A stretch of 64,000 nt of DNA from Hoyosella subflava DQS3-9A1 (lineage in GTDB: Bacteria; Actinomycetota; Actinomycetes; Mycobacteriales; Mycobacteriaceae): NCBI RefSeq assembly GCF_000214175.1, contig NC_015561.1:1-64000 (forward strand), in the 5' to 3' direction. The notes beneath the pieces were generated by a model. The model searched no databases. It had not been told where the DNA came from and was given only the letters and a program-made list of their open reading frames with translations. How positions within the stretch are numbered: position 1 is the stretch's first letter; the number at the start of each line of letters is the position of its first letter. Positions 1 to 64,000 of the stretch are shown piece after piece. Position numbers and translations under genes: made by a program.

Positions 1-7
1 CTCGGAT

Positions 8-1213
8 TCAGGGGGTCCTTGCAACACCTGGATTTTCTGGTTGTTCGTTTGAGAGTAGTTGCTGGAGTTTCTCTGCGGGTGTTGCGTAGCCGTGACGTTT
101 GCGGGGGCGATCGTTTAGTTCGGTGGCAACAAGGTCGAGGATCCCAGGGCCGTGAAGGGACAGATCCGTTCCCTTTGGAAAGTACTGGCGCAGCAGGCCA
201 TTGGTGTTCTCGTTGGATCCGCGTTGCCAGGGACTGTGCGGATCGCAGAAGTAAACTTTGAGTCCGGTCGCGGCTGCGATCTGCACATGTCGTGTTAGTT
301 CTTTGCCCTGGTCCCATGTGAGAGACCTGCGCAGTAGCTCTGGCAGCTGCCCCATTTTCTCGACGATCGCGTCCTGTACCTGCATCGCGCTATGACCATC
401 GGGCAGGTGCAGCAGCATGACGAACCCACTGGCGCGTTCTACCAGGGTGCCGATGGCGGTGGCGCCGTCTTTCCCCATGATTAAATCGCCTTCCCAGTGG
501 CCGGGAACCTTCCGGGTATCGGCCTCGGGCGGGCGCTCACTGACATTGACCATGCCAGGTATACGACCGCGCCGCTTATCGGCTGTGCGGTTGGGTTTAC
601 GCAGGCTGCGGCCGGTTCTCAAGTGTCTGGCGAGTTCCCGTTTCAGGCTGCCTCGAGTCTGGACGTACAGCGACCGGTAGATCGATTCATGTGACACCCG
701 CATCTCCTCATCATCGGGGAAGTCCACTTTCAGTCTTCCCGCGATCTGTTGAGGACTCAGGTTCCTTTTCAGCTGGTCCTGCACATAGGAGCGCAACCGC
801 TCATTCGTTGCGAGCTTACTGTCCTTAGGACGTTGAGCACGCTCTTCCGCCTTCGCCTGGGCGTAGGTCGGGGTGTAGTAGCGGCGATTGCCGGAAGTTT
901 TGCTGTATCCCCGATCGATCTCGCGCTTCACCGTCGACGGGGCACGATCCAGCTGCCGCGCTATCTCACGTATCGAGCATTTCGCTGCGTATCGCATCCC
1001 GATCATTTCGCGTTCCTCGAACGACAGATACCGCCCGGAAGGCGGCTTGACTAATGACGGCGTCACCCCGCCAGTTTTGCGGAACCAGCGCGTCACCGTC
1101 TGACGATGGAACCCCATCGAAGCCGCCGCGTCAGTAATCGATTCACCCGATCGAATTCGTAACCAAAACTCGCGCTGAATGTCGGCTCGCTTCCGCGGAC
1201 GCGTCATGACCAT
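8..1213 (-). CDS. IS30-family transposase
   Basis: 401-residue DDE transposase. The N-terminus (about 10-60) has a helix-turn-helix with TVTRWFRKTG, followed by a second one near residues 70-105 (STVKREIDRG). The catalytic core shows the IS30 signature: GHWEGDLIMG for the first Asp, TWDQGKEL for the second, and NENTNGLLRQYFPKG carrying the Glu. Length is typical for an actinobacterial IS30 member. The reading frame runs through the left terminal repeat and stops a few bases outside the element, so the last residues come from flanking DNA. An ATG two codons inside could also serve as start. Confidence 0.93.
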   Translation of the reverse strand: MVMTRPRKRADIQREFWLRIRSGESITDAAASMGFHRQTVTRWFRKTGGVTPSLVKPPSGRYLSFEEREMIGMRYAAKCSIREIARQLDRAPSTVKREIDRGYSKTSGNRRYYTPTYAQAKAEERAQRPKDSKLATNERLRSYVQDQLKRNLSPQQIAGRLKVDFPDDEEMRVSHESIYRSLYVQTRGSLKRELARHLRTGRSLRKPNRTADKRRGRIPGMVNVSERPPEADTRKVPGHWEGDLIMGKDGATAIGTLVERASGFVMLLHLPDGHSAMQVQDAIVEKMGQLPELLRRSLTWDQGKELTRHVQIAAATGLKVYFCDPHSPWQRGSNENTNGLLRQYFPKGTDLSLHGPGILDLVATELNDRPRKRHGYATPAEKLQQLLSNEQPENPGVARTP

Positions 1214-1251
1214 CTACAACACCCCTGTTCAACAGGGGTGTTGCAAGGACC
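14..1251 (-). mobile_element. IS30-family insertion sequence
   Basis: The element is bounded by perfect 15-bp inverted repeats, GGTCCTTGCAACACC at 14-28 and its complement at 1237-1251. It encloses one IS30-type transposase on the minus strand. Inside the right end, 1218-1244 forms a 13-bp perfect inverted repeat around a single base, lying just upstream of the transposase start and likely affecting its expression. No target duplication can be called with confidence. The element looks complete. Confidence 0.85.
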
Positions 1252-1264
1252 ATATGAATTCGCC

Positions 1265-1288
1265 CATGAATAATAACGATTATTCATG
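1265..1288. repeat. 24-bp perfect palindrome beside the IS
   Basis: CATGAATAAT and its exact complement surround a 4-base centre (AACG). It is AT-rich in a GC-rich setting and lies 13 bp outside the IS30 end. It could be an operator or terminator of a gene lost when the IS inserted, or it may have attracted the element, since IS30 elements are known to favour symmetric targets. From here to 1603 I see no supportable gene. Confidence 0.5.
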
Positions 1289-1603
1289 ATACAGCACGAC
1301 ATATTGCAGCAGATGAATCAATTGCACGCCCCTGATCGAGTCTTCGCTGGCAGTGTCTTTTCTTGTAGTGCAGCATGTTTCGATGTTCAAGTCGCCCATG
1401 TGAGCACATTCGATGGACGGCGCTGGAGCGTCGGACGCGTCTGCGCGCATCTCGTTGACCGGCCGTGACCGAGAACGATGGCCCAGATGGCTTTGGCTGC
1501 ACCGTGACCAGTCCATCTCGCGCATGAGCAACCGGACGAGCTCGTCGCCGGAGAGGCTCGGCTCAGTCTCGAGCCATCAACAGATGACCACTTGCACAGA
1601 ATC

Positions 1604-1620
1604 ACTCTCTATTAGAGAGT
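1604..1620. promoter_or_regulatory. palindromic operator before the 1627 operon
   Basis: ACTCTCTATTAGAGAGT has 8-bp arms around one central base and ends 6 bases before the ATG at 1627. A protein bound here would cover the likely -10 and ribosome-binding region. The winged-helix regulator encoded second in the operon is the obvious candidate ligand (inference). Confidence 0.5.
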
Positions 1621-1626
1621 AGAGCC

Positions 1627-2211
1627 ATGAGTACATCATCGAGTGGAACAGTTTTGCGACCAGGCCCTCATCGGGACCCTGTATGGCCCTCACTCGTGGC
1701 CCTAGCCGTCGGTGTCTTTCTGGTGGCTGTCGTTACAGTGTCTGATGGCAGGGCGGTTATGGCCAATTGGGAAGCGGCCGTTGCCGTTGCGGTGCCTCTG
1801 GTCATACTGTGGGGCGCCCGTTTGGTTATGGCGTCACGCCGCGGGGTCCGTGACCGCAGGGTGGGGTATGGGATTGTGGCCCTCCTCGCGGTACTTGCCG
1901 CTCCACTCGCCCTCCCCGTAGCTGCGTATCACTGGGGGTACTTGACCTTCCTGGGGGCTGCACTCCTGGTGCTGGGCTGGAGATCTCGACAGCAAGTCAC
2001 TTGGGTATGTGGCATGCTCACCATGGTTGTCGGGGTGCTGACAGGGTCTTCTGTGGTGCGTGGCATGATCGGCATCCGTGAGTCCTCAGACGCTGCTGCG
2101 GTTTCTGCTTCGGTGCAGATCGGTCTTGGTGTCATCGTTTTGGTTGCAGGGGCGAGAAACCTTGTAGCGCAGCGATCTCAAGGCGCTGGAATTGGCTCCC
2201 ATGCGGCGTGA
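1627..2211 (+). CDS. multi-pass membrane protein, function unknown
   Basis: 194 residues with about five hydrophobic segments, at roughly 22-42, 48-65, 77-98, 103-118 and 125-140, plus another near the C-terminus (160-178). There is no signal peptidase site and no recognised motif. Its end overlaps the start of the winged-helix regulator at 2192, so the two are probably co-transcribed and translationally coupled. Pairs of a small integral membrane protein and a winged-helix regulator are common in actinobacteria, often for a stress or drug response, but no substrate can be read here. The palindrome just upstream suggests autoregulation. Confidence 0.7.
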   Translation: MSTSSSGTVLRPGPHRDPVWPSLVALAVGVFLVAVVTVSDGRAVMANWEAAVAVAVPLVILWGARLVMASRRGVRDRRVGYGIVALLAVLAAPLALPVAAYHWGYLTFLGAALLVLGWRSRQQVTWVCGMLTMVVGVLTGSSVVRGMIGIRESSDAAAVSASVQIGLGVIVLVAGARNLVAQRSQGAGIGSHAA

Positions 2212-2509
2212 GCGTGCATCAGCATTCGATAGTGCGGTGCACCAACCGGTGCGCCTCTCGATTCTTGCGATACTCGCAGGCGGAACTGAGGTTGATTTTC
2301 GTTACTTAATATCTGAGCTAGGGCTGTCCGACGGCAACTTGGGCAGGCATCTCACAACCTTGCATGAGGCCGGACTGATCCATCTTAAGGAAGGGTACAA
2401 CGGAAGCCGGACCCGGACATGGATCAGTCTCACTCCGCAAGGAGAAACCGCGTTCAAGCGGGAAGCTGAACTTCTGAAACCAATTATTGCCGCCGCCGAA
2501 CAGCTCTAG
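2192..2509 (+). CDS. winged-helix transcriptional regulator (HTH_34 / ArsR-like)
   Basis: 105 residues forming one winged helix-turn-helix. The sequence runs HQPVRLSILAIL, then the recognition region LSDGNLGRHLTTLHEAGLI, then a basic wing (GSRTRTWISLTPQG). This is the usual layout of PF13601-type regulators that act as dimers on inverted repeats. It overlaps the preceding membrane-protein gene by 20 bp. An in-frame ATG at 2201 is an alternative start. It has no metal-binding cysteines, so it is not a classic metal-sensing ArsR. The probable target is the palindrome at 1604-1620. Confidence 0.85.
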   Translation: MAPMRRERASAFDSAVHQPVRLSILAILAGGTEVDFRYLISELGLSDGNLGRHLTTLHEAGLIHLKEGYNGSRTRTWISLTPQGETAFKREAELLKPIIAAAEQL

Positions 2510-2521
2510 CAGCACCGAAGC

Positions 2522-2989
2522 CTAATGAATCGCTTCGCAAGCCGTTCCCAGCTGATGTCCGCCTTCCCACAAGGTCGTGCAAACACTCCCTGCAGGCCGT
2601 GGGACGTGGTGGTTCATGTAGACGGTTTCCCTGAAGCGCCTGCCATCAAAGTAACGGTTCTGTTCCTGAAGAACGCTGCCATTCCTGTCGAGCACCCTGA
2701 CCTGGAAACGTGCGTTCACAACGCCAGTAATTGATGAGAACGAACTCCACGTGCCGAAAGACTGCTGGTGCGAGTACCAGTCCTGGGCAACAGTGACGTA
2801 CCCAGAGCCATACCAGTGTGTGCCCAGCGGCTGAATAGGTTCGTCTTCCGGGCTAGCGCCCGGGAGTGTAGCTGCCGGCGGCAGCGGCTCTGGCTGCGAC
2901 GGCTCCGCCGCGGCGGCGCCTACCCCTACTGCTGTGGGGATGACTACAGCAGCGGCAATAATAGCGAACGCTTTGCGAAACAAAGTCAT
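2522..2989 (-). CDS. secreted protein of unknown function
   Basis: 155 residues. I chose the ATG at 2989 because AGAGGAAGGAA lies directly before it and a clean signal peptide follows (basic MTLFRK, a hydrophobic run of about 18, then an alanine-rich cleavage region near AAAAEP). The mature part begins with a Pro/Glu-rich linker and then a compact domain rich in Tyr, Trp and Ser. Two cysteines, in SVCTTLW and LGTACEAIH, could form a disulphide. It resembles small actinobacterial secreted proteins of unknown role. No enzyme motif is visible. Confidence 0.75.
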   Translation of the reverse strand: MTLFRKAFAIIAAAVVIPTAVGVGAAAAEPSQPEPLPPAATLPGASPEDEPIQPLGTHWYGSGYVTVAQDWYSHQQSFGTWSSFSSITGVVNARFQVRVLDRNGSVLQEQNRYFDGRRFRETVYMNHHVPRPAGSVCTTLWEGGHQLGTACEAIH

Positions 2990-3399
2990 TTCCTTCCTCT
3001 GATGGGACCCTCGGCAGGTGTACGCAAACAAGGAAAGACTCGATTTACTCAGCCAGGTAGCGGTTTATCGCAATATCCGCCAAAAGTAGTATGTTCGATG
3101 ACGAGCAGGACAATCGCCCATCGCCCGCCGCCAACCCTGCCTAGACAGCTCTCTAACACCCCCGCGCAGCTCAGTGTCTTCGCAGAAGAGTTCCGACTTT
3201 CGGGGGAGCTTGACGACCGCAGATCCCTGAGTCGGACTGTGAACATGCGTCAGAACTATTGAGGTTACATGTCGCCTTCTAATGCGCGCATCAGTCGACC
3301 CGCTCGAAATCGCGGCACTCCGTCCACTAAGACTGACCCCACCATGTAAGCGTTCGGACTCATAAGTCCACCCCTGTAGTATTTCAACACCGTCGACTC

Positions 3400-3870
3400 C
3401 ACTCGGTGGCAACTCCGAGGTCATCCACCACACTCAATTGCTAAACCGCCTCGCGCGCGACAAGCGACTGATCCCGGTGACCGACCCGGAAAGCACTGCG
3501 GCGACGACCTACCATGACCGTGCTACCTCGGTCGCCACAACAAGATCTACGAGGCACCACGTGAGCTCGTCGGTGCCGCCGGAGCGCAACTTACGGAAAT
3601 GCCGCGCATGTGGCGCCGGTGGTACGCGCATGTGGATGAAAAAGCACCTCGGCAAACGCGTCAACATCGAACGCGCCGATGAGGCCCTCGCCACCAACGC
3701 TGAGAAGATCGCGACTGGCTGCCCGTTCTGCCGCGTCATGATCTTCGATGGTGTCACCGCGCGCCAGGAAACCGGCAAGGGTGAAGGCGCCGAGGTTGTC
3801 GACGTCGCAATGATGCTCCTCGGCTCCGTCAAACGCGGCCTTCCTGACCGCGTCATCGTCGGATCGAAAC
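3400..3870 (+). pseudogene. broken remnant of a FadF-like (Fe-S) reductase gene
   Basis: Pieces of one protein appear in successive frames. First GNSEVIHHTQLLNRLARDKR, then in a shifted frame CYLGRHNKIYEAPRELVG, then CGAGGTRMWM and ATGCPFCRVMIFDGVTARQE. The order and motifs match the C-terminal cysteine-rich domain of the chromosomal heterodisulfide-reductase-like FadF family of Mycobacteriales. There are at least two frameshifts and a lost segment before the CGAGG motif, and the N-terminal two-thirds are missing. It is a decayed fragment, probably carried from a chromosome by recombination or IS activity. Confidence 0.75.
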
Positions 3871-4184
3871 GCTCCCCTTCAGTCTTCGGTTGCGTCCCAT
3901 GGTACGGAGCGATGCGAGGTCGCCCGCGGCTTACGGACTCCGCCTTTTGGGGGATCTTTGGATTCTCCGGCGGGCACTGCCGCGATCTGAATGTTTGAGC
4001 GTTTTAGCTGGTGAGAACCAAACTTCCTGTAGTTGAACTGCTCCGGCTTCCCCGATGCTCCTTGATTGACGTTTGTGACTGGTGGGTTGTGTGATGCCAC
4101 CGATAACTAGCGGGTCTTCTGGTGCCGCTGCTCAGTCCGGCAAGCCTCACGGGGTGCTGGTGCTTGTAAGGGAGGTTCGCGCAC

Positions 4185-6254
4185 GTGCGTTACGGAACAA
4201 GAACCCACTCGATGACGCGGAAGTGGTTGATCACCGCTGCTATCGCGATGGTGGCCGCATCCGGGGCAGCACCCGCAGGGGCTCAGCCTGACACAACACC
4301 GTCTCCCAGCCCTGTGACTACAACACAGGCAACACCGGAAACCGCAGACTCGGAGGCAACCACTGCCCCGGCCCTGTCGCCGTCTGGGACGGAAGCTGAA
4401 GAGCCAGCCCGAGAAGCCCTGCGGCCTGGCAGCAACACCAGTGAAGATGCGTTAACACCCGCCCCGGAAACCGTCGACCCCGAGCGCACTACGCGCGCAC
4501 CACAAACGCCACCTAGCGAAACACCTGAGGAAACAGCACCGGACGAAGAATCCCCGAGTGTTCAAGCGACTCGTGAACCCGCTGTTACAGCAGAAGAAGC
4601 ACCCCCCTCGGTCGCAGAGGGTGAAGGCCTGCCGTACCCGGAGCGAACAGACGGCGTTGAAAGCCAGCCGATGCAGCGCTCAGCTCAAAGCCTGCCTGAA
4701 CTCCGCGGCACACCACGCTCGGAGCGCGAGCCCATCCCCGAGGGGTTCAGCAAGGAAGAAGCCGACCTTGCTGAACGGATGGAAATGGCCACTACCTCAG
4801 GTTGCCAAACATTCTGGCCCTCACCGCACCTCGTGTGCGGCGCGATCCTCGACCGCTACCTAGCGATGGGCGGCCCGAACAGTTGGCTGAGCCTGCCCAA
4901 CAGCCCCGAATACACCAACCCGGACGGAGTCGGAAAACGCAGCCAGTTCCTCAACGGATCCATCTACTGGCACCCCACCACCGGAGCCCACCCCGTCACC
5001 ATCCTCTACATGACCAAATGGGACCAGCTCGGCTGGGAAACAGGATGGCTCGGCTACCCCACAGCAGCCGAGATCCCCCACAGCCCCATCGGAAGCCAGC
5101 AAGAATTCCAAGGCGCAGGACTATTCTGGACCCAGCCAGTTGGCGTCTACGCCGTCGGCGGCGCCATCCGAACCAAATACGACAGTACCGGCGGGCCTGG
5201 CGGGCCCCTCGGCTATCCGACCACCGACGAAATTGCCGTAAACAACAAAAATGGACGGTACAACAACTTTCAAAACGGAACAATATCGTGGTCCGCAGAC
5301 ACTGGATCGCGCGTTTTATACGGGCCCATTCGTGACAGGTGGACGCAACTGGGCCGCGAAGACGGTCCTCTAGGGTACCCACTCAGCGATGAACAATCAG
5401 CAGCAAACGGTACGGCACGTTACGTAGAATTTGAAAACGGCTCTTCAATTTGGTGGACTGCTGTCACTGGTGCACACGAAATCTCGTCCGACATTCTCGC
5501 TGTGTGGCAAACTTACGGTGCACATGACGGAAACCTGGGGTACCCAGTGAGCCCTGCGGTGACCCCCCAGTCCAATGCGCGAAACTCGGCTCACGACGGG
5601 CCAGCAATTACGAAACATCAGAAGTTCGAAGGTGGAATTGTAAACCTCGCCGGAGATAGGGATGCATACGTCGGGATGTACGATCCAACACCAGACAATG
5701 TTCCGGAACCTCAAACATCCGTGACCAACAAGCTGGAACAAACACGACAACAGAATGACACCTGGCCACCAGATATCCCTAAAGATCACGATACGTCGAA
5801 GATCGTTGGCGAAGCCACTAATATCCATCATCCTCTGTACGGCACGATGGTGATCCGTCAAGGGTACTACAGTGGCGCTTGGCAAGACGGGTGGGGCCAA
5901 AACAAGGCTCAGCACTACCACCAACTGAATTATATTGACTCCATCGAGTTCGTGCTCGAGTCCCGGTATTCCGGACCACGAAGCGACACAACCTTAGCTG
6001 GCAGGGATTTCTGGGCGTACGCCACACACAGCATCTGCGAATTGACTTGGTCAGGTCGGCAATGCCAGGAGGTTGAACGACGGGTGGTACACGCAATTTA
6101 TGACCCGCTACCATGGCCGACGTACAAATTCACCCCTGGCGGAGATCCAATCGGGGTGGTCACCGCATTCTGCGGCGGCGGAACGTCACCCTTGGCTGGC
6201 ACTACGATCTGCGACCCTTGGGTTGACGTGGCTCTCCTCAACCCAACAAACTAG
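4185..6254 (+). CDS. exported LGFP-repeat protein
   Basis: 689 residues. The GTG start at 4185 is supported by AAGGGAGG 9 bases upstream. A signal peptide ends near PAGAQP at about residue 34. Residues 35-190 form a Pro/Thr/Glu-rich, probably extended spacer. Residues about 215-450 hold four or five LGFP-type repeats, recognisable by WLGYPTAAEI, GPLGYPTTDEI, GPLGYPLSDEQ and GNLGYPVSPA. LGFP repeats (PF08310) are typical of cell-envelope proteins in mycolic-acid bacteria. The C-terminal 200 residues, with two cysteine pairs, are not recognised. A strong hairpin follows the stop. It probably acts at the cell surface; the target is unknown. Confidence 0.88.
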   Translation: MRYGTRTHSMTRKWLITAAIAMVAASGAAPAGAQPDTTPSPSPVTTTQATPETADSEATTAPALSPSGTEAEEPAREALRPGSNTSEDALTPAPETVDPERTTRAPQTPPSETPEETAPDEESPSVQATREPAVTAEEAPPSVAEGEGLPYPERTDGVESQPMQRSAQSLPELRGTPRSEREPIPEGFSKEEADLAERMEMATTSGCQTFWPSPHLVCGAILDRYLAMGGPNSWLSLPNSPEYTNPDGVGKRSQFLNGSIYWHPTTGAHPVTILYMTKWDQLGWETGWLGYPTAAEIPHSPIGSQQEFQGAGLFWTQPVGVYAVGGAIRTKYDSTGGPGGPLGYPTTDEIAVNNKNGRYNNFQNGTISWSADTGSRVLYGPIRDRWTQLGREDGPLGYPLSDEQSAANGTARYVEFENGSSIWWTAVTGAHEISSDILAVWQTYGAHDGNLGYPVSPAVTPQSNARNSAHDGPAITKHQKFEGGIVNLAGDRDAYVGMYDPTPDNVPEPQTSVTNKLEQTRQQNDTWPPDIPKDHDTSKIVGEATNIHHPLYGTMVIRQGYYSGAWQDGWGQNKAQHYHQLNYIDSIEFVLESRYSGPRSDTTLAGRDFWAYATHSICELTWSGRQCQEVERRVVHAIYDPLPWPTYKFTPGGDPIGVVTAFCGGGTSPLAGTTICDPWVDVALLNPTN

Positions 6255-6261
6255 TAAAACT

Positions 6262-6307
6262 GCACTATGTCTGTCACGCACCACCTCGTGTGTGACAGGC
6301 ATAGTGC
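6262..6307. terminator. strong bidirectional hairpin
   Basis: GCACTATG and CTGTCAC, interrupted by one base, pair with GTGACAG and CATAGTGC across a short loop. No T-tract is visible. It sits between the convergent ends of the LGFP gene and the minus-strand gene at 6307-6729, which is what a shared terminator should do. Confidence 0.7.
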
Positions 6308-6729
6308 TACATACGAGGAAATCGCTGATAGAACTCAGAACAATTCTCGTGACCTGAATGTGCGATTGGTCGAAAAGTCAGATCCTCAAGGTAGATACTC
6401 GCAGCAGAGGCGGCGTCATCGTCCCGTGCCATCTCTCTGAGTTGGCAAAGGTCCAACCGATTTTCCACCCAGATTGGCGGGTCGACCTGATGATGCAAGA
6501 CCGCGACGGTTATTATCCGTTCCTCATCATGAACACGAAACTCCAGCACTCGGATCCCGCCGCGCCTCTGGCGAGCCAGCAAACCAGCGAGGATCGCCTC
6601 CGCAAACAATAGATTCCATGGGTCGAAGACTCGATCGTATTCGACGGTCATATCTTCGTATTCGGCGGCGTAAACGTGTGTCTCTGACTTTCCGGACTCT
6701 GAACCCAAAGTCTCGCCTCCTGTGTCCAT
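6307..6729 (-). CDS. hypothetical protein
   Basis: 140 residues, acidic, no signal peptide or membrane segment. It contains YDRVFDPWNLLFAEAILAGL and LEFRVHDEERIITVAVLH, which read like an alpha/beta fold, but I recognise no family. It ends exactly at the terminator hairpin, supporting a genuine transcription unit convergent with the LGFP gene. Base composition is lower in GC than the transfer region, which suggests separate acquisition. Confidence 0.5.
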   Translation of the reverse strand: MDTGGETLGSESGKSETHVYAAEYEDMTVEYDRVFDPWNLLFAEAILAGLLARQRRGGIRVLEFRVHDEERIITVAVLHHQVDPPIWVENRLDLCQLREMARDDDAASAASIYLEDLTFRPIAHSGHENCSEFYQRFPRM

Positions 6730-7787
6730 CCCAGCCAGTCCAAAGGCCCAGCATTTCGCTACGATCCACCTAAGGTTGCACCGCGGCCTGCGACATATAG
6801 AATACCTCGCTTCTCAGCTGCCGACCCTGCAACCCAAATGCTCGACGATGGAAGACGTTAACCCATGAATTCTAGCCTAGCGCGAGTTGGGCTGCTGCTA
6901 ACCATTGAAAATGGTGAAATAGCGAATCGTCTTGCGCACAACGTAAGAGGAGGTTTCGGCTAGTGTCCTGATCTCAGTGTGAGAGTGGTGCTGCCGAACT
7001 ACAGCACACCGCCGACCGTCGAGCGGATCATCGTCGAGGCCTTTGCGTCGCGCGCGAACGGCTCGGGCGTCATGTGATCGCTAAGGCCGTCACCCAGGGT
7101 GTCGTTCGACGACGGCCGGATGATGGTCGTGCTCGCCCGGCGAAGGCAGGAGCGCAGTACTGGGCGCTCATCGCCCTCCAGTAATTGGAAGAGTGGACTT
7201 AAATGGAGAGTCCACTGATACCCCTCTGAGTTGGCGCGAGGTTGCTCAGGAAATGGGTGCTCTCCACATCCCGCAATGCAGTGGGAGTGCATAGCAATGA
7301 GCGAATGCCGGAAGGAGGCCCGCGAGGCATCCTTGTAGCCCCCTCCCGATTGGGATCGATGCCCCACAAGATGGCTGCAGCGCTCGCGCAGGTGCTTGTC
7401 GCACATACTCAGACTGCGAACCAGTGCTTCTTTGGCTTCTGGGAAGTTCACTTCAGCTTTAAAATACCGTGTAATGTGGCCCGTGTTCAGACCTTGCTGG
7501 GGACCATGCTAATGACCATCGGTGAGGTACGTGATGCTGTGTAAGGGAACATTCAATTGAAAGGTCCCTCCATATGGCGACCGAAGGATCGCAAGTGGTT
7601 TGTAGCGACTGACGCAGATCTAAACTCGACCTATATTGGTTGCGATCGAGAATGTGCGCAATCACTGATCGTGTCTAAACATTTAGAATACTCCTTGGTT
7701 ACACATGATCATGACGTATCAGTTTTCTCTGATAGAGTAAATCCCAGCCCGTATTTGGGTAATTAATGAGTTGTTCGGGGTAGAGCT
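6730..7787. other. 1 kb with no supportable gene
   Basis: Several open frames exist on both strands but none has a ribosome-binding site, a recognisable domain or consistent codon use. One stretch near 6985-7080 (LPNYSTPPTVERIIVEAFAS on the plus strand) reads like the tail of a protein but has no start. The region is probably decayed accessory DNA. Confidence 0.5.
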
Positions 7788-8000
7788 TCACCTTCGTCGC
7801 TGGACAATCAATACCCATACTGCTGCTGCGACCGAACAAACGATAACTAGATAGTAGAATACACCTCTAGGCTCCGAACTAATAGAAGTTGCGAGAATAA
7901 CTGCACCGAACACTAGAATTGATAGCCAGGAAAAGGTAGGATTGCTGAAAGACATCCATCTTTGCGGGATGTCGCCATTGGTTTCCGTCGACTTTGGCAT
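7788..8000 (-). CDS. small two-helix membrane protein
   Basis: 70 residues. Two hydrophobic segments at about 23-39 and 46-65 are followed by a basic tail (QRRR), giving a hairpin topology with both ends inside. No ribosome-binding site is obvious and no family is recognised. Its isolation among non-coding DNA keeps confidence moderate. Confidence 0.45.
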   Translation of the reverse strand: MPKSTETNGDIPQRWMSFSNPTFSWLSILVFGAVILATSISSEPRGVFYYLVIVCSVAAAVWVLIVQRRR

Positions 8001-8305
8001 ACCGCGAGTCTACGCAGCCACACCTCGCTCTGTGTCCCTAGTCCGATCATCTACCGTGGCGCACGGTCATTATTGCTGCCTATGCCTCCAGTGGCCCCTC
8101 GGTCCGAGCCTGTGATCGTGGCTGCCGTCTCAGGCCACCCTCGGCGGGCAGGCAGGTGTTGAACCTGAGTTAGGACATTCTGCTTAGTGTCCCCGCAGAT
8201 CGGTCGTCGACATCCGGAACGACTGCTCGACATGCCGCAGGTCGTGTCTAGCATTGTTTGGGTTTTTTGCTTCCGGTGTCTAGGTTTCTTTTTTGAATTT
8301 TGCCA
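8001..8305. other. intergenic, nothing recognised
   Basis: About 300 bases downstream of the response regulator. A T-rich patch near 8250-8300 may help end transcription of the two-component operon, but no clear stem was found. Confidence 0.4.
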
Positions 8306-8989
8306 TCAGTGCTTGTATTTGAGGTCGCTGTTAAGTACGGAATGATCGGTAGTTGCGGCCCAGACGGCGATTTGGACACGATTCTTGGCGTTAATTTTTT
8401 TGGCGATGTTACTGACGTGTGTTTTGACGGTGCTGGGCTCGAGGTGGAGTTTTGTGGCGATAGCCTGGTTGCTGTGCCCTTGGGCGAGGTTGGCGGCGAT
8501 GTCGCGTTCACGGGGAGTGAGCGCCTGAGCGCTGTGTTCGTTTGCCTGGGCTGCGGTGGGACGGGGACGGCGACGGGCGAATTCGGCAGCCAGCCGCGGG
8601 GTGAGCGCGGGGGCGAGGGCGAGGCCGCCTGCCGCGGCAGTGAGAACTGCACTGGCAAGTTCATCGGGTCCGGTGTCTTTGAGAAGAAACCCGGCGGCGC
8701 CGAGATCGATCGCGGCGAAGAGGTATTCGTCTAGGTCAAACGTGGTCACGATGATCACACGGGGTGGTTGATCGAGGGTGAGGATCTCACGTGTCGCGGT
8801 GAGTCCGTCACCGCCGGGCATACGCACGTCCATGAGCACAACATCGGGGCGCATTGCCCGGGCGTGGTCGAGCGCGCGTTTCCCGGATTCGGCTTCCCCG
8901 ATCACACGGATGTCGGGGTGGTCGGCGAGGAACAGTGTGAAGCCTTTACGCACGGCAGGCTGATCGTCAGCGATGAGCACGGTGATCAT
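8306..8989 (-). CDS. NarL/LuxR-family response regulator
   Basis: 227 residues. A receiver domain (1-120) has the acidic pair DD at 8-9, the phospho-acceptor Asp54 in VLMDVRMPGG, the Thr in VTTFD and Lys in LLKDTG. A LuxR-type helix-turn-helix closes the protein (LTPRERDIAANLAQG, then STVKTHVSNIAKKI). The start is fixed by the 4-base ATGA overlap with the kinase stop, so earlier in-frame starts are inside the kinase gene. It should be phosphorylated by the adjacent kinase and probably controls the divergent lanthipeptide genes. NarL-type regulators (RamR) control the class III ram/amf loci of Streptomyces. Confidence 0.93.
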   Translation of the reverse strand: MITVLIADDQPAVRKGFTLFLADHPDIRVIGEAESGKRALDHARAMRPDVVLMDVRMPGGDGLTATREILTLDQPPRVIIVTTFDLDEYLFAAIDLGAAGFLLKDTGPDELASAVLTAAAGGLALAPALTPRLAAEFARRRPRPTAAQANEHSAQALTPRERDIAANLAQGHSNQAIATKLHLEPSTVKTHVSNIAKKINAKNRVQIAVWAATTDHSVLNSDLKYKH

Positions 8990-10293
8990 CCGCTGATCCT
9001 GCCTGTGGCGGGGATGGAGGCGGTGACGGTCCACCCCCCGTGGTGTCCGGGTTCGGAGGTGAGGGTCCCGCCGAGCATTTCGGCGCGTTCGCGCATCCCG
9101 GCGATACCGTAGCCGTTGCCGCCAGGTTCGGGCGTGTGGGTGCTTGCGGTGTTGGTGATCATGATGCATACACCAGCGGGAGTGCGCGTGACGGTGAGAG
9201 TGGCGGTGCTTGCGGGGGCGTGCTGCCGGATATTGGCGAGGGATTCCTGCACGATGCGGTAGCAAGACAGCTGTACAGCGTTGTCGAGACTGGTGAGGTC
9301 ACCATCAATGGTGAGCGCGGTGGTGATGCCATGCTGGCGGGCAGCCTCGGCGAGGTCAGCGAGGTGAGCGAGTGAGGGGCGAGGCTGGTCGTGGTGAGCG
9401 TCATGAAGACGCAGGATCCCTACGACCTGACGCAGGCTGGTGAGAGTGCGTTCGCCCTGGCTGATGATGTCGGTGAGCAGCTCGCGGGCCTGGCCGGGAT
9501 GGTTGTCGAAGACTTTGTCGGCGGCTCTGGCCTGAATGAGCATCCCGGCGACGTCGTGGGCGGCGACGTCATGCAGTTCACGGGCCATGTCTTCGCGCTC
9601 GCGAAGGACCGCTTCGCGGATGCGCTGTTCGCGTTCCCCGTCAAGAGCGGCGATCCGGCGGGTGCTGTCCTGTTTGAGACGCTGGTGTCGGGCGATGAGT
9701 TTGCCGGCGAGTATGAACACTCCGTAGCTGACGAGGATATTCACGGCGGGGGCGATCAGCATCTGCCCCACCTCCCCTACCTGAAGTTGTGTGTAGGATT
9801 CAGTGCTATGGGTCGCGCCCGCCCCGAGCGTGAATCCGGTGGCGAGGTCGGCGATCATCCCGGTGAGCAGCAGCCAGGCCATTCTGCTGCCGGACACGGA
9901 CGCGGCAAGCCAGGCGATCGCGAACCAGTACAGCACTGACGCGCCGAGGGAACGGTCATCGAGCACGATCATCAGCAGAACGGTCGCAGTGATCGTCGCG
10001 AGAAACATCCACTCCGGGAACCGCGTACGCAATGCGGCCATGCCGGTCATCGCTCCGATCAGGATGATCGCCAGGATCTGAGTTCCCGGTGAGGACAAAA
10101 ACCGCCTGCCCGCGTCACCGGACAGCTCCGGGATCATGGCCAGCACATACAGCAGCACACCACTGGCAATACCAGCAGCCGCTGCTGTGTAGCCCCGAAG
10201 CAGGTTGTCTGCAAGTGGATGCTGCGGGTCAGTCACAGGACCGGTGGGTGGGGGCTCCTGCGCAGTGAGCGATGCAGAGCTGGGTGTGGACAC
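8986..10293 (-). CDS. HisKA_3-type sensor histidine kinase
   Basis: 435 residues. The N-terminal half has about six membrane segments between residues 35 and 200. The dimerisation box is REDMARELHDVAAHDVAG, with phospho-acceptor His241. A HATPase domain follows with the N-box region ESLANIRQHA and the G-box GNGYGIAGMRERAEMLGG. The start is GTG. It overlaps the response-regulator start by 4 bp, so the pair is one operon. There is no large extracellular sensor, so it may sense a membrane signal or the envelope-active lanthipeptide itself (inference). It is transcribed away from the LanKC gene, with 661 bp between the two starts. Confidence 0.92.
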   Translation of the reverse strand: MSTPSSASLTAQEPPPTGPVTDPQHPLADNLLRGYTAAAAGIASGVLLYVLAMIPELSGDAGRRFLSSPGTQILAIILIGAMTGMAALRTRFPEWMFLATITATVLLMIVLDDRSLGASVLYWFAIAWLAASVSGSRMAWLLLTGMIADLATGFTLGAGATHSTESYTQLQVGEVGQMLIAPAVNILVSYGVFILAGKLIARHQRLKQDSTRRIAALDGEREQRIREAVLREREDMARELHDVAAHDVAGMLIQARAADKVFDNHPGQARELLTDIISQGERTLTSLRQVVGILRLHDAHHDQPRPSLAHLADLAEAARQHGITTALTIDGDLTSLDNAVQLSCYRIVQESLANIRQHAPASTATLTVTRTPAGVCIMITNTASTHTPEPGGNGYGIAGMRERAEMLGGTLTSEPGHHGGWTVTASIPATGRISG

Positions 10294-10954
10294 TAACGGA
10301 TACGCCTTTCACGGGTCAGTACCAGACAGATTTGCATACAACCACCGCCAGGTCCCGGCTCACCGGGCCCTGCGACCGAGTCTTCGGGGCTTCCAGAGAG
10401 TGCTGAGCTGCACGGAACCCGCTACTGCGCGGTGACTCGCATGTGCCGTGCCGTTCAAAGATCCCCCATTCGGGGGAACGCGCCCCGGCAGGGTACTGCA
10501 GCTTTCCAGCCTGAGTGTCCCCCTCTCCAAGCCCGCGTTCTGGGGGTGAACTGTCCAGAAAACCGCACTGGCCCTGGGGATAGAAGAACACCCAGAGCCA
10601 GATGATTCAGGCGGGCGGCGCCTAGCTGGTGGTGATCACGCTTAGATGGTGGTCTTCTCCCCTGAAAGGCGGAAATCACGAGTCCATCTTTCAGTGGAGC
10701 CCATTTGCGCAAGCAGGAACTCCAGCCGTTTCCACAGCCGTGTTTCAGCTGTTCACCACCATGGTCTAGGTGCTCCCCCGAATGGGGGATTCGCCAGTTT
10801 TCCACGCTGGCCGCCGCTATTGCCGAGCTGCGTCTTGATGCGTTGACTGCCCGCTAGCCCGTTCGCTGGTCTTGCTGTCCAGGTTCCATTTCAGTTCTGG
10901 AATGTGCGGGGAACGGTGCGCGCACACGAAAACGTGAAGGAGTGAGTCCCCGGG
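10294..10954. promoter_or_regulatory. divergent control region of the lanthipeptide locus
   Basis: 661 bp separate the kinase and LanKC starts. The 17-mer TCCCCCGAATGGGGGAT occurs twice in opposite orientations, at 10774-10790 and as its complement at 10461-10477. Each copy is itself a C5-N4-G5 hairpin. A further short inverted pair (CTGAAAG / CTTTCAG) lies near 10663-10693. Two identical sites about 310 bp apart, one nearer each gene, suggest binding by the response regulator and possible looping. No small precursor gene with a SxxSxxxC motif was found in this interval. A TTGACT at about 10843 could be a -35 element for LanKC, without a convincing -10. Confidence 0.5.
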
Positions 10955-13585
10955 ATGGATGCGCGGTATGCCGAGTACACGGTGGCGGGTTCCCTGTTTT
11001 ATGACTGTCCGCACGTGCAGCCCATAGCACCGGGATCACGGGGCATGCGGCTGCACGTCTCGCATGCCGTGTCGTGGCAGGACTGGCGTCAGCATCATAT
11101 GGGGCGGTGGGTGTCCTACGCGCCAGCAGAATGTGTTCTGCCCGAACAGGGCTGGAAGATTCATTGTTCCGCTACCCTCGAGAATGCGGCCGCGATGCTG
11201 GAGCGAGTCTCCCGCTACTGTGCCGAGCAGCGCATCGCGTTTAAGCACTTGCGCTCCACGACTGATCTCACTGTCGCGAACAGCAAGCAGGCCCCGAGGG
11301 CGTCGAGCGGGAAGTTTCTGACCCTCTATCCGGTCAGCGAGCAAGAGTGTGAGACCACTGCGGCAGATCTCGATGATCTGATTGGCGGGCGGGACGGGCC
11401 CTACATTCTTTCTGACGTGCGTTACCGGGAAGGCCCGGTGTATCTGCGCTACGGCGCGTTCCACTTACTGTTCACCCTCGACCCGCACACAGGCGATCCC
11501 GTCCCGGCGGTGCGTGCGCCAGACGGGACTCTGATCCCTGATCAGCGCCGCCCTGTGTTCACCCCACCGCCATGGGTGAAGATCCCCGGATTCGTCGAGC
11601 ACCAGCTCGAGGCCCTGCATGCCAGCGACGCTGATCTGCCGTACACCGTCGAGGGTGCTTTGCACTATTCCAACGGGGGCGGTGTGTACAAAGCGGCCGC
11701 CGCCAACGGCCACCGCGTAGTGCTGAAGGAAGGCCGCCCGTTCGCTGGCCTCGATCCCCGCGGCCGCGATGCCTCCGCCCGCATCCGTGACGAGCATGCA
11801 CTGCTCACCCGGTTCGCTAACGATCCCGCCATCGTCGCGGTGCTGGATCGTTTCCAGCGGTGCGGGCATGAGTTCCTGGTTCTTGAAAGGGTCACCGGAA
11901 CGTCACTGCTCTCAGAAATCACCGCCCGCAACCCCCTTGTACGGGCCCGGTACACGCGCGCAGATATCGGCACCTACCGGACCTGGGCAATGTCGATCGC
12001 CAACAGGATCGAAACCACCCTGAACAGGGTTCACCACCACAATGTGGCCTACGCAGACCTGCACCCCGGGAACGTGATCTGCCGCCCTGATGGCGGCATC
12101 ACCCTCCTCGATTTCGAATTCGCCTACGACCTGAACGCACCTCACCCCCTGCCCGCCGGCCCGCCGGGCTATACCCCGCCCGACAACCGGACTGGCGTCG
12201 CCGCCGACCGGTACGCGCTCGGCTGCCTCAAACTCGCCCTGTTCCTGCCTCTCACCAGCCTGCTCGCGCTCAGTCCATCCAAACTCGAACACCTGCTCGC
12301 TGTCGCGGCGGAAGAGTTCAGTCTCCCGTTTGCCTACCTGCAGTCAATCCGTGACCTCATCAGCCTTGACCCGCCCTTCATCCGCGCGAGCAAAAAAGCG
12401 CACGAGGCCGCCTGCCTCACGAACCGGTGGAACATCAGCACCCCCACCGCGCGAGGCTGCCTCACCAGGCTAATCAGGCACGGTATCTACGACACCGCTG
12501 ACCTGTCCCGTGCAGACCGGGTATTCCCCGGTGATATCGAACAATTCACCACCAATGGGTACAACATCGCCCACGGCGCCAGCGGCATCCTCCTGGCCGT
12601 CATGCCGCCAGAACACCTGCGGGACCCCATCCTCGACTGGATCCATACCGCAGCCACGGAAACCAGCGACACCTCGCCCGGATTCTTCGATGGCCTGGCC
12701 GGGGCCGCGCATCTGCTGCGCCGCTACCACCGCGACCACAGCGCTGACACCCTGACCGCCCGGCTAAGCCGTCTCGACTTCGAACGCTACTCCTCTCACC
12801 TCTACAACGGGCTAGCCGGGATCGGCTGCCACCTCATCGACGAAGCAGCAACACACCCAGCACCACACACCGACCGCGCTCTCGCGGATGTTCGGGAAAT
12901 CCTCGCCCACCGCGCCCACGCACTCGAGACACACCCCCACGCGGAAACCCACCCACCTGGTATCAGCGGGCTCATGCGCGGGGCCAGCGGGCAGGCCCTG
13001 TTCTGGAGCCGCCACTACGAACACACCAGCGACCCGGCCTCACTTGCCACCGCTCACGCCCTGATCACACACGATCTCACCACACTCACCCGGCGTACCG
13101 ATGGATCACTGCAAACCAGGCAAGGCAACCGGACCCTTCCCTACCTCGCCTCCGGTTCCACCGGAGTCGGCCTGGTCCTGCTTGAGCTGCTCCGCCATGA
13201 ACACCGCGACGACTACCTGACCGTGCTCGACGGCATCACCGCCGCCGCCACACCCGCCCTCATAGCCCAATCCGGGCTCTTCAACGGCCGCGCCGGGCTC
13301 CTCTACTACCTCACCGCGCTCGCCGCCACGCCATACGCTCCCCCAAGCATCCAGCAGAAGATCCGTCAGCAGCGACGGCTTCTCCAGCTTCACGCCATCC
13401 CGTACCGAACCGGCATCCATTTCCCCGGGGAACACAACCTCCGCCTCTCCACAGATCTCGCCACCGGATCAGCCGGGATCCACTACGCACTCACACCACC
13501 CGACCGAACCGCGCGGACATGGCCAGCCTTGCCACAGCCACACCTACCGCACCACGAAAACCAAAAACCTGAGCAGGTGGCATAA
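10955..13585 (+). CDS. class III lanthipeptide synthetase LanKC
   Basis: 876 residues, the normal size for LanKC. The N-terminal 200 residues correspond to the phospho-Ser/Thr lyase. A Ser/Thr kinase domain spans about 215-480, with the beta3 Lys258 (RVVLKEGRP), catalytic loop YADLHPGN (Asp368, Asn373) and metal-binding Asp386 in LLDFEF. The C-terminal third is a LanC-like cyclase (SGLFNGRAGLLYYL, LATGSAGIHYAL). It lacks the Cys-Cys-His zinc ligands, which separates class III from class IV LanL. GAAGGAG lies 12 bases before the ATG. The enzyme should phosphorylate, eliminate and cyclise Ser residues of the peptide encoded 42 bp downstream. Confidence 0.95.
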   Translation: MDARYAEYTVAGSLFYDCPHVQPIAPGSRGMRLHVSHAVSWQDWRQHHMGRWVSYAPAECVLPEQGWKIHCSATLENAAAMLERVSRYCAEQRIAFKHLRSTTDLTVANSKQAPRASSGKFLTLYPVSEQECETTAADLDDLIGGRDGPYILSDVRYREGPVYLRYGAFHLLFTLDPHTGDPVPAVRAPDGTLIPDQRRPVFTPPPWVKIPGFVEHQLEALHASDADLPYTVEGALHYSNGGGVYKAAAANGHRVVLKEGRPFAGLDPRGRDASARIRDEHALLTRFANDPAIVAVLDRFQRCGHEFLVLERVTGTSLLSEITARNPLVRARYTRADIGTYRTWAMSIANRIETTLNRVHHHNVAYADLHPGNVICRPDGGITLLDFEFAYDLNAPHPLPAGPPGYTPPDNRTGVAADRYALGCLKLALFLPLTSLLALSPSKLEHLLAVAAEEFSLPFAYLQSIRDLISLDPPFIRASKKAHEAACLTNRWNISTPTARGCLTRLIRHGIYDTADLSRADRVFPGDIEQFTTNGYNIAHGASGILLAVMPPEHLRDPILDWIHTAATETSDTSPGFFDGLAGAAHLLRRYHRDHSADTLTARLSRLDFERYSSHLYNGLAGIGCHLIDEAATHPAPHTDRALADVREILAHRAHALETHPHAETHPPGISGLMRGASGQALFWSRHYEHTSDPASLATAHALITHDLTTLTRRTDGSLQTRQGNRTLPYLASGSTGVGLVLLELLRHEHRDDYLTVLDGITAAATPALIAQSGLFNGRAGLLYYLTALAATPYAPPSIQQKIRQQRRLLQLHAIPYRTGIHFPGEHNLRLSTDLATGSAGIHYALTPPDRTARTWPALPQPHLPHHENQKPEQVA

Positions 13586-13627
13586 CCGTCAACACCAGGA
13601 ACGAACCCCCACAAGAAGGACCACACG

Positions 13628-13738
13628 ATGACACACATCCTCGCTCTCCAAGACCAGCCCACCGACACCAAACTCAGCCACGAACACGGGGAAACGCTGC
13701 TCTCCGGCTGGAGCGCACTCAGCATCGTCTACTGCTAA
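13628..13738 (+). CDS. class III lanthipeptide precursor (LanA)
   Basis: 36-codon gene with AAGAAGGA 7 bases before the ATG, 42 bp after the LanKC stop. Residues 4-8 are ILALQ, matching the ILxLQ leader box that class III synthetases recognise. The C-terminus (26-36) is SGWSALSIVYC, containing one exact Ser-x2-Ser-x3-Cys unit (Ser29, Ser32, Cys36), the labionin/lanthionine-forming motif. Cys36 is the last residue. The terminal SALSIVYC closely resembles the second ring of SapB/AmfS-type peptides, but the first ring is absent, apart from an extra Ser26 one SxxS step earlier. The leader cleavage site cannot be read. Confidence 0.93.
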   Translation: MTHILALQDQPTDTKLSHEHGETLLSGWSALSIVYC

Positions 13739-13798
13739 AACCGGGAAGCTCAGCCTGTCTCTCTGGCAGGTTCGACCTGGACGAATTTCAGTTGCGAT

Positions 13799-13827
13799 AC
13801 CCATACATATGGCCCTGCTTATGGGAT
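13799..13827. terminator. weak hairpin after the precursor gene
   Basis: CCCATA pairs with TATGGG around a loop of about 14 bases. It could end the LanKC-precursor transcript. There is no T-tract, so this is tentative. Confidence 0.3.
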
Positions 13828-13936
13828 AGGGGGGTGACTAGGATTTCTGCGTGAAGCCGGGCGTGTTCTCTACCCACCACACCGCCCACCACTGGCTATA
13901 CTTCCCTATATTTACTGCCTATATATAGGCACCTAT

Positions 13937-14092
13937 ATGGTGAAGATGTCTCTGCCGTCTCCCTACGCTCCTGGTGCGGGCACGTTGCCGCCGGTGATCG
14001 CGGGCCGGAGCAAGCATCTGTCCGTGGTTGAGGACTACCTACACACTGAAATAATGGGCCGTGGACCTCGCCGCGAACGCGGCGTCATCTGA
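13937..14092 (+). pseudogene. N-terminal stub of an AAA-type ATPase
   Basis: 51 codons beginning LPSPYAPGAGTLPPVIAGRS, the start typical of a family of actinobacterial AAA ATPases in which PYxPGAGxxPPxLAGRD precedes the Walker A domain. The frame stops before any P-loop, so only the first 30 or so residues survive. Upstream (13905-13940) is a run of CTATAT-like repeats. It is most simply a fragment left by a rearrangement. Confidence 0.55.
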
Positions 14093-14112
14093 CGTCATTT
14101 TCTTCTGCCTGA

Positions 14113-14310
14113 TCAGCCGTTGAGGGTGAGTCGGCTGCTCATGTTCAGCTTGACTTCCCATACGGGTGGATGTGTTCCCAGATCAGCGGGGTCAGGCCGC
14201 GTTTGTCGGCGTCGGTGGACAGGATATCGACGCATTCGGGGTCGTCAAGTAGGTCTTGGATCATCAGGGTATTTGACGAAGACGAGCGCGGCCTGCGCGA
14301 TGCGCAGGCC
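14113..14310 (-). pseudogene. C-terminal remnant of a Tn3-family transposase
   Basis: Reading the minus strand in three successive frames gives GLRIAQAALVFV, then NTLMIQDLLDDPECVDIL and RGLTPLIWEHIHPYG, then EVKLNMSSRLTL before a stop. That is the order found at the C-terminus of actinobacterial Tn3-family transposases. Two single-base frameshifts separate the pieces. It marks an old transposon end immediately downstream of the lanthipeptide genes. The remaining 400 bp to 14729 hold nothing I can support. Confidence 0.65.
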
Positions 14311-14729
14311 GCAGTACCGACAGTTCCTGCTCGTCGCGGCTGTTACTCGCGAGTTCGCCGGTTTACCTCAACCTGACATTTCCATGCGGCCCAAACGCAT
14401 GAAGACAGACATCAGCTAAGGTGACTGACTTCGGACACTGACACCCGGCCATTGCGATAGATGCGGAACTGGCTACCGAGTCGAGACCAAGGAACCCCCT
14501 GAGCGAACGGATAAGCTGGCCCGGCTCTCAGAGAGGTCCGTGCTCACACTGCTGGTTCGTGGGTCGGGAGTGGCCTGTACAGTATGACCACCCGAAGTCG
14601 AGGCATGGACTCGTATCCCGACAAGACCGGAACTCAGCCGAGGCCGTGTCTTCCGGCCAAGCGGCACACCCGGCGTCCACGCGGGCTGAACGCGCATAAC
14701 CACAATTCCAATCCAGTCGGCGGTGCACA

Positions 14730-17087
14730 ATGAGCTGCCCTATCAGATATAAGGGATGCCTTGGGCATGATTGCCTGCGCAAGCGGAACGATTACATACA
14801 GCCCGCACAAGACGAGGTTCTGGAACGTGGAGAGTTTGTGCACATATGCGTGTCCCCTTCTACGCACCACGAATCTACGACAGTTCCGCTTCAGTTTCCC
14901 GTGTATGAGAATCTGTTAGTAGAGCTTGTTCCAGAATCTCTCAATTGTTTCGACCCCACCGCGGTAGCCCTTGATCTTGACGGCGTTCAAATCGGCTACC
15001 TAAACCGGAAGGTTGCTGAGGTATGGCACCCCATAGTCAGCGCCCTCAACAATCGTGGGTACCGTGTGCTAGCCCAGGCAGAATCAGAGTACGACAATGA
15101 TGTCGGCGAGTGGATTAACATCAACTTACCTGATTGGAATAGATGGATCCCGATCGGAGAACATGCGGGATTTTCCTCAGGATTCAAAGAGCTGTGGCAA
15201 GAGCTACCAGCAGATACCAGGGAACGACTGCTTGAGTCATTTGGCGAGGCGGAGCTAGAGGTTTACTTAACTCGCGTGCGGAACCTGTCTCGCCTGATGC
15301 CGACTGCACGTTGGGACGCCTATGACGACGATCTTCCATTTCTCGTAAAACAATGTGTTCGAGACTTAGCAAAAGGACAACAAAGATCGCGGAGTAGGAT
15401 CTCGGGGGACGGCGAACCCGACCCATACGAAGTGGCAAGGCGAACCAAGCCGAAGTATGCGGATAACCAGTACATCCTGCGCTGGTGGGGTTCTATCCAG
15501 GAAGCGGCATTAAGCCGAGCGATTACCGAGTACGCGTGGCACTTTCCGATGTTCGTAGCCGATGAGATCGTCGCTGTCACCAGGGCGGAGGACCTGGAGC
15601 GGTGGCGCGCTGGAGATCCCTCCTGCCGGGAGCGCGAGTGGCGCGGCTGGCATAGCGCGCTCACGCGCTTCTGCAATACGCGGGCGCTCCAGGCGGGGCT
15701 GTTCGACCGCGCCCCCCTCCCGGAAACCCGGACCTGTCTGCGCTGCCAGGCTGTCTTCTCGACCTATGACGTCTCCTGGGGAGCAGTCAGGCGGCTCGGC
15801 GGGATCGGCCAGTGGTCTTACTGCCGGTCGTGCTGCCAAGAGTGCCTCTACGAGAATGACTTGAACGATGACTGGTGTGCGGCCGCCGACGCCGAGCACT
15901 ACCTGCGCGAACTGGCGGACCTGTATCAGGCTGTGCCACCGCAGAACCTGTTCGACCAGGCGAACTTCCTACTTGGATTCGATGACAATACCCGCACGCA
16001 GATATTGAACCTTGGCGCAGGGCGGCCCACCGTCGCGAAGATCCAGGAGATCTACGGTTCGTGGCTGCACGCGCTCATCGCGGCCGAGGTGCTCGAGGAC
16101 GGTACGCATCGCACGTCCCGGGGCACGAGGACGATCGCGGCGGACGGCCACGTCTGCCTGTCCCTGGCAGAGAAGACCATCGATGACTGGCTCACCTCCT
16201 ACGGGATCGAACATACCCGCGAACCCCAGTACCCGGACAGCAACTACCGGGCTGACTTCCGGGTCGGCGATACATTCATCGAGTACTTCGGGCTCACCGG
16301 GGACCCGGAGTACGACCGGAAGACCAGGGAGAAGAAGGCGCTTGCCCGGCGCCACAAGGTTGACCTCATCGCGATCTACCCGAAAGACATCGCGGCCTGG
16401 GGCCGGACCCAGAACCGGGTCGCCGAGCGGCTCGGGATCAACCTGTCCACGACGTTCCGCAGGCCAGTCCTACGCCGCCCCCTGATGAAGCGGGCGGTTG
16501 TGCGGCTGCCTTCCCCTCCACCGCCGCGCCCGGCGGGTCCAGCTGCCGGGTGGTACCCCGATCCCGGGCGGCGAGGTGCATCGCGGTACTGGGACGGCCG
16601 CTTCTGGACAACCCAGATCCGTGACCCTCGCGACCGGCTCCGCGCGGACACCCCGTTTGAAGACGGCGCGTCACGCCCTGTTAAAGGCACGGATGTGCAC
16701 GGCGAGTCGGCTGACAGGGTTGTTGAGCGAATCTCGGAGAGCGGGCTTGACCGTGACGACCCAGAAGGCGCCCTCCGACAGTGGTACCAATGTATGGACG
16801 CCGAGGAAAACAACTCACACCGTGAGGTGATCCCTGGATCTGAGCTGTACGAGGGTGTCGCTCCTGCGCCGTATCACTCCGCAGCCAGCTACTTCCAGGA
16901 GCGCCGGAACCGGCCCGCTGAGCTCGCCGTTCTTGAGCGGTTCGCCGCGCAGAGGCATGCTCCAGGCGTCGGGCCGCCGCAGATGCTGGCCCGCCGCGAC
17001 GCTATCCGCAAGCGGGGATGGCACCCCGACCCCATTGCGGCGAAGATGCTGCCTGACTACCCGCCCCCTCGCGTCTTGAGATTGTGA
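14730..17087 (+). CDS. HIRAN + zinc-finger + PD-(D/E)XK nuclease + DUF2510 fusion
   Basis: 785 residues. Residues 55-110 resemble a HIRAN domain (FDPTAVALDLDGVQIGYLNRK), known from DNA-repair and helicase proteins that bind DNA ends. The middle has a zinc-ribbon-like set (CLRCQ near 345 and CRSCCQEC). Residues about 495-570 form a PD-(D/E)XK nuclease: AEKTIDDWL, YRADFRV, FIEYFGL, then EKKALARRHKVDLIAIYP. Residues about 610-640 match DUF2510 (GWYPDPGRRGASRYWDGRFW). The C-terminal 130 residues are unrecognised. The stop overlaps the next gene by 4 bp. A defence or restriction function is likely from the architecture and company, not proven. The start has a weak ribosome-binding site. Confidence 0.8.
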   Translation: MSCPIRYKGCLGHDCLRKRNDYIQPAQDEVLERGEFVHICVSPSTHHESTTVPLQFPVYENLLVELVPESLNCFDPTAVALDLDGVQIGYLNRKVAEVWHPIVSALNNRGYRVLAQAESEYDNDVGEWININLPDWNRWIPIGEHAGFSSGFKELWQELPADTRERLLESFGEAELEVYLTRVRNLSRLMPTARWDAYDDDLPFLVKQCVRDLAKGQQRSRSRISGDGEPDPYEVARRTKPKYADNQYILRWWGSIQEAALSRAITEYAWHFPMFVADEIVAVTRAEDLERWRAGDPSCREREWRGWHSALTRFCNTRALQAGLFDRAPLPETRTCLRCQAVFSTYDVSWGAVRRLGGIGQWSYCRSCCQECLYENDLNDDWCAAADAEHYLRELADLYQAVPPQNLFDQANFLLGFDDNTRTQILNLGAGRPTVAKIQEIYGSWLHALIAAEVLEDGTHRTSRGTRTIAADGHVCLSLAEKTIDDWLTSYGIEHTREPQYPDSNYRADFRVGDTFIEYFGLTGDPEYDRKTREKKALARRHKVDLIAIYPKDIAAWGRTQNRVAERLGINLSTTFRRPVLRRPLMKRAVVRLPSPPPPRPAGPAAGWYPDPGRRGASRYWDGRFWTTQIRDPRDRLRADTPFEDGASRPVKGTDVHGESADRVVERISESGLDRDDPEGALRQWYQCMDAEENNSHREVIPGSELYEGVAPAPYHSAASYFQERRNRPAELAVLERFAAQRHAPGVGPPQMLARRDAIRKRGWHPDPIAAKMLPDYPPPRVLRL

Positions 17088-17663
17088 AGCTGCCCGATAA
17101 CGACCCTTGGCAGGATATCTACGCGGCATGCCTCGGCCTGCTGCCTGAAAGCCCTGACACAGACGTCCTCGGCGCAGGCTATCTGCCACTTGACCTGCGT
17201 TTCGAGGACTTCGTCACTGTCAATCGTGTCGAAGCCCAGTGCTCACTGGAGGATCTTCTTTCGCGCCTCAATGCCGCCGACCGCCTAACACCGCGGGAGC
17301 TATCCATGATCCACCTCGCCTACGGCAGTCGGGGAAGCAGCGCCATCCGTTCTGAGACGAAAGCGATGCCAGATCCGGCGTTCGCCAAGTTTGACGCAGG
17401 CCCGAACGTCGTGGTCGTTTGCTCGCCGAATAGCGTCGACGACCTGGCGTTGCTGTGGAACCTGCGCGGAGCGCACGGCGATTTCCGACCGACCGCTCCC
17501 GATAGGAGTGCCCCGCTCGGAAGCCACAATTGATGTGATCGGCAAACTCGCCAGCGAACCGCTAATCGCGCGCAACGGTATGCCTGGCTCTCGGCGTTCT
17601 TTCTCACGCCACGCGCTCGCTTCATTTGCTCGTCATGCAGCAGATGCCGCACCGACTCGCTGA
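17084..17663 (+). pseudogene. frameshifted companion of the HIRAN-nuclease
   Basis: A GTG start overlaps the preceding stop. The first frame reads 149 codons through VVVVCSPNSVDDLALLWNLR and ends at 17533. Just before, near 17487-17495, the tetranucleotide CCGA is duplicated. Removing one copy joins DFRP to LPIGVPRSEATIDVIGKLAS in the other frame, continuing to 17663. The joined protein is about 190 residues with no recognised fold, but the coding character changes frame exactly at the repeat. It is either a recent loss, a phase-variable switch, or a sequencing error. If intact it would be a partner of the nuclease. Confidence 0.55.
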
Positions 17664-17871
17664 AACGACGGGTGTGCGCGCTCGCGACGCGTGCCGGGCT
17701 CGCTTGTCCTCCTTTATCGGCCATTCGAATTTGAATGTGGTGGCTCGGGGCAGTGACGCACGTGATGCGGCGACATCCGCGAGCCCAATTCCCTCGACAG
17801 GGAGTGTCTGGCGTGCTGGCATCTTGAGCGCTGGCACCACACTTATAGGTGGTGATGATGATCAGTCCACG

Positions 17872-18390
17872 GTGAAGGTTTTCCCGGACGCAGCGGGGAG
17901 GAAAATCGTTGTCGTGACGCAAGCAATAAGTTGGCAAACCTATCAAGAGGTCGCTATCTTCCTGCTCGACCAGATTGCAGACGCTCTCGAGCTTCAGCGC
18001 GTTGAAGGAAGCCAGGAACTGATCGGAACGCGCTCAACGACGACCTGGACCGTCGATGGTAAAGGCGTTGCCGTGGACGGCGAGGGCTTCGTCATCATCG
18101 AGTGCCGCCGTTACACCACGTCGAAGCAGAAGCAAGAAGACATGGCCGCACTTGCCTACCGGATTATCGATACCGGGGCGAGCGGCGGCATCATTGTCAG
18201 TCCTTTGGGGCTGCAGGAAGGCGCGGCGAAGGTCGCGGAAGCTGAGGGAATCAAGAGCGTCCACCTTAGTGAAAACTGCACCCGCTCGGACTTCATTCTG
18301 AAGTTTCTCAACCGTGTCTTCCTCGGCGTTTCCGATACCATGACCGCCACAGACGCTGCGTCGGTGCTCATCGCCAGGAAAGCCGATTAA
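17872..18390 (+). CDS. Mrr-like restriction endonuclease
   Basis: 172 residues from a GTG at 17872; the same frame is open back to 17626, but that upstream part overlaps the preceding gene's shifted frame and looks non-native. The core has SWQTYQEVAIFLLDQIADAL, then WTVDGKGVAVDGEGFVIIECRRY, which fits the D..ExK-type beta-hairpin of PD-(D/E)XK nucleases, and YRIIDTGASGGIIVSPLGLQ, an Mrr-like alpha/beta segment. It is followed by no methyltransferase, so it is not a classical restriction-modification pair. Together with the two preceding genes it forms a likely three-gene nuclease module. Confidence 0.7.
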   Translation: MKVFPDAAGRKIVVVTQAISWQTYQEVAIFLLDQIADALELQRVEGSQELIGTRSTTTWTVDGKGVAVDGEGFVIIECRRYTTSKQKQEDMAALAYRIIDTGASGGIIVSPLGLQEGAAKVAEAEGIKSVHLSENCTRSDFILKFLNRVFLGVSDTMTATDAASVLIARKAD

Positions 18391-19298
18391 GGGGAATGGG
18401 TTGCGAAGCCAAGTACGGTCGGGGCGCTGTTCGGGCGCCAGCCACTTGCGTTGCCCGCGGCAGGGAGGCGCTGACTGCCAAGCGACTGCCGATCGCCGCC
18501 AGTTGTTGCATGCTGCGTTATTCCACCAGTGATTGGTGAATGTGGACTGGTGGCGGCGGATGCCACGCGCTCCTGCCGACGCTCCCCAGGTCGGCCAGAT
18601 GAGGCAGTCGCTCCTCGGGATAAAGGTTTGCTCCGCACGAGATCCTCTATCTACTGGCTGAGGCAAAGCTCATCCGAGGCCACGATCACAGCTGCGCAGC
18701 TAAGGTGTCCGCTGCAGGCACCGCATCACCTGTTCCCGCAGGAAAAATGGCAGCGCAGAGGCGCGATGTTCTACCCGGCCTGACGTGTGGTGTTGGTACC
18801 CTAATCGGACGCCAGACAACTGACTCAAAGCTCGGCGCCATCACCGCAGCTGCGTCGGTGGATTCAGGGTAAGCACCGCGGAGCAATCAACGCCGCTAAC
18901 CCGGATGTGAACTGGCCAAAGATAATCCTTGCGTGGCAACGAATGGGCTGGTATCCGCGGTCGTTGTTATATTGGGGGGCACGTCATCTCGTCGGCGCAT
19001 GCCAAGCCTTACGGTGGTTGCGAGGAATGTGGCGTTCGGTCTGCCATCTTCTCAAGATGACCGATGAGGTCAACTTCTCGTGATTCGCGCCATCGTCGAG
19101 GCAGCGCACGCTCGGGATTTGCCGCAGTTTCCTGCTGTGCCTCACGGCCCAATCGTTCAAGCTAGCCGTGGTACCGGCGTTGCGCGCAAACGTCGAAAAG
19201 GTCTTGGTCGGACCGACATTAACCGCAACAGATTAAAGTTCGGTCCAAACGCGTACGCCGCTCCCCCACCGCGCCTACCCAAGATGCGATGGCTGTGG
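18391..19298. other. 900 bp without an intact gene; resolvase scrap
   Basis: No gene can be supported. At 18866-18889 one frame reads RVSTAEQS, the catalytic-serine motif of serine resolvases (YxRVSTxEQ), with a stop soon after at GFRVSTAEQSTPLTRM. It may be a shred of a Tn3-type resolvase, fitting the Tn3 transposase remnant at 14.1 kb, but eight residues are weak evidence. Confidence 0.35.
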
Positions 19299-19889
19299 TT
19301 ACTTCTGGCCAACTTTGAGGTACCGGCGCAGTGCTTCTTCCACAAGTGCGCTACGGCTGCCCGCACCCCACTCAGAGGCAAGCGCGTCGAGCTGACGGAT
19401 GTCTTCAGGGATGATCCCGGCAAGCGGTATCCGCGCCGGCGAAGTGGCATGTCGACGCCGGCGCGGCTGGGACGGATCAACGCGCTGGAACAGGCGGCTC
19501 ACAGCCGGACCAGCTGTGGTCTCACGCCAATGTGACGCCAGGTCATCGACGTGGGCTTCGACCGCGTCGAGCACAACCTGGCCGTAAGAACGCGCCCGGT
19601 CCGGTTTCTCCTGACGCTCCCGCATGGTCAGCTTGCGCAGCGTCTGATACACCTCGGGAGCCACCACCGCCTCCGGCGGCGCGGACCGTGCCGACCGGAC
19701 CACCGGAGCGGGAGGTGCACTCACACTCCCCGGTCGCCCGTGCTCCCGTTCCTGTTGACCATCCGATGCTAAGTCCGGCTGCACGGGCCGAATCGGTGTG
19801 GGCCGCGGAGGGGTCTGCGGAAGCAGCGAATCAATATCGCCGCCAAGTGCATTCGGGTCAAATGCCCCGCGCCGTTTAGCGCTACTCAC
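19299..19889 (-). CDS. ParB-like plasmid partition protein (ribbon-helix-helix C-terminus)
   Basis: 196 residues. The N-terminal half is Pro/Arg-rich and flexible. The C-terminus (150-195) reads IPLAGIIPEDIRQLDALASEW then SRSALVEEALRRYL, a ribbon-helix-helix DNA-binding fold. The ATG overlaps the ParA stop by 4 bp, so the pair forms an operon. In such systems the second protein binds a centromere and stimulates the ParA ATPase. It lacks the HTH of chromosomal ParB, so it belongs with small centromere-binding adaptors. Confidence 0.8.
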   Translation of the reverse strand: MSSAKRRGAFDPNALGGDIDSLLPQTPPRPTPIRPVQPDLASDGQQEREHGRPGSVSAPPAPVVRSARSAPPEAVVAPEVYQTLRKLTMRERQEKPDRARSYGQVVLDAVEAHVDDLASHWRETTAGPAVSRLFQRVDPSQPRRRRHATSPARIPLAGIIPEDIRQLDALASEWGAGSRSALVEEALRRYLKVGQK

Positions 19890-20842
19890 GCCACACCCCC
19901 CGGAACCGTCGCGGTTTCACGCTCGGCGACCCGCTGCAGGATCTCACGCGTCAGCAGCTGATAATCAGACGCCAAACCAGACGGGTCACGAGACCACATG
20001 CGCCGCTCCCCCGCAATCTTCGTGCGCAACTGCTGAATCCGCGTGCGCTGATGCTCCTCCGCGGCAGCAACAAGTTCCGACGGAGTCAGGTGCCTCGTCC
20101 GCAAGTCGACCGCGGCGGCCCGGTCAGACCGGATCATTGTCTGGAACGGCTGAGCATTGCTTCCCTCGAGAAGATCCTCAATCTGGCCCATTGCCTCCCT
20201 GTTCCGCACCGTCGCCCGCGGATTCACATCAAACAGGACCACACCGAGCAGCTCGATCGCCGCGCCGTCCCGCCGCGCCCGCAAATAACGACGTGCCAGC
20301 AGCTCCACACCGGACAGGCTGGCATCATCATCCTTAGTGGGCACCACCAGATACGTACAGCTGCCCAGCAGCGCATCCAGCAGCGGCGCGTCCCCCGGAC
20401 CCGAGTCAACCAGCACCAGGTCATAGCTCTCTTGCTCCTGCAGAGCCGACATCACCTGAAGGAGGTTGGCGCGCATATCGATACCCGAATGCGCAGCCGT
20501 GTTCGCGGCAGCACCAACAAGTGCGAGCGCGGTCCCACCCGCGATCAGATCCAGGTTGGGCCGCACATCCTTCAGCGGGGCTAACGGCTGAGCGTATTGC
20601 AGCGCCATGCTCAGCGCTCCCCCACCGTCGCCTTCCACGCCCAGGTCGGAGACGGTGGCGTTGGCCTGCTGATCAGCATCGACAATAAGGACGCGGCGTC
20701 CGGTCGCGGCCACCATACTCGCCACTGAAGTGACGATGGAAGTCTTCCCAACGCCACCTTTCTGGTTCGCTACGAGGACACTGCGCAAGGGCTGTGTGGT
20801 CATACCTGGGAGGTTACTGCCCGCGGGTTTAGATATCGTCAT
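19886..20842 (-). CDS. parA: ParA-family partition ATPase
   Basis: 318 residues with the deviant Walker A QKGGVGKTS (Lys28 and Lys33), the A' region VLIVDADQQANATVSDLGV, and Walker B YDLVLVDSGPGD. It has no N-terminal HTH, so it is the short type in which the partner protein does the autoregulation. An internal ATG at 20803 is an alternative start; neither has a strong ribosome-binding site. It should drive segregation of this plasmid with the downstream adaptor. Confidence 0.92.
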   Translation of the reverse strand: MTISKPAGSNLPGMTTQPLRSVLVANQKGGVGKTSIVTSVASMVAATGRRVLIVDADQQANATVSDLGVEGDGGGALSMALQYAQPLAPLKDVRPNLDLIAGGTALALVGAAANTAAHSGIDMRANLLQVMSALQEQESYDLVLVDSGPGDAPLLDALLGSCTYLVVPTKDDDASLSGVELLARRYLRARRDGAAIELLGVVLFDVNPRATVRNREAMGQIEDLLEGSNAQPFQTMIRSDRAAAVDLRTRHLTPSELVAAAEEHQRTRIQQLRTKIAGERRMWSRDPSGLASDYQLLTREILQRVAERETATVPGGVA

Positions 20843-21616
20843 GTGACACGGTTCTGATGCTGTCCTGCAAGGTATTTGAGATCTGCGGCAGTAGCGGTCG
20901 TAGAGTGGTAGCGCCGTGCGACCTGTTTAAGGGCATGTCCGGCCCTGGTGCATGTCTTCGCCTTGGGCGCATCAGATGGTCCCTACTAGTCCCGCTCGCA
21001 TGGGTGTACGTATGGTCTTATTCGGGCCGTTGCTCTGCCCCTGCGTAGACTCTGTTACACCACCTTTCTTAGCCCCTGTTACACGCCATGGGCTTTGGCC
21101 TTACTACGTCTTTGTATCTGGTGGTTCTCAAACCCATGCACGCGGCGCGTTATGGGCCTTTTCTGTCCCCTTTGCAGGTTCGTTGTACGCACCGGTGCCA
21201 TGGCCTTTTTGCTTGTCTGGCCTGCCTCCGCTGGGTGAGTATTGCGCATCTCCTTTTATGCGCCGCAGCAGATCTCCTATCTAAACGACTTACCTATCAC
21301 CTGTATCGCACCGATTGCCGGTAAATAGCTAGCGACGTACGCCAGTCTGTGGCAGGTCATCTTGACCAGGAGTATGCAGCGACGGCTTATGGCCACACAG
21401 CTGGCATCGCTAATGTCTGCTGGCAGGCCACATAACGGCGATCTACATGCACTTTCCCATCGATCTAGCAGGGACTTGCCTCTGACAATACGGTCGGTGC
21501 CATGACGTGTTGACGGGAACGCCTAAGGCCGGTCTTTCGACACGGCACACCGGCCGCACAGCTGACGGGCGCAGGTACCGGGTCGATGCTCGTATATGTG
21601 CCTCTTGGGTTAACGA
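20843..21616. promoter_or_regulatory. par upstream region, candidate centromere
   Basis: 770 bp with no supportable gene between parA and the recombinase. Direct repeats are visible: CTGTTACAC at 21052-21060 and again at 21076-21084 (24-bp period), GCATGTC twice near 20935 and 20955, and several T-rich GGGCC/GGCC boxes between 21020 and 21220. Plasmid centromeres commonly lie next to parA as short iterated repeats, so this is the likeliest parS site, but the repeat array is not sharp. Confidence 0.35.
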
Positions 21617-22714
21617 TTACCGCAGGTAGCGAGTGGCGTTGTCGGTGAGGTTGGCGGTGGTATGGATGTAACGGTCGAGCATTTCGTAGGACGCGTGGCC
21701 AGTCTGCTGACGGATGAGTCTGACAGGGACGCCTTTCTTCGCCGCGGTTGTGACGAATCCTGAGCGCAGCGAGTGGGCGCTATAAGTGTTGGAGTCTTCA
21801 CCGATCGCGTGAACTGCGTTTTTGACAATGTGAGTGATGGTAGCGGGGGAGAGGCGGGCATCACGGTTGCCGTTTCGGCTTCCGCCGATGTTCGTAAACA
21901 GGGGTCCCGGTCGCTGGCCTCGTATTTGCAGCCACTGCTTCACCGCCATGACGGGGCACGTGTCACTGGCTTGGTAGTTAATGGGGATATACCTGCCGCT
22001 GCCTTTCTGGTCCGTTTTGGATGCGCGGAGATGAAGGATCATCCCGTCGTCGTGGTCGTCGTCGAAGGTCACGTCGGCAAGATCAATGCTGATGAGTTCG
22101 GAGCGGCGGAACGCGCCGTAGAACCCGGTGAGCAGGATGGCTTTGTTGCGGCGGCCTAGGGGAGTGGCGGGTAAAGCACGCGCGGCGGCGTCGAGTTTTT
22201 TGAGGGAGAGTGCTCGTGCACGCCCTGGCGTGGCCTTCTGTGCGCGGGCGATGTAGTCGAGCGTGTAGGCGATGAGATTGTCTTCACCACTGCGGTATTG
22301 GGGCCAGGGTTGCATGGTCGCAGCGTGCCAGGCTTTCAGGCCCGAGATTCGGCGGGCGAGTGTTACTGGGCTCAGCAGTACTTCGTCGCAGTGACGTGTT
22401 GCGGCCGGATCGCCCCAGTACAGAAGGTAGCCGATCAGGGTTTGCTCCCCGGCGGGCAGCGCGGTTATTCCTCGTTTTTCGCACCAGGTTTCGAAGTGCG
22501 TCCGGTCGGAGTTGTAGGCGCGGTGGGTGTTTGGTGCGCGCAGCGCCTGTCGCATACGCGCCCCGTATTCAGCACGGAAGGTCGCTTCATCCGACAGGTC
22601 ACCAGGCGCTGTGCCGCCCGCTGGCGGCCGGTCGAGTGTCGTCACGAGCAGGCCCGGCACCCTCTCTGGCAATGGGGGATTGTCTTGCCTGACTGTAGCT
22701 TTCGACTCTGACAA
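21617..22714 (-). CDS. tyrosine recombinase
   Basis: 365 residues. A SAM-like N-terminal core-binding domain spans about 45-150 (NTHRAYNSDRTHFETWCEKR). The catalytic domain carries the expected set: Arg in GAFRRSELISID, Lys in RASKTDQ, His-x-x-Arg in HSLRSGF, His in QQTGHASYEM and the Tyr nucleophile in LDRYIH. There is no excisionase or clear att pair nearby. Its position beside parA suggests plasmid multimer resolution rather than integration, though an old integron- or phage-type role cannot be excluded. Confidence 0.9.
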   Translation of the reverse strand: MSESKATVRQDNPPLPERVPGLLVTTLDRPPAGGTAPGDLSDEATFRAEYGARMRQALRAPNTHRAYNSDRTHFETWCEKRGITALPAGEQTLIGYLLYWGDPAATRHCDEVLLSPVTLARRISGLKAWHAATMQPWPQYRSGEDNLIAYTLDYIARAQKATPGRARALSLKKLDAAARALPATPLGRRNKAILLTGFYGAFRRSELISIDLADVTFDDDHDDGMILHLRASKTDQKGSGRYIPINYQASDTCPVMAVKQWLQIRGQRPGPLFTNIGGSRNGNRDARLSPATITHIVKNAVHAIGEDSNTYSAHSLRSGFVTTAAKKGVPVRLIRQQTGHASYEMLDRYIHTTANLTDNATRYLR

Positions 22715-23210
22715 TCCGGCCTGGCAGAGGCTTGCCCGTCACGTGACGGATTAGCGCTGGAGGATCCAGTCAGCACCGTGGAAGACCAGCCAGTTCTGGG
22801 GAATTGCTGATAAATCGCCCTTATCATCAAATCTCCGGCGCGAGAGCCGTGAATAGAGGGGCTGCCGGTAAGGATCGTGTCACCGGCCGCAAATGAGGGT
22901 GTGGGCCTGGCATGAGACCGGACTTGCTGCATTGGTCGAACCGGATGTGAGTTCGGTGATGCGGAGGTACTTTTGGCAAGAAGACACCTCCCTGGAACCT
23001 TTCTCTCGCTGGTGGAGTTAAGGGACAACGGATCGAAAACGGCTACTGCACTTGAGGATCCGACGAGTACGAACTACCGCAAAATTGGGCGCTTGGCGGC
23101 CTCATAGCGGGCGAAAGAGGGCGCACGCAATGCCTGCACCGCCACCGCAGAATTTGTCAGTGTTCTGCTGTACGGTGCTGCACCATCAGGTCTGATTGGA
23201 GCAGAGCACT
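22715..23210. other. intergenic, nothing recognised
   Basis: About 500 bp divergent between the recombinase and the OLD gene. I see no open frame with support and no strong repeat. Promoters for both flanking genes must lie here. Confidence 0.4.
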
Positions 23211-24617
23211 ATGGGACTTATCTCGTCGCTTGAGGTCGGCGGTCTTCGGGGGTTTGCGGATTCGCAGAGGAGTGAGTTTGCGATTCCGGATGGCAAGCCC
23301 GGAAGCGGCCTCACAGTCTTGCTTGGGGCGAACAACAGCGGTAAGTCCACTGTCATTGAGGCCTTGCGTGCCGTCACCAGAAGGCAGAACTCGTCGTTCG
23401 CTGCGTCAAAGAGAAACCAGGCTTTCGGGGATAGGGTCGACCTGAAGCTGACCCTTCCGTCGGGTGTGGGAAGCCATCTTGTGTCCGTCGAGCCGTCGTC
23501 GAGCGAGACTCGCTGGGAATACGGGGGCGGTAGGGGAGACCACACATATCAGGCGATGTTCGTACAGTCCCGCCGTGGGTTCGACCCCATGTTCGGCAGG
23601 ACCGACATAATGGCCCGGCACAGTTACCTGCTCAACGAGTCGGAGCACAGGCGGCGCCCGCAGCAGCTCGACAGCATGTTCGCCTCCAGGCTCTTCAAGA
23701 TCGTGGGTGATCCCGAGGCGAAGACGAAGTTTGACGAGCTGCTTGCCAAGGTCGTCGTGCCCTGCCCGAATTGGACGATCGATCTGGCGGACAGCGACCA
23801 TTACTTCATCAAGTTCCTCCTTTCTGGAGGCGCGTCACATACAAGCGACGGCGTCGGGGAGGGAATCATCAGCCTCTTCTCCATTCTCGATGCCCTCTAC
23901 GACTCTGACGACCAAGACATCATCGTGATCGACGAACCCGAACTCTCGCTGCACCCGCAACTGCAGAAGCGACTGCGGACGGTGCTCTCGGAGCATGCAA
24001 CGACACGACAGATCATCTACACAACGCATTCGCCGTATCTGATCGACTGGAGCGACATCGAGAACGGCGCAAGGATCGCACGGGTCTACAAGAACGAGAA
24101 CGGGGCCGTGCAGATCAGACAAGCCACTCCTGAAACACTTCGGGAGGTCTGCAGGCTGGGATCGGACACCAATAATCCCCACGCCCTGGGGCTCGCAGCG
24201 AACGAGGTGTTCTTCCTGGAAGACGGGGTAATCCTCACCGAGGGCCAGGAAGACGTAGTGTTCTTCGAGAAGAAGATCGACAAGGCCCTCGGCATGCGGA
24301 TGGAAGGCTCGTTCTTCGGCTGGGGCGTCGGCGGCGCCGAGAAAATGGACATGATCATGCAGATGCTGTCGGAGTTGGGCTTCCGACGTGTTGTCGCAGT
24401 CTTCGACGGCGACAAGTCCGCTACCGCAGCGAGGATCAGAGAAGCGTTCCCGGGCTATCACATTGCGGTTCTACCTGCTGATGACATCCGCACCAAGCCG
24501 GCCAGGAAGGCAACGAGCGAAAAGCTCGGCCTCTGGCACGACAACCAGATCGACCCGCAGCTCCGTCCCAGAGTTGAGGAAATGTACAAGGGCGTGAACG
24601 AGTATCTCAGCGGCTGA
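23211..24617 (+). CDS. OLD-family ATPase-Toprim nuclease
   Basis: 468 residues from the ATG at 23211, preceded by GGAG 8 bases upstream. The N-terminal ABC-type ATPase has Walker A GANNSGKST (39-47), an ABC-signature-like region near GVGEGIISLF, Walker B DDQDIIVIDEPELSLHP and the H-loop TTHSPYLI. A Toprim domain follows from about residue 340 (ILTEGQEDVVFFEKK, then VVAVFDGDKS). This is the architecture of OLD nucleases, several of which protect against phages. It stands alone, without a Gabija-type helicase partner, so it fits class 1 OLD. Confidence 0.88.
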   Translation: MGLISSLEVGGLRGFADSQRSEFAIPDGKPGSGLTVLLGANNSGKSTVIEALRAVTRRQNSSFAASKRNQAFGDRVDLKLTLPSGVGSHLVSVEPSSSETRWEYGGGRGDHTYQAMFVQSRRGFDPMFGRTDIMARHSYLLNESEHRRRPQQLDSMFASRLFKIVGDPEAKTKFDELLAKVVVPCPNWTIDLADSDHYFIKFLLSGGASHTSDGVGEGIISLFSILDALYDSDDQDIIVIDEPELSLHPQLQKRLRTVLSEHATTRQIIYTTHSPYLIDWSDIENGARIARVYKNENGAVQIRQATPETLREVCRLGSDTNNPHALGLAANEVFFLEDGVILTEGQEDVVFFEKKIDKALGMRMEGSFFGWGVGGAEKMDMIMQMLSELGFRRVVAVFDGDKSATAARIREAFPGYHIAVLPADDIRTKPARKATSEKLGLWHDNQIDPQLRPRVEEMYKGVNEYLSG

Positions 24618-25215
24618 GGTGCACCTACCGCGGTGACCTCCCTCATGGAACGGGACACTGCCTAACGGATTTGAATCGCGCGCGAACTTCCCGCGAAAAG
24701 CACATCGATGCCAGCCCGCATGGAGCAGGCATTCGGTCTCAGACGCTCCGCAAATCCAAACGCAGTGACAACGGCGTCCGTTTGAGGAACCTTCAACGGA
24801 CACCCGGCGCCCTCACCGGCACACCAGCCACCGCGATCGACTGACCTCGAACAACTCTGGCCAGTGTCCAGACTCCACTTTGCACTTCAGGACAGCTTCG
24901 GGAGCTCGGGGCCTACGGTGAAGGCACCTGCACCCAAAGCTCGTAGCCACCAGATTGCGAGGCGACGGCTATTGCTTAGAGTGCGTGCGGATCGCCGGTG
25001 CAGTGCCCGTGGTCGTATCCACCCGGCACCCAAGTTTCGAAGAGACTTCCACGGATGACGGCCGTGATCCATCAGCGCTCTGTCGGTGCCAGCGCACCCG
25101 GCGGCATTATCTTGTAGCGCGGTTCTCGTGTGTCGCCACTGCCTTCGCTCATGCTCTCGCACCATAGCGCACCTGTGTGCGATACTGTGCGTAGAGTTAG
25201 TGGAGGTGCGATCCG
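24618..25215. other. 600 bp intergenic with a TA promoter at its end
   Basis: Nothing is supported up to about 25150. At 25168-25181 CGCAC and GTGCG form a short inverted repeat, followed by GATACT, which could be a -10. This is placed like the operator of the toxin-antitoxin operon starting at 25216. Confidence 0.4.
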
Positions 25216-25794
25216 ATGTCGGCAATCAAAGATGTGCTTGACCGGTACAACGTGGGGTTGACGGAGCACGACTTGGCGGGGGAGCTTGACGCAGCACTGC
25301 GATCGCTTCAGCATCCCGGCTCCGCGCCGCTCTCCGCTCACGAACTGGAATACTTAACCCAGCATGCTGGTGAGGGCACCGATGAGGTGCTCGCGCAATG
25401 GGATCCCGTAGACGAACAGCATCGGCACGCCGTCGCCGTCGCCAGGTCTGTTAAGGATCTCGTTGCCAGTTCCCTGAGCCGGACGCAGGCAGCGCAGCAG
25501 CTAGGGGTCGATCCGTCGGGGATTTCACGCCGCATCCACGAGGATGCCCTGTGGTCGTTCAAAGTGGGTTCAAGGCTCCGCATTCCACGTTGGCAGTTCG
25601 CCGGGAACGCCTTACTTCCAGGGCTGGCTGAGGTCGTTGCGGCGATCCCGGATGATGCGCATCCCCTCGATATCGCCGCGATGATGACTAGCCCGCACGA
25701 ATTTATCGATGGCCACACGCCAGCGCAGTGGCTTGCTGCTGGCCGCGACCCGGGCGTCATCGTCAGCATGATTGAAGACTTCGATCGGTGGTAA
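25216..25794 (+). CDS. antitoxin of RES-type TA module 1
   Basis: 192 residues, soluble. Near residues 85-110 is a helix-turn-helix (RTQAAQQLGVDPSGISRRIHE) followed by a wing-like WSFKVGSRLRIPRWQF. The C-terminal third (PLDIAAMMTSPHEFIDGHTPAQWLAAG) is the toxin-binding domain typical of RES partners. GGAGG lies 10 bases before the ATG. It overlaps the toxin start. It should neutralise the RES protein and repress the operon. It is a distant paralogue of the antitoxin at 31259-31858. Confidence 0.85.
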   Translation: MSAIKDVLDRYNVGLTEHDLAGELDAALRSLQHPGSAPLSAHELEYLTQHAGEGTDEVLAQWDPVDEQHRHAVAVARSVKDLVASSLSRTQAAQQLGVDPSGISRRIHEDALWSFKVGSRLRIPRWQFAGNALLPGLAEVVAAIPDDAHPLDIAAMMTSPHEFIDGHTPAQWLAAGRDPGVIVSMIEDFDRW

Positions 25795-26411
25795 AACCGA
25801 AGGTTCCTCGTGAACCGCATATGCCGCTAGTCCGCAACGACGGTGACATCATCGAGTACGCCGATCCCGTGTGGAGAATCCACCGAACCCGCGGATCCCA
25901 TGTCCTGCCGTGGAACATGTTTCGCGAATTCGGTCCAGTAGTGAGCTCGCGCTATGATCCGCACCCGCCGGAACGCGGAATCCACCCTGGTTTCGGCATC
26001 ATGTACACCGCATGCAGTGTGCACACCGCGGTTGCGGAGGTATTTCAGACCACCCGCAGGGTCAACACCGTGACCGGTGCGCCCTGCCTGACTTCGTGGA
26101 CGCCGGTCCGACCGCTGAAGTTACTTGATCTCACGCAGGGCTGGGCAGTCAGAAACAACGCCGCGTACGCGCTGACGGCGGCCCCGCGGTCGACCTGCCG
26201 GGCTTGGTCTCGTGCCATTCACCAACAGTGGGAAGACCTCGATGGGCTGTGGGCGCCGTCCACAATGACCGGTGAATCCATGCCGGTGCTCTACGACCGG
26301 ACCGCAGCATCGATCCCGTCCGCACCTGATTTTTCGAGGCCTCTGTCTCATCCGATGGTGTGGTCACTGATTGAACGAGCCGCCGAAACACTCGGCTACG
26401 GTGCGTACTAA
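25788..26411 (+). CDS. RES-domain toxin of TA module 1
   Basis: 207 residues. The RES fold is recognisable by VWRIHRTRGSH (conserved Arg), IMYTACSVHTAVAEVF (conserved Tyr and Glu) and the later LYDRTAASIP. Characterised RES toxins, including MbcT of Mycobacterium tuberculosis, deplete NAD+ by hydrolysis or phosphorolysis. A GTG at 25788 overlaps the antitoxin stop; an ATG at 25821 is an alternative start. The toxin is encoded second, the usual order. Confidence 0.87.
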   Translation: MVKPKVPREPHMPLVRNDGDIIEYADPVWRIHRTRGSHVLPWNMFREFGPVVSSRYDPHPPERGIHPGFGIMYTACSVHTAVAEVFQTTRRVNTVTGAPCLTSWTPVRPLKLLDLTQGWAVRNNAAYALTAAPRSTCRAWSRAIHQQWEDLDGLWAPSTMTGESMPVLYDRTAASIPSAPDFSRPLSHPMVWSLIERAAETLGYGAY

Positions 26412-26608
26412 CCGGGAGGGGCCCACACCAACCCGCCGTCAGATCACTATATCTAGGCGGAAAGTCTAGGGGAGTATACGTGTTGCTGAGTGGCGGCCGG
26501 CCCGCGTCATCAGTCTCACCAGACCGAACCCTCAGGCAAGCCATAGCGCCGGGCTGCCCATGTGATGGGGCCTCCTGAACGACCATACGTACGGGTCAGG
26601 CTAGGTCG

Positions 26609-26628
26609 TTAATATGGACTTAATATGG
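26609..26628. repeat. AT-rich direct repeat downstream of rep
   Basis: TTAATATGG occurs twice with an 11-bp period in an otherwise GC-rich interval between RES toxin 1 and the end of rep. A small AT-rich direct repeat next to a rep gene could be part of an origin, but two units are few. Confidence 0.3.
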
Positions 26629-26692
26629 GCTTTCCGCTGGCGGAAGTTGGCCGGGAATGTGCAACTTTGAGCAGGTGAATGTCCTCTTCGTT

Positions 26693-27847
26693 CTATGCAT
26701 CCCCTTCTTGTTGAAGCGGTAGTTCGCTCCTTTGTAGCTGCATCCAGACTGCGTTCTGTTCCTCGGTGTGGTTGCAGCGGACGGCGAGGTCGGGGCCGGT
26801 GTAGTTCGGTGGAGGTATGCGCCAGCCGTGTTCGTCGCAGTGGGGGCAGCGTGCGCGCTGGCGCCGCAGTTGGGCTGCTTCGTTTTCGCGGGCGATGTCC
26901 GCGGAGGCGGGGCGTTCGTTGAGGTCGAGGGCTGTGAGGATTCTGCCGATGAGTCCGATGGGGCGGTGGGGCTGGTGGGGGAGGTAGTGACCCAAGCTTT
27001 GCCAGTCGCGTAGCGCCTGGTTGAGGTCGCGGCTGCTCCAGCCGTGCAGGGCGGGTTTGGTGAGGACACGGGCCCACCCGTGCGGGGTGTGTCTGCGCGC
27101 CCAGTGTGGTGTTGAGGGGTCGGAAAGCCATGTTCTGGCGAGCCGCAGCCCATCCGGATCGACAGCGCGGGCCACCTTGGTAGGGGCCTGCGCCGTAGGC
27201 GCTCGTTTTTCCACAGGCGTGCCTGTAGTTATTTCTCTCTCAACGTAAGAGGTACTTTCAAAGTGACCCCTACGGGGGTGGGTAGACATTCTGTTGTATG
27301 GCGCACTTTTTACGTGCGAGTTATCCACAGGGATAGCGGGTTTAGGGTGGTGGAGTGCCCACACCGAAGCCCACCCGCGAGAGTGGTCGCCGCAGCGCCA
27401 GGACGCCATCCGTTCGGTGCGGGTGCGCTGGCGACCGCGGAGTATTTCCGTGGCAAGGCCGAGTTCGCGCAGAAGGTTGCGGGCGCGGGTGACAGTTTTT
27501 GTGGCGCACTGGATTTTCGCAGCGATGGTGGTGTTGTCGACGCGAGAGTTGCGGCCGGTGGCGTGATCTGCGGCATCAGCCATGACGGTTGCGACGCGCA
27601 GGAGTGTTTTGAGGCTAACCCCAGCTGTGAGGTTGCGGCGGGCCCGGCTGTAGTGGCGCGTGTAGACACGCTCGACGTCCGCTAGCCATGTATCGCGGCG
27701 ATACCAGCAGGGAACACTCTGGTATGCATCGGGTTCGAGTTCCAGTGCAACAGACCGAGCGGGGGCGAGCGCGGCCACGATTGCCGGTGCAGTGCGCGCA
27801 GTACCGCGCCTGCGCCGAGTGCGGGTACAGCCGCGGTATCGCGACAC
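26693..27847 (-). CDS. plasmid replication initiator-like protein
   Basis: About 384 residues from a GTG at 27847; the frame is open to a TTG at 27919, but that extension is built from the promoter/operator palindrome of the antisense RNA, so I favour the shorter form. Residues about 80-150 contain a winged-helix-like region (SLKTLLRVATVMADAADHAT, then TIAAKIQCATKTVTRARNLL). Residues about 320-365 have a zinc-binding CPHCDEHGW. The layout matches HTH-containing Rep proteins of Mycobacteriales plasmids. Three RES modules, a small ribbon-helix-helix gene and antisense RNAs cluster around it, supporting a replication role. The start remains uncertain. Confidence 0.65.
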   Translation of the reverse strand: MSRYRGCTRTRRRRGTARTAPAIVAALAPARSVALELEPDAYQSVPCWYRRDTWLADVERVYTRHYSRARRNLTAGVSLKTLLRVATVMADAADHATGRNSRVDNTTIAAKIQCATKTVTRARNLLRELGLATEILRGRQRTRTERMASWRCGDHSRGWASVWALHHPKPAIPVDNSHVKSAPYNRMSTHPRRGHFESTSYVEREITTGTPVEKRAPTAQAPTKVARAVDPDGLRLARTWLSDPSTPHWARRHTPHGWARVLTKPALHGWSSRDLNQALRDWQSLGHYLPHQPHRPIGLIGRILTALDLNERPASADIARENEAAQLRRQRARCPHCDEHGWRIPPPNYTGPDLAVRCNHTEEQNAVWMQLQRSELPLQQEGDA

Positions 27848-27870
27848 ACACGGTGTTTTGGCTGAAAACG

Positions 27871-27902
27871 TTGAAGCGGTATGAGGGTATGCGCTACCCT
27901 CA
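27871..27902 (+). promoter_or_regulatory. promoter and operator of antisense RNA 1
   Basis: TTGAAG at 27871-27876, an 18-base spacer and TACCCT at 27895-27900 form a sigma-A-like promoter. TGAGGGTA (27882-27889) and TACCCTCA (27895-27902) make an 8-bp inverted repeat covering the spacer and -10, so a repressor would block it. The same arrangement recurs exactly 500 bp downstream. Confidence 0.6.
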
Positions 27903-27904
27903 GA

Positions 27905-28014
27905 ACTGCCTGTAAGCAATTCTGTCCTCTCAGTAGGACCAGACCGAAACGAAGCGCCAACTTCGTTTCACCCTGACGAAAGTTTTCAAAAACCCCCTTG
28001 CCCGGGGGTTTTCG
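27905..28014 (+). ncRNA. candidate antisense (counter-transcribed) RNA 1 against the rep leader
   Basis: About 110 nt, predicted from the promoter above to the terminator at 27989-28012. It begins with a hairpin whose loop is CTGTAA (arms CAGAACTGC / GCAATTCTG, one mismatch), has a second perfect stem GAAACGAAG / CTTCGTTTC at 27946-27969, and ends with a strong terminator. It is complementary to the region just upstream of the rep start. This is the layout of counter-transcribed RNAs that limit plasmid copy number. It encodes no plausible protein. Confidence 0.6.
27989..28012 (+). terminator. intrinsic terminator of RNA 1
   Basis: AAAACCCCC pairs with GGGGGTTTT around TTGCCC, followed by TTTTCGTC. 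This is a classic stem with a T-tract. Confidence 0.85.
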
Positions 28015-28371
28015 TCATTTCTGGGGTATGTGCCTGATCAGTGACAAATGCAGTTGTCCGATCGATGTGCTGGAGTACCTCCTTACTGCCGAAAGCTGGG
28101 TGCGGCTCTTACGGCCATACCCGATGGGAGATCGATGCCGCGTCCCGAGATTTAGGTGGATGCTCGGTGAATGCGGTTGAGTCAGTTGACGTACCGGCCT
28201 AACGCGACCAAACGGCTGAGCGATGCGATGCGGCAACTGGGAGGCTTGATGCACGGGCGATGACCCGCTGAGCACGCCCGCGAGAGACAGAAAAACTCTG
28301 AACGGCGAGGTCATACGACAAATTTCCACGTGATGTTTATGGAACTTCGTGCGTGTTTCGCTCGTGTTCAG

Positions 28372-28402
28372 TTGAATGGTGTGAGGGTGCACGGTACCCT
28401 CA
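28372..28402 (+). promoter_or_regulatory. promoter and operator of antisense RNA 2
   Basis: TTGAAT at 28372-28377, a 17-base spacer and TACCCT at 28395-28400. TGAGGGT and ACCCTCA form the inverted repeat at 28382-28402, exactly 500 bp from the equivalent in copy 1. Confidence 0.6.
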
Positions 28403-28404
28403 AA

Positions 28405-28513
28405 ACTGCCGACAAGCAGTTTTGCTCCTCTCAAAGGGGCAGCACAGAATCAGAGAAAAGCCTGGCTCTCTGGTTGGCTCTCGGAAGACCCCGGTGGCAG
28501 CCGGGGTCTTCTC
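28405..28513 (+). ncRNA. candidate antisense RNA 2, paralogue of RNA 1
   Basis: About 110 nt. The first hairpin is perfect, CAAAACTGC / GCAGTTTTG at 28401-28424, with loop CGACAA in place of CTGTAA. The flanking sequence TCCTCTCA is shared with RNA 1. It ends in its own unrelated terminator. It is complementary to any transcript running from the ribbon-helix-helix gene toward rep. The different loop suggests it does not cross-react with RNA 1's target (inference). Confidence 0.55.
28484..28511 (+). terminator. intrinsic terminator of RNA 2
   Basis: GAAGACCCCGG pairs with CCGGGGTCTTC around TGGCAG, 11 bp perfect, followed by TCTTGT. Confidence 0.85.
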
Positions 28514-28561
28514 TTGTCTCTGCAGAGCCTGTACCGCCGGTATGTACGAATCCGCTCGCGT

Positions 28562-28777
28562 TTAGGCGGTCTTCTGCAGTGGCAGTACCTCCTGGTAGTC
28601 CACAAGATGCGTCCGGCCGGTGTGCTCAGCAATCAGCACAGCAATCAGGTCGTTCGCGGTGATTCCTCGGTCCTGAGCCGCCTTATGCAGGGCGGATTTC
28701 AACTCGGGGTGCATGCGCGCGAGAAAGGCTTCTCTCGGCCCCTTGCTCGGGCGACCAGGTTTGCGTAATCCAGCCAT
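28562..28777 (-). CDS. small ribbon-helix-helix-like DNA-binding protein
   Basis: 71 residues from the ATG at 28777 (KPGRPSKGPREAFLARMHPE then ITANDLIAVLIAEHTGR). A basic N-terminus precedes a short strand and two helices, as in Arc/MetJ or HicB-type repressors. It lies upstream of rep in the same orientation, which is typical of copy-control repressors. The inverted repeat at 28796-28845 just before its start is the likely operator. A longer frame to 28822 is possible but would run into that operator. Confidence 0.65.
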   Translation of the reverse strand: MAGLRKPGRPSKGPREAFLARMHPELKSALHKAAQDRGITANDLIAVLIAEHTGRTHLVDYQEVLPLQKTA

Positions 28778-28795
28778 GGGCACAATCTTGCCGTT

Positions 28796-28845
28796 TTGGC
28801 TATCCGGTAACGGGGAGGACACGCCGGCGAGTTGCGGATAGCCAA
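28796..28845. promoter_or_regulatory. operator of the ribbon-helix-helix gene
   Basis: TTGGCTATCCG at 28796-28806 and its exact complement CGGATAGCCAA at 28835-28845, 28 bp apart. A weaker third half-site, TAATAGCCA, follows near 28867. The sites sit directly upstream of the minus-strand ATG at 28777. The spacing is about five helical turns between site centres, which would place both on similar faces. Confidence 0.55.
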
Positions 28846-28867
28846 TTTCGAATGCCGTTGGCGCCTA

Positions 28868-29342
28868 ATAGCCATCAGCACATCGACTGCCCCATGAGCG
28901 CTATTGAAGCGAAATGGGTACGCCTGGGCACACCAAGCTTCGCGGTGTCCCTGATAGATGCGGCCAGCGTTCAACCGCTCGTCGTAGGGCAAGGAACTCG
29001 GCAGAATCTCGAAATGAGTAAGTCGTGATAGCTGGAATGGCGACGAGCGTGGGGACGAAAGTGCGACAAGGGCGTGGGCATGAATCCGAGGAGCGACCCG
29101 CCTATCCTGCGTGGCGATGAGGCGCTAAACCTGGCACTGTTGTGTGGCGAAGATTCATGACTCGCCGATATGAGCCAGCCCCGCCCCGCTCACACGTCCG
29201 CGCAGTCATCCTCACCTCCAGGGAAGCACTAAACAGCGACACTAGAGACACGAAACCACCTGACACGCCACACAAGTCCGAGCATCCACGACGACGGTCG
29301 TCGTTAGCGACTGAACGCCAGCACCAGAAACACCACGACCGC
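28868..29342. other. intergenic, nothing recognised
   Basis: Nearly 480 bp between the operator region and the end of RES toxin 3. No frame has a start signal or recognisable domain. It may include part of the replication origin, but I see no iterons. Confidence 0.4.
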
Positions 29343-30023
29343 CTATGTAGTGACCAGGCCGAAATCCGAGAACAATGAGGACACGACTGCGTCTCGTGCC
29401 CAGCCCTGTACGTCGAGCCTGCCATGACGTTCCAGTCTGAGCGCCGGCTGGCCGCGCCCGTCGATCAGCATGGAAGCCAGTTCTGCCGGGGCGTGCCTGC
29501 ACTGGTACCGCATTCCCTGTGCGCCAGGGGTTGCGAGCAGTACACGCGCCGCAGTGATCCTGGACCAGGCGTAGTCCCTCCAGGTCGATGAGGCCAGTGA
29601 TCCGTCCAGGCTGAGCCTGGTCAGACTGGGAGTCCCATGCAAGACGGCAACCCTGACAGGGGAGAGCACGGAGATGAGTGCCAGTGACTTGCCTGCCAGC
29701 CAGATCGAGGGAACGCGCAGCGACTGCGGTATGTTCGCGTTGCGCAGGACGCCCTCCGCGACTGCTGCTGCCAGGCTCATGCCCACATAGAGCTGCCCGC
29801 CGAGTTCCTCTCCTCCGGGACAGATCTCCGGATCGTGCACCAGGTCGAACCTGCCCTGGGAGGAACTGAGAAGCTCAGCCTGTCTCTCATCGGCTAGCGG
29901 AGGGATGCCGCTGGTGTTGAACGACACAGGTGAATAGGGAGAACCGGTACGGTACACGCGCCAGAGGCTGGCGCCTGCAGGAATGACATCTGTGTCCGCA
30001 GGATTGCCGTTGTATTCGCGCAA
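29343..30023 (-). CDS. RES-domain toxin of TA module 3
   Basis: 226 residues starting at a TTG 3 bases after the antitoxin stop. RES features: SLWRVYRTGSPYS, GGQLYVGMSLAAAVAEGVLR (Tyr and Glu) and ARVLLATPGAQGMRYQCRHA near the end. It is larger and more distant in sequence than the RES toxins at 25.8 and 31.9 kb, so it is a separate lineage rather than a recent duplicate. Likely activity is NAD+ degradation, by family knowledge. Confidence 0.85.
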   Translation of the reverse strand: MREYNGNPADTDVIPAGASLWRVYRTGSPYSPVSFNTSGIPPLADERQAELLSSSQGRFDLVHDPEICPGGEELGGQLYVGMSLAAAVAEGVLRNANIPQSLRVPSIWLAGKSLALISVLSPVRVAVLHGTPSLTRLSLDGSLASSTWRDYAWSRITAARVLLATPGAQGMRYQCRHAPAELASMLIDGRGQPALRLERHGRLDVQGWARDAVVSSLFSDFGLVTT

Positions 30024-30026
30024 TGC

Positions 30027-30713
30027 CTACATAGCTCTCTGCGCCCACAGAACCGCCGCGTCTACTTGCTGCTCGGTGAGCCTGCCCGACTCCAGGAGAG
30101 TGAGCGGGGTTGCACCGTCCAGCGGCTCAGCCGGGGTCAGCCACCACGACGCTGCACCCCACGGATCGGATGCGGCACCGATCAGCTGATTCGCGTGTGC
30201 CACCACAGGATGAACCCGGTGTCTGGCCCGGTCGAACTGGAACACCGGGTAGACATAGTCCGGGCGCTGCCCCCGCGGCAGGCCGATGAGATCCCCGCTG
30301 TCGCGGAGTTTCTTAACCTGGGAGCGGCTATCCGACTCCGATCTGGGGGAGAGCAGCTTGTTAGCCTGCCCGGATTTAACCGTCTCGAGGGATTCCAGCA
30401 GCGAAAGGTTGCTTCGGTGTACTGCATCGGCATATCCCTCCGGAAGCGGAGAACCGCCTGCGGGGCTATCCGGCAGGCCCACGCCGCGTTTACCAAGTAC
30501 GTCCTCTACGATCCTGGCAATCCGGTGCTCATCAACAAGGACAGGCCCCTTCCCCTGACTCCAGCCAGCCCGCTGCGTAAAGGCTCTCACGGGAACGTGG
30601 ACGCTGCTCCGGGCTGACGTAAGGGTTCTGCTTCTCTTGAAGGCGACGGCCGACAGTCCTGGCTTGACATGGCTTCTAATGCCAGCCTTTCTGTGAGGAA
30701 CACGAGACGCCAT
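30027..30713 (-). CDS. antitoxin of RES-type TA module 3
   Basis: 228 residues. The ATG at 30713 has GGAGGAGG 5 bases upstream; earlier in-frame starts would run through the operator. The C-terminus carries the signature of RES antitoxins, SDPWGAASWWLTPAEPLDGA and TPLTLLESGRLTEQQVDAAV, the MbcA/ParS-like toxin-binding domain. A middle segment (SDSRSQVKKLRDSGDLIGLP) could act as the DNA-binding part. It precedes the toxin by 3 bp and is preceded by a long palindrome, so autoregulation is likely. Confidence 0.85.
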   Translation of the reverse strand: MASRVPHRKAGIRSHVKPGLSAVAFKRSRTLTSARSSVHVPVRAFTQRAGWSQGKGPVLVDEHRIARIVEDVLGKRGVGLPDSPAGGSPLPEGYADAVHRSNLSLLESLETVKSGQANKLLSPRSESDSRSQVKKLRDSGDLIGLPRGQRPDYVYPVFQFDRARHRVHPVVAHANQLIGAASDPWGAASWWLTPAEPLDGATPLTLLESGRLTEQQVDAAVLWAQRAM

Positions 30714-30730
30714 GACACCTCCTCCGTGTA

Positions 30731-30763
30731 CGTTGTGTACGTTAGATTCTAACGTACACAACG
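30731..30763. promoter_or_regulatory. 33-bp palindromic operator of TA module 3
   Basis: CGTTGTGTACGTTAGA and its exact complement flank a single central base, 17 bases before the antitoxin ATG. The minus strand contains TAGAAT near the centre, a possible -10. Such a perfect palindrome is a strong candidate for the antitoxin's own binding site. Confidence 0.75.
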
Positions 30764-30998
30764 CGGGATTTGAGAGGGAGCAGGTTTTGCGAGATGCTGG
30801 TGGCGCTGCGGTCCACGCCGAGTTCCCGAGCGACCGGCGGACACAGCTACCGTTGCGCTGAAGGCCTGAGATAGGGTCGACCGTCCGGAAGTAAGCCTTC
30901 CGGCATACTTCGGTTGGTAGCCATCGGAGGGTGCGCACGCGAAAAGGTCGCACTGTCAAGCATGTCCTGAGTCCTTACAACGACATCCACGCCTGAAC

Positions 30999-31034
30999 CC
31001 GCTGCACGGATGTCTGAGTTCATCCGTGCAGCGG
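30999..31034. terminator. 14-bp perfect hairpin
   Basis: CCGCTGCACGGATG pairs fully with CATCCGTGCAGCGG around an 8-base loop. It lies between the divergent TA modules 3 and 2 and could insulate them or be an old terminator. There is no T-tract. Confidence 0.5.
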
Positions 31035-31215
31035 CCCTGACCGACTGGGGATTTCAGGGTTCGGTACGCCCTAACCTGAGGCCAGACGGCCTCACCCGGT
31101 CTTTGTGGATCATTCGCGGCGATAAGTGGCACTGATTTCGCGGTCTAGGTGGACTTCGGCGACGGTGTGCTTCGCGCGGCGTCGGCGACATGGTGTGGAG
31201 AGCAGCCTCAAGCAG

Positions 31216-31238
31216 CTAACAGTTCGCTACACTGTTAG
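31216..31238. promoter_or_regulatory. operator of TA module 2
   Basis: CTAACAGT and ACTGTTAG flank a 7-base spacer, 20 bp before the antitoxin ATG at 31259. The right half and flank (TACACTGTTAGA) resemble the corresponding promoter area of TA module 1. Confidence 0.6.
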
Positions 31239-31258
31239 AAGTAGTGAGGGGTGGTGTT

Positions 31259-31858
31259 ATGGGTGCATTGGAAGACCGCTACCTGGCGGGCGAGCTTGAC
31301 TTCGAAGCCGCCGCCAGTGAAGCGCTGGGAACGGATGTTGCCCGGCCTGCGCTACTCCCTCTCCTTCGCGCTCTGCACCGTCATTCGCATCCGGGTGCGC
31401 AGATCAGTGAGCATGACGCGGAACTCTATGACGCAGCCGGGTTTGGTGAGGACCCACTGTCGGTGGCCGTCGCTCGCGCTGACCGTGAAGCACGAATGCG
31501 GTCCCTGACAAGCGGCGCGCTGACTGTGGAGGCGGCCGCTCAGCGGCTTGGTGTTTCTGCCTCGCGTGTGCGGCAGCGGACTGGCGCGGGTTCGTTGTGG
31601 GCTCTCAAGGTGGGACACAAGCTGCTGCTTCCGCAGATTCAGTTCACCGAGGATGGGCTGGTGCCGAACATTGACAAGGTACTGTCTGCGATGCCGGACG
31701 GCACCCACCCTTTGACTGTGCACGGGCTGCTGACTGAACCCAGTGCAGATCTGACTATTGAGGGTGCTCCGTCATCGATCGTGCAATGGCTCGCAGCTGG
31801 TGGCGATCCGGAGGCTGCGCTCGATATTGTTGCCGCATCCAGCTGGCAGTTGATCTAG
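31259..31858 (+). CDS. antitoxin of RES-type TA module 2
   Basis: 199 residues from the ATG at 31259, with GAGGGG about 9 bases upstream; an in-frame GTG at 31244 is less likely. A helix-turn-helix lies near residues 90-115 (TVEAAAQRLGVSASRVRQRT) followed by LWALKVGHKLLLPQIQF, the same layout as the module 1 antitoxin. The C-terminus (TVHGLLTEPSADLTIEG, IVQWLAAGGDPEAAL) is the toxin-binding part. It is a paralogue of the 25216 protein, with moderate divergence. Confidence 0.85.
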   Translation: MGALEDRYLAGELDFEAAASEALGTDVARPALLPLLRALHRHSHPGAQISEHDAELYDAAGFGEDPLSVAVARADREARMRSLTSGALTVEAAAQRLGVSASRVRQRTGAGSLWALKVGHKLLLPQIQFTEDGLVPNIDKVLSAMPDGTHPLTVHGLLTEPSADLTIEGAPSSIVQWLAAGGDPEAALDIVAASSWQLI

Positions 31859-32502
31859 TGGCGCGGATGCTGCCGCATCCACCTTCGGTGACGGAGTTGG
31901 GCGCGCTCGGAATCGAGTCCGGCGAGGTGTGCGCGCTGCCACCTAGCCAGGTGGTGTGGCGTGTCCACCGCACCGAGAGTAGCCACAGCCTGCCCTGGAA
32001 CGCTTTTCGCATGTTTGGTCCGGTGCTCCGTTTCGATCCGCAGCCATACCCCCGAGGAGAGCATCCCCGGCGTGGGGTGTGGTACGGAGCCCTCGATGTT
32101 GCTGGCGCGCTCGCGGAAGCGTTCCAGCACAGCCGGGTGATCGATCGCAGTTGTGAATCCCCGTATCTCACTGGGTTCCGGTTCACGCGTGAGCTGCGGC
32201 TTCTTGATGTCGGCGGGTTCGGTGAGGGCCGGTGGCCGACCCGCGTGGGCGGCAACTTCGCGCTGGCGAGCGCGCCGCACAGCGTCACGCAGCGGTGGGC
32301 CCGCGCGATCGTGGCTGCACACCCCGATCTGGATGGTCTTGTGTATCGGGGCCGATTTTCCGGTGGCCCCTGCATTGTGCTGTTCAGACCGGTTGCGGAT
32401 GCCTTCCCCAATCGTCCTTTGACCTCGAACCCGTTATCGCATCCGGGGATCCAGATCCGGCTTGCCGCCGCCGCGGTCCGGATCGGCTACAGCCTCGTCT
32501 AA
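31858..32502 (+). CDS. RES-domain toxin of TA module 2
   Basis: 214 residues. The GTG at 31858 overlaps the antitoxin stop in TAGTG. Features: VVWRVHRTESSHSLPWNAFR, VWYGALDVAGALAEAF and GPCIVLFRPVADAFP. It is clearly related to the module 1 toxin (shared SHxLPWNxFRxFGPV) and less so to module 3. Predicted NAD+-degrading toxin held by its upstream partner. Confidence 0.87.
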   Translation: MARMLPHPPSVTELGALGIESGEVCALPPSQVVWRVHRTESSHSLPWNAFRMFGPVLRFDPQPYPRGEHPRRGVWYGALDVAGALAEAFQHSRVIDRSCESPYLTGFRFTRELRLLDVGGFGEGRWPTRVGGNFALASAPHSVTQRWARAIVAAHPDLDGLVYRGRFSGGPCIVLFRPVADAFPNRPLTSNPLSHPGIQIRLAAAAVRIGYSLV

Positions 32503-32758
32503 TCCCTGCCTACGCCCCGAACGGAGCTAGAAGCACAGGTGGTGACCAAACCGCGGAACCCAATGATGGAGATACAGCCGGGATTCTGCGTCCCGCACAA
32601 TGACCCCGTACCGGCAGCGCGTTTAGACGTCACATTCACACAAGCAGGTGTTCGGTAACGCGACTTTGCACGGCTGGACTATGTTGTTGAGGTGGTCGGC
32701 TTTTTGCTGTAGCTGGGCTGAACCGTCACTGCTGTGGTGCGAAGAAAGACTGGCAATC

Positions 32759-32968
32759 ATGAGTCACGAACCCGGCGGTGACATACCGCCTCCCGTCCCT
32801 GACGGCCCGCCCTGGCCGGAAGAATTCCTCGCCGATCTCCACGCCGGGGTCTACCCCGATGACCCCGAACTTCTGGCCCGCGTGTACGCCGACCCTGACG
32901 CGGTAGCGATCCTCGACCGACTCGAACGGATCACCGACCAGCTGCGCCGCCTCAGCAGGCCCGACTAA
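32759..32968 (+). CDS. small acidic protein, unknown
   Basis: 69 residues beginning MSHEPGGDIPPPVPDGPP and continuing FLADLHAGVYPDDPELLARV and AVAILDRLERITDQLRRLS, with a helical leucine-spaced C-terminus that could form a coiled coil. It resembles short actinobacterial proteins found beside DNA-binding genes, but I recognise no named family. The internal ATG is used because the upstream part of the frame has no coding character. Confidence 0.6.
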   Translation: MSHEPGGDIPPPVPDGPPWPEEFLADLHAGVYPDDPELLARVYADPDAVAILDRLERITDQLRRLSRPD

Positions 32969-33405
32969 GTATTTCCGGGGCATGTCTTGGTGTGAGGCGA
33001 AACTCCCCCACGAGGAAGCGCATCCAATCCTGCAGAACGAGCCCCTTCATCGGGCCGACTCCAAGGGGAGAGAGAAACAGGGGTGGGAAACCGCACATGA
33101 GAACGCGTTTGGCCATGCCAGCCATCTCCGCTGCGGCCGAGGTTGTCTCACCGGCTACCGCACGATCACCAACACGGTCAGCCCACTGTCCTCCAGCGGC
33201 TACGCCGCCCCACTAGCAGCGGAACAGGGCCAGAAATCAGCGCGAATACCGCTGCAGGAAGGCTGACTCCAGCGCTTCGGCACGCCGTGGCACACCTGTA
33301 ATAACGGTAGACGCTTCGCTTTGAGCGGGCCGCAGGTGGCGTAGATCGCACGGAGGGGCGGCGGATGCTGGCCTAAACTCAGAGGGCTGGCATGAGGAGG
33401 ATTGC
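32969..33405. other. intergenic, nothing recognised
   Basis: Some 440 bp before the nucleoside hydrolase. A 39-codon frame at 33097-33216 starts with a basic/hydrophobic stretch but lacks a ribosome-binding site. AGGAGG for the next gene lies at 33393-33399. Confidence 0.4.
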
Positions 33406-34320
33406 GTGCGCGAGGTGGTTGTCGACACTGACTGTGGCGTTGATGACGCGCTGGCGTTGCTGATACTCCTGCGTGATCCAGACGTTCATGTTGCGGCCGT
33501 CATATCGTCGGCGGGGAACTGTTCTGCTGCGCAGGCAGCCCGCAACGCGGCAGCCGTGTTGGCTGCCGCCGACCATTCGGGTGTGCCTATCGCTGCCGGG
33601 ATCGAGCCTGACGGCAAGGACTACAGCCAGTCACCGCACGGCAGTGACGGTCTGGGAAACACGGGTCTGGGAGTCTCCTCGGCTGAGTTGTCCGCTCTGC
33701 CAGCTCCGGCGCTGATCAGTGAGATGGCAGATCCGACCCGCGACTTACTCTGTCTGGCACCGTTGACGAATGTCGCGGCCGCGCTTCGGGATGACCCAGG
33801 CGTTCTGGAGCGGTATCGCCGGGTCGTCATTATGGGCGGCATGGGACCGCGCGCGAATACCGATCGTGTTCTCGCGGGCTACCCCCAGTTCCTGATCAAG
33901 GGTGACACGAACACAAACCATGATCCCGCCGCAACGGCCGCTGTCGCCGCGGCCGCGGGTGCTGTGGTGTGGGTGGGGATGAATGTCACCGCACCGCTGC
34001 ATGTGCCGTTTACGCTGTTCGAACGTGCTGAAGGGGTTCTGGGCGAGTTTGTCCGCTCCATTTCTGCGGGGTACGCCGAGTACGCGACCCGCATGTACGA
34101 AAGTGCAGAATTGATTGTTACGGCGCATGATTCGGTTGCTGCTGCGGTGCTGGCACAGCCCGGTGTTGTGGTCGAGTCCGAGAAAGGAACCGGCGAAGTC
34201 ATTCGCGCTGACGGGTGTTCGGCGCTGTGGGCTACAGGGGACGGGCCGCACGAGTTCGCCACCGCGGTCGACTATCAGGCGGTGCTGGAGCGGATCCAGC
34301 AGACGATAGGGGCATGCTGA
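33406..34320 (+). CDS. nucleoside hydrolase (IUNH family)
   Basis: 304 residues, GTG start with AGGAGG 6 bases upstream. The calcium-binding signature DTDCGVDDA is at 7-15. Further family motifs are CLAPLTNVAAAL, VVIMGGMGP, and NTNHDPAATAAV in place of the usual NxxxDPEAA. His in TAHDSVAAAVL matches the late active-site HDP region. The enzyme splits the N-glycosidic bond of ribonucleosides. It is somewhat odd on a plasmid, in a run of genes that includes NAD+-degrading toxins. Confidence 0.9.
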   Translation: MREVVVDTDCGVDDALALLILLRDPDVHVAAVISSAGNCSAAQAARNAAAVLAAADHSGVPIAAGIEPDGKDYSQSPHGSDGLGNTGLGVSSAELSALPAPALISEMADPTRDLLCLAPLTNVAAALRDDPGVLERYRRVVIMGGMGPRANTDRVLAGYPQFLIKGDTNTNHDPAATAAVAAAAGAVVWVGMNVTAPLHVPFTLFERAEGVLGEFVRSISAGYAEYATRMYESAELIVTAHDSVAAAVLAQPGVVVESEKGTGEVIRADGCSALWATGDGPHEFATAVDYQAVLERIQQTIGAC

Positions 34321-34339
34321 TGCCTTCGGTGCTGGTGCC

Positions 34340-34819
34340 ATGAGTGAGAAGCGCGCCGTTGAGCGCCGTGCCCGTGAGGTGCTGGCACGGCTGCGGATGC
34401 CGGAGCCGTGGAGTATCGACGCGCTGATCGGGGAGGTCAGCGCTGTCATGGGCTTCGAAATTCAGGTACAGACGGTGCCGCCTGAGGCGCTCGAGGATTC
34501 GCCATGCGGCATGACGCTCGTTTGCCCCGGCCAGGCCGTACTCGTTGTCGCGGAGGGCAGCCCGCGGTGGCATACCGAGCTGGTCATTTGTCACGAGCTC
34601 GCACATATGCTGCTGGAGCATCAGTCAGGGGAGAAGCCGCCACGCGAGTTGCTGCAAGCGTGGTTTCCGTCGTTTGACCCCGACGATGTTCAGATGATGT
34701 TTGGCCGCACTACATTCGATACGCGTGAGGAACAGGAAGCGGAGCTGCTCGCGACCTTGATCGTTGATCAGGGGACGGCGAAGAAGTCAGCCCGCATGCT
34801 CGGGACGTTTCTGGGGTGA
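34340..34819 (+). CDS. ImmA/IrrE-type metallopeptidase
   Basis: 159 residues with the zinc motif HELAHMLLEH at 85-94. The fold begins with a helical RREVL-type segment and ends with the helical EEQEAELLATLIV typical of the family. ImmA/IrrE proteases cleave XRE-type repressors in response to signals. It lies 3 bp before a DUF6545-like membrane protein and across from three XRE genes, a common grouping in Mycobacteriales. Confidence 0.88.
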   Translation: MSEKRAVERRAREVLARLRMPEPWSIDALIGEVSAVMGFEIQVQTVPPEALEDSPCGMTLVCPGQAVLVVAEGSPRWHTELVICHELAHMLLEHQSGEKPPRELLQAWFPSFDPDDVQMMFGRTTFDTREEQEAELLATLIVDQGTAKKSARMLGTFLG

Positions 34820-34822
34820 GCC

Positions 34823-35902
34823 ATGATTAACACCGTTCCGGCTCTTCCGCACCTGCTGATCGTGCTGTTTGTGTGGAGCATTGTGATCGCTCGGTTCATT
34901 TACTTGCCGCGCTCGCTCGATAACAGCCGGCTCACGGCGGCCCTGGCGTTCGGCGGGGCCGCTCTAGTGCTCAAGGACCCCATAGTGGGACCAGTTGTGG
35001 CTCATCTGCTCGGTTCGGTGAATCTGCGTGTGCTGGTGCATGTCATGGTCATGCTGTCAGTTACTGCACTGTCTGGCCTGCACAATGCCTGGCGCATCAA
35101 TCCGGGCCGCCGGAGGATGACTGCGAGGTATGGGCTGGTTCTGGGCTTTGGGGTGGTGATGTTCCTGCTGGCGTCTCCAGCTAGGGAAGCGGACATCACA
35201 GTAGAGTCGCTCGCTGACTGGCGTTCCGTCATGTACTTCGCTCTGTTTGCGTTTCCAGTCAGCGCGGGCCTGTTCAGTGTGAGCGCGGCCTATTTCACGT
35301 CCCTGCTGCAGCGCGGCCGCCGTTGCGGCAATGGCACGGTCCTCGGGGTAATCATCGTCCTGGTTCTGATGTTCATCGATGCCGCGACGATGCTGCTGGC
35401 TGCCGGCATGAAGGCACTCGGCTCCGGCGCGGGAGTGGTATCCGCGAAGGAATCCACAAACACCTGGGTTTTCGCCGTGCTGCTAGCTGCTGCCGCGGCC
35501 GTGTGTGCACGTGCCCTGATCACGCATGCTAGAGGCCGCCGGGTCGATGGTGTCGCCACATTGTGGTCGGTCGTGACCACTGAAATGCCGGAAGTGATCC
35601 TCACATCAGGCAGCGCGCTGTCCTCGCGACAGAGTCGCCTGAGAATGGCAACAGAAATCTACGACGGGCTGCGCGCCCTGGGCGCTACGGAAGCACCGTC
35701 GTCAGAGCACTCTGTCTCCTCTAGCGAGGTTGCGCGCAGGGTGCTGGGGTGCTTGACTCCGGCCGCTCAATCCCCCCGTGAGGAATTTCTTGTACCCCGG
35801 TGCGACACAGCAGATGAGTGGCTGGTTTTTGTGGATTCAGTGGGGCAGGAGCTAGCGCTGATCCTTCCCCAGAATCTGGTTGAGCAGACGCCGCGTGGCT
35901 GA
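34823..35902 (+). CDS. DUF6545 / MAB_1171c-like membrane protein
   Basis: 359 residues with about seven membrane segments in the first 240 (near 8-25, 37-55, 68-85, 105-120, 138-160, 175-197 and 213-230), then a soluble C-terminus containing LWSVVTTEMPEVIL and RLRMATEIYDGLRAL, the characteristic tail of this family. These proteins occur next to ImmA/IrrE proteases and XRE regulators. The role is unknown; annotations as a transporter rest only on the membrane segments. The 3' end overlaps the convergent gene at 35852 by about 50 bp. Confidence 0.8.
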   Translation: MINTVPALPHLLIVLFVWSIVIARFIYLPRSLDNSRLTAALAFGGAALVLKDPIVGPVVAHLLGSVNLRVLVHVMVMLSVTALSGLHNAWRINPGRRRMTARYGLVLGFGVVMFLLASPAREADITVESLADWRSVMYFALFAFPVSAGLFSVSAAYFTSLLQRGRRCGNGTVLGVIIVLVLMFIDAATMLLAAGMKALGSGAGVVSAKESTNTWVFAVLLAAAAAVCARALITHARGRRVDGVATLWSVVTTEMPEVILTSGSALSSRQSRLRMATEIYDGLRALGATEAPSSEHSVSSSEVARRVLGCLTPAAQSPREEFLVPRCDTADEWLVFVDSVGQELALILPQNLVEQTPRG

Positions 35903-36241
35903 GGTTGGGGCACCGCGCAGGTAGAGCTGGGTGACGCCGCCTTTCTTCATCCTGATCAGTAGACTCGCCTCGGCATGAATCGTGCTGTAGACGGCCGGGT
36001 CATTACTGGTCAGATACTCCGGCTGTGCGCGGAAATGCGCCGCCAGCGCGGCGAGCACATCGCCGGAAAGCGCACCTTCACCAGTGGTGGCGTCTTCCAG
36101 CTCCCGCGCGGTGACAGATAGTCCTGCCGACGTCAGCGCGGCAGCGACATCGGCAAGTCCGGTCGCAACGTGATCCACGCCCTCCCACAGCCGGAAGAGC
36201 GTCTTAATCCTTTCTGCTGTGGATAGCTCCGGGTACGTCAC
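35852..36241 (-). CDS. XRE-like regulatory protein
   Basis: 129 residues. The central part TSAGLSVTARELEDATTG, then LAALAAHFRAQPEYLTSND, fits a divergent XRE helix-turn-helix in which the PEYL motif ends the domain, as in EspR-like actinobacterial regulators. The C-terminus is SLLIRMKKGGVTQLYLRG. It overlaps the upstream XRE gene by 4 bp and the convergent DUF6545 gene by 51 bp. Confidence 0.7.
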   Translation of the reverse strand: MTYPELSTAERIKTLFRLWEGVDHVATGLADVAAALTSAGLSVTARELEDATTGEGALSGDVLAALAAHFRAQPEYLTSNDPAVYSTIHAEASLLIRMKKGGVTQLYLRGAPTSATRRLLNQILGKDQR

Positions 36242-36885
36242 TGTGTCGTCGCTGCCTTCCAGCGTGCGTGAAAACGCTGCTTGGTCTCCTCGTCAGGCTC
36301 GAACATACCCACGAGCCAGCGCCTGTATTGCCGCTCCCCGATGTCTTCGGTGCTCTCGCTGGTTCTGAGGAGCTGCTCGAAGACCGGCACGAGCGGATTG
36401 AGGTCAGCGGCACCGTCCCGACGGTTTCTTTCAAGGAGATGCGTGAGGTACGCCCCGTAGATGGGATGCAGGATGACGGCGAGGTCGCGTTGGGCGGCGC
36501 GCAACCGGTGTCGTAGCTCGGACAGAGTGGTGCTGGTGTCTTCAGCGAGCTGACCGATGCGGTCGGCCACGCCAATCAAGTCCGTAACAACCGTGATCGG
36601 AACGGTGGTGGAGCCTCGTCCGGGAATCCACGGTTGCTGTTCTGACAGGTTAGGCTCTGTCCCGTCCTCGACGACCGCGTTCGCTGACCCCGGCGTCCAG
36701 CCGAGCGCCCGGTCAAGCTTCGCGAGCGTCACAGGACCGGGCAGGGGCACCTCAGCGTGCTCGATCCTGACAAGAGTCGGCCCGGACGGTCCGCCCCTCC
36801 CATGGAGCTGAGACTGACTGAGCCCCAGTTCTTTCCGCCGCTCCCGCACCGCGCGGGCCAGACGATCCGCAGCATCCTCATCCAT
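36238..36885 (-). CDS. XRE-family transcriptional regulator
   Basis: 215 residues from the ATG at 36885, preceded by TTGGAG. The N-terminal helix-turn-helix spans about 5-65 (RLARAVRERRKELGLSQSQL, then SGPTLVRIEHAEVPLPGP). The remaining 150 residues are helical (VTDLIGVADRIGQLAEDTST, LSELRHRLRAAQRDL) and probably carry the effector or oligomerisation domain. It forms an operon with the next gene through a 4-bp overlap. Confidence 0.82.
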   Translation of the reverse strand: MDEDAADRLARAVRERRKELGLSQSQLHGRGGPSGPTLVRIEHAEVPLPGPVTLAKLDRALGWTPGSANAVVEDGTEPNLSEQQPWIPGRGSTTVPITVVTDLIGVADRIGQLAEDTSTTLSELRHRLRAAQRDLAVILHPIYGAYLTHLLERNRRDGAADLNPLVPVFEQLLRTSESTEDIGERQYRRWLVGMFEPDEETKQRFHARWKAATTQ

Positions 36886-37044
36886 GGCGCTCCAAGAGAA
36901 ATTTAAGGGCACATTGCTAAACTCTAACGGTAACCGACGAAGGAAAACACGGCATTACCTGGAAAGTCATACATGTCGCGCGGTCCGCGCAGGAACGTCT
37001 GTGTTGCAACTTGACCGCCAACTGCTTAAATTTATCGCATGCAC

Positions 37045-37539
37045 TCAGGGTGGGGTACCAGGCGGGCGGGTGCGCACAGCTTCGTGCGCGGCGATGACCG
37101 CCTCGACGGGGAAGTCGAGCACGCCGGCAAGGCGCTGCGCGACTTCAGGGGGCAGGCGCTTCTGGCCTCGTTCCAGTTCGGCGAGCGATCCGGTAGAAAT
37201 GCCGATGCGCGCCGCGAGAGCGGGCTGAGTAAGCCCGCGCAGGATGCGCAGGTCACCAAGGAATCGCTCCTCAGGGGAGATGTCGACGAAATATTCGATC
37301 GGCTTATTCAGGACGCGGGCAACACGCGCCAGGAGGTCGACCTGCGGCGAGCGTTCACCGTTCTCCCACCGTCCAACGATCAGCCCGGCGCTCAAATCCG
37401 CCATGCGCGCAAGGTCCTGCTGCGATATCCCGCACGCTTCGCGCATCTCGCGGAGTCGCTCACCCCGGAAGCCCCGCATGACACGCCTGCTCACAGTTTG
37501 TCTTCTCCCGCGTAGTTGGTCACGGTCACGGGGATTCAT
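37045..37539 (-). CDS. double-HTH XRE regulator
   Basis: 164 residues with two XRE helix-turn-helix domains in tandem. The first is LREMREACGISQQDLARMAD with IVGRWENGERSP. The second is LRILRGLTQPALAARIGIS with SLAELERGQKRLPPE. Two HTH units in one chain would let it act as a pseudo-dimer. It is separated from the other XRE genes by about 160 bp and lies directly before the structured leader of the transfer operon. It could control transfer gene expression (inference). Confidence 0.82.
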   Translation of the reverse strand: MNPRDRDQLRGRRQTVSRRVMRGFRGERLREMREACGISQQDLARMADLSAGLIVGRWENGERSPQVDLLARVARVLNKPIEYFVDISPEERFLGDLRILRGLTQPALAARIGISTGSLAELERGQKRLPPEVAQRLAGVLDFPVEAVIAAHEAVRTRPPGTPP

Positions 37540-37637
37540 CGTCTTTCACGTCCTAGCGGTAAGTCACTGTGGTAAGGAATAGTGGTAGTGTACTAATAGC
37601 TGAAATATCGGTAGAGACGGCGAGAAATAAAACCTCA

Positions 37638-37767
37638 CCGTCAGCAGATCAAGTTTGGCGACATGGCTGCTGACGGGAGGCCCTAAGTCCCCGCATCGGG
37701 TGATTACCACCCAGAGCGGACCCACAGTCCGATAGCGGGGGCACTTTCGATTGTAGGTGCCCCCGCT
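37638..37767 (+). promoter_or_regulatory. structured RNA leader of the transfer operon
   Basis: Three parts can be folded by eye. CCGTCAGCAG pairs with CTGCTGACGG (37638-37676). ATCGG and CCGAT can close a domain containing the hairpins GGGTG/CACCC and GGAC/GTCC (37695-37733). AGCGGGGGCAC pairs with GTGCCCCCGCT (37734-37767), a terminator-like 11-bp stem. It lies between the XRE genes and the cutinase ATG at 37952. It resembles a riboswitch or attenuator, but I cannot match it to a known class. Confidence 0.5.
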
Positions 37768-37951
37768 GTCTGCAGGAACGCAGCAGCAAAGGAGGGCACT
37801 GATCGTGATCTCAGCGTGCTGGACGCTGGATCTCTGCATCTCCCTATTCGTCTCGGCTCACCCGCCGCAATTCCCATTTCGCGAGCCGGAAAAGACACCA
37901 AACAGAACGCGTCATGGCGATCCGGGCGCAGGAGCAGGAGAAGGATCGGAA

Positions 37952-39571
37952 ATGTCCCTTTTTCGCCAGCTGAGTGCTGCAGCGGCCGCTGCTATCGCGA
38001 CTGCAGCGGTTACTGCCGCTCCTGCGCATGCGTCTGCTGATTGGCGTGACCAGCTCGTAGACAGCTGCCCTGGCCTGTATGTCCTTGCGATGCAGGGGAC
38101 GGGGCAATCGTCACCGAGTGCCCCCGTAAAGACAGATACCGGGGCATTGAGTGAGGTTCTGTCCCCATTTCTGGACCGGGCGCGCCGGGCAGGGGTGCAG
38201 GTTGACCGCGCTTACGTGCCGTATCCGGCTGGATTCGGCGGCATGGTTCCTGGCGGCCCCGAACCGTACATCGACTCGGTAGCCAAGGGTGTCGATAATC
38301 TGGAGTCCGCGGCGGAACGCGTTCTTGCTGACTGCCCGGGCACCAGAATTGCCGCGATCGGCTATTCGCAGGGCGGTCACGTAGCATCGAGGTTCCTCTC
38401 CGAAATCGGAAGCGGCGCAAGCTCGATCCCTGCCTCAGCAGTCGCCGCCGGAGCGGTGTTCGGCTCACCGACTCGCGGTGCGGGAGCGGGGCCATTCCCT
38501 GGCACGCAGTCGGCGTCGCCAGCCCCTGTGCCCGGCACGGGGGGAGAAGCTGTCCGGTCCCTGCCCGAGCCGTCCTACATCGCGCCGGAGGGCGCCGGAA
38601 TTGGTCCGGAAGAAGATATCGCCGCCGATTACGGGCTGCTCACTGGGCGTGTGGCGGAGTTCTGCACACCTGGAGACCTAGCGTGTGACGCCCCGGTCAA
38701 AGCTCCGATCGCACGGGCGGTCGTGCAGGTTGCGGGGCAAACCGCTATCGGCGGTGACCCGATCGTTGCTCTGGAAACTATCGGCCGATCCCTTTCCAGC
38801 TCAGCGTTCACCGTGGCGGTCGACACGATCAACGAAGACATCCAGGTTCCCGGAAATGCGCTGGAGAACTTGTCAATTGAGCCGACGAAGTCCATCTCAG
38901 AGCGAGTCGCAGCAGCCACCGCACCCAACGCCAGCATTCCGGCCCCTGACGAAGCACTCGCGGCGCTGACAAAGGTGGGCCTTGTCGCCGCGAATGCGGT
39001 GATCTCGGTGGCGCAGAAGGTCATTACTCCTGAAACGATCGCGCAGATTGCTGCAGTCGGATTAGCGCACCCGCCAGCAGCTTTCGCGGTTCTGGCCGCG
39101 AAAGTCGGAGAAGCGGCAGTTGAGGTGATTCCTCCAGCGACCGTATCCCGCGTCGTGCAGCAGACATTCGACATTGTCTCAGCGGAACTCGAGGAAAATG
39201 AAGATCTGTTCGACTTGCAGGCGCTATCGACTTACGCCCGCAACCCAGCAGCGCATGGCTCGTACGGGTCTGTACCGATCACCGCGGGGGGCTGGTCCCC
39301 AACGAAGTTCGTCGCTGAGTGGCTGACAGCGGCAGCTTCGGATATCGAGGCGCGAACCGGTACGAAGCCTTCTGAGACGACCGCTCCAGCGACACCATCA
39401 CCTCAACCGTCGACGACATCCCACTCATCGACTGCGCCTTCGCCAACAACGATTGTTTCTCCTTCGGAAACCGAAGCGTCGTCATCAGGGGTGGTACCGG
39501 CACCACAGCCCGGGCGACTGCCGATCGACTCCGTCACAACACGTGAGCCAGGGGAGGCCGGGCAGTCGTGA
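37952..39571 (+). CDS. exported cutinase-family hydrolase
   Basis: 539 residues from the ATG at 37952 (AGAAGGA upstream). A signal peptide ends near APAHASA. The cutinase nucleophile elbow is GYSQGG at 137-142 with Ser139. The catalytic-Asp region is EFCTPGDLACD. A candidate His lies in NPAAHGSYGS, over 150 residues further on, so the domain carries an insertion. A Pro/Ser/Thr-rich tail (last 75 residues) follows. Cutinase-like proteins of mycolate bacteria act on lipid esters in the envelope. At the head of the transfer operon it may help the conjugation machine cross the mycomembrane. The next frame overlaps its stop. Confidence 0.85.
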   Translation: MSLFRQLSAAAAAAIATAAVTAAPAHASADWRDQLVDSCPGLYVLAMQGTGQSSPSAPVKTDTGALSEVLSPFLDRARRAGVQVDRAYVPYPAGFGGMVPGGPEPYIDSVAKGVDNLESAAERVLADCPGTRIAAIGYSQGGHVASRFLSEIGSGASSIPASAVAAGAVFGSPTRGAGAGPFPGTQSASPAPVPGTGGEAVRSLPEPSYIAPEGAGIGPEEDIAADYGLLTGRVAEFCTPGDLACDAPVKAPIARAVVQVAGQTAIGGDPIVALETIGRSLSSSAFTVAVDTINEDIQVPGNALENLSIEPTKSISERVAAATAPNASIPAPDEALAALTKVGLVAANAVISVAQKVITPETIAQIAAVGLAHPPAAFAVLAAKVGEAAVEVIPPATVSRVVQQTFDIVSAELEENEDLFDLQALSTYARNPAAHGSYGSVPITAGGWSPTKFVAEWLTAAASDIEARTGTKPSETTAPATPSPQPSTTSHSSTAPSPTTIVSPSETEASSSGVVPAPQPGRLPIDSVTTREPGEAGQS

Positions 39572-39856
39572 GGATATCGCTGGAAGAGATTCGGGACCAG
39601 CTTGCCGCAGCGCCAGGCTTTGACCCGGCGTGGATTACGAGGAGACGGCGTGTGCGTATCTGCAGCTGCACGGCGACCGGCGTCCGGCGACCGGCGTCCG
39701 CACGAGATCAACCAGGAATTGATCCACGACCTGGTTGCCGCGTTCGGGGGAACACGGATTCCCGAACACGCACACGTACCGAGCCGATCGCTGTTCCTGA
39801 GCAGCCCGGCGGGACCTGTTTCAGCATCACGGAGAGGAAATCGAGGAAGTCAATGA
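39568..39856 (+). pseudogene. frameshifted small gene in the transfer operon
   Basis: Coding segments continue through three frames: SLEEIRDQLAAAPGFDPAW, then DYEETACAYLQLHGDRRP, then HEINQELIHDLVAAFGGT and onward to a stop overlapping the next ATG. The second shift coincides with a 14-bp tandem duplication at 39672-39699; removing one unit restores RRPHEINQEL. The first is near 39632 and looks like a one-base change. The intact protein would be about 90 residues, with no recognised family. Either it is dead or the reported sequence has errors. Confidence 0.6.
39672..39699. repeat. 14-bp tandem duplication
   Basis: GGCGACCGGCGTCC is present twice head-to-tail inside the small gene at 39568-39856. 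It shifts the frame. Confidence 0.85.
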
Positions 39857-41004
39857 AACATTTGGGAAGACGAGTGACCGCAACGTCTCTCGTGGCACTC
39901 GTGGCAACCGGGTCGTTGGGTGCAGCTATCGCCGCAGCGAATCCACTTGAACGGCAGGGCGGGGTGACGGATGCGCCGTCACAGGCACCTTCCGGTCAGG
40001 GAGGAACAGCTCCCGCGCCCGCCCCTGCACCAGCACCAGCTCCGCAGCGTCAGGTGTGGGTCGAGGTGCCGCAGCAGACACAGCGCTACGAGAACGTGCA
40101 GTGGCGGCAGTACGACGCACCAGCGCACACCGCACCTGCTCCGGCACCGGCACCGGCACCGGCACCGGACAGCATTCCTGTTGAGGAATCCGTTCCGGCT
40201 CCTGCGCCCGCTCCTCAAAGCAGCGGCGTGATCGCTCCGATCGCAGCACCGGAAGGGCGTCTGCGGATCGGTGATTTCATCACCGACAAGCCTGAGTGGA
40301 TGTCGGATGACGACTTGGAGAAGACAAACAACCAAAGCGCCTTCATCGAGGCGGATATCGCGAACGCGTGGGTAGACGCTGGCCTGGGTGACATCGACCG
40401 CGCAGACCGGGTTGCTGCCGCGACGATGGCTGGCGGCGCGACCGGCGCTTTGGTCACGGGTGGCGCGGGCGCCCTGATTGGCGGTGCGGCTGGCGCGGGG
40501 ATCGGCACACCGATCGGCGCAGCTGGAGGCAGCGTCGTCGTGCCGGGTGTGGGCACTGTGGCTGGAGGCACTGCCGGTGCGGTAACCGGCGGCGCGATCG
40601 GTGCGGCAGCTGTTGGCATTCCTGCCGCGGTCGCGGGTGGTGCGGCTGGCGCCTTCGCCGGAGCTGCGTTTGGGGCGGGTGACACCCTGCCGGATGAGGA
40701 AGCGCGCGAGCTATTCCCCGAACCCGAACCGATTTACATCCCCGGCGCTGAGAACATTCCGGGCCTGGAACAGTTCGCTGCGCCGGAGGTGGCGACTGAT
40801 CCTGAACCGGCTGCTGAGGGAACTGCAGAGCCTTCCCCGGCCGCTGAGGCCGCGAACGCACCGGAACCGGAGGCAAACGTGTTCGAGGAACCGGCACCGT
40901 TTACTGACGTGCTTCCCACGGTTCCCGTGGTCGATCTGGTCTCCGAAGCGGAGGCCGCGATCGCTGACTTCGAGTCCAGCCTGGCGGGATTCTTCGGCGA
41001 GTAA
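39853..41004 (+). CDS. exported glycine-zipper protein of the transfer operon
   Basis: 383 residues. GAGGAAG precedes the ATG and a signal peptide ends near AIAAAN. Residues about 35-120 are Pro-Ala repeats (PAPAPAPAPA, twice), likely an extended wall-spanning arm. Residues about 190-275 are a long Gly/Ala run with GxxxG spacing, the glycine-zipper type that can form membrane helices or pores. The tail is acidic and Pro/Glu-rich. No named family is recognised. Together with the cutinase it may form part of an envelope channel (inference). Confidence 0.75.
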   Translation: MKHLGRRVTATSLVALVATGSLGAAIAAANPLERQGGVTDAPSQAPSGQGGTAPAPAPAPAPAPQRQVWVEVPQQTQRYENVQWRQYDAPAHTAPAPAPAPAPAPDSIPVEESVPAPAPAPQSSGVIAPIAAPEGRLRIGDFITDKPEWMSDDDLEKTNNQSAFIEADIANAWVDAGLGDIDRADRVAAATMAGGATGALVTGGAGALIGGAAGAGIGTPIGAAGGSVVVPGVGTVAGGTAGAVTGGAIGAAAVGIPAAVAGGAAGAFAGAAFGAGDTLPDEEARELFPEPEPIYIPGAENIPGLEQFAAPEVATDPEPAAEGTAEPSPAAEAANAPEPEANVFEEPAPFTDVLPTVPVVDLVSEAEAAIADFESSLAGFFGE

Positions 41005-41059
41005 GAGCAGCAGGGCAGGGCACTGCGTGTGTCCTGCCCTCCTATTCATGGAGTGAAGA

Positions 41060-41890
41060 TTGTCCACGGACTTTTCAGACGGCGGGAACGACCTTTTCCC
41101 CGATCTTGCAGAGGATTACAGCGATGATCCGCTCTCCGAGATGGCCGGGGCGGGGTCAGATACCGATTCTGGCCTCGGTGCCGGGTTCGACCTTGATGCC
41201 GAGTTCGGCACTGTGCGCCTCGGGGCTGGCACTGGGCAGATACCTGCCTGGGTGCGGGCACATATCCCCAGCGAAAACCTGATCGATGCTCTCGCTGAGC
41301 AGCAGCAGTCGGCTAATCCGACACGCAAGACGCTCATGCTGGGCGCGGCGGGGGCGGCGGCAGTGGTGCTGGGTGTCGCGGGTTTAGTGACGGTGCTCGG
41401 TGGTGGCGGTGATGAGCCTGCCGATATCACCGCGGACGCGGCATCGACGACAGCGGTTTCGTCCCCGGAGGTGTCCGCTGAACCCGAACCAGCACCGGAG
41501 CCAGAGGAAGAGTTCACTCCGTGGTGTGCGCCGGAGACGACCGAGTACAGCCTGGTGTCGAACGGCCCGGGCGATCCACGGACACCTGTGGGCGTCATCC
41601 TGGCGTTTCAGTATGCCTATTACACGGATCGTGATGCGGCGCGTGCAGCATCACTGATGAACCCGGAACGGTCGGTCGAACAGCTGCAAGCCGGGATTGG
41701 TGAGGTGCCGCGCGGCACTGACCACTGCGTCACGGTGAGCACGACGGATCGTCCACAGGTCTTCGAGGTGAAGATGCACCTTCGTGCACCCTCCGATGAT
41801 GAGGGCAGGTTCACTCAGCGCGTCGTGGTAGTGCCTGCTGGCGAGGAGTACCGGATCGCCTCGGTTGAGGAGGTGATCGGCGGTGCCTGA
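41060..41890 (+). CDS. single-pass VirB8-like transfer protein
   Basis: 276 residues starting at a TTG (GGAG 6 bases upstream). An acidic cytoplasmic N-terminus is followed by a membrane helix at about 95-115 (LGAAGAAAVVLGVAGLVTVL), a Pro/Glu linker, and an outside domain with PRTPVGVILAFQYAYYTDRD and RVVVVPAGEEYRIASVEEV. Topology and domain size fit a VirB8-type scaffold. The TPxGxxxA motif is shared with the proteins at 44105 and 44722. The stop overlaps the next start by 8 bp. Confidence 0.7.
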   Translation: MSTDFSDGGNDLFPDLAEDYSDDPLSEMAGAGSDTDSGLGAGFDLDAEFGTVRLGAGTGQIPAWVRAHIPSENLIDALAEQQQSANPTRKTLMLGAAGAAAVVLGVAGLVTVLGGGGDEPADITADAASTTAVSSPEVSAEPEPAPEPEEEFTPWCAPETTEYSLVSNGPGDPRTPVGVILAFQYAYYTDRDAARAASLMNPERSVEQLQAGIGEVPRGTDHCVTVSTTDRPQVFEVKMHLRAPSDDEGRFTQRVVVVPAGEEYRIASVEEVIGGA

Positions 41891-42656
41891 GAAGTCACGG
41901 ATCGTCACGCTTATGCGGTCACCGGAGATCAGTAATCCTGCCGCGCTGAGCGCGGTCATCGTCGCGGGCTCTGGTGGCGCCGCATCGACGACAACGGCGT
42001 TCGGGTTATCGACTGCTCTGCGGCTGGGCACCGGATGCGAGGTGTCTGTGGTCGATACCACCTCAGACGGCGGGAATCTTCTCGCCCGCACGGCAGCTGG
42101 GACCGTTGCACAATCGCAGCGGCTGCGCCAGTTCGAGGACACCATGGCCGTCACCTCTGCAGGCGCGGTGGTCTTCGGCGCGGGCGAGGAGGGGTCTCTC
42201 GGTGATCCAGCGCTGATTGACGAACTCCTCGCCGCGAGGGGCAGCGCCCGTGTCTATGACGCGGGGAGCGCGTTTCGCTCACCCCGGTTAACACGACTGA
42301 TTGATTCAGGTCCACCACTGGTCGTGACCGCGCCCGCCCGCGCGGAACCGCTTGCGCGGCTTCGGGCCGCGTTGAAGTGGCTGGCCGCGACCTACGGGCA
42401 GGACTTCCTTAGTGAAACCGTCGTTGTGCTTTCACACCAGGCACCGAAACCGATGGTCGATGTCAGCGGTGTGCGCGAAGCACTCGAGTCACGCACAGCT
42501 GGTGTGGTCGAAATCCCGTTCGACCCTGTTCTGGCCAGGCCGGGAGTGCTCGACCATACCCGGATCAGCCGCGCCACGTTCGAGGCATGGACTGACGTGC
42601 TCGACATCATCGGCCGCTTTGCCCCCGTTTCTGAGGAAAAGGAGAACCTCGCATGA
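41883..42656 (+). CDS. MinD/ParA-like protein with degenerate P-loop
   Basis: 257 residues with the fold order of MinD proteins: SAVIVAGSGGAASTTTAFGL at the P-loop, VSVVDTTSDGGNLLART at the A' position, and SETVVVLSHQAPKP later. The Walker A lysine is missing (GGAAST instead of GGxGKT), so ATP hydrolysis is doubtful. Genes of this type accompany actinobacterial secretion and conjugation clusters. It overlaps the next MinD-like gene by 4 bp. Confidence 0.7.
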   Translation: MPEKSRIVTLMRSPEISNPAALSAVIVAGSGGAASTTTAFGLSTALRLGTGCEVSVVDTTSDGGNLLARTAAGTVAQSQRLRQFEDTMAVTSAGAVVFGAGEEGSLGDPALIDELLAARGSARVYDAGSAFRSPRLTRLIDSGPPLVVTAPARAEPLARLRAALKWLAATYGQDFLSETVVVLSHQAPKPMVDVSGVREALESRTAGVVEIPFDPVLARPGVLDHTRISRATFEAWTDVLDIIGRFAPVSEEKENLA

Positions 42657-43192
42657 CCACAACGGTGTGGGACGGGTCTATCCCCGCCCCGCAGCCCGGC
42701 CCAGCGGTGTGGCTTCTGGGAGCAACCGGCGGTGCGGGAGTGTCCACACTCGCCGCGTTTTTCGAGTTCGCGGAGGATTGCCAGCACCAGTGGCCATCCG
42801 GGGCGGACCCCCATTCGGAGTCACCATTCGTGGTGGTTGTCGCGCGCGAGACCATCGCGAGCCTGAAGGCGGCGCACGCTCTGCTCATGCAGCACCAGAG
42901 CGAGAACCTTGCGTGCAGGCCGCTCGGTGTCATCACCGTGAGTGCGTCGCGTGAGGACACAAAACCTGTCCGCCAGTACCGGGAAGTGGTTCGCGCGGCC
43001 GCGCCAGCGCACTGGGCAATCGGCCACCATCCAGGTCTTATCTCGGCAGGGCCTGACAGCCTTCCAAGCTGGCGCGCGAAGGACGGAATTCCTCCGGGCA
43101 GCCACCAGTTCCCCGGAGATGTGCTCGCGGCCGGTGCCGGGATCATCACCGCCATCCAGCAGCAGCTGCCCCAGATGGGGGTGCCCCTGTGA
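42653..43192 (+). CDS. second MinD-like protein with degenerate P-loop
   Basis: 179 residues. WLLGATGGAGVSTLAAFFEF aligns with a Walker A region but has Val in place of the lysine. VVVVARETIASLKAAHALL follows, with a later helical region. It is shorter than a full MinD. With the preceding gene it may form a heterodimer in which neither partner hydrolyses ATP, or one supplies missing residues (inference). DUF6668-like proteins of actinobacterial transfer regions look similar. Confidence 0.68.
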   Translation: MTTTVWDGSIPAPQPGPAVWLLGATGGAGVSTLAAFFEFAEDCQHQWPSGADPHSESPFVVVVARETIASLKAAHALLMQHQSENLACRPLGVITVSASREDTKPVRQYREVVRAAAPAHWAIGHHPGLISAGPDSLPSWRAKDGIPPGSHQFPGDVLAAGAGIITAIQQQLPQMGVPL

Positions 43193-43255
43193 ACGCGATG
43201 TACCTGGTCATTCCGGTGGTGACTCACGCCTGACCATCAGGAAGCACTTGGCTGG

Positions 43256-43378
43256 ATGCTGTGGTTCGCCACGTCCCAGACTGCTGTTGCTGGTGCGGTT
43301 CAGCTTGCGCCGGGCACGTACCGGCTGTGCTCCCGCGCCGCGGCGAAGTCCGCGCCGCCAGTTTCAGGCACTGCCTAA
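43256..43378 (+). CDS. possible 40-residue peptide
   Basis: A short frame (MLWFATSQTAVAGAVQLAPG then a basic end) fills the 224-bp gap between two tightly packed operon genes. It has a hydrophobic start but no ribosome-binding site. It is listed because gaps of this size are unusual in this operon. Confidence 0.25.
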   Translation: MLWFATSQTAVAGAVQLAPGTYRLCSRAAAKSAPPVSGTA

Positions 43379-43416
43379 TCCTTCACCTCTTTGCTTGTCA
43401 CGAAAGGAATGACCCC

Positions 43417-43707
43417 ATGGTTGTCGAAACACTCGCTCAGGCTGCAACGGTGAGTCACCTCGCTTTGGAGTTCAACATCGTCCCGGAGATGCCTCCGGGC
43501 GCGAACGGGTTCATCCGGATCGTGAACTGGCTGTTGTGGGCGGTTGTCCTCGCATGCGTCGCCGCGCTGATTTACGGTGGCGGCAAATTTGCCTGGGAGA
43601 AATACATGACTGGCCGCGGTGAAGCGGGCCAGGGCATGGTGTGGGCGCTCATCGGCGCAGTCATCGCGTACTCGGCTAACCAGATTCTCAACGCGGTCGT
43701 CGCATGA
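43417..43707 (+). CDS. small two-helix membrane protein (pilin/VirB2-like)
   Basis: 96 residues with AAAGGA 9 bases before the ATG. Two hydrophobic segments at about 38-55 (WLLWAVVLACVAALIYGG) and 72-92 flank a polar loop (YMTGRGEAGQG). This is the hairpin layout of VirB2/TrbC-type pilin subunits, without a cleaved signal. It overlaps the next gene by 4 bp and is part of the transfer operon. Confidence 0.7.
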   Translation: MVVETLAQAATVSHLALEFNIVPEMPPGANGFIRIVNWLLWAVVLACVAALIYGGGKFAWEKYMTGRGEAGQGMVWALIGAVIAYSANQILNAVVA

Positions 43708-44108
43708 TTGTCCTCGCGGCGGCGGAACTGCCGGACTCAGTGGTCGGCGACATCAACCTGCTCCTGGGGTGGGCAGCAGGGCTTGTCGGCGCGGCGGCTG
43801 TCGCGAAGGTCATCTTCGTGGGCGGCCGCTGGGCCTGGGACCGTCGGCACAATCCCGGTGTGGAAACGCCAACCACAGCGGAACTGCTTGCCGCACTTGC
43901 GGGCTGGATCATTGCTGCCTCGGCCGCACTGCCGATAGCGACGCTGCTTCTGACCTCGGCTTACGGGCCACAGGCGTCTGCCCCTGCGGGAAAGTGCCAG
44001 GAAACCGCGACGCGAGAACACCGGCAGTGCCTGGTCAATCAGATCAGCGATGAATACGGCGGCGAACCCGGCAGCGGCGGAGTCGGCGGTGGGGAAGGCG
44101 GACGATGA
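43704..44108 (+). CDS. second small membrane protein of the pilin pair
   Basis: 134 residues with two membrane segments (about 19-42 and 66-86) and an outside Gly-rich tail containing cysteines in GKCQETA and HRQCLVNQ. The first helix region (GLVGAAAVAKVIFVGGRWAW) parallels KFAW in the preceding protein, so the two are likely distant paralogues. It overlaps both neighbours by 4 bp. Confidence 0.68.
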   Translation: MIVLAAAELPDSVVGDINLLLGWAAGLVGAAAVAKVIFVGGRWAWDRRHNPGVETPTTAELLAALAGWIIAASAALPIATLLLTSAYGPQASAPAGKCQETATREHRQCLVNQISDEYGGEPGSGGVGGGEGGR

Positions 44109-44725
44109 GAGCACGACTGATCGCAATGGCTGCAGTCCTGTGCGTGGGTGTGGCTGCATGCGGCTCAGCCCCTCAGGATGAAGTCTCAGAGAATAGCTCT
44201 GGACTCGATAACCCTCCGGTCATTGCGTTGTGGCAGGACGTGCAGGGGATCAACGTGCCTTTCGGGGCAGAAGATGGACCAGCCAGCGGCCCCTACCAGC
44301 CGTTCACCGGGTTCACGCACACGCCACAGGGCGCAGCGCTGGCGGCGATCACTCAATCGGTGCAGCTTTCCACGGCCGTGGATTCACAGTGGACGAAGAT
44401 CCTGTCCACGGTGGCCGCGCCTGGTGAAGGACGAGATTTCTACGCCGCTCACAGAGCGCTCATATCCATCACAGACATGGTCGATCCCGGCGCAGCACCG
44501 GAAATCATTGGCTACCAGTGGCGGTCCTATGAGCCTGCTCTCGCCGAGATCAACGTGGTGCAGCGATACCCGGATGACTCACTCGGCGCGAACCGAGTTG
44601 TCGTGGTGTGGAACGGAGAGGACTGGCAGCTGGAACTTCCAGGGCCAGGTGAAGACCGGACGGCGACAGTGCTCGACGCGATCCCTGACGACACCGTGCG
44701 CCTGAAAGAGGAGGCCAGCAAATGA
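44105..44725 (+). CDS. lipoprotein with VirB8-like domain
   Basis: 206 residues. A lipobox VAAC ends the signal peptide at Cys20. The mature domain has VPFGAEDGPASG and FTHTPQGAALAAITQSVQL, closely matching the next protein (FSRTPQGAGLAATHYLAFL). It should be anchored outside the membrane. The pair probably forms a periplasmic-side subcomplex of the secretion channel. Confidence 0.75.
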   Translation: MRARLIAMAAVLCVGVAACGSAPQDEVSENSSGLDNPPVIALWQDVQGINVPFGAEDGPASGPYQPFTGFTHTPQGAALAAITQSVQLSTAVDSQWTKILSTVAAPGEGRDFYAAHRALISITDMVDPGAAPEIIGYQWRSYEPALAEINVVQRYPDDSLGANRVVVVWNGEDWQLELPGPGEDRTATVLDAIPDDTVRLKEEASK

Positions 44726-45570
44726 TGTGGCGCGGCCAGAAGAAACCCGACGCGACGGATCGCCCGGAGAAAACGGTCGAGCCGACCTCAACGAAAACAA
44801 CGATCGCGATCGCGATCGTCGCTGTCATCATCGCGATGGGCGCGATTGTCAGCATCTGGATCATCGTCAAAGGCGGGGATGAACCACTCGCCGGACCCAC
44901 AGCGCCCGCTACCGGCGAAGACGCAACCCCGCCAGCGGAAAAGTTTAGAGACGATCCGTTCTTTGATGATTTGGGCAGGCCGGTCTACACGCCAGTTGAC
45001 GATCGTGGCGCACTTCTGACTCAGGTGGCCCCACCCTCGGTGCGGGCAGAATCCGACGCTCCTGGTGGCATCGTCCTCCAGGTGGTGCACGGCAACCTGG
45101 TTCTCCCGTTCAGCACCACAGACGGGCCTACCGGCTTCACGGAAAACGGCGTCGCCACCGGATTTTCCCGCACTCCCCAAGGCGCGGGCCTTGCAGCAAC
45201 ACATTATCTCGCCTTCCTCAGTACCGGTAACGACCGGATCAGCCTCATGAAAGAGGCTGGCCTGGTCGAGGACGACGAAGGCTTTTTGCAGCAAATCGTG
45301 ATGCTCAACGCCCAAGGGGGTGAAGGTGCGGCTGAGAATGGCCGGTCGCAGATTGCTCCGGAGTTTCTGCGGGTGGAGTATCACGACGACCTCAGCCGGG
45401 TGTCTCATGGCGTGCGTCTGCGGGCACCAAATGGTGAAACAGGCAATCTGATCGGCTGGATGGACCTGGTCTGGCGTGACGGCACTGGCTGGATCGTGAA
45501 GATCCGCGGCCCGGAAACATTCAAGACTGACTGGGCGGATTCGCTGGAGGGGTGGTCACAGTGGTGGTGA
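44722..45570 (+). CDS. membrane-anchored paralogue of the lipoprotein
   Basis: 282 residues. One helix (about 28-51, AIAIVAVIIAMGAIVSIWII) anchors an outside domain sharing the TPQGAxLAA motif and overall layout with the lipoprotein at 44105. A further match is VVHGNLVLPFSTTDGPTG against VQGINVPFGAEDGPASG. This is consistent with duplication followed by a change of anchor. Confidence 0.75.
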   Translation: MMWRGQKKPDATDRPEKTVEPTSTKTTIAIAIVAVIIAMGAIVSIWIIVKGGDEPLAGPTAPATGEDATPPAEKFRDDPFFDDLGRPVYTPVDDRGALLTQVAPPSVRAESDAPGGIVLQVVHGNLVLPFSTTDGPTGFTENGVATGFSRTPQGAGLAATHYLAFLSTGNDRISLMKEAGLVEDDEGFLQQIVMLNAQGGEGAAENGRSQIAPEFLRVEYHDDLSRVSHGVRLRAPNGETGNLIGWMDLVWRDGTGWIVKIRGPETFKTDWADSLEGWSQWW

Positions 45571-47108
45571 CCGCCAGCGTTTGGCGGATCGTGGGCATCT
45601 TCGTGCTCACTCTGGCGCTGCTTGTCGGGAGCGCGGCTGCAACGTTTGCACAGGAAGCTGATGATGAGCCGGAAGTCGGTCAATCAGGTGCTGAAGCACT
45701 CGCAGGACTGGTCACATGCCATCCCGGTGTGAACGTCGGGCTTAACACATTCGGAAGAACTCTCGACAGGATTGGGGTTGAGAACAACATCGGCTCGAAC
45801 TGCCTGGAGAGCGCTGGAACGGCAGGCGGCCGAGCATTAGAGGGAGCGGAAGAGGTCGCGAAGCGTGCCGCGTCGGGTGCGTTCGAGGACATGGCTTTGT
45901 CGTTTGGTGAGGCAGGCGCAACGTTTCTCGAGTGGGGTATCGGGCTGTGGATTCACGTTCCTGAGCTGGAAGAGCAGACGTTCCGCAACGTTCTATCCGA
46001 GATCGCGGACTACACGTACAAGGTGCAGCTAGCGTGCCTTGCTTTGTCGCTGATTGTGCTTGGCGGGCGACTGGCGCTCGCGCGGTCTGGTGCGCTGCGC
46101 GATGTCGGTGAAGAAGGCTTCAAGCAGATGGTGCGCGCAACGCTGGCGGCGGGTGTGACCACTGCGGTGGTCACTGCTGCGATGCGGATGACAGATGGTA
46201 TCGCCCGCTGGTTCGTGGAGGGCACGGTCGGCAGTGACCCGAAGGCTCTGGTTGAGGCGATGGTGCAGATCGCGTTGTATCCAGGTGGCACAGCGATCCT
46301 GTTCGTGATCGGGTTCATCGGGATTCTCGGCGGGATCGCGATGCTGCTGGTGATGATCTTCCGCAGCGGCATCCTGGTGCTGGCGGCTGCGGCGCTGCCG
46401 ATCGCGGGCGCGGCGGGCGGTACACGTGTGGGCAGCCAGGCGTTTGACAAGCTGATCGCCTGGATTATTGCCTTCCTGCTGATCAAACCAGTAGGCGCGT
46501 TCGTGATCGGTGTGGCGGCGCTGTTGTTCATGAAATCCGCGCCGTCAAACGAAGATTCGGGCGGGCCGTTCACGGCTGTGGCCGGTGCGATTCTGCTGGC
46601 CTCGGTCGCGCTTGTGCTGCCAGCCTTGATGCGGCTGATTGTCCCAGCGCTGTCGACTCTGGGCGGTGGGGGCAGCGGTCTTGCTGCTGCTGCGGGAGTG
46701 GTCGCGGCCGGTGCTGCGGCCGGGAAGCTGATTGCCACGAAGGGTGGTTCTGCGGCGATGTCCGCTGGACGAGGCATGTCCGGCGGCGGGCCTGGGGGTG
46801 GCCGAGGCGGTGGAGCCCCGAATAGTCCGCCGTCGCCTCCTCCAGGTGGTGGCGGCGGTGGTGCTCCTGCTGGTTTCGGCCGCGGAGGCGGCGGCTGGGG
46901 AGGGGGCACCGCTGGTGGGGGTAGCTCGCGGCCGGGCGGGAGCCCGTCTGGTGGCCGGGATGGCGGCGGCCGGGTGCGCAGTGGCGGGGCTCCTTCTGGG
47001 GCGCCGCAGACGCAAGGCGGTCGTGGTGAGCGTACCCAGTCCTCGCGTCCGGTCGTGGCTACTGGCGCGCGCATGCCGCGCCCTAACACGGGAGGGTTCC
47101 GGCGGTGA
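45552..47108 (+). CDS. TrbL/VirB6-like polytopic transfer protein
   Basis: 518 residues from a GTG that overlaps the preceding stop by 19 bp. It has a signal-like first helix, a periplasmic stretch to about 125, then six or so membrane segments between 145 and 390 (LACLALSLIVLGGRLAL, ILFVIGFIGILGGIAMLL and others). The C-terminal 130 residues are Gly/Pro/Arg-rich low complexity. Size and topology fit the TrbL/VirB6 channel subunit, as in SCO6881-type proteins. Confidence 0.8.
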   Translation: MVTVVVTASVWRIVGIFVLTLALLVGSAAATFAQEADDEPEVGQSGAEALAGLVTCHPGVNVGLNTFGRTLDRIGVENNIGSNCLESAGTAGGRALEGAEEVAKRAASGAFEDMALSFGEAGATFLEWGIGLWIHVPELEEQTFRNVLSEIADYTYKVQLACLALSLIVLGGRLALARSGALRDVGEEGFKQMVRATLAAGVTTAVVTAAMRMTDGIARWFVEGTVGSDPKALVEAMVQIALYPGGTAILFVIGFIGILGGIAMLLVMIFRSGILVLAAAALPIAGAAGGTRVGSQAFDKLIAWIIAFLLIKPVGAFVIGVAALLFMKSAPSNEDSGGPFTAVAGAILLASVALVLPALMRLIVPALSTLGGGGSGLAAAAGVVAAGAAAGKLIATKGGSAAMSAGRGMSGGGPGGGRGGGAPNSPPSPPPGGGGGGAPAGFGRGGGGWGGGTAGGGSSRPGGSPSGGRDGGGRVRSGGAPSGAPQTQGGRGERTQSSRPVVATGARMPRPNTGGFRR

Positions 47109-48592
47109 GCGAAACACCGGCTTTCCTGACCTACGGCGGGTGGCGTAAACCGCGGTCAGCGGGCGTGTGGGGCGCCACGTTCGGCACAACGATGGTTGTG
47201 CTGGCCGCGTTTGTTTTCTGGTTTCTGGCAGGTCTGATTTTCGGCTTCCTCGTCACGGTGGCCGGCGGGCTGCTTTCGGCGATAGTGATCGCGCCGCTGC
47301 TCGTGGTGCACGACGGCCGGTCAGGTTACGAAAGGTTACTGATGCGCTGGCAATTCTGGCGGGCTAGCCGCCGCGGCGAGCATGTTTATTCCAGCGGCCC
47401 GTTCTCACGGATTCCGGGTGGCCGTTACCGGCTTCCCGGCGTTTTGGCTGATACAGAACTCGTCGAGGGTGTGGATGATCAGAACCGCAGGTTCGGGATG
47501 ATTCACATGCCCGATAAGCACCTATCGACGATCGTGCTGGAGGCATTTCCGCAAGGAGCGGAGGCGTTCGATCAAGCGACAATCGACAACGCCGTGGGGC
47601 AGTGGGCGCGGCTGCTTTCTGCAGCGGGCAGTGACGGTGATATCGCCGCTCTCGTCGCGGTCGTTGAAACGCTGCCCGAGACGGGGATCGAGCTTTACGA
47701 GACGGTCGCAGCGAACGTGCGCGTTGACGCGCCGCAGCTGGCACGCGATTCGATGTACGAACTGGCGACAGGTCTGATCAGCGGCGGGGTGCGCCTGACC
47801 GCACGGATAGCGGTCACGTTTGTCGCACAGACAGAGGAGCGGCGCGCTGATCCGCTGGAGCAGGCAGTTGAAATCGGTCGTCGCCTCGGCGGCCTGACCG
47901 GGATGGCGGCGCGTGCTGGTGTGCCCTGTACGCCGATGCCAGCCGAAGACATCGCCGCGTTTGTGAGGCGATCGTATGAGCCGGGCGCGCTCGGTGATAT
48001 CGAAACGGGCCTGTATTCCGAGGCGGGCACAGGTGTGGCATGGGCCGACGCGGGGCCACGCACCCAGATTGAGGAGCGCGACCGTCTGCTCCATGACGGC
48101 GCGGTGTCGGTGACGTGGGAAATGCGGGAGGCCCCAAAGGATGCCGTCACCGAGGACGTGCTGTATCAACTGCTGCAACCGGATTCACGACTGCCGATAA
48201 AGCGCGTCGCGCTTATCTATCGGCCGCACTCGGCCGGCGACGCGGCCGAGCTTGTCGACAAAGACTACAAAGACGCGCTGACGGCGCGGTCGTCTGCGCG
48301 GGGTATTGCGTCAGCCCAGGCTGAGCTGGACGTGGCATCAACAGAGCAGGCCCGTATCGAGAAGGCCCGCGGACATGGGCTGACGCGCTTCGGGATTCTG
48401 ATCACGGTGACGCAGCCGCACGAGGACGCGGACGTACCGCGCGTCGACGAAATCGTGCGTGACCTCTCCAAGCAGTGCTCACTCGCGGTGCGCCGCAGCT
48501 TTTGCTGGCAAGCGCCCGCTTTCGCGGCATCTCTCGGGGTCGGGGTGATCCCGCCAGAACACTCCACGATCCCGAAGTTCCTCGCGGGCTAA
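47105..48592 (+). CDS. SCO6880-type transfer protein
   Basis: 495 residues. Two membrane helices near 22-65 (TMVVLAAFVFWFLAGLIFGF and LLSAIVIAPLLVV) precede a large soluble part containing DDQNRRFGMIHMPDKHLSTI, then LELYETVAANVR-like strands and a coiled segment. SCO6880-family proteins combine a PrgI-like membrane region with the N-terminal domain of VirB4 and are hallmarks of actinobacterial T4SS loci. It overlaps the VirB6-like gene by 4 bp. Confidence 0.85.
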   Translation: MSETPAFLTYGGWRKPRSAGVWGATFGTTMVVLAAFVFWFLAGLIFGFLVTVAGGLLSAIVIAPLLVVHDGRSGYERLLMRWQFWRASRRGEHVYSSGPFSRIPGGRYRLPGVLADTELVEGVDDQNRRFGMIHMPDKHLSTIVLEAFPQGAEAFDQATIDNAVGQWARLLSAAGSDGDIAALVAVVETLPETGIELYETVAANVRVDAPQLARDSMYELATGLISGGVRLTARIAVTFVAQTEERRADPLEQAVEIGRRLGGLTGMAARAGVPCTPMPAEDIAAFVRRSYEPGALGDIETGLYSEAGTGVAWADAGPRTQIEERDRLLHDGAVSVTWEMREAPKDAVTEDVLYQLLQPDSRLPIKRVALIYRPHSAGDAAELVDKDYKDALTARSSARGIASAQAELDVASTEQARIEKARGHGLTRFGILITVTQPHEDADVPRVDEIVRDLSKQCSLAVRRSFCWQAPAFAASLGVGVIPPEHSTIPKFLAG

Positions 48593-48609
48593 CAGGTGGT
48601 GCAGCAGAG

Positions 48610-50442
48610 ATGACGAGAACCACGAAGAAACCCAGCAGTCGGAAGCAGGCAGGCAGACCACGTGGCGCGCACGCCCAGGCGAGCAAGATCGGTTTTCTCT
48701 CCGACGAGGACCTGAAAGACCTGGAAGCGCGCGCACACGAAGCGACCGGCCCGAAAAAGCAGTGGCTGGAGCTGCAAGTTTTACGTCAGCACCGCCGCCG
48801 CGCGATGGCGGCCCGCCTGGAGAAATCCCGCGCTGACAGCTCAGACCGCGGGGTACGTCCGCTCGACCAGCGCGGGTTCGCGGGCCTGGGAGGGGGACGG
48901 CAAGCCACGGTGGTGCCTCCCGTGGAGTACCGCGGCACGACCGTTCAGGCCGCGGGCCTGTACCCATGGTCGGTAGGCGCCGATTCCCCCATTCTCGGCA
49001 CACCGCTGGGGCATCACCTCGCAACAGGAGCTCCGGTGTGCTTTGACCCGCTCAATGCGTGGAAATTGAAAGCGATGACGGCACCGAGCTGTTTCATCAT
49101 CGCGCTGAACGGTTTCGGGAAATCGACGCTGCTGCGCCGGATCACGCTCGGAGACATCGCTGCGGGCGTGCGTGTGATCTGGCCGGGGGATGTGAAGCCA
49201 GACGGGAAGGTGCTCAGTGAACGAGTCGGTGGGGAGGTACTTCCCGTTGGATATGGGATCGGCTCAATCAACCCGCTGGCACCGGGGCCGATCGGCGAAG
49301 CACTGGTGAAACTGCGCGAGTCACTGCCCACGCTGCCCGATGAGGCTCGCACAGAACGCGAGCTGCGCATCCGCCAGACAGAGTTCGCGCTGGCCGCTCG
49401 GCAGCTGAATGTGGTGGCGGGCCTGCTTGAGATCGTCCGCCACCGCCCCCTTGAGGATTACGAACAAACATTGCTCGCATCTGCTATCCGGCTGCTCTAT
49501 ACGCCCGCCGCGGATGGCGGCCACGGGTTTGGCCCTGACCGGCCTGCCATTGTGTCTGATCTGATCGAGCTGGTTAACAACGGCCATGAGGAGCTGCTCG
49601 CTGATGCTGTGGCAGACACTGCCGAGGAGTACCGGTCTCAGGTAAAACCGCTGCTGCGGTCGCTGCGCGCGCTGGTGAAGGGCCGGTTCGGTGAGGTTTT
49701 CAATGGCACCGACACCGTCCATCTGAACGTGGACAGGCCCTCCATTTGTCTTGATATGTCGTCGATCCCTCCCGGTGATGAAACAATGCGCGCGGCCGCG
49801 CTGCTGGCTGGCTGGTCGGAGGCTTTCGCCACGATTGAGGCCGCCCACGTAATTGCTGACAGCGGGCTCGGCCCCAATCTTGCTTTCCACGTCGTGCTGG
49901 ATGAGCTGTGGCAGGTCATCAAAGTCGGCCCCATGATGGTCGGGCGGATCGACGCAGTGCAACGACTGCAGCGTGTGTACGGTGTCGCGATCACTGCGGT
50001 CACGCACAGCATCGCGGAGATGGAAGAAGCAGGCGCGCTCGGCTTCGTGGAGCGCTCGCGTGCCCGGATCATCGGGCCTGTCCCGCGCGGCGAGGTGGAG
50101 CGCCTGGCTAAGGTGCTGTCGTTCTCCGAGCGCGAGAAGGACATGGTGATCGGCTGGAGCGACGAAGCTGATCAGAACCGGCTCGTAGATCAGAAAGCCG
50201 CGAAGCGGCAGAAAAGGGCGAACGACGGCGGTGGAGAGGAAGTCCCGAAAATCACTGCCGCCGGTACCGGACATTTCTTGCTGAAGCTTGGTGAAGGCCG
50301 CCGCCCTGGTATCCCTTTCCGGACGTGGATGACCCCGTCTGAACGAGCATCAGGCATTCACGACACCGATGTCCGTCTCAACGCAGCGAACAAGGAAGCA
50401 GAAGCCTTCTCTGTGGAAGGGGAGGCGGTGCTGGTGCGGTGA
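48610..50442 (+). CDS. VirB4-type T4SS ATPase
   Basis: 610 residues from the ATG at 48610; a longer frame back to 48475 lies inside the preceding gene and is unlikely. Walker A is ALNGFGKSTLL (Lys171), Walker B is LAFHVVLDELWQVI, and a later AITAVTHSIAEMEE is the motif-3-like region. It powers assembly and substrate transfer at the inner face of the channel. Here the N-terminal VirB4 domain is supplied by the separate SCO6880-type protein. Confidence 0.88.
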   Translation: MTRTTKKPSSRKQAGRPRGAHAQASKIGFLSDEDLKDLEARAHEATGPKKQWLELQVLRQHRRRAMAARLEKSRADSSDRGVRPLDQRGFAGLGGGRQATVVPPVEYRGTTVQAAGLYPWSVGADSPILGTPLGHHLATGAPVCFDPLNAWKLKAMTAPSCFIIALNGFGKSTLLRRITLGDIAAGVRVIWPGDVKPDGKVLSERVGGEVLPVGYGIGSINPLAPGPIGEALVKLRESLPTLPDEARTERELRIRQTEFALAARQLNVVAGLLEIVRHRPLEDYEQTLLASAIRLLYTPAADGGHGFGPDRPAIVSDLIELVNNGHEELLADAVADTAEEYRSQVKPLLRSLRALVKGRFGEVFNGTDTVHLNVDRPSICLDMSSIPPGDETMRAAALLAGWSEAFATIEAAHVIADSGLGPNLAFHVVLDELWQVIKVGPMMVGRIDAVQRLQRVYGVAITAVTHSIAEMEEAGALGFVERSRARIIGPVPRGEVERLAKVLSFSEREKDMVIGWSDEADQNRLVDQKAAKRQKRANDGGGEEVPKITAAGTGHFLLKLGEGRRPGIPFRTWMTPSERASGIHDTDVRLNAANKEAEAFSVEGEAVLVR

Positions 50443-50735
50443 CAGCGGAAAAACCGAAGCGCCGGTATCGCCTCCTCGATGAGGACACCAAGCAGGCCGC
50501 TGTGGAAACGGTTGTCGCGCAGATCAAGCGCGGCACCTCGTTCACGGCAGCATGCCGAGCGGTAGCTGAACAGATCGACGTGTCCGAACAGGCAGTCCGC
50601 ACGTGGGTGAACCGCTCCGGACGGCGGCCCCGCGCAGCGTGGGACGAAGTGATCGATCTGCGCGCCCGCCTTGAAGCCGCCATGCACCTCAATCGCCGCC
50701 TGCAGCAGCAGTTCGAGACCAGGTGGCTTCAGTGA
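50439..50735 (+). CDS. small HTH protein in the transfer operon
   Basis: 98 residues, GTG start overlapping the VirB4 stop. The segment SFTAACRAVAEQIDVSEQAV followed by RTWVNRSGR is an HTH like that of IS3-type OrfA or MerR-like proteins; the rest is a coiled helix (LRARLEAAMHLNRRLQQQF). It may regulate the operon or load DNA. It overlaps the next gene by 13 bp. Confidence 0.7.
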   Translation: MTAEKPKRRYRLLDEDTKQAAVETVVAQIKRGTSFTAACRAVAEQIDVSEQAVRTWVNRSGRRPRAAWDEVIDLRARLEAAMHLNRRLQQQFETRWLQ

Positions 50736-52399
50736 ACAGCCGCAACCTCGTCGCACTGGGCACGTTTGCGCTCATCCCGCTGCTGCTGTTCATACTCTTC
50801 GCGACGGTGTTTCAGGACGAAGAAGACCGCGCCGCCACCGATTGCCTTCCCGGCAGCCGGATGATTCCCGGCGGCGGGGGTGACCTCATCGCGCCACCGG
50901 GATCGTTCATCAAACCCGTCAAACCTGATGACGTCTTGTTCACCTCGGGATTCGGGATGCGCTGGGGAACGATGCACCAGGGCATCGACCTCGCAGGCCC
51001 GGTCGGCACACCCATCTACGCGGCCGCGGACGGGGTCGTGCGCCACGCGGGCGGCGCGCAAGGATTCGGGCTGTGGATAGTACTCGATCACCACATGAAC
51101 GGCCAGCTTGTCTCCACCGTGTACGGGCACATCGACGCCTTTTCCGTGCAGGTGGGCCAGCAGGTCCGGGCAGGCCAGCAGATCGCCACGATGGGCAACC
51201 GCGGCATCACCACAGGCCCGCACCTGCACTTCGAAATCTGGCAGGGCGGACACGGCGGCACCGCCGTCGACCCCTACCCGCAATACATGGCAGCACCAGC
51301 GCCCGGTGAACAACTCGCCCGGCCCCGAGAGGACCTCAGCCAGCTCGCCGCGGACACCGGGACCAGACCGAGCCCGGCCGCAGCGGTCACACCGCTCGGT
51401 GATCTCTCCCGTCCCGTCCCCGCGTCAGTCGGTTCGGAAGCGAACCTTCAGGTCAACACAAAACGGCTGATGCGCGCCGTCCACGCCAAATTCGGGGACC
51501 GGATCGACACGATCGGCGGGTGGCGCCCGCACGATCCCTTCCCCGATCACCCGAGTGGTCAGGCCATTGACGTCATGATCCCGAACTACTCGTCCGGCGC
51601 TGGTGTCGCTCTCGGTGACGAGGTCACAGACTATGTCCTGTCCAACGCCGGCTTCTTCGACGTGGACTACGTGATCTGGCGGCAAATGTACATCAAGCCC
51701 GGCCAGGCCCCCTCCTTGATGGAAGACCGGGGGTCGGAGACTGAAAACCACTTCGACCACGTGCACGTCACCGTCCGCGGCGGCGGATTCGATGACACCG
51801 CGATGGACTGGGGACACGCTCCCGGCCGCACCGGAAGCTACGACCCGATGGCCCCGATCGACTGCGTCATCAGCGGTGACGGGCTTGGGGACCACCTCGC
51901 GGACGGATCCGTACCACCAGAGTTCGCGCCGTGGATCACCCGCGCCGGATCAAGGTGCCCACAGATCAGGCCGTCTCTGCTTGCCGCGCAGATCGAGGCG
52001 GAAAGCGGATTCCGCACCCACGCCGTCTCCTCCGCGGCCGCGCAGGGCCCCGCCCAGTTCATCCCCACCACCTGGGCGAGCTGGGGCCGCACCGTCGACG
52101 ACAACGGCAACCCCACCGGGCCACCCGGCTCCGGCAACGTCAACGCCATCCCCGACTCGGTAATGGCACAGGGCCGCTACATGTGCCACATCGCGCAGAC
52201 CATCGACGCCGCGATCACAGAAGGCCGCGTCCGCGCCCCGAACGGGGCAGCCGAGCTGTACCTCGCGGGCTACAACGCCGGAGAAGGCGCCGTCCTGTCC
52301 GCCGGCGGATTCCCCACAGGCGGGCAGCACACCACCGAAACACGGCCGTACGCAGACAAAATCCTCGCCGCGGAACCGAAGTACCGGGCAATGAACTAA
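50723..52399 (+). CDS. three-domain cell-wall hydrolase (M23 + VldE-like + lysozyme-like)
   Basis: 558 residues, GTG start. A membrane anchor spans residues 9-30. An M23 endopeptidase domain (70-190) has HQGIDLAGP (His85, Asp89) and GPHLHFEIW. A second domain (about 240-350) carries RLMRAVHAKFGDRIDTIGG and HPSGQAIDVMIPN, resembling the VldE/ARB-07466 domain. A lysozyme/SLT domain (about 405-520) starts LLAAQIEAESGFRTHAVSSA. It opens peptidoglycan for the transfer channel, the VirB1 role. Confidence 0.9.
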   Translation: MASVNSRNLVALGTFALIPLLLFILFATVFQDEEDRAATDCLPGSRMIPGGGGDLIAPPGSFIKPVKPDDVLFTSGFGMRWGTMHQGIDLAGPVGTPIYAAADGVVRHAGGAQGFGLWIVLDHHMNGQLVSTVYGHIDAFSVQVGQQVRAGQQIATMGNRGITTGPHLHFEIWQGGHGGTAVDPYPQYMAAPAPGEQLARPREDLSQLAADTGTRPSPAAAVTPLGDLSRPVPASVGSEANLQVNTKRLMRAVHAKFGDRIDTIGGWRPHDPFPDHPSGQAIDVMIPNYSSGAGVALGDEVTDYVLSNAGFFDVDYVIWRQMYIKPGQAPSLMEDRGSETENHFDHVHVTVRGGGFDDTAMDWGHAPGRTGSYDPMAPIDCVISGDGLGDHLADGSVPPEFAPWITRAGSRCPQIRPSLLAAQIEAESGFRTHAVSSAAAQGPAQFIPTTWASWGRTVDDNGNPTGPPGSGNVNAIPDSVMAQGRYMCHIAQTIDAAITEGRVRAPNGAAELYLAGYNAGEGAVLSAGGFPTGGQHTTETRPYADKILAAEPKYRAMN

Positions 52400-52435
52400 C
52401 AACACGAGCGCTACCAGACACAGAAGCGCTACAAC

Positions 52436-52458
52436 GCTAGCTGAGACAGGAAGCTAGC
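52436..52458 (+). other. hairpin between the wall-hydrolase and lipoprotein genes
   Basis: GCTAGCT pairs with AGCTAGC around a 9-base loop, in an 88-bp gap that also contains three GCGCTAC/ACGCTAC boxes. It may be an attenuator or processing site. Confidence 0.35.
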
Positions 52459-52487
52459 CAACGCTACGAGAGAAGAAGGGGTACAGG

Positions 52488-53030
52488 ATGCTGAGAAAGC
52501 ACCAGGGCCAGGCCGCGGTCCTGATCGGACTCATCGCGGTCACCGCGGCGTGCGGCCGCTCAGAGCCCGCTGACGAGCCGATCCCGGAAGGGACGGACGC
52601 ACACGTCGAGATCAACCCCGTTGAGGCGTCACCGCAGCCGGTCGCGAGAGCCGCGATGCAGACGATCCTGTCGTGGCAGCCAGCCACCGACACCAGCAAA
52701 ACCGATGCGCTGCGGCGCGCGCAACAGTGGCTAAGCGGCGAACTGCTCGATGCCGCACTCACACCGAACGCGGACAGCGAGGTCCGCCCAGACCCCCGCT
52801 GGGAGGCGTGGAAACAATCCATCGACGTGGTGACCGCGCGCTGCGACACCGCGCCTGATGGTGTCGCAGTGCCCGAAGGTGCCCGCACCGTGGTGGTCGA
52901 TGTGGAGTGCACCCAGACTGTCCTGCACACCTCCGGGCAGTCGACTCCGCTCACCCCAGGAACATGGCGCACCACGCTCACAGAAGCCAGTGACGGCTGG
53001 CGCCTGACCAGTTACCGATTCCACAGCTGA
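52488..53030 (+). CDS. lipoprotein of the transfer operon
   Basis: 180 residues. The signal peptide ends in a lipobox VTAAC at about residue 22. The mature domain (VARAAMQTILSWQPATDTSK, then VDVVTARCDTAPDG-like and WRTTLTEASDGWRLTSYRF) has the helix-then-strands layout of NTF2/VirB8-like accessory domains. It lies directly before the coupling-protein gene. No named family is recognised. Confidence 0.72.
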   Translation: MLRKHQGQAAVLIGLIAVTAACGRSEPADEPIPEGTDAHVEINPVEASPQPVARAAMQTILSWQPATDTSKTDALRRAQQWLSGELLDAALTPNADSEVRPDPRWEAWKQSIDVVTARCDTAPDGVAVPEGARTVVVDVECTQTVLHTSGQSTPLTPGTWRTTLTEASDGWRLTSYRFHS

Positions 53031-53046
53031 AAGGAACCCCTGAACC

Positions 53047-54975
53047 ATGACGTCTCGAGTTCGCCGCGACCGGCCCGGCACCGGCAGTGGCAGCACGAAG
53101 GTGTTCCTGATCGTGCTCGCCGTTATCGCCACACTCTGCGTAATGAGCACCGCATACAAGCTCGGCGGGGGAGAAGCTGACTGGAACCCGCTCGGGCTGA
53201 TCGTGCTGCTGTTCCTCGGCAAAACCTCATGGCCCGCTGCCGCGACCGGCTACCTCGCCGCGGTCGGGCTCGCGATACTCGGGCTCCTCGTTGCCGCGGC
53301 GGTGATCGCCAAACACACCGGGATCGCGGAGAAAATGCGGCGCCGCCGGGTGGAGAAACGACTGGACAGTCTCGCCCGGACCTCGATGATCAATCCGCAC
53401 GACGTGCCCGAGACCGACCCCCGGTTCCAGGCCGCGACGACCCGGAAACTCGCCCCCGAAGTCCCTGACAATCACCCCGGCTTCCTCGGCGTCCCCGTGG
53501 GCACCACCGTCGTCGCGAACCGCGTCCTGCGAATGATGTGGGAATGGGTAGCACTCGCCTACGCCGGTACCCGCATGGGTAAAACAGCCGGTTTATGTGT
53601 GCCTGCGATCGTGGCAGCCCCCGGCGCGGTGATCGCCACCTCGAACAAGCCCGACATCTTCACCGACACCCAGGGAATACGCCGCCAGCACGGCACGGTG
53701 TGGCTGCTCGACCTGCAGGGCGTCGTCACCGGGAACCAGCAGCAGCGCGCACTGTTCTGGTTCAACCCGCTGCGCGGTGTCGGTGACCTGCCCACCGCCA
53801 AACACGTCATGGATTGCTTCGTCTCCGCCGCGATCGAACCCGGCTCCCGCCCCGACGCCTACTTCGACCCCGAATCCCGCGACCTCTTCGGCGCCTACAT
53901 CCTCGCCGCGGCAATGGCCGGCGGGGACCTGCTGCACGTGACCTCGTGGCTGCGCAACATCCAGTCACAAGTCGCGCCGACCATACTCGACGAAAACGGC
54001 TACCACGACCTCGCCGAATCCATGAGAGCGCGCCAGCGCATCAACTCACGCCAGCGCGACGGCTTCTACGGCATGGCCCGCCGCTACCTGACACCACTGG
54101 ACGAGCCGCGCTTCGCCGCCGCGGTGGTCCCCAACCAGCGCAAAAAAATCAGCCTCGACGAAAACGGGAAAATCACCGTCAGCGACGGTAACCACGTCCA
54201 CAACCTGCCCGAACTCAACATCGCCCGGTTCGTCAGAAGCACCGACACCATCTACGCGCTCTCCGAGGAAGGCCCCGGCAGCGCAGCCGCTATCGGCACC
54301 GCACTGATCGGTGCGGTCTTCATCGAAGCGAAACTCTACGGCCGCACCCAGCCGAACAAACGCATGCCACTGCCGCTGCTCGCCGTGCTTGACGAAGCCG
54401 CAAACGTCTGCCGCCTGCGCGAACTGCCAAAGTGGTACAGCTACTTCGGGTCACAAGGCATCAACGCGATCACCATCCTCCAATCACCCTCACAAGCAGT
54501 CGATGTGTGGGGAGAAGCAGGCGCGAAACTGCTCAGCGACGCCGCGAACCTCACCTGGTACGGCGGCAACGTCGACGACAAAAAATACCTCGGCGACCTC
54601 TCCGCCTCGATCGGGGACCACTACGTCGAAACCGAATCCATGTCCGTGTCAACCAGTCTCCGCAACGGCACCGGAGGGTCCTCACAGCGATCCTGGCAGC
54701 GCGAACGAATCATGGACGTCTCCGACCTCGAAGCGCTCCCGCGCACCCGCGCCATCGTCAAGATCGGCGGGTCAAAACCCCTGCTCGTGAAGAAAGACTT
54801 CTGGTTCGAAAGCAAACACAAACACGCCGTCACCGCCTCCAAACAGACAGCCGACACGAACGCACTGCTCCCGCCGAAACCCAACCAGCGGACGCAAACC
54901 CCCCGCACCGCTGTGGACAGCGAGTACGAAGCACTCGCCACCTCACAATTCTTCGACCACTCCCAGAAAGCCTGA
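53047..54975 (+). CDS. VirD4/TraG-type coupling protein
   Basis: 642 residues. Membrane helices lie at about 18-37 and 68-88, plus a weaker one near 50. Walker A is YAGTRMGKTAG (174-180), Walker B is PLPLLAVLDEAANVC, with the following QGINAITILQSPSQAV motif typical of TraG/VirD4. It brings the relaxase-DNA complex to the channel. The DUF4913 gene 6 bp downstream is its usual companion in actinobacterial plasmids. Confidence 0.9.
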   Translation: MTSRVRRDRPGTGSGSTKVFLIVLAVIATLCVMSTAYKLGGGEADWNPLGLIVLLFLGKTSWPAAATGYLAAVGLAILGLLVAAAVIAKHTGIAEKMRRRRVEKRLDSLARTSMINPHDVPETDPRFQAATTRKLAPEVPDNHPGFLGVPVGTTVVANRVLRMMWEWVALAYAGTRMGKTAGLCVPAIVAAPGAVIATSNKPDIFTDTQGIRRQHGTVWLLDLQGVVTGNQQQRALFWFNPLRGVGDLPTAKHVMDCFVSAAIEPGSRPDAYFDPESRDLFGAYILAAAMAGGDLLHVTSWLRNIQSQVAPTILDENGYHDLAESMRARQRINSRQRDGFYGMARRYLTPLDEPRFAAAVVPNQRKKISLDENGKITVSDGNHVHNLPELNIARFVRSTDTIYALSEEGPGSAAAIGTALIGAVFIEAKLYGRTQPNKRMPLPLLAVLDEAANVCRLRELPKWYSYFGSQGINAITILQSPSQAVDVWGEAGAKLLSDAANLTWYGGNVDDKKYLGDLSASIGDHYVETESMSVSTSLRNGTGGSSQRSWQRERIMDVSDLEALPRTRAIVKIGGSKPLLVKKDFWFESKHKHAVTASKQTADTNALLPPKPNQRTQTPRTAVDSEYEALATSQFFDHSQKA

Positions 54976-54981
54976 CAGCAG

Positions 54982-55449
54982 ATGTTCGACGACGACGTGT
55001 TCAGCAACGAATTCACCGACCCCGAACCACCCGCATACCGCCACGAAACTCCAACCGAGGACACAGCCGGTGGCGAGCGCGAGTTCGTCCCCCAGTTCCC
55101 GACCGTCGTGGACTGGGTCCACGGCTACTTCCTCAAACTCATCCGCCGCAAAATCGTCGACGGAGCCGGATCCGGACTGTCCTGGGACGCTCGCTGGTGG
55201 CACTACCCCGAAGTCGTCGCCCGCCTCACTGCACTGCACCAAGCATGGGAAGCAGCCCGAGCCTCCGACGACATGACCGCCATGTCCTCCTGGTGGATCA
55301 ACCACCTCGAACCACACCTGCGAGTCATCCTCGACCCCGAAACCGGACCCATGTCCGACGCCACCCGCAGCGGCGAATTCCTCGGACACCCCCACCTACC
55401 CGCACAACCAGTACCACCGCACCTACTGTCAACCATCAACGGGCGCTGA
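54982..55449 (+). CDS. DUF4913 protein
   Basis: 155 residues with the DUF4913 core VDWVHGYFLKLIRRKI, LSWDARWWHYPEVVARLTAL and SWWINHLEPHLRVILD. These Trp-rich proteins occur beside VirD4-like genes on actinobacterial conjugative elements; their role is unknown. Soluble, no signal peptide. Confidence 0.85.
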   Translation: MFDDDVFSNEFTDPEPPAYRHETPTEDTAGGEREFVPQFPTVVDWVHGYFLKLIRRKIVDGAGSGLSWDARWWHYPEVVARLTALHQAWEAARASDDMTAMSSWWINHLEPHLRVILDPETGPMSDATRSGEFLGHPHLPAQPVPPHLLSTINGR

Positions 55450-55554
55450 TCCGCGTGCGCGGCCTAGCGGAAGCATTGGGCTGAGTGTGATGACACTTCA
55501 AATCCTCAGTGGCAGCACACCCTAGGATGGAGTCATGCCTGCATCACTGTCTCC

Positions 55555-55749
55555 GTGGGAGTCGAGAATCTGACTGTCGGTGCGCTCGCCGACTTCATTG
55601 CCAATGTTCGATTTGCAGGGGCGAGCGATGAAGCTCTGGTTGAGGTGGTCGCGGAGGATAACTTGGGAAACCCGACACTTCCCCACACAATCGCGGTGAC
55701 GGTGCAGAACACGAGGGCTAACGATGGCGCGGACAGTCACAGCTACTAG
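55555..55749 (+). CDS. possible 64-residue protein
   Basis: From a GTG at 55555 the frame reads NLTVGALADFIANVRFAGAS and VVAEDNLGNPTLPHTIAVTV, which looks like genuine protein rather than chance. No good ribosome-binding site precedes it, and an ATG at 55535 belongs to another frame. It is the last plus-strand gene of the transfer operon and runs slightly into the convergent gene. Confidence 0.45.
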   Translation: MGVENLTVGALADFIANVRFAGASDEALVEVVAEDNLGNPTLPHTIAVTVQNTRANDGADSHSY

Positions 55750-55918
55750 GCGTTTTCTCTGCACCGGCTGAGTCCTGCCTCCTGATTGAGTGGGTGAGCG
55801 TGGCAAGGACACGATGGGCGTTTTTTCTGCGCTGGGCATCCGGATGGGCTACGGCATACACGGTTGCCAGGACAATTGGAATCCAGCAGATCGCGCAGAT
55901 CCATATGAGGGTGTTCAC
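55718..55918 (-). CDS. small membrane protein coupled to the sigma factor
   Basis: 66 residues from a GTG that shares the four bases GTGA with the sigma-factor stop. One hydrophobic helix at about 3-24 (LIWICAICWIPIVLATVYAV) is followed by a basic, soluble tail. Its size, membrane anchor and coupling suggest an anti-sigma or membrane tether, but it has no zinc motif and resembles no known anti-sigma family. Confidence 0.55.
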   Translation of the reverse strand: MNTLIWICAICWIPIVLATVYAVAHPDAQRRKNAHRVLATLTHSIRRQDSAGAEKTPSSCDCPRHR

Positions 55919-56595
55919 GCCGTGCCGCCTTTTGCGGCTTGGAGTCGTGCCCATTGGCCAAGCTCGGTTGTTTCCGGAATGTCAATCTTCCCGGAGAAAT
56001 GCAGGTAGGCCAGCTTTCCTCGGTACCGATGAAGGTGGGAACGCATCGTTGCGGGCTTCTTACCCAGTCGTTGTGCGGCTTCGTTGAAACTGATCCCTTC
56101 CCGGACAACCAGCATAAGGACTGAGCTGAGATCATGCGGGGCAAGCTGGAGCAGCTTATGTATCCAGCGATAGTCCGCACCCTCGAGATGAGTTATCTCC
56201 TTCACCCATTCGAGCATGTCAGCACGCGAGTACTCGAAGGGAAGGCTCTTGTGGCGCCGTTCCACGACTGCGGCAAGGATGTTCCTGCATGCGCCAATGA
56301 AGAAGGTCTGAACAGTGGCGGGACCGCTTTCGCTGTACTTCCCGCTATCGAGATATCGCATGAAGCTCGGCAACGCCGAGACGAATACATCGAGGGCAAT
56401 GTCGTTTCGCACGTCGTAGTTACTCTGAGCAGCTTCGACCACAGCGGATGGGAGCATGCCAAAGCTTGCCATTTCCCCGGCGATACCCTCGGCCAACCAC
56501 GTTTTGATAGTCCCCACTGCGGGGTCGTAGAGTTCGGCTGCCAACCGTTGTCCCGCGACCGTCAGCCTCCCCCGATCATCGATGAGCCGTTCCAT
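55915..56595 (-). CDS. ECF-like RNA polymerase sigma factor
   Basis: 226 residues. The middle part (VFVSALPSFMRYLDSGKYSE, VQTFFIGACRNILAAVVERR) corresponds to sigma region 2, with a divergent sequence. The C-terminus (LSSVLMLVVREGISFNEAAQ, then KKPATMRSHLHRYRGKLAYL) is the region 4 helix-turn-helix. The N-terminal 45 residues (LIDDRGRLTVAGQRLAAELY) are extra. It may direct transcription of plasmid genes under a stress or mating signal. It diverges from the nuclease gene at 56796. Confidence 0.75.
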   Translation of the reverse strand: MERLIDDRGRLTVAGQRLAAELYDPAVGTIKTWLAEGIAGEMASFGMLPSAVVEAAQSNYDVRNDIALDVFVSALPSFMRYLDSGKYSESGPATVQTFFIGACRNILAAVVERRHKSLPFEYSRADMLEWVKEITHLEGADYRWIHKLLQLAPHDLSSVLMLVVREGISFNEAAQRLGKKPATMRSHLHRYRGKLAYLHFSGKIDIPETTELGQWARLQAAKGGTA

Positions 56596-56629
56596 ACCAA
56601 TGCCATCCCTCGCGTGTAGAAGAAGTCGT

Positions 56630-56643
56630 GTAAAGCCCTTTAC
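56630..56643. promoter_or_regulatory. palindrome in the divergent promoter region
   Basis: GTAAAG and CTTTAC flank two bases, 35 bp upstream of the sigma-factor start and within the 200-bp divergent region shared with the nuclease gene. Confidence 0.4.
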
Positions 56644-56795
56644 GGGTTATATACAGGTATAGGTTCGACGTGTTGCAAAAATTTTGTGGGAACATCGCGT
56701 CTCACTCGGAGCCTGGGCCCTGGCTGTTACCGGAAGCAGGCACGAGCACGGCTAGATTGAAGGTGTAGTCCGTCACTTCCGACGAGGGGTAACTC

Positions 56796-58529
56796 ATGCG
56801 CGTGTCGTGGTCGCCTATGAGCGGCGACGAGGTGGAGGAGTTCGTTTCCATCCTGTTGTGCCGCGAGTATCCGCATGCGCAGCGGATCAAGCCCGGTCAG
56901 GGTGACGGCGGGATAGATATTCGAGTCCCAGACGAGCCCGGCCGAAGCAGCTTCACCATTTATCAGGTCAAGAAGTTCTCCGACACCATCGATACCAGCG
57001 AGCGGAGCCAGATCAAAAAGTCTGTTGAACGGTTGCGCAAAACAGTCTCGGAGACCGGCCTCGCAGTTTCCGAGTTGGTAGTCGCGTTCCCATCGTCGAT
57101 GACGCCCAACAACGATCAGTGGTTTACCGACCTCACCGCTAACGACTCCTTCAAGGCTCGGTGGGCAGGTCGAGACTTCCTCGAAGGTCTTGCAAGCAAG
57201 TACCCCGATGTGGTCGACTACTTCGTCGGTAATGGCCGTGAGCGCGCGGAAACCGCACTGTATCGGATGGCTACGCTCCTGGGCGCACCTGGTGTTGGCG
57301 CATCGCCAGGCGCTTCGATGGAGCGCATCCAGGCCCTGGCCGACACGCTGAACGCCTGTGACCCCTTGTACTCCTACGAGCTTCAGACGGCGCAGACTCA
57401 AGAACCACCACGTAGACATGCAGCCGGACTAGTTTTTTCCGACATTCGCGGTAATCCGGGTCAGTGGACGGCAGTACACGTTTTCGCCCGAATGGACGAA
57501 TCCGCGAACCTACGTCCAGTAACTCTGAACCTGACGCTCACAGCTAAGGCTGGCACGAGGGAACACGAAAAGCTTGAGGACTTCATCGAATACGGAACTC
57601 CCCTTGTCGATGCCGATGCGATAGACATCGTTTCGGATGCTCCTGGCGGGCTCGGAGGCTGTTACAGCAGAGGCCAAATTACTTCACTCCCACTCACTCC
57701 TCACCGTGATCAGGAACCGACCGAAGTAAGACTCGAGATTGTCAAACCATCCAGTCTTCCCCTCGCCGGGGTCAACTTCACGGTTGTTGAGACGACGCAG
57801 AGCTTGAGCGGCACTGGCAGGCGGCGGGCGCTGAAAGACCCGACGGGATTGCTTACGCATGAACTCCGAGTCAGGTACGGAACCACCACGACTGACTGGA
57901 CCTTCTCTCTCAAAGAATGGAAGGGGGGTTCTCCGGCAGCGATGCTGCCGCTCACCGCGTTTATCCGCCATCTCCACTGCCCTAACATCCTGATCGTCAA
58001 GCGGCCTTACGGAATCAAAACCGGTGAACAACTCCCCATCCCGTCACCGGCTGAACAACTCCCCATCCCGTCACCGGCTGAAGCGCACCCTGCTCGCGTG
58101 TGGTTGCACACGATGATTGAGGCGCTCAGCACTATCCAGGAGCGCGTCACGTCGAGAGTGTTCGTGCCCGAACTTGAAACCCTGAGATCCAAGACCGGCC
58201 GCCAAATTGCGTACGCCGCGAAGGTGATGAGGGAAGGCTCAGTGACTAGTCACTGGACGAAGTACGACGCCCAAGTCACGAAAGAAGTCGATTGGAAAGA
58301 CGTCCTCCCTGGCCCCATCACAATCGTCATACCTCAACAGCTGCCTATCGGCTTCCGTGGAGCCTTGATAGACATCGGATCTTATGTGTTCACCTTTACG
58401 GATGCTGCGATCGCTCCCGACGCAGAACCACCTCACCTGAGCACCCAGATGTCTCTCGTCCCGAATAGCGACGACACCCTAATCAACCGGTGGTACCCAG
58501 TAAACACTGAGTTCCACGAGACACCCTAG
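56796..58529 (+). CDS. nuclease-domain protein, possible defence effector
   Basis: 577 residues, GAGGGG 8 bases before the ATG. The N-terminus (10-60) holds a PD-(D/E)XK core: EVEEFVSILLCREYP, then GQGDGGIDIRV (catalytic Asp) and IYQVKKFSD (QxK). This is the arrangement of Mrr/Cap4-like nucleases. The remaining 450 residues are unrecognised, with a beta-rich look. Residues near 411-428 contain EQLPIPSPA twice, from an exact 27-bp tandem duplication at 58026-58079. Standing alone between transfer genes, it may exclude competing DNA or phage. Confidence 0.72.
   Translation: MRVSWSPMSGDEVEEFVSILLCREYPHAQRIKPGQGDGGIDIRVPDEPGRSSFTIYQVKKFSDTIDTSERSQIKKSVERLRKTVSETGLAVSELVVAFPSSMTPNNDQWFTDLTANDSFKARWAGRDFLEGLASKYPDVVDYFVGNGRERAETALYRMATLLGAPGVGASPGASMERIQALADTLNACDPLYSYELQTAQTQEPPRRHAAGLVFSDIRGNPGQWTAVHVFARMDESANLRPVTLNLTLTAKAGTREHEKLEDFIEYGTPLVDADAIDIVSDAPGGLGGCYSRGQITSLPLTPHRDQEPTEVRLEIVKPSSLPLAGVNFTVVETTQSLSGTGRRRALKDPTGLLTHELRVRYGTTTTDWTFSLKEWKGGSPAAMLPLTAFIRHLHCPNILIVKRPYGIKTGEQLPIPSPAEQLPIPSPAEAHPARVWLHTMIEALSTIQERVTSRVFVPELETLRSKTGRQIAYAAKVMREGSVTSHWTKYDAQVTKEVDWKDVLPGPITIVIPQQLPIGFRGALIDIGSYVFTFTDAAIAPDAEPPHLSTQMSLVPNSDDTLINRWYPVNTEFHETP
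58026..58079. repeat. 27-bp in-frame tandem duplication
   Basis: Two exact copies encode EQLPIPSPA twice within the nuclease-domain protein. Frame is kept, so the protein is simply longer by 9 residues. Confidence 0.9.
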
Positions 58530-58532
58530 AAA

Positions 58533-59360
58533 CTAGATTTCTTGTCCGTGTTCGGCGCTGAGTGGAACATCTAAGTCAGTGTCGGCTGTTGGTCCCGCTT
58601 CTGCGTGTTGTTCTGGCTGCTTGTTGAGCATTTCGGCGGGGGTGCGTGGGTGGCCGAGTTGGGCTGCGGTGAGGGCGTCGATGATGTCGTGGGGGATCTG
58701 GCCGGGGTTTGCTCCGTCTGTCATGGGTGGCTCGACATGATCGTCGCCTGCGACTTGGCCCATGGTTTGCCGGGTGTGGTGAAGCGCTGCCCCGGCCAGC
58801 GCTGCGGTGGTGAGGCTGACGCCGTTCGAGGCGGCGCTGCTGGGCGCGGTGGGTGTCGCGTCGGTGAACGCAGCTCGTGCTTGCTCATCGAGTTCGTGTG
58901 AGGTGTGGGGGATGAGCTTGGAGGCGGTGTAAACCGCGGCGAGCGCGGCTGCGGCTTCGAAGATGATGCGGTCGTTTCGTTCACGTTGTTGTTCGGCCTG
59001 GGCGTGCTGGTGGGCACGTTCATGTTCTTCGGCGAGGCGGCGTTCGTTCTCGGCCGCGATCGCGGCGTAGTCGCGTGCTTCTTCGGTTTCACTGCCGTGC
59101 AGGTGCCGGGCAGCGGCTGCGGCCGCGAGTGCTTGGGCGGCTGCGCGCTGCTGGTGGGTGAGCTGGCGGGTGATGTCTTCAGCGGGCCGGGGCTGCGGTG
59201 TGTGCTGGCCTGCCACGCGCCGTTGCTCGACGTTGTCAACGAAGCGTGTGACTGCGCTGATCTTCTTTTCCGCGTGTGCGCTTGCCGTGTGGTCTGCGGC
59301 GGTGATGCGGCCGCGGCGGCGCAGCGGGGTGCGCCGCTGTCTGCGAGTCGTGTCAGCCAC
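58533..59360 (-). CDS. relaxase-associated accessory protein
   Basis: 275 residues from a GTG at 59360 preceded by GGGAAGGAACC; a longer frame to 59492 would overlap the relaxase stop region. It is Ala/Glu/Arg-rich, with a long helical, probably coiled-coil centre (YAAIAAENERRLAEEHERAH) and a weak hydrophobic patch (IIFEAAAALAAVYTASKLI). The basic N-terminus (TTRRQRRTPLRRRGR) may contact DNA. It follows the relaxase by 25 bp on the same strand, so it probably belongs to the relaxosome. Confidence 0.65.
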   Translation of the reverse strand: MADTTRRQRRTPLRRRGRITAADHTASAHAEKKISAVTRFVDNVEQRRVAGQHTPQPRPAEDITRQLTHQQRAAAQALAAAAAARHLHGSETEEARDYAAIAAENERRLAEEHERAHQHAQAEQQRERNDRIIFEAAAALAAVYTASKLIPHTSHELDEQARAAFTDATPTAPSSAASNGVSLTTAALAGAALHHTRQTMGQVAGDDHVEPPMTDGANPGQIPHDIIDALTAAQLGHPRTPAEMLNKQPEQHAEAGPTADTDLDVPLSAEHGQEI

Positions 59361-59385
59361 GATGGTTCCTTCCCTTGTGGTGGAT

Positions 59386-62300
59386 CTAGTCGTCGATACC
59401 GTGTCCGCGGTCCCGGCCGCGGTCATTGTCATGTACGCGCGAAGTGCTGGCTGAGCGCTGCGGCCCGCGTTCGGGGTCTCGGCGGCGCGCATCGAGTTCT
59501 GCTTTCATCAGCTGTGCGCGCTGTTGCGCGGCTGCGAGCTGGCGCTGCAGGTCATGTTGTTGTGTGATGGTGCTTGCTGGCTGCTGCTGACTGTGGGGAT
59601 CGAGCTGGCGCCGGGCATCGGTGATCTTGCGGTTTGTCTCGGTGAGTGCGAGGCGGAGACTTCCTGTGTCGTAGTGAGCGTAGGCAGCTGCGGCTTTGCG
59701 TGCCTGTTCGGTAGCGCGCTCTTGCCGTATCTGCGATCGGATGGTGTCCTCGCGCTGTTTCTGTTCCGGGATGAGGGTGGTTCGGCGCTGCAGCTCTTGA
59801 TGCAGGCGATGTTTGCGCTGTTGCTGCTGCACAGTCCATTCGTGTTGTCTGCGGCGCAGGGTGTCGCTGGCGGTGCGTGCGAATTCCGCGTGCTGATCGC
59901 GGTCGCGGCGAGCCCGGTTGAGCATGCCGGGTGTGGGCCGCGGCCGATCGGGGGTGAGCCCGGCCGCGGCCGCGCGGAGCTGTTCGGCGCGGCGACTGGC
60001 CGCGTCGTGTTCGTGTGTGAGTTGTTCGATCCGGGTGTCGAGAGTGCCGCGCTGGCGGCGGGCGAGTCTGCCCAGCTGGTCACGCTGGCGCTGCAGCTCG
60101 GTGATCTGGTGGCGCAGCTGGGTGGCGTGTTCGAGCGCCGACTGGGTGCGGGCTTCGGCTTCGTCGTAGCGCTGCCATTGGTGCTGGCGCTCGGTGAGGG
60201 CCTCAACGAGCGCGGCGGCTTTCTGTGCGTCAGCGGCGTGCTGGTGCGCTTCCGCCGCGTGTGCTGAGGGGAATGGGGCGGCTGGTTTCGCGATTTCGGC
60301 TTTGAGTTCGGCGTCGCTGTAGAGGCGTTCCCGGTGTGCGCGGATCGCGTCGTAGAGCTCGCGGGTTTCTGCGGTGTTTTTGTCGGTGGTGAGCCGGTGG
60401 TAGCGGCGGCGCATGATGGCGGCGTATTCGGCCAGCCCGATGTCAGTGCCGGGGTGCCGGGGTGGCAGCGGCGCCGGTCCGGCGTGTCCGGCTGGCGCGG
60501 TGGTGGTGGTGTCGAGGCGGTGGCGTACCACGGCGGCGATGTCGCCGGCGGTGGCGAGACCGCGTGTGTGGATGGCGGCGCTGAGTGCAGCGGCGGTGTT
60601 GATGCCTGCGTCGTGGAGCTCGGCGAGGCGTGCTTTCAGGCGCGTGTAGCTTTCCGGTGACTCCTCGCGCATGGTCGCGGCGATCGCGGACGGCACTGCG
60701 GTGTCGATGAGGTGCTCGAGGTATGCGTCGCGCAGCATGACCTGTGCGGTGGTGTAGGCGTTGAGTGCGCGTTCGGGGTTGTCGGCTTCTTGCAGCGCTG
60801 CGCGCAGCTGTTCGGTGGCAGAGAGTTCAGCGGCGTCCGCGGCGAGGATGCGCCGCAGTCCTTCGGTTCCAGGGGAGACCTGGGCGTGTGTGGCGAGCCG
60901 GTTGTCGGGGGCGTTGCGGATGTGCTGGCCCTCGGTGTCGACGTCGAGCGGCTCGTCGGTGATGACCCATGCGTGGTTCTCGCCGCGGCCGCGGGTGAGA
61001 CCGACGTACGCGGACTGGCGTGATGCGCTGCCTGGGACGGTGAGGTAATGCCCGGTGTCGACGGTGAGCCCCTGGCCGCGGTGCACGGTCGAGGCGTAGC
61101 CAAGCTCGACGGATTGGCGCACATAGCCGGCGGGGAGGGTGACCGAGCCGCGGTGCTCGGTGTGGCGCACGGTCAGTGCGCCGTCCGCGTGTACTTGCTC
61201 GATGGTCCAGAGGTCCCCGTTGAGGACTCGTGAGCCGGGCCGGATACCGCCTTTGGTGCGCAGGTCGCGGTCGTTGTCGCGGGTGACGATACGGTCGCCG
61301 CGGCCTGCGTCGAGTTCATCGGCGAGTGTGACAGTGGTGGTGGCGTCTGCGCGGCGGGTGTTGCGGTGGTGGTCCTGGATTCGTTCGTTGAGTTCCCGTG
61401 TCAGCGCGACGGTGTCGGTCATGATGATCGAGGTCAGTCCGCGCTGAGTGTCGTGCAGGTACGCGTGCACGACCTCGTCGAGGAGGCTGTCCCCGTCTCC
61501 GCCGTGCAGCCAGCCTCGTTGTTCGAACATGGTGATGGCCTCAGGTTTCCCGGACCGCAGGGCGAGCGAGTTGACCGCTTGCTGCTGGTCGTCACCGAAG
61601 CGCACCACGGTGGTGAGTTGCGGGGCGTGGGTGTGGGTGGCGAGCAGCCGCAGGGTGCCGCTGGTCTCGACCGCGTCGAGCTGGGCTGGGTCACCGAGCA
61701 GCCGTACGACGGCACCTGTTCGCTCGGCGATCTCGCGCAGCGCGTCGAGGTCGTGCAGTGAGGTCATCGCGGCTTCGTCGACGAGCAGCATCGTTTCTGG
61801 TGTGATGTCGCGGGTCAGTGTCCCGGCGGCGACACCGTCGATCCGGCCGCGCCACGGGTAGGTGAGCGAGGCGACGGTGCTGGCGCCGGTGCCGATTTCT
61901 TCGCCGAGTGTGGTGGCGGCAGCCGCTGAGGGCGCGAGCGCGATGACGTCACGGCCGCTGGCGTTCCACGCGTCCACGACAGCTTTCATGGCGGTGGTTT
62001 TACCCGCGCCTGCGGCTCCGGTGGCGACGGCGACGCGCGCGCCGGAAAGACAGAAGTGTTCCGCGAGCGCACGCTGTCCCGGGTTCGGCGCCCTGTTCAT
62101 CGCGTCGATTGCGTGCACAAGGTCAGCACGTGTGGTGAACGCGGTGGTCGGTTCGCCACACGCGCCGATGAGGCGGGCTTCGGCATCGAGGACCGCAGTG
62201 CTGGTGTGCAGTTGTTCGCCGTGCCGGGTGAGTTGCGAGCTTCCGTCAGCGCGGCGCAGCACGTCGGGCACCGGGACTGTTTCGGGTGGTTCGAGGGTGA

Positions 62301-63831
62301 CGGATTCGCGGTAGAGAGAGCGCGTCACGACCGCGTCGATCATGGCGCGGCGCTGCTCGATGGTGGGGAAGACAACGCTGGCGAGTTGCGCTTCCACCGC
62401 GCCCTCGATGTGGGGCCGCGCCCACGTGGCGCGTTTCTCCGACACGGCAGCGATGGCGAGCGCGGCCTCCGCATCCACACCCCGGAAGGCCCGCGCGCCC
62501 AGCTTCTGCTCGGGCCGCAGCGCACGGTTGAGCATCGCTTCAACGCTGGCCTCACCGCCGAGTATGGCTGCGGCCTGGCGGCGCCACTGCTGCTGGTGCT
62601 GGGCGAGAGATTTAGCTTCGTTTTTGCCCTGCCGGGTTTCCAGGTTCGCCTGCTGCAGGAGCCGGAACTCTGTTTCCCGGCCGGGTGAGTAGCCGTGCTG
62701 GCGACGGTAGTCGCGCACGAGCTCATCGCGGCGGTCCTGGATCATCTGCGCGCGTGTCGACCACGACTGGCACAGCCGCTCATCTATCCCGGCGACCTCG
62801 ATTACCGGCTGCTTGCCGCGCCCGGTGAATCGCTCGACCGTGCTGATGCCCAGTGATCGTCTGAGGTTGTCGATCACGGCGACGTTGTACCGCTGCGACG
62901 CGGCCACGCCGTGTTTGAACACCGCGCGGGTGTCGAGCGCGGACCACGTCCCATCGACACCTTGCACCTTCACTGACACAGCGCAGTGGGTGTGCAGGTT
63001 GGGATCACCCGCGCGGGTGTCGTAGTGATCGTAGGCGGCGATGATCAGCCCGCGGGTGTTGATCTGCCGCTCGCTGCGGTCCCCGCGCCGGGTGAAGGCG
63101 GCGTTATCTTCCAGGAACCCGATCGCGTCAGCGACCGCGTCATGGTGTGCCTTCTCCACCGCTCGGCGTGCGCTCTCGTCGCCGAGTGCCCACAGCACGC
63201 TGACGGATTTCGCGGGCGTGAACGTCAGGTCAAACCCCGCTACCGGGTAGCGCTTCTTCTTCGCCGCTTCCGCGGTGATCCAGGAGGACAGCTCCGCGCT
63301 GCTGACTGGCTGGCGGCCGTGCTGCTTCTCGAAAACGGGGAGCGCAGCCTGGGCGTGGAGGTGCTGACGTTCGTCTTTCGTGGGCGCGCGGCCGTTGTCT
63401 TCGGTGAAGCGCTGCTCCGCGGCTGTGAGCGTGTCCCGCAGCACGGAGACGTTCTTGAACTCAGGGAACTTGCGGCCCAGCCTGGTCTGCCGGACTTCCT
63501 CGCGTGCCGCGCGCTGCTGAGCGCGTCTCGTCACAGCATCGGCATGCACCGCCGTTGTGATGGCCTCGGTGTTGGGATGCAGCCCTTCCCCGAACAATGC
63601 CTTCATCTGGGCTTCGGTGACGGTGCCGGACACTAGTCGCTCGTCGCGGCGCTGACCGCTGTACTCCGCCAGCGAGCGCAGCCCAGACCCTGCCCACCGT
63701 CCGGGTGGTGTCCCGGCCGCGTGGTAGTAGCTGGCCAGCGACTGGCCTGCCTCGCGCTGCACGTCCTGGGTCGCCACACTGCGCGACAGATACGAGTATC
63801 CGTCGCCCGCGTGGAGGACATGCACGGTCAT
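59386..63831 (-). CDS. traA: MobF-family relaxase-helicase (TraA/TrwC-like)
   Basis: 1481 residues from the ATG at 63831 (a GTG one codon earlier is possible). The N-terminal relaxase domain has AYDHYDTRAGDPNLHTHCAV, the three-histidine metal site, with Tyr residues near the start (GYSYLSR) as candidate nucleophiles. The C-terminal half is a superfamily 1 helicase with Walker A ATGAAGAGKTTA, Walker B LLVDEAAMTS and later ASTVHRGQGLTVD. The last 300 residues are coiled, rich in Arg/Gln. It nicks oriT, unwinds and leads the strand into the recipient. Confidence 0.93.
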   Translation of the reverse strand: MTVHVLHAGDGYSYLSRSVATQDVQREAGQSLASYYHAAGTPPGRWAGSGLRSLAEYSGQRRDERLVSGTVTEAQMKALFGEGLHPNTEAITTAVHADAVTRRAQQRAAREEVRQTRLGRKFPEFKNVSVLRDTLTAAEQRFTEDNGRAPTKDERQHLHAQAALPVFEKQHGRQPVSSAELSSWITAEAAKKKRYPVAGFDLTFTPAKSVSVLWALGDESARRAVEKAHHDAVADAIGFLEDNAAFTRRGDRSERQINTRGLIIAAYDHYDTRAGDPNLHTHCAVSVKVQGVDGTWSALDTRAVFKHGVAASQRYNVAVIDNLRRSLGISTVERFTGRGKQPVIEVAGIDERLCQSWSTRAQMIQDRRDELVRDYRRQHGYSPGRETEFRLLQQANLETRQGKNEAKSLAQHQQQWRRQAAAILGGEASVEAMLNRALRPEQKLGARAFRGVDAEAALAIAAVSEKRATWARPHIEGAVEAQLASVVFPTIEQRRAMIDAVVTRSLYRESVTLEPPETVPVPDVLRRADGSSQLTRHGEQLHTSTAVLDAEARLIGACGEPTTAFTTRADLVHAIDAMNRAPNPGQRALAEHFCLSGARVAVATGAAGAGKTTAMKAVVDAWNASGRDVIALAPSAAAATTLGEEIGTGASTVASLTYPWRGRIDGVAAGTLTRDITPETMLLVDEAAMTSLHDLDALREIAERTGAVVRLLGDPAQLDAVETSGTLRLLATHTHAPQLTTVVRFGDDQQQAVNSLALRSGKPEAITMFEQRGWLHGGDGDSLLDEVVHAYLHDTQRGLTSIIMTDTVALTRELNERIQDHHRNTRRADATTTVTLADELDAGRGDRIVTRDNDRDLRTKGGIRPGSRVLNGDLWTIEQVHADGALTVRHTEHRGSVTLPAGYVRQSVELGYASTVHRGQGLTVDTGHYLTVPGSASRQSAYVGLTRGRGENHAWVITDEPLDVDTEGQHIRNAPDNRLATHAQVSPGTEGLRRILAADAAELSATEQLRAALQEADNPERALNAYTTAQVMLRDAYLEHLIDTAVPSAIAATMREESPESYTRLKARLAELHDAGINTAAALSAAIHTRGLATAGDIAAVVRHRLDTTTTAPAGHAGPAPLPPRHPGTDIGLAEYAAIMRRRYHRLTTDKNTAETRELYDAIRAHRERLYSDAELKAEIAKPAAPFPSAHAAEAHQHAADAQKAAALVEALTERQHQWQRYDEAEARTQSALEHATQLRHQITELQRQRDQLGRLARRQRGTLDTRIEQLTHEHDAASRRAEQLRAAAAGLTPDRPRPTPGMLNRARRDRDQHAEFARTASDTLRRRQHEWTVQQQQRKHRLHQELQRRTTLIPEQKQREDTIRSQIRQERATEQARKAAAAYAHYDTGSLRLALTETNRKITDARRQLDPHSQQQPASTITQQHDLQRQLAAAQQRAQLMKAELDARRRDPERGPQRSASTSRVHDNDRGRDRGHGIDD

Positions 63832-63900
63832 CACGCGAGTGATCTTACGGCGCTTCCCCTAAAGTCTGAATTTCAGCCAGAGGTGTGAAGGAACAAAGTG

Positions 63901-63951
63901 ATGCACGCCATAGAGCTGCAGGGCTACAGAGCCACAATGTGTGGCGTGCAT
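63901..63951. other. candidate oriT inverted repeat
   Basis: ATGCACGCCA at 63901-63910 and its exact complement TGGCGTGCAT at 63942-63951, 31 bases apart, about 70 bp upstream of the relaxase start. MobF relaxases usually act on an oriT beside their own gene with such inverted repeats. The nic site itself cannot be read. The rest to the window end has no supportable gene. Confidence 0.5.
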
Positions 63952-64000
63952 AGCGGGTTGAGGTGCGGGACAGGCACGCGCTGGGGATTCGGAGGTGCGA

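Follow-up and report, generated by a model that had tools for sequence, protein, structure and literature searches.

The DNA that we analysed (the window, 64,000 nucleotides in all) comes from a 106,784-bp contig of Hoyosella subflava DQS3-9A1 and carries a gene for a lanthionine synthetase, followed at a short distance by an open reading frame with the marks of a precursor peptide. The following features make up this part of the locus.

10955..13585, + strand: LanKC, class III lanthionine synthetase (lyase-kinase-cyclase), 876 aa, recognised by NF038151 and by its PDB relatives
13614..13620, + strand: ribosome-binding site of the precursor, AGAAGGA, read from the sequence
13628..13738, + strand: one-ring precursor (lanA), 36 aa, an ORF 42 bp after LanKC with a leader box and a ring motif
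13637..13651, + strand: leader box ILALQ, precursor residues 4-8, read from the sequence
13712..13735, + strand: ring motif S29-x2-S32-x3-C36 (SALSIVYC), read from the sequence

LanKC scored 863.7 bits with the class III model NF038151, which is above its cut-off of 575, and 366.7 bits with the class IV model, which is below the cut-off of 650. Pfam recognised RamC_N, Pkinase and LANC_like domains, and the relatives found in the PDB were 9wop, 8sao and 9ugq SalKC. The eight lyase residues given for ThurKC in the available text of PMC10604976 were traced through the alignment to PDB 9wop, all eight letters matching its numbering, and they proved to be identical in the window's LanKC (8/8). No Cys or His was present around the places of the zinc ligands in the cyclase, the position of these sites being approximate because the numbering was off by one or two. 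An earlier note on this DNA had read the same ORF as LanKC, with a cyclase devoid of zinc ligands, and both points stood. By these matches the locus is a class III lanthipeptide locus, with labionin or lanthionine predicted in its product.

The precursor, MTHILALQDQPTDTKLSHEHGETLLSGWSALSIVYC, starts 7 bases after the end of AGAAGGA and contains one ring motif, not the two that characterise SapB and AmfS. When both strands of the contig were searched for ORFs with an ATG, a ribosome-binding site, a leader box and a C-terminal ring (a pattern of our own), it was the only one found, and none appeared in 4000 dinucleotide-shuffled versions of the 900 bp that follow lanKC (same strand). This uniqueness and the outcome of the shuffles indicated that the precursor is more than a chance ORF. 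The earlier note, which had described a 36-codon gene 42 bp after lanKC with a good ribosome-binding site, an ILxLQ box and a single S-x2-S-x3-C ring ending at Cys36, was confirmed. Scans with Pfam (E ≤ 0.001) and NCBIfam (E ≤ 0.1) gave no model match for the precursor.

Ring number and plasmid setting

From a scan of named genomes we kept the best 80 of 186 LanKC relatives (37-41% identical), many of which were from Micromonospora, Amycolatopsis, Streptomyces and Actinoplanes; a precursor candidate was found downstream in 75 of these best 80 loci, and most candidates had two ring motifs. The LanKC model at E ≤ 1e-100 matched 19 genomes, 14 of which passed the cut-off, in a sample of 401 genomes of the host family that included the one of H. 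subflava. The LanKCs nearest to that of the window belonged to a single genus, probably Rhodococcus, in which nine loci were found (9 of its 28 genomes; 42-47% identity); four of the nine sit on contigs of more than 6 Mb. The Rhodococcus clusters listed as 'lanthipeptide-class-iii, unidentified' (R. erythropolis) are probably these relatives. In the available text of two Rhodococcus papers, 136 class III lanthipeptide clusters are reported among 616 genomes (PMC11433410) and a class III cluster in all five strains compared (PMC10819586); the same text describes neither the ring number, a kinase linkage or the variability of the precursor, nor a function.

An intact one-ring precursor with a similar leader box was found 135-270 bp downstream of lanKC in eight of the nine nearest loci, while the ninth (G268) had a frameshifted one. 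The earlier note's own test, whether related loci contain a conserved precursor, was thus passed. One residue follows the ring Cys in three of the eight intact relatives. Group A (G106, G120, G145, G178 and the frameshifted G268) has precursors ending in ISSLSFFC or ISSLSFFCL; those of group B (G188, G236, G245 and G282) end in SWSALSVALC and similar sequences, close to the SGWSALSIVYC of the window.

Applied to 131 LanKC loci, a set that may include near-copies and from which a 132nd (L121, 540 aa, too short) had been removed, our pattern counted one ring in 17, two in 92 and three in 9 and detected no precursor in 13, and one locus (L039) was reassigned by hand from one ring to two after this count. 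A quick tree of 60 of the 131 rows, which carried a long-branch warning for several branches including the window's own, grouped the window and the nine loci in a single clade (SH-aLRT 99). Every row of this clade has one ring except the frameshifted one, and no second ring was found in it; other branches of the tree also contain one-ring rows. The single ring is thus the norm within the window's LanKC clade and occurs elsewhere as well, which makes it neither exceptional, as the earlier note had held, nor an oddity of the plasmid. One-labionin class III peptides are already in print: thuringins, bacinapeptins and paenithopeptins, from Bacillota, resemble the window's peptide in belonging to class III and having one labionin per peptide (available text of PMC10604976 and PMC8960859). 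They differ in that their enzymes are distant, that M16B proteases are known there and that thuringin A1 undergoes 11 dehydrations.

Two further genes of the window give the context of the carrier.

53047..54975, + strand: type IV coupling protein (TraG-D_C, T4SS-DNA_transf), carrier plasmid context
59386..63834, - strand: TrwC-type relaxase/helicase, identified by domain match, carrier plasmid context

The contig also encodes an M23/SLT protein and a ParA-like ATPase. The relaxase, the coupling protein and the M23/SLT protein support the view of the earlier note that the locus lies on a conjugative plasmid. With DNA 30001-55000 as a query, 25 plasmid records matched, 22 of them from Prescottella, none of the listed matches spanning more than 4% of the query. 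LanKC-like genes were found at E 1e-5 on 77 of 72,556 plasmid records (20 of the 77 from Streptomyces); 24 of the 77 matches span at least 80% of the LanKC query, and some of the remaining ones are other kinase-cyclase proteins. Since other plasmids carry LanKC-like genes, the setting is notable without being singular, and such plasmid-borne genes cannot be called rare. None of the 101 ABC_tran matches in the genome (150 of 180 candidates scored) was on the two small contigs. Towards the other end of the contig, two genes of about 580 aa were considered as an ABC exporter pair because of their size and rejected, as they match AAA/OLD-TOPRIM and UvrD families, a Gabija-like pair.

The divergent kinase, its regulator and the palindromes

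On the other side of lanKC lie a two-gene operon (8306-10293) and a pair of palindromes, both absent from the earlier note.

8306..8989, - strand: NarL/LuxR-type response regulator, 227 aa, ATG at 8989 (Pfam Response_reg, GerE)
8986..10293, - strand: membrane histidine kinase (Pfam HisKA_3 + HATPase_c), divergent from lanKC
10461..10477, no strand: palindrome copy 1, ATCCCCCATTCGGGGGA, putative operator, roughly 168 bp upstream of the kinase start
10774..10790, no strand: palindrome copy 2, the exact inverse, putative operator, roughly 165 bp upstream of the lanKC start

The regulator, which was scanned as a longer ORF (8306-9265) and whose start was picked from the sequence, shares 4 nt with the kinase stop. 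The kinase has four hydrophobic segments (Kyte-Doolittle), and the linkage of such a multi-TM HisKA_3 kinase to a LuxR-type regulator is also seen in ComQXPA-like systems. A search of the nine related genomes yielded 15 proteins strongly similar to the kinase (236-307 bits). Seven of them adjoin lanKC, in four of the nine (G188, G236, G245 and G282; 35-43% identity over 362-405 aa), and in G245 and G188 regulators that share 47% identity with that of the window are encoded close to lanKC. Counting against the proposed module are the five of nine genomes in which the kinase does not adjoin lanKC, and the linked loci of G282 and G236, where our own gene calls show no adjacent regulator. That the kinase is tied to lanKC alone was ruled out, as eight of the nine LanKC genomes carry an unlinked copy; in the three contexts inspected, its neighbours were judged by eye to be purB/HIT on one side and purC on the other. 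The best other matches of the kinase in the Hoyosella genome and two congeners reached 127.7, 117.5 and 127.4 bits, over residues 168-429.

Further evidence came from the distribution of the kinase in the genus of the relatives. At E ≤ 1e-55 it was present in 10 of 28 genomes, namely in 9/9 of those with LanKC and in 1/19 of those without (hypergeometric 1.4e-6, kinship being ignored). The kinase of the one exception, G208, occupies the same place, with the same flanking genes, as in the LanKC genomes, and beside it remain two short fragments, 22 residues matching LanKC (73%, E 4e-5) and 24 residues matching the second kinase (67%, E 2e-6). The 19.9 kb of this locus yielded neither a regulator match nor a precursor. 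The two fragments at the same place make G208 look like a deletion scar, which, together with the co-occurrence, provides good evidence from genome comparison that the kinase belongs to the lanthipeptide module.

Both palindrome copies lie in the 661-bp intergenic region between the kinase gene and lanKC. Their inner 16-mer has only these two sites in the 4.86-Mb genome (≤1 mismatch), a reversed-pattern control giving 0. No conservation in the relatives was found: the core is absent from nine related lanKC loci, searched whole, and the palindromes listed upstream of seven of these loci bear no resemblance to it. A search in group A for a palindrome common to one lanKC and the unlinked kinase of the same genome found none, and a scan for sigma-70-like promoters gave 0 (0.9 in shuffles). 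Because of the absence of the core from the relatives and of a sigma-70-like promoter, we can only infer that the twin palindrome may act as an operator.

Divergence of precursors and sensors

The alleles compared here are those of the relatives, the window's own having no near relative. In G245, G188 and G236, the LanKCs are 90-95% identical and the precursors 57-63%; in the four intact members of group A, the corresponding values are 85-91% and 97-100%. The linked kinases of the first three genomes showed a similar picture: in HK1 (three pairs), the sensor is 76-88% identical and the kinase half 96-98%, and in HK2 (one pair, G245/G188), 71% and 89%, respectively. In contrast, the sensors of the unlinked kinase paralogues of the same three genomes are 94-97% identical, and those of the group A kinases, all unlinked (five genomes, ten pairs), 93-98%. 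Two observations weigh against a signal reading of these values. G282 compared with the others showed no clear excess (LanKC 72-73%, precursor 57-71%), and the unlinked kinase likewise varies much from group A to group B, that of G106 being 45-46% identical to that of G245 and G188, with most flanking genes at 93-96% and the regulator at 71-73%.

At the DNA level, G245 and G188 are 93-99% identical in LanKC, 60-75% around the precursor, 74-76% in most of the HK2 sensor and 86-97% in HK1. Synonymous sites in the precursor of this pair are near saturation (0.98; substitution counts for HK2, whose sequences differed in length, were left out), and we therefore propose that a segment was probably exchanged at this place. 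The divergence of the sensor may be a passenger of the exchanged segment. The joint variation of precursor and sensor was seen in three genomes that are close relatives and do not provide independent pairs, and segment exchange is a possible source of it.

A possible signalling module

The explanation that we favour, at a probability of roughly 55%, is that the locus is a compact, self-regulated module for a one-ring class III lanthipeptide, the likeliest job of which would be signalling, with the linked kinase as its receptor. It is suggested by the divergence of the precursor and the linked sensors, which the unlinked paralogues do not share (three genomes), while the kinase/regulator pair and the twin palindrome point to a peptide that is regulated and possibly a signal. 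The membrane kinase would sense the signal, and the regulator would bind the palindromes and turn on both divergent operons. LanKC would bind the ILALQ leader of the precursor and phosphorylate and eliminate Ser29 and Ser32, perhaps also Ser26, after which attack by Cys36 would close one ring, a labionin or a lanthionine. A protease and an exporter encoded elsewhere would free a short hydrophobic peptide, to be recognised by the linked kinase.

Such a circuit would be analogous to comQXPA of Bacillus, in which a modifying enzyme, a peptide, a multi-TM kinase and a response regulator are also found together, with LanKC in the place of the modifying enzyme. The ComA box is a 6-4-6 palindrome. 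The likeness is one of function and we claim no homology of enzyme or peptide: in comQXPA the peptide is modified by an isoprenyl transferase, and all genes are on the same strand. According to the available text of PMC4008528, ComP, which has the two Pfam domains of the window's kinase (PF07730 and PF02518), varies in its N-terminal part and is conserved in its cytoplasmic part; pherotype loci resemble in this what the three related genomes show.

The main competing explanation is that the two-component system responds to an outside cue and controls a one-ring class III lanthipeptide that is an antimicrobial or a surface-active agent. It accounts for the enzyme, the precursor, the regulator and the palindrome without any receptor role, and we consider it quite possible, at odds well short of even. 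A regulator gene within or beside a class III cluster is known from ram/amf, according to the part of PMC13380574 available. Against it, it does not by itself predict that only linked sensors diverge, although exchange of a linked segment would, and the small contigs yielded no ABC ATPase.

A SapB/AmfS-like morphogen, as the earlier note had suggested, appears improbable. The order of LanKC followed by a short precursor is that of ram/amf, as are the leader box and the C-terminal S-x2-S-x3-C ring, and the window's SALSIVYC resembles the second ring of the SapB-type precursors that we found, e.g., SSLSVTTC. However, ramAB and amfAB encode an ABC exporter, for which no counterpart was detected on the small contigs, and the window has a full kinase/regulator pair. 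SapB and AmfS have two lanthionine units (PMC13380574, available part), while the window has one ring and its clade no second one; we found no specific evidence for a morphogen-like role.

Still less probable is a lipolanthine-like product, with a decarboxylated C-terminal Cys forming an avionin ring and an acylated N terminus. The lipolanthine Cys decarboxylase is a LanD-type flavoprotein, and no such gene was found in the cluster: PF02441 matched a single ORF of the genome, which is chromosomal, 427 aa long and CoaBC-like in size. Cys36 is indeed the last residue of the precursor, and lipolanthines made by class III-type synthetases are known from Nocardia (available text of PMC10435860), but a residue follows the Cys in three of the eight intact relatives, and an avionin is unlikely without a dedicated flavoprotein. 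The least probable explanation is a decayed cluster without product that survived on the plasmid by chance, for although one relative has a frameshifted precursor and G208 has lost almost its entire lanKC, the window's LanKC, precursor, kinase and regulator are all open and its palindrome pair is exact.

Returning to the signalling module, we suggest more tentatively, as an idea that we would not back at even odds, that one-ring lanthipeptides and their linked kinases form exchangeable pherotype pairs in Mycobacteriaceae-like actinobacteria, one of these cassettes being plasmid-borne. Among the matches listed from the open-access literature, titles and abstract openings do not describe the present one-ring family, its linkage to a kinase or a class III pheromone. 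The family provides short single-ring substrates for studies of LanKC enzymes. If the one-ring peptide activates its own kinase, lanthionine chemistry would serve a comQXPA-like private language, with one dialect carried on a plasmid. If the cassettes are indeed pherotypes, transfer of the plasmid would hand a cell a new signal together with the matching receptor.

Kinase-regulator pairs and damaged loci

At three loci (L174, L175, and L176), a kinase-regulator pair related to that of the plasmid is located away from lanKC and is adjoined by a gene for a predicted secreted protein. The regulators of these unlinked copies share 53-60% identity with the regulator of the window, as compared with 47% for the regulators that lie near lanKC.

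Damage to the locus was observed in two genomes of the genus that contains the nearest LanKC relatives. In G208 (locus L179), the kinase is retained and lanKC has shrunk to a short scrap, which looks like a deletion scar. In G268 (loci L128 / L105), a difference of one base in length relative to a related sequence breaks the reading frame of the precursor, while that of LanKC is still open.

Other candidate precursors

In a second genus of the host's family (L113 and L114), three to four one-ring precursors lie in tandem downstream of a LanKC-like gene; most of them contain the motif SSYSEHHC, followed by a tail. At L117, L119, L120, and L122, a short ORF ending in SSNGC or SSSGC is found upstream of the LanKC-like gene. 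These ORFs perhaps represent another precursor family, with a reversed gene order.

Other genes carried by the plasmid

Within the window, the plasmid also encodes an LGFP-repeat protein (4185-6254) and a cutinase-domain protein (37757-39571). Two more matches are found at most 11 kb past the lanthipeptide locus: a weak, below cut-off match to an Mrr-type endonuclease (17626-18390) and an AAA/OLD-type ATPase (23196-24617), whose TOPRIM match is weak. Beyond the window, the full-length contig (C2) encodes an HsdR-type protein (C2:87289-90561), a DndB-like protein (C2:96186-97469), and, at C2:102654-106160 (L126), an AAA/OLD-TOPRIM protein followed by a UvrD helicase, these last two genes forming a Gabija-like defence pair.
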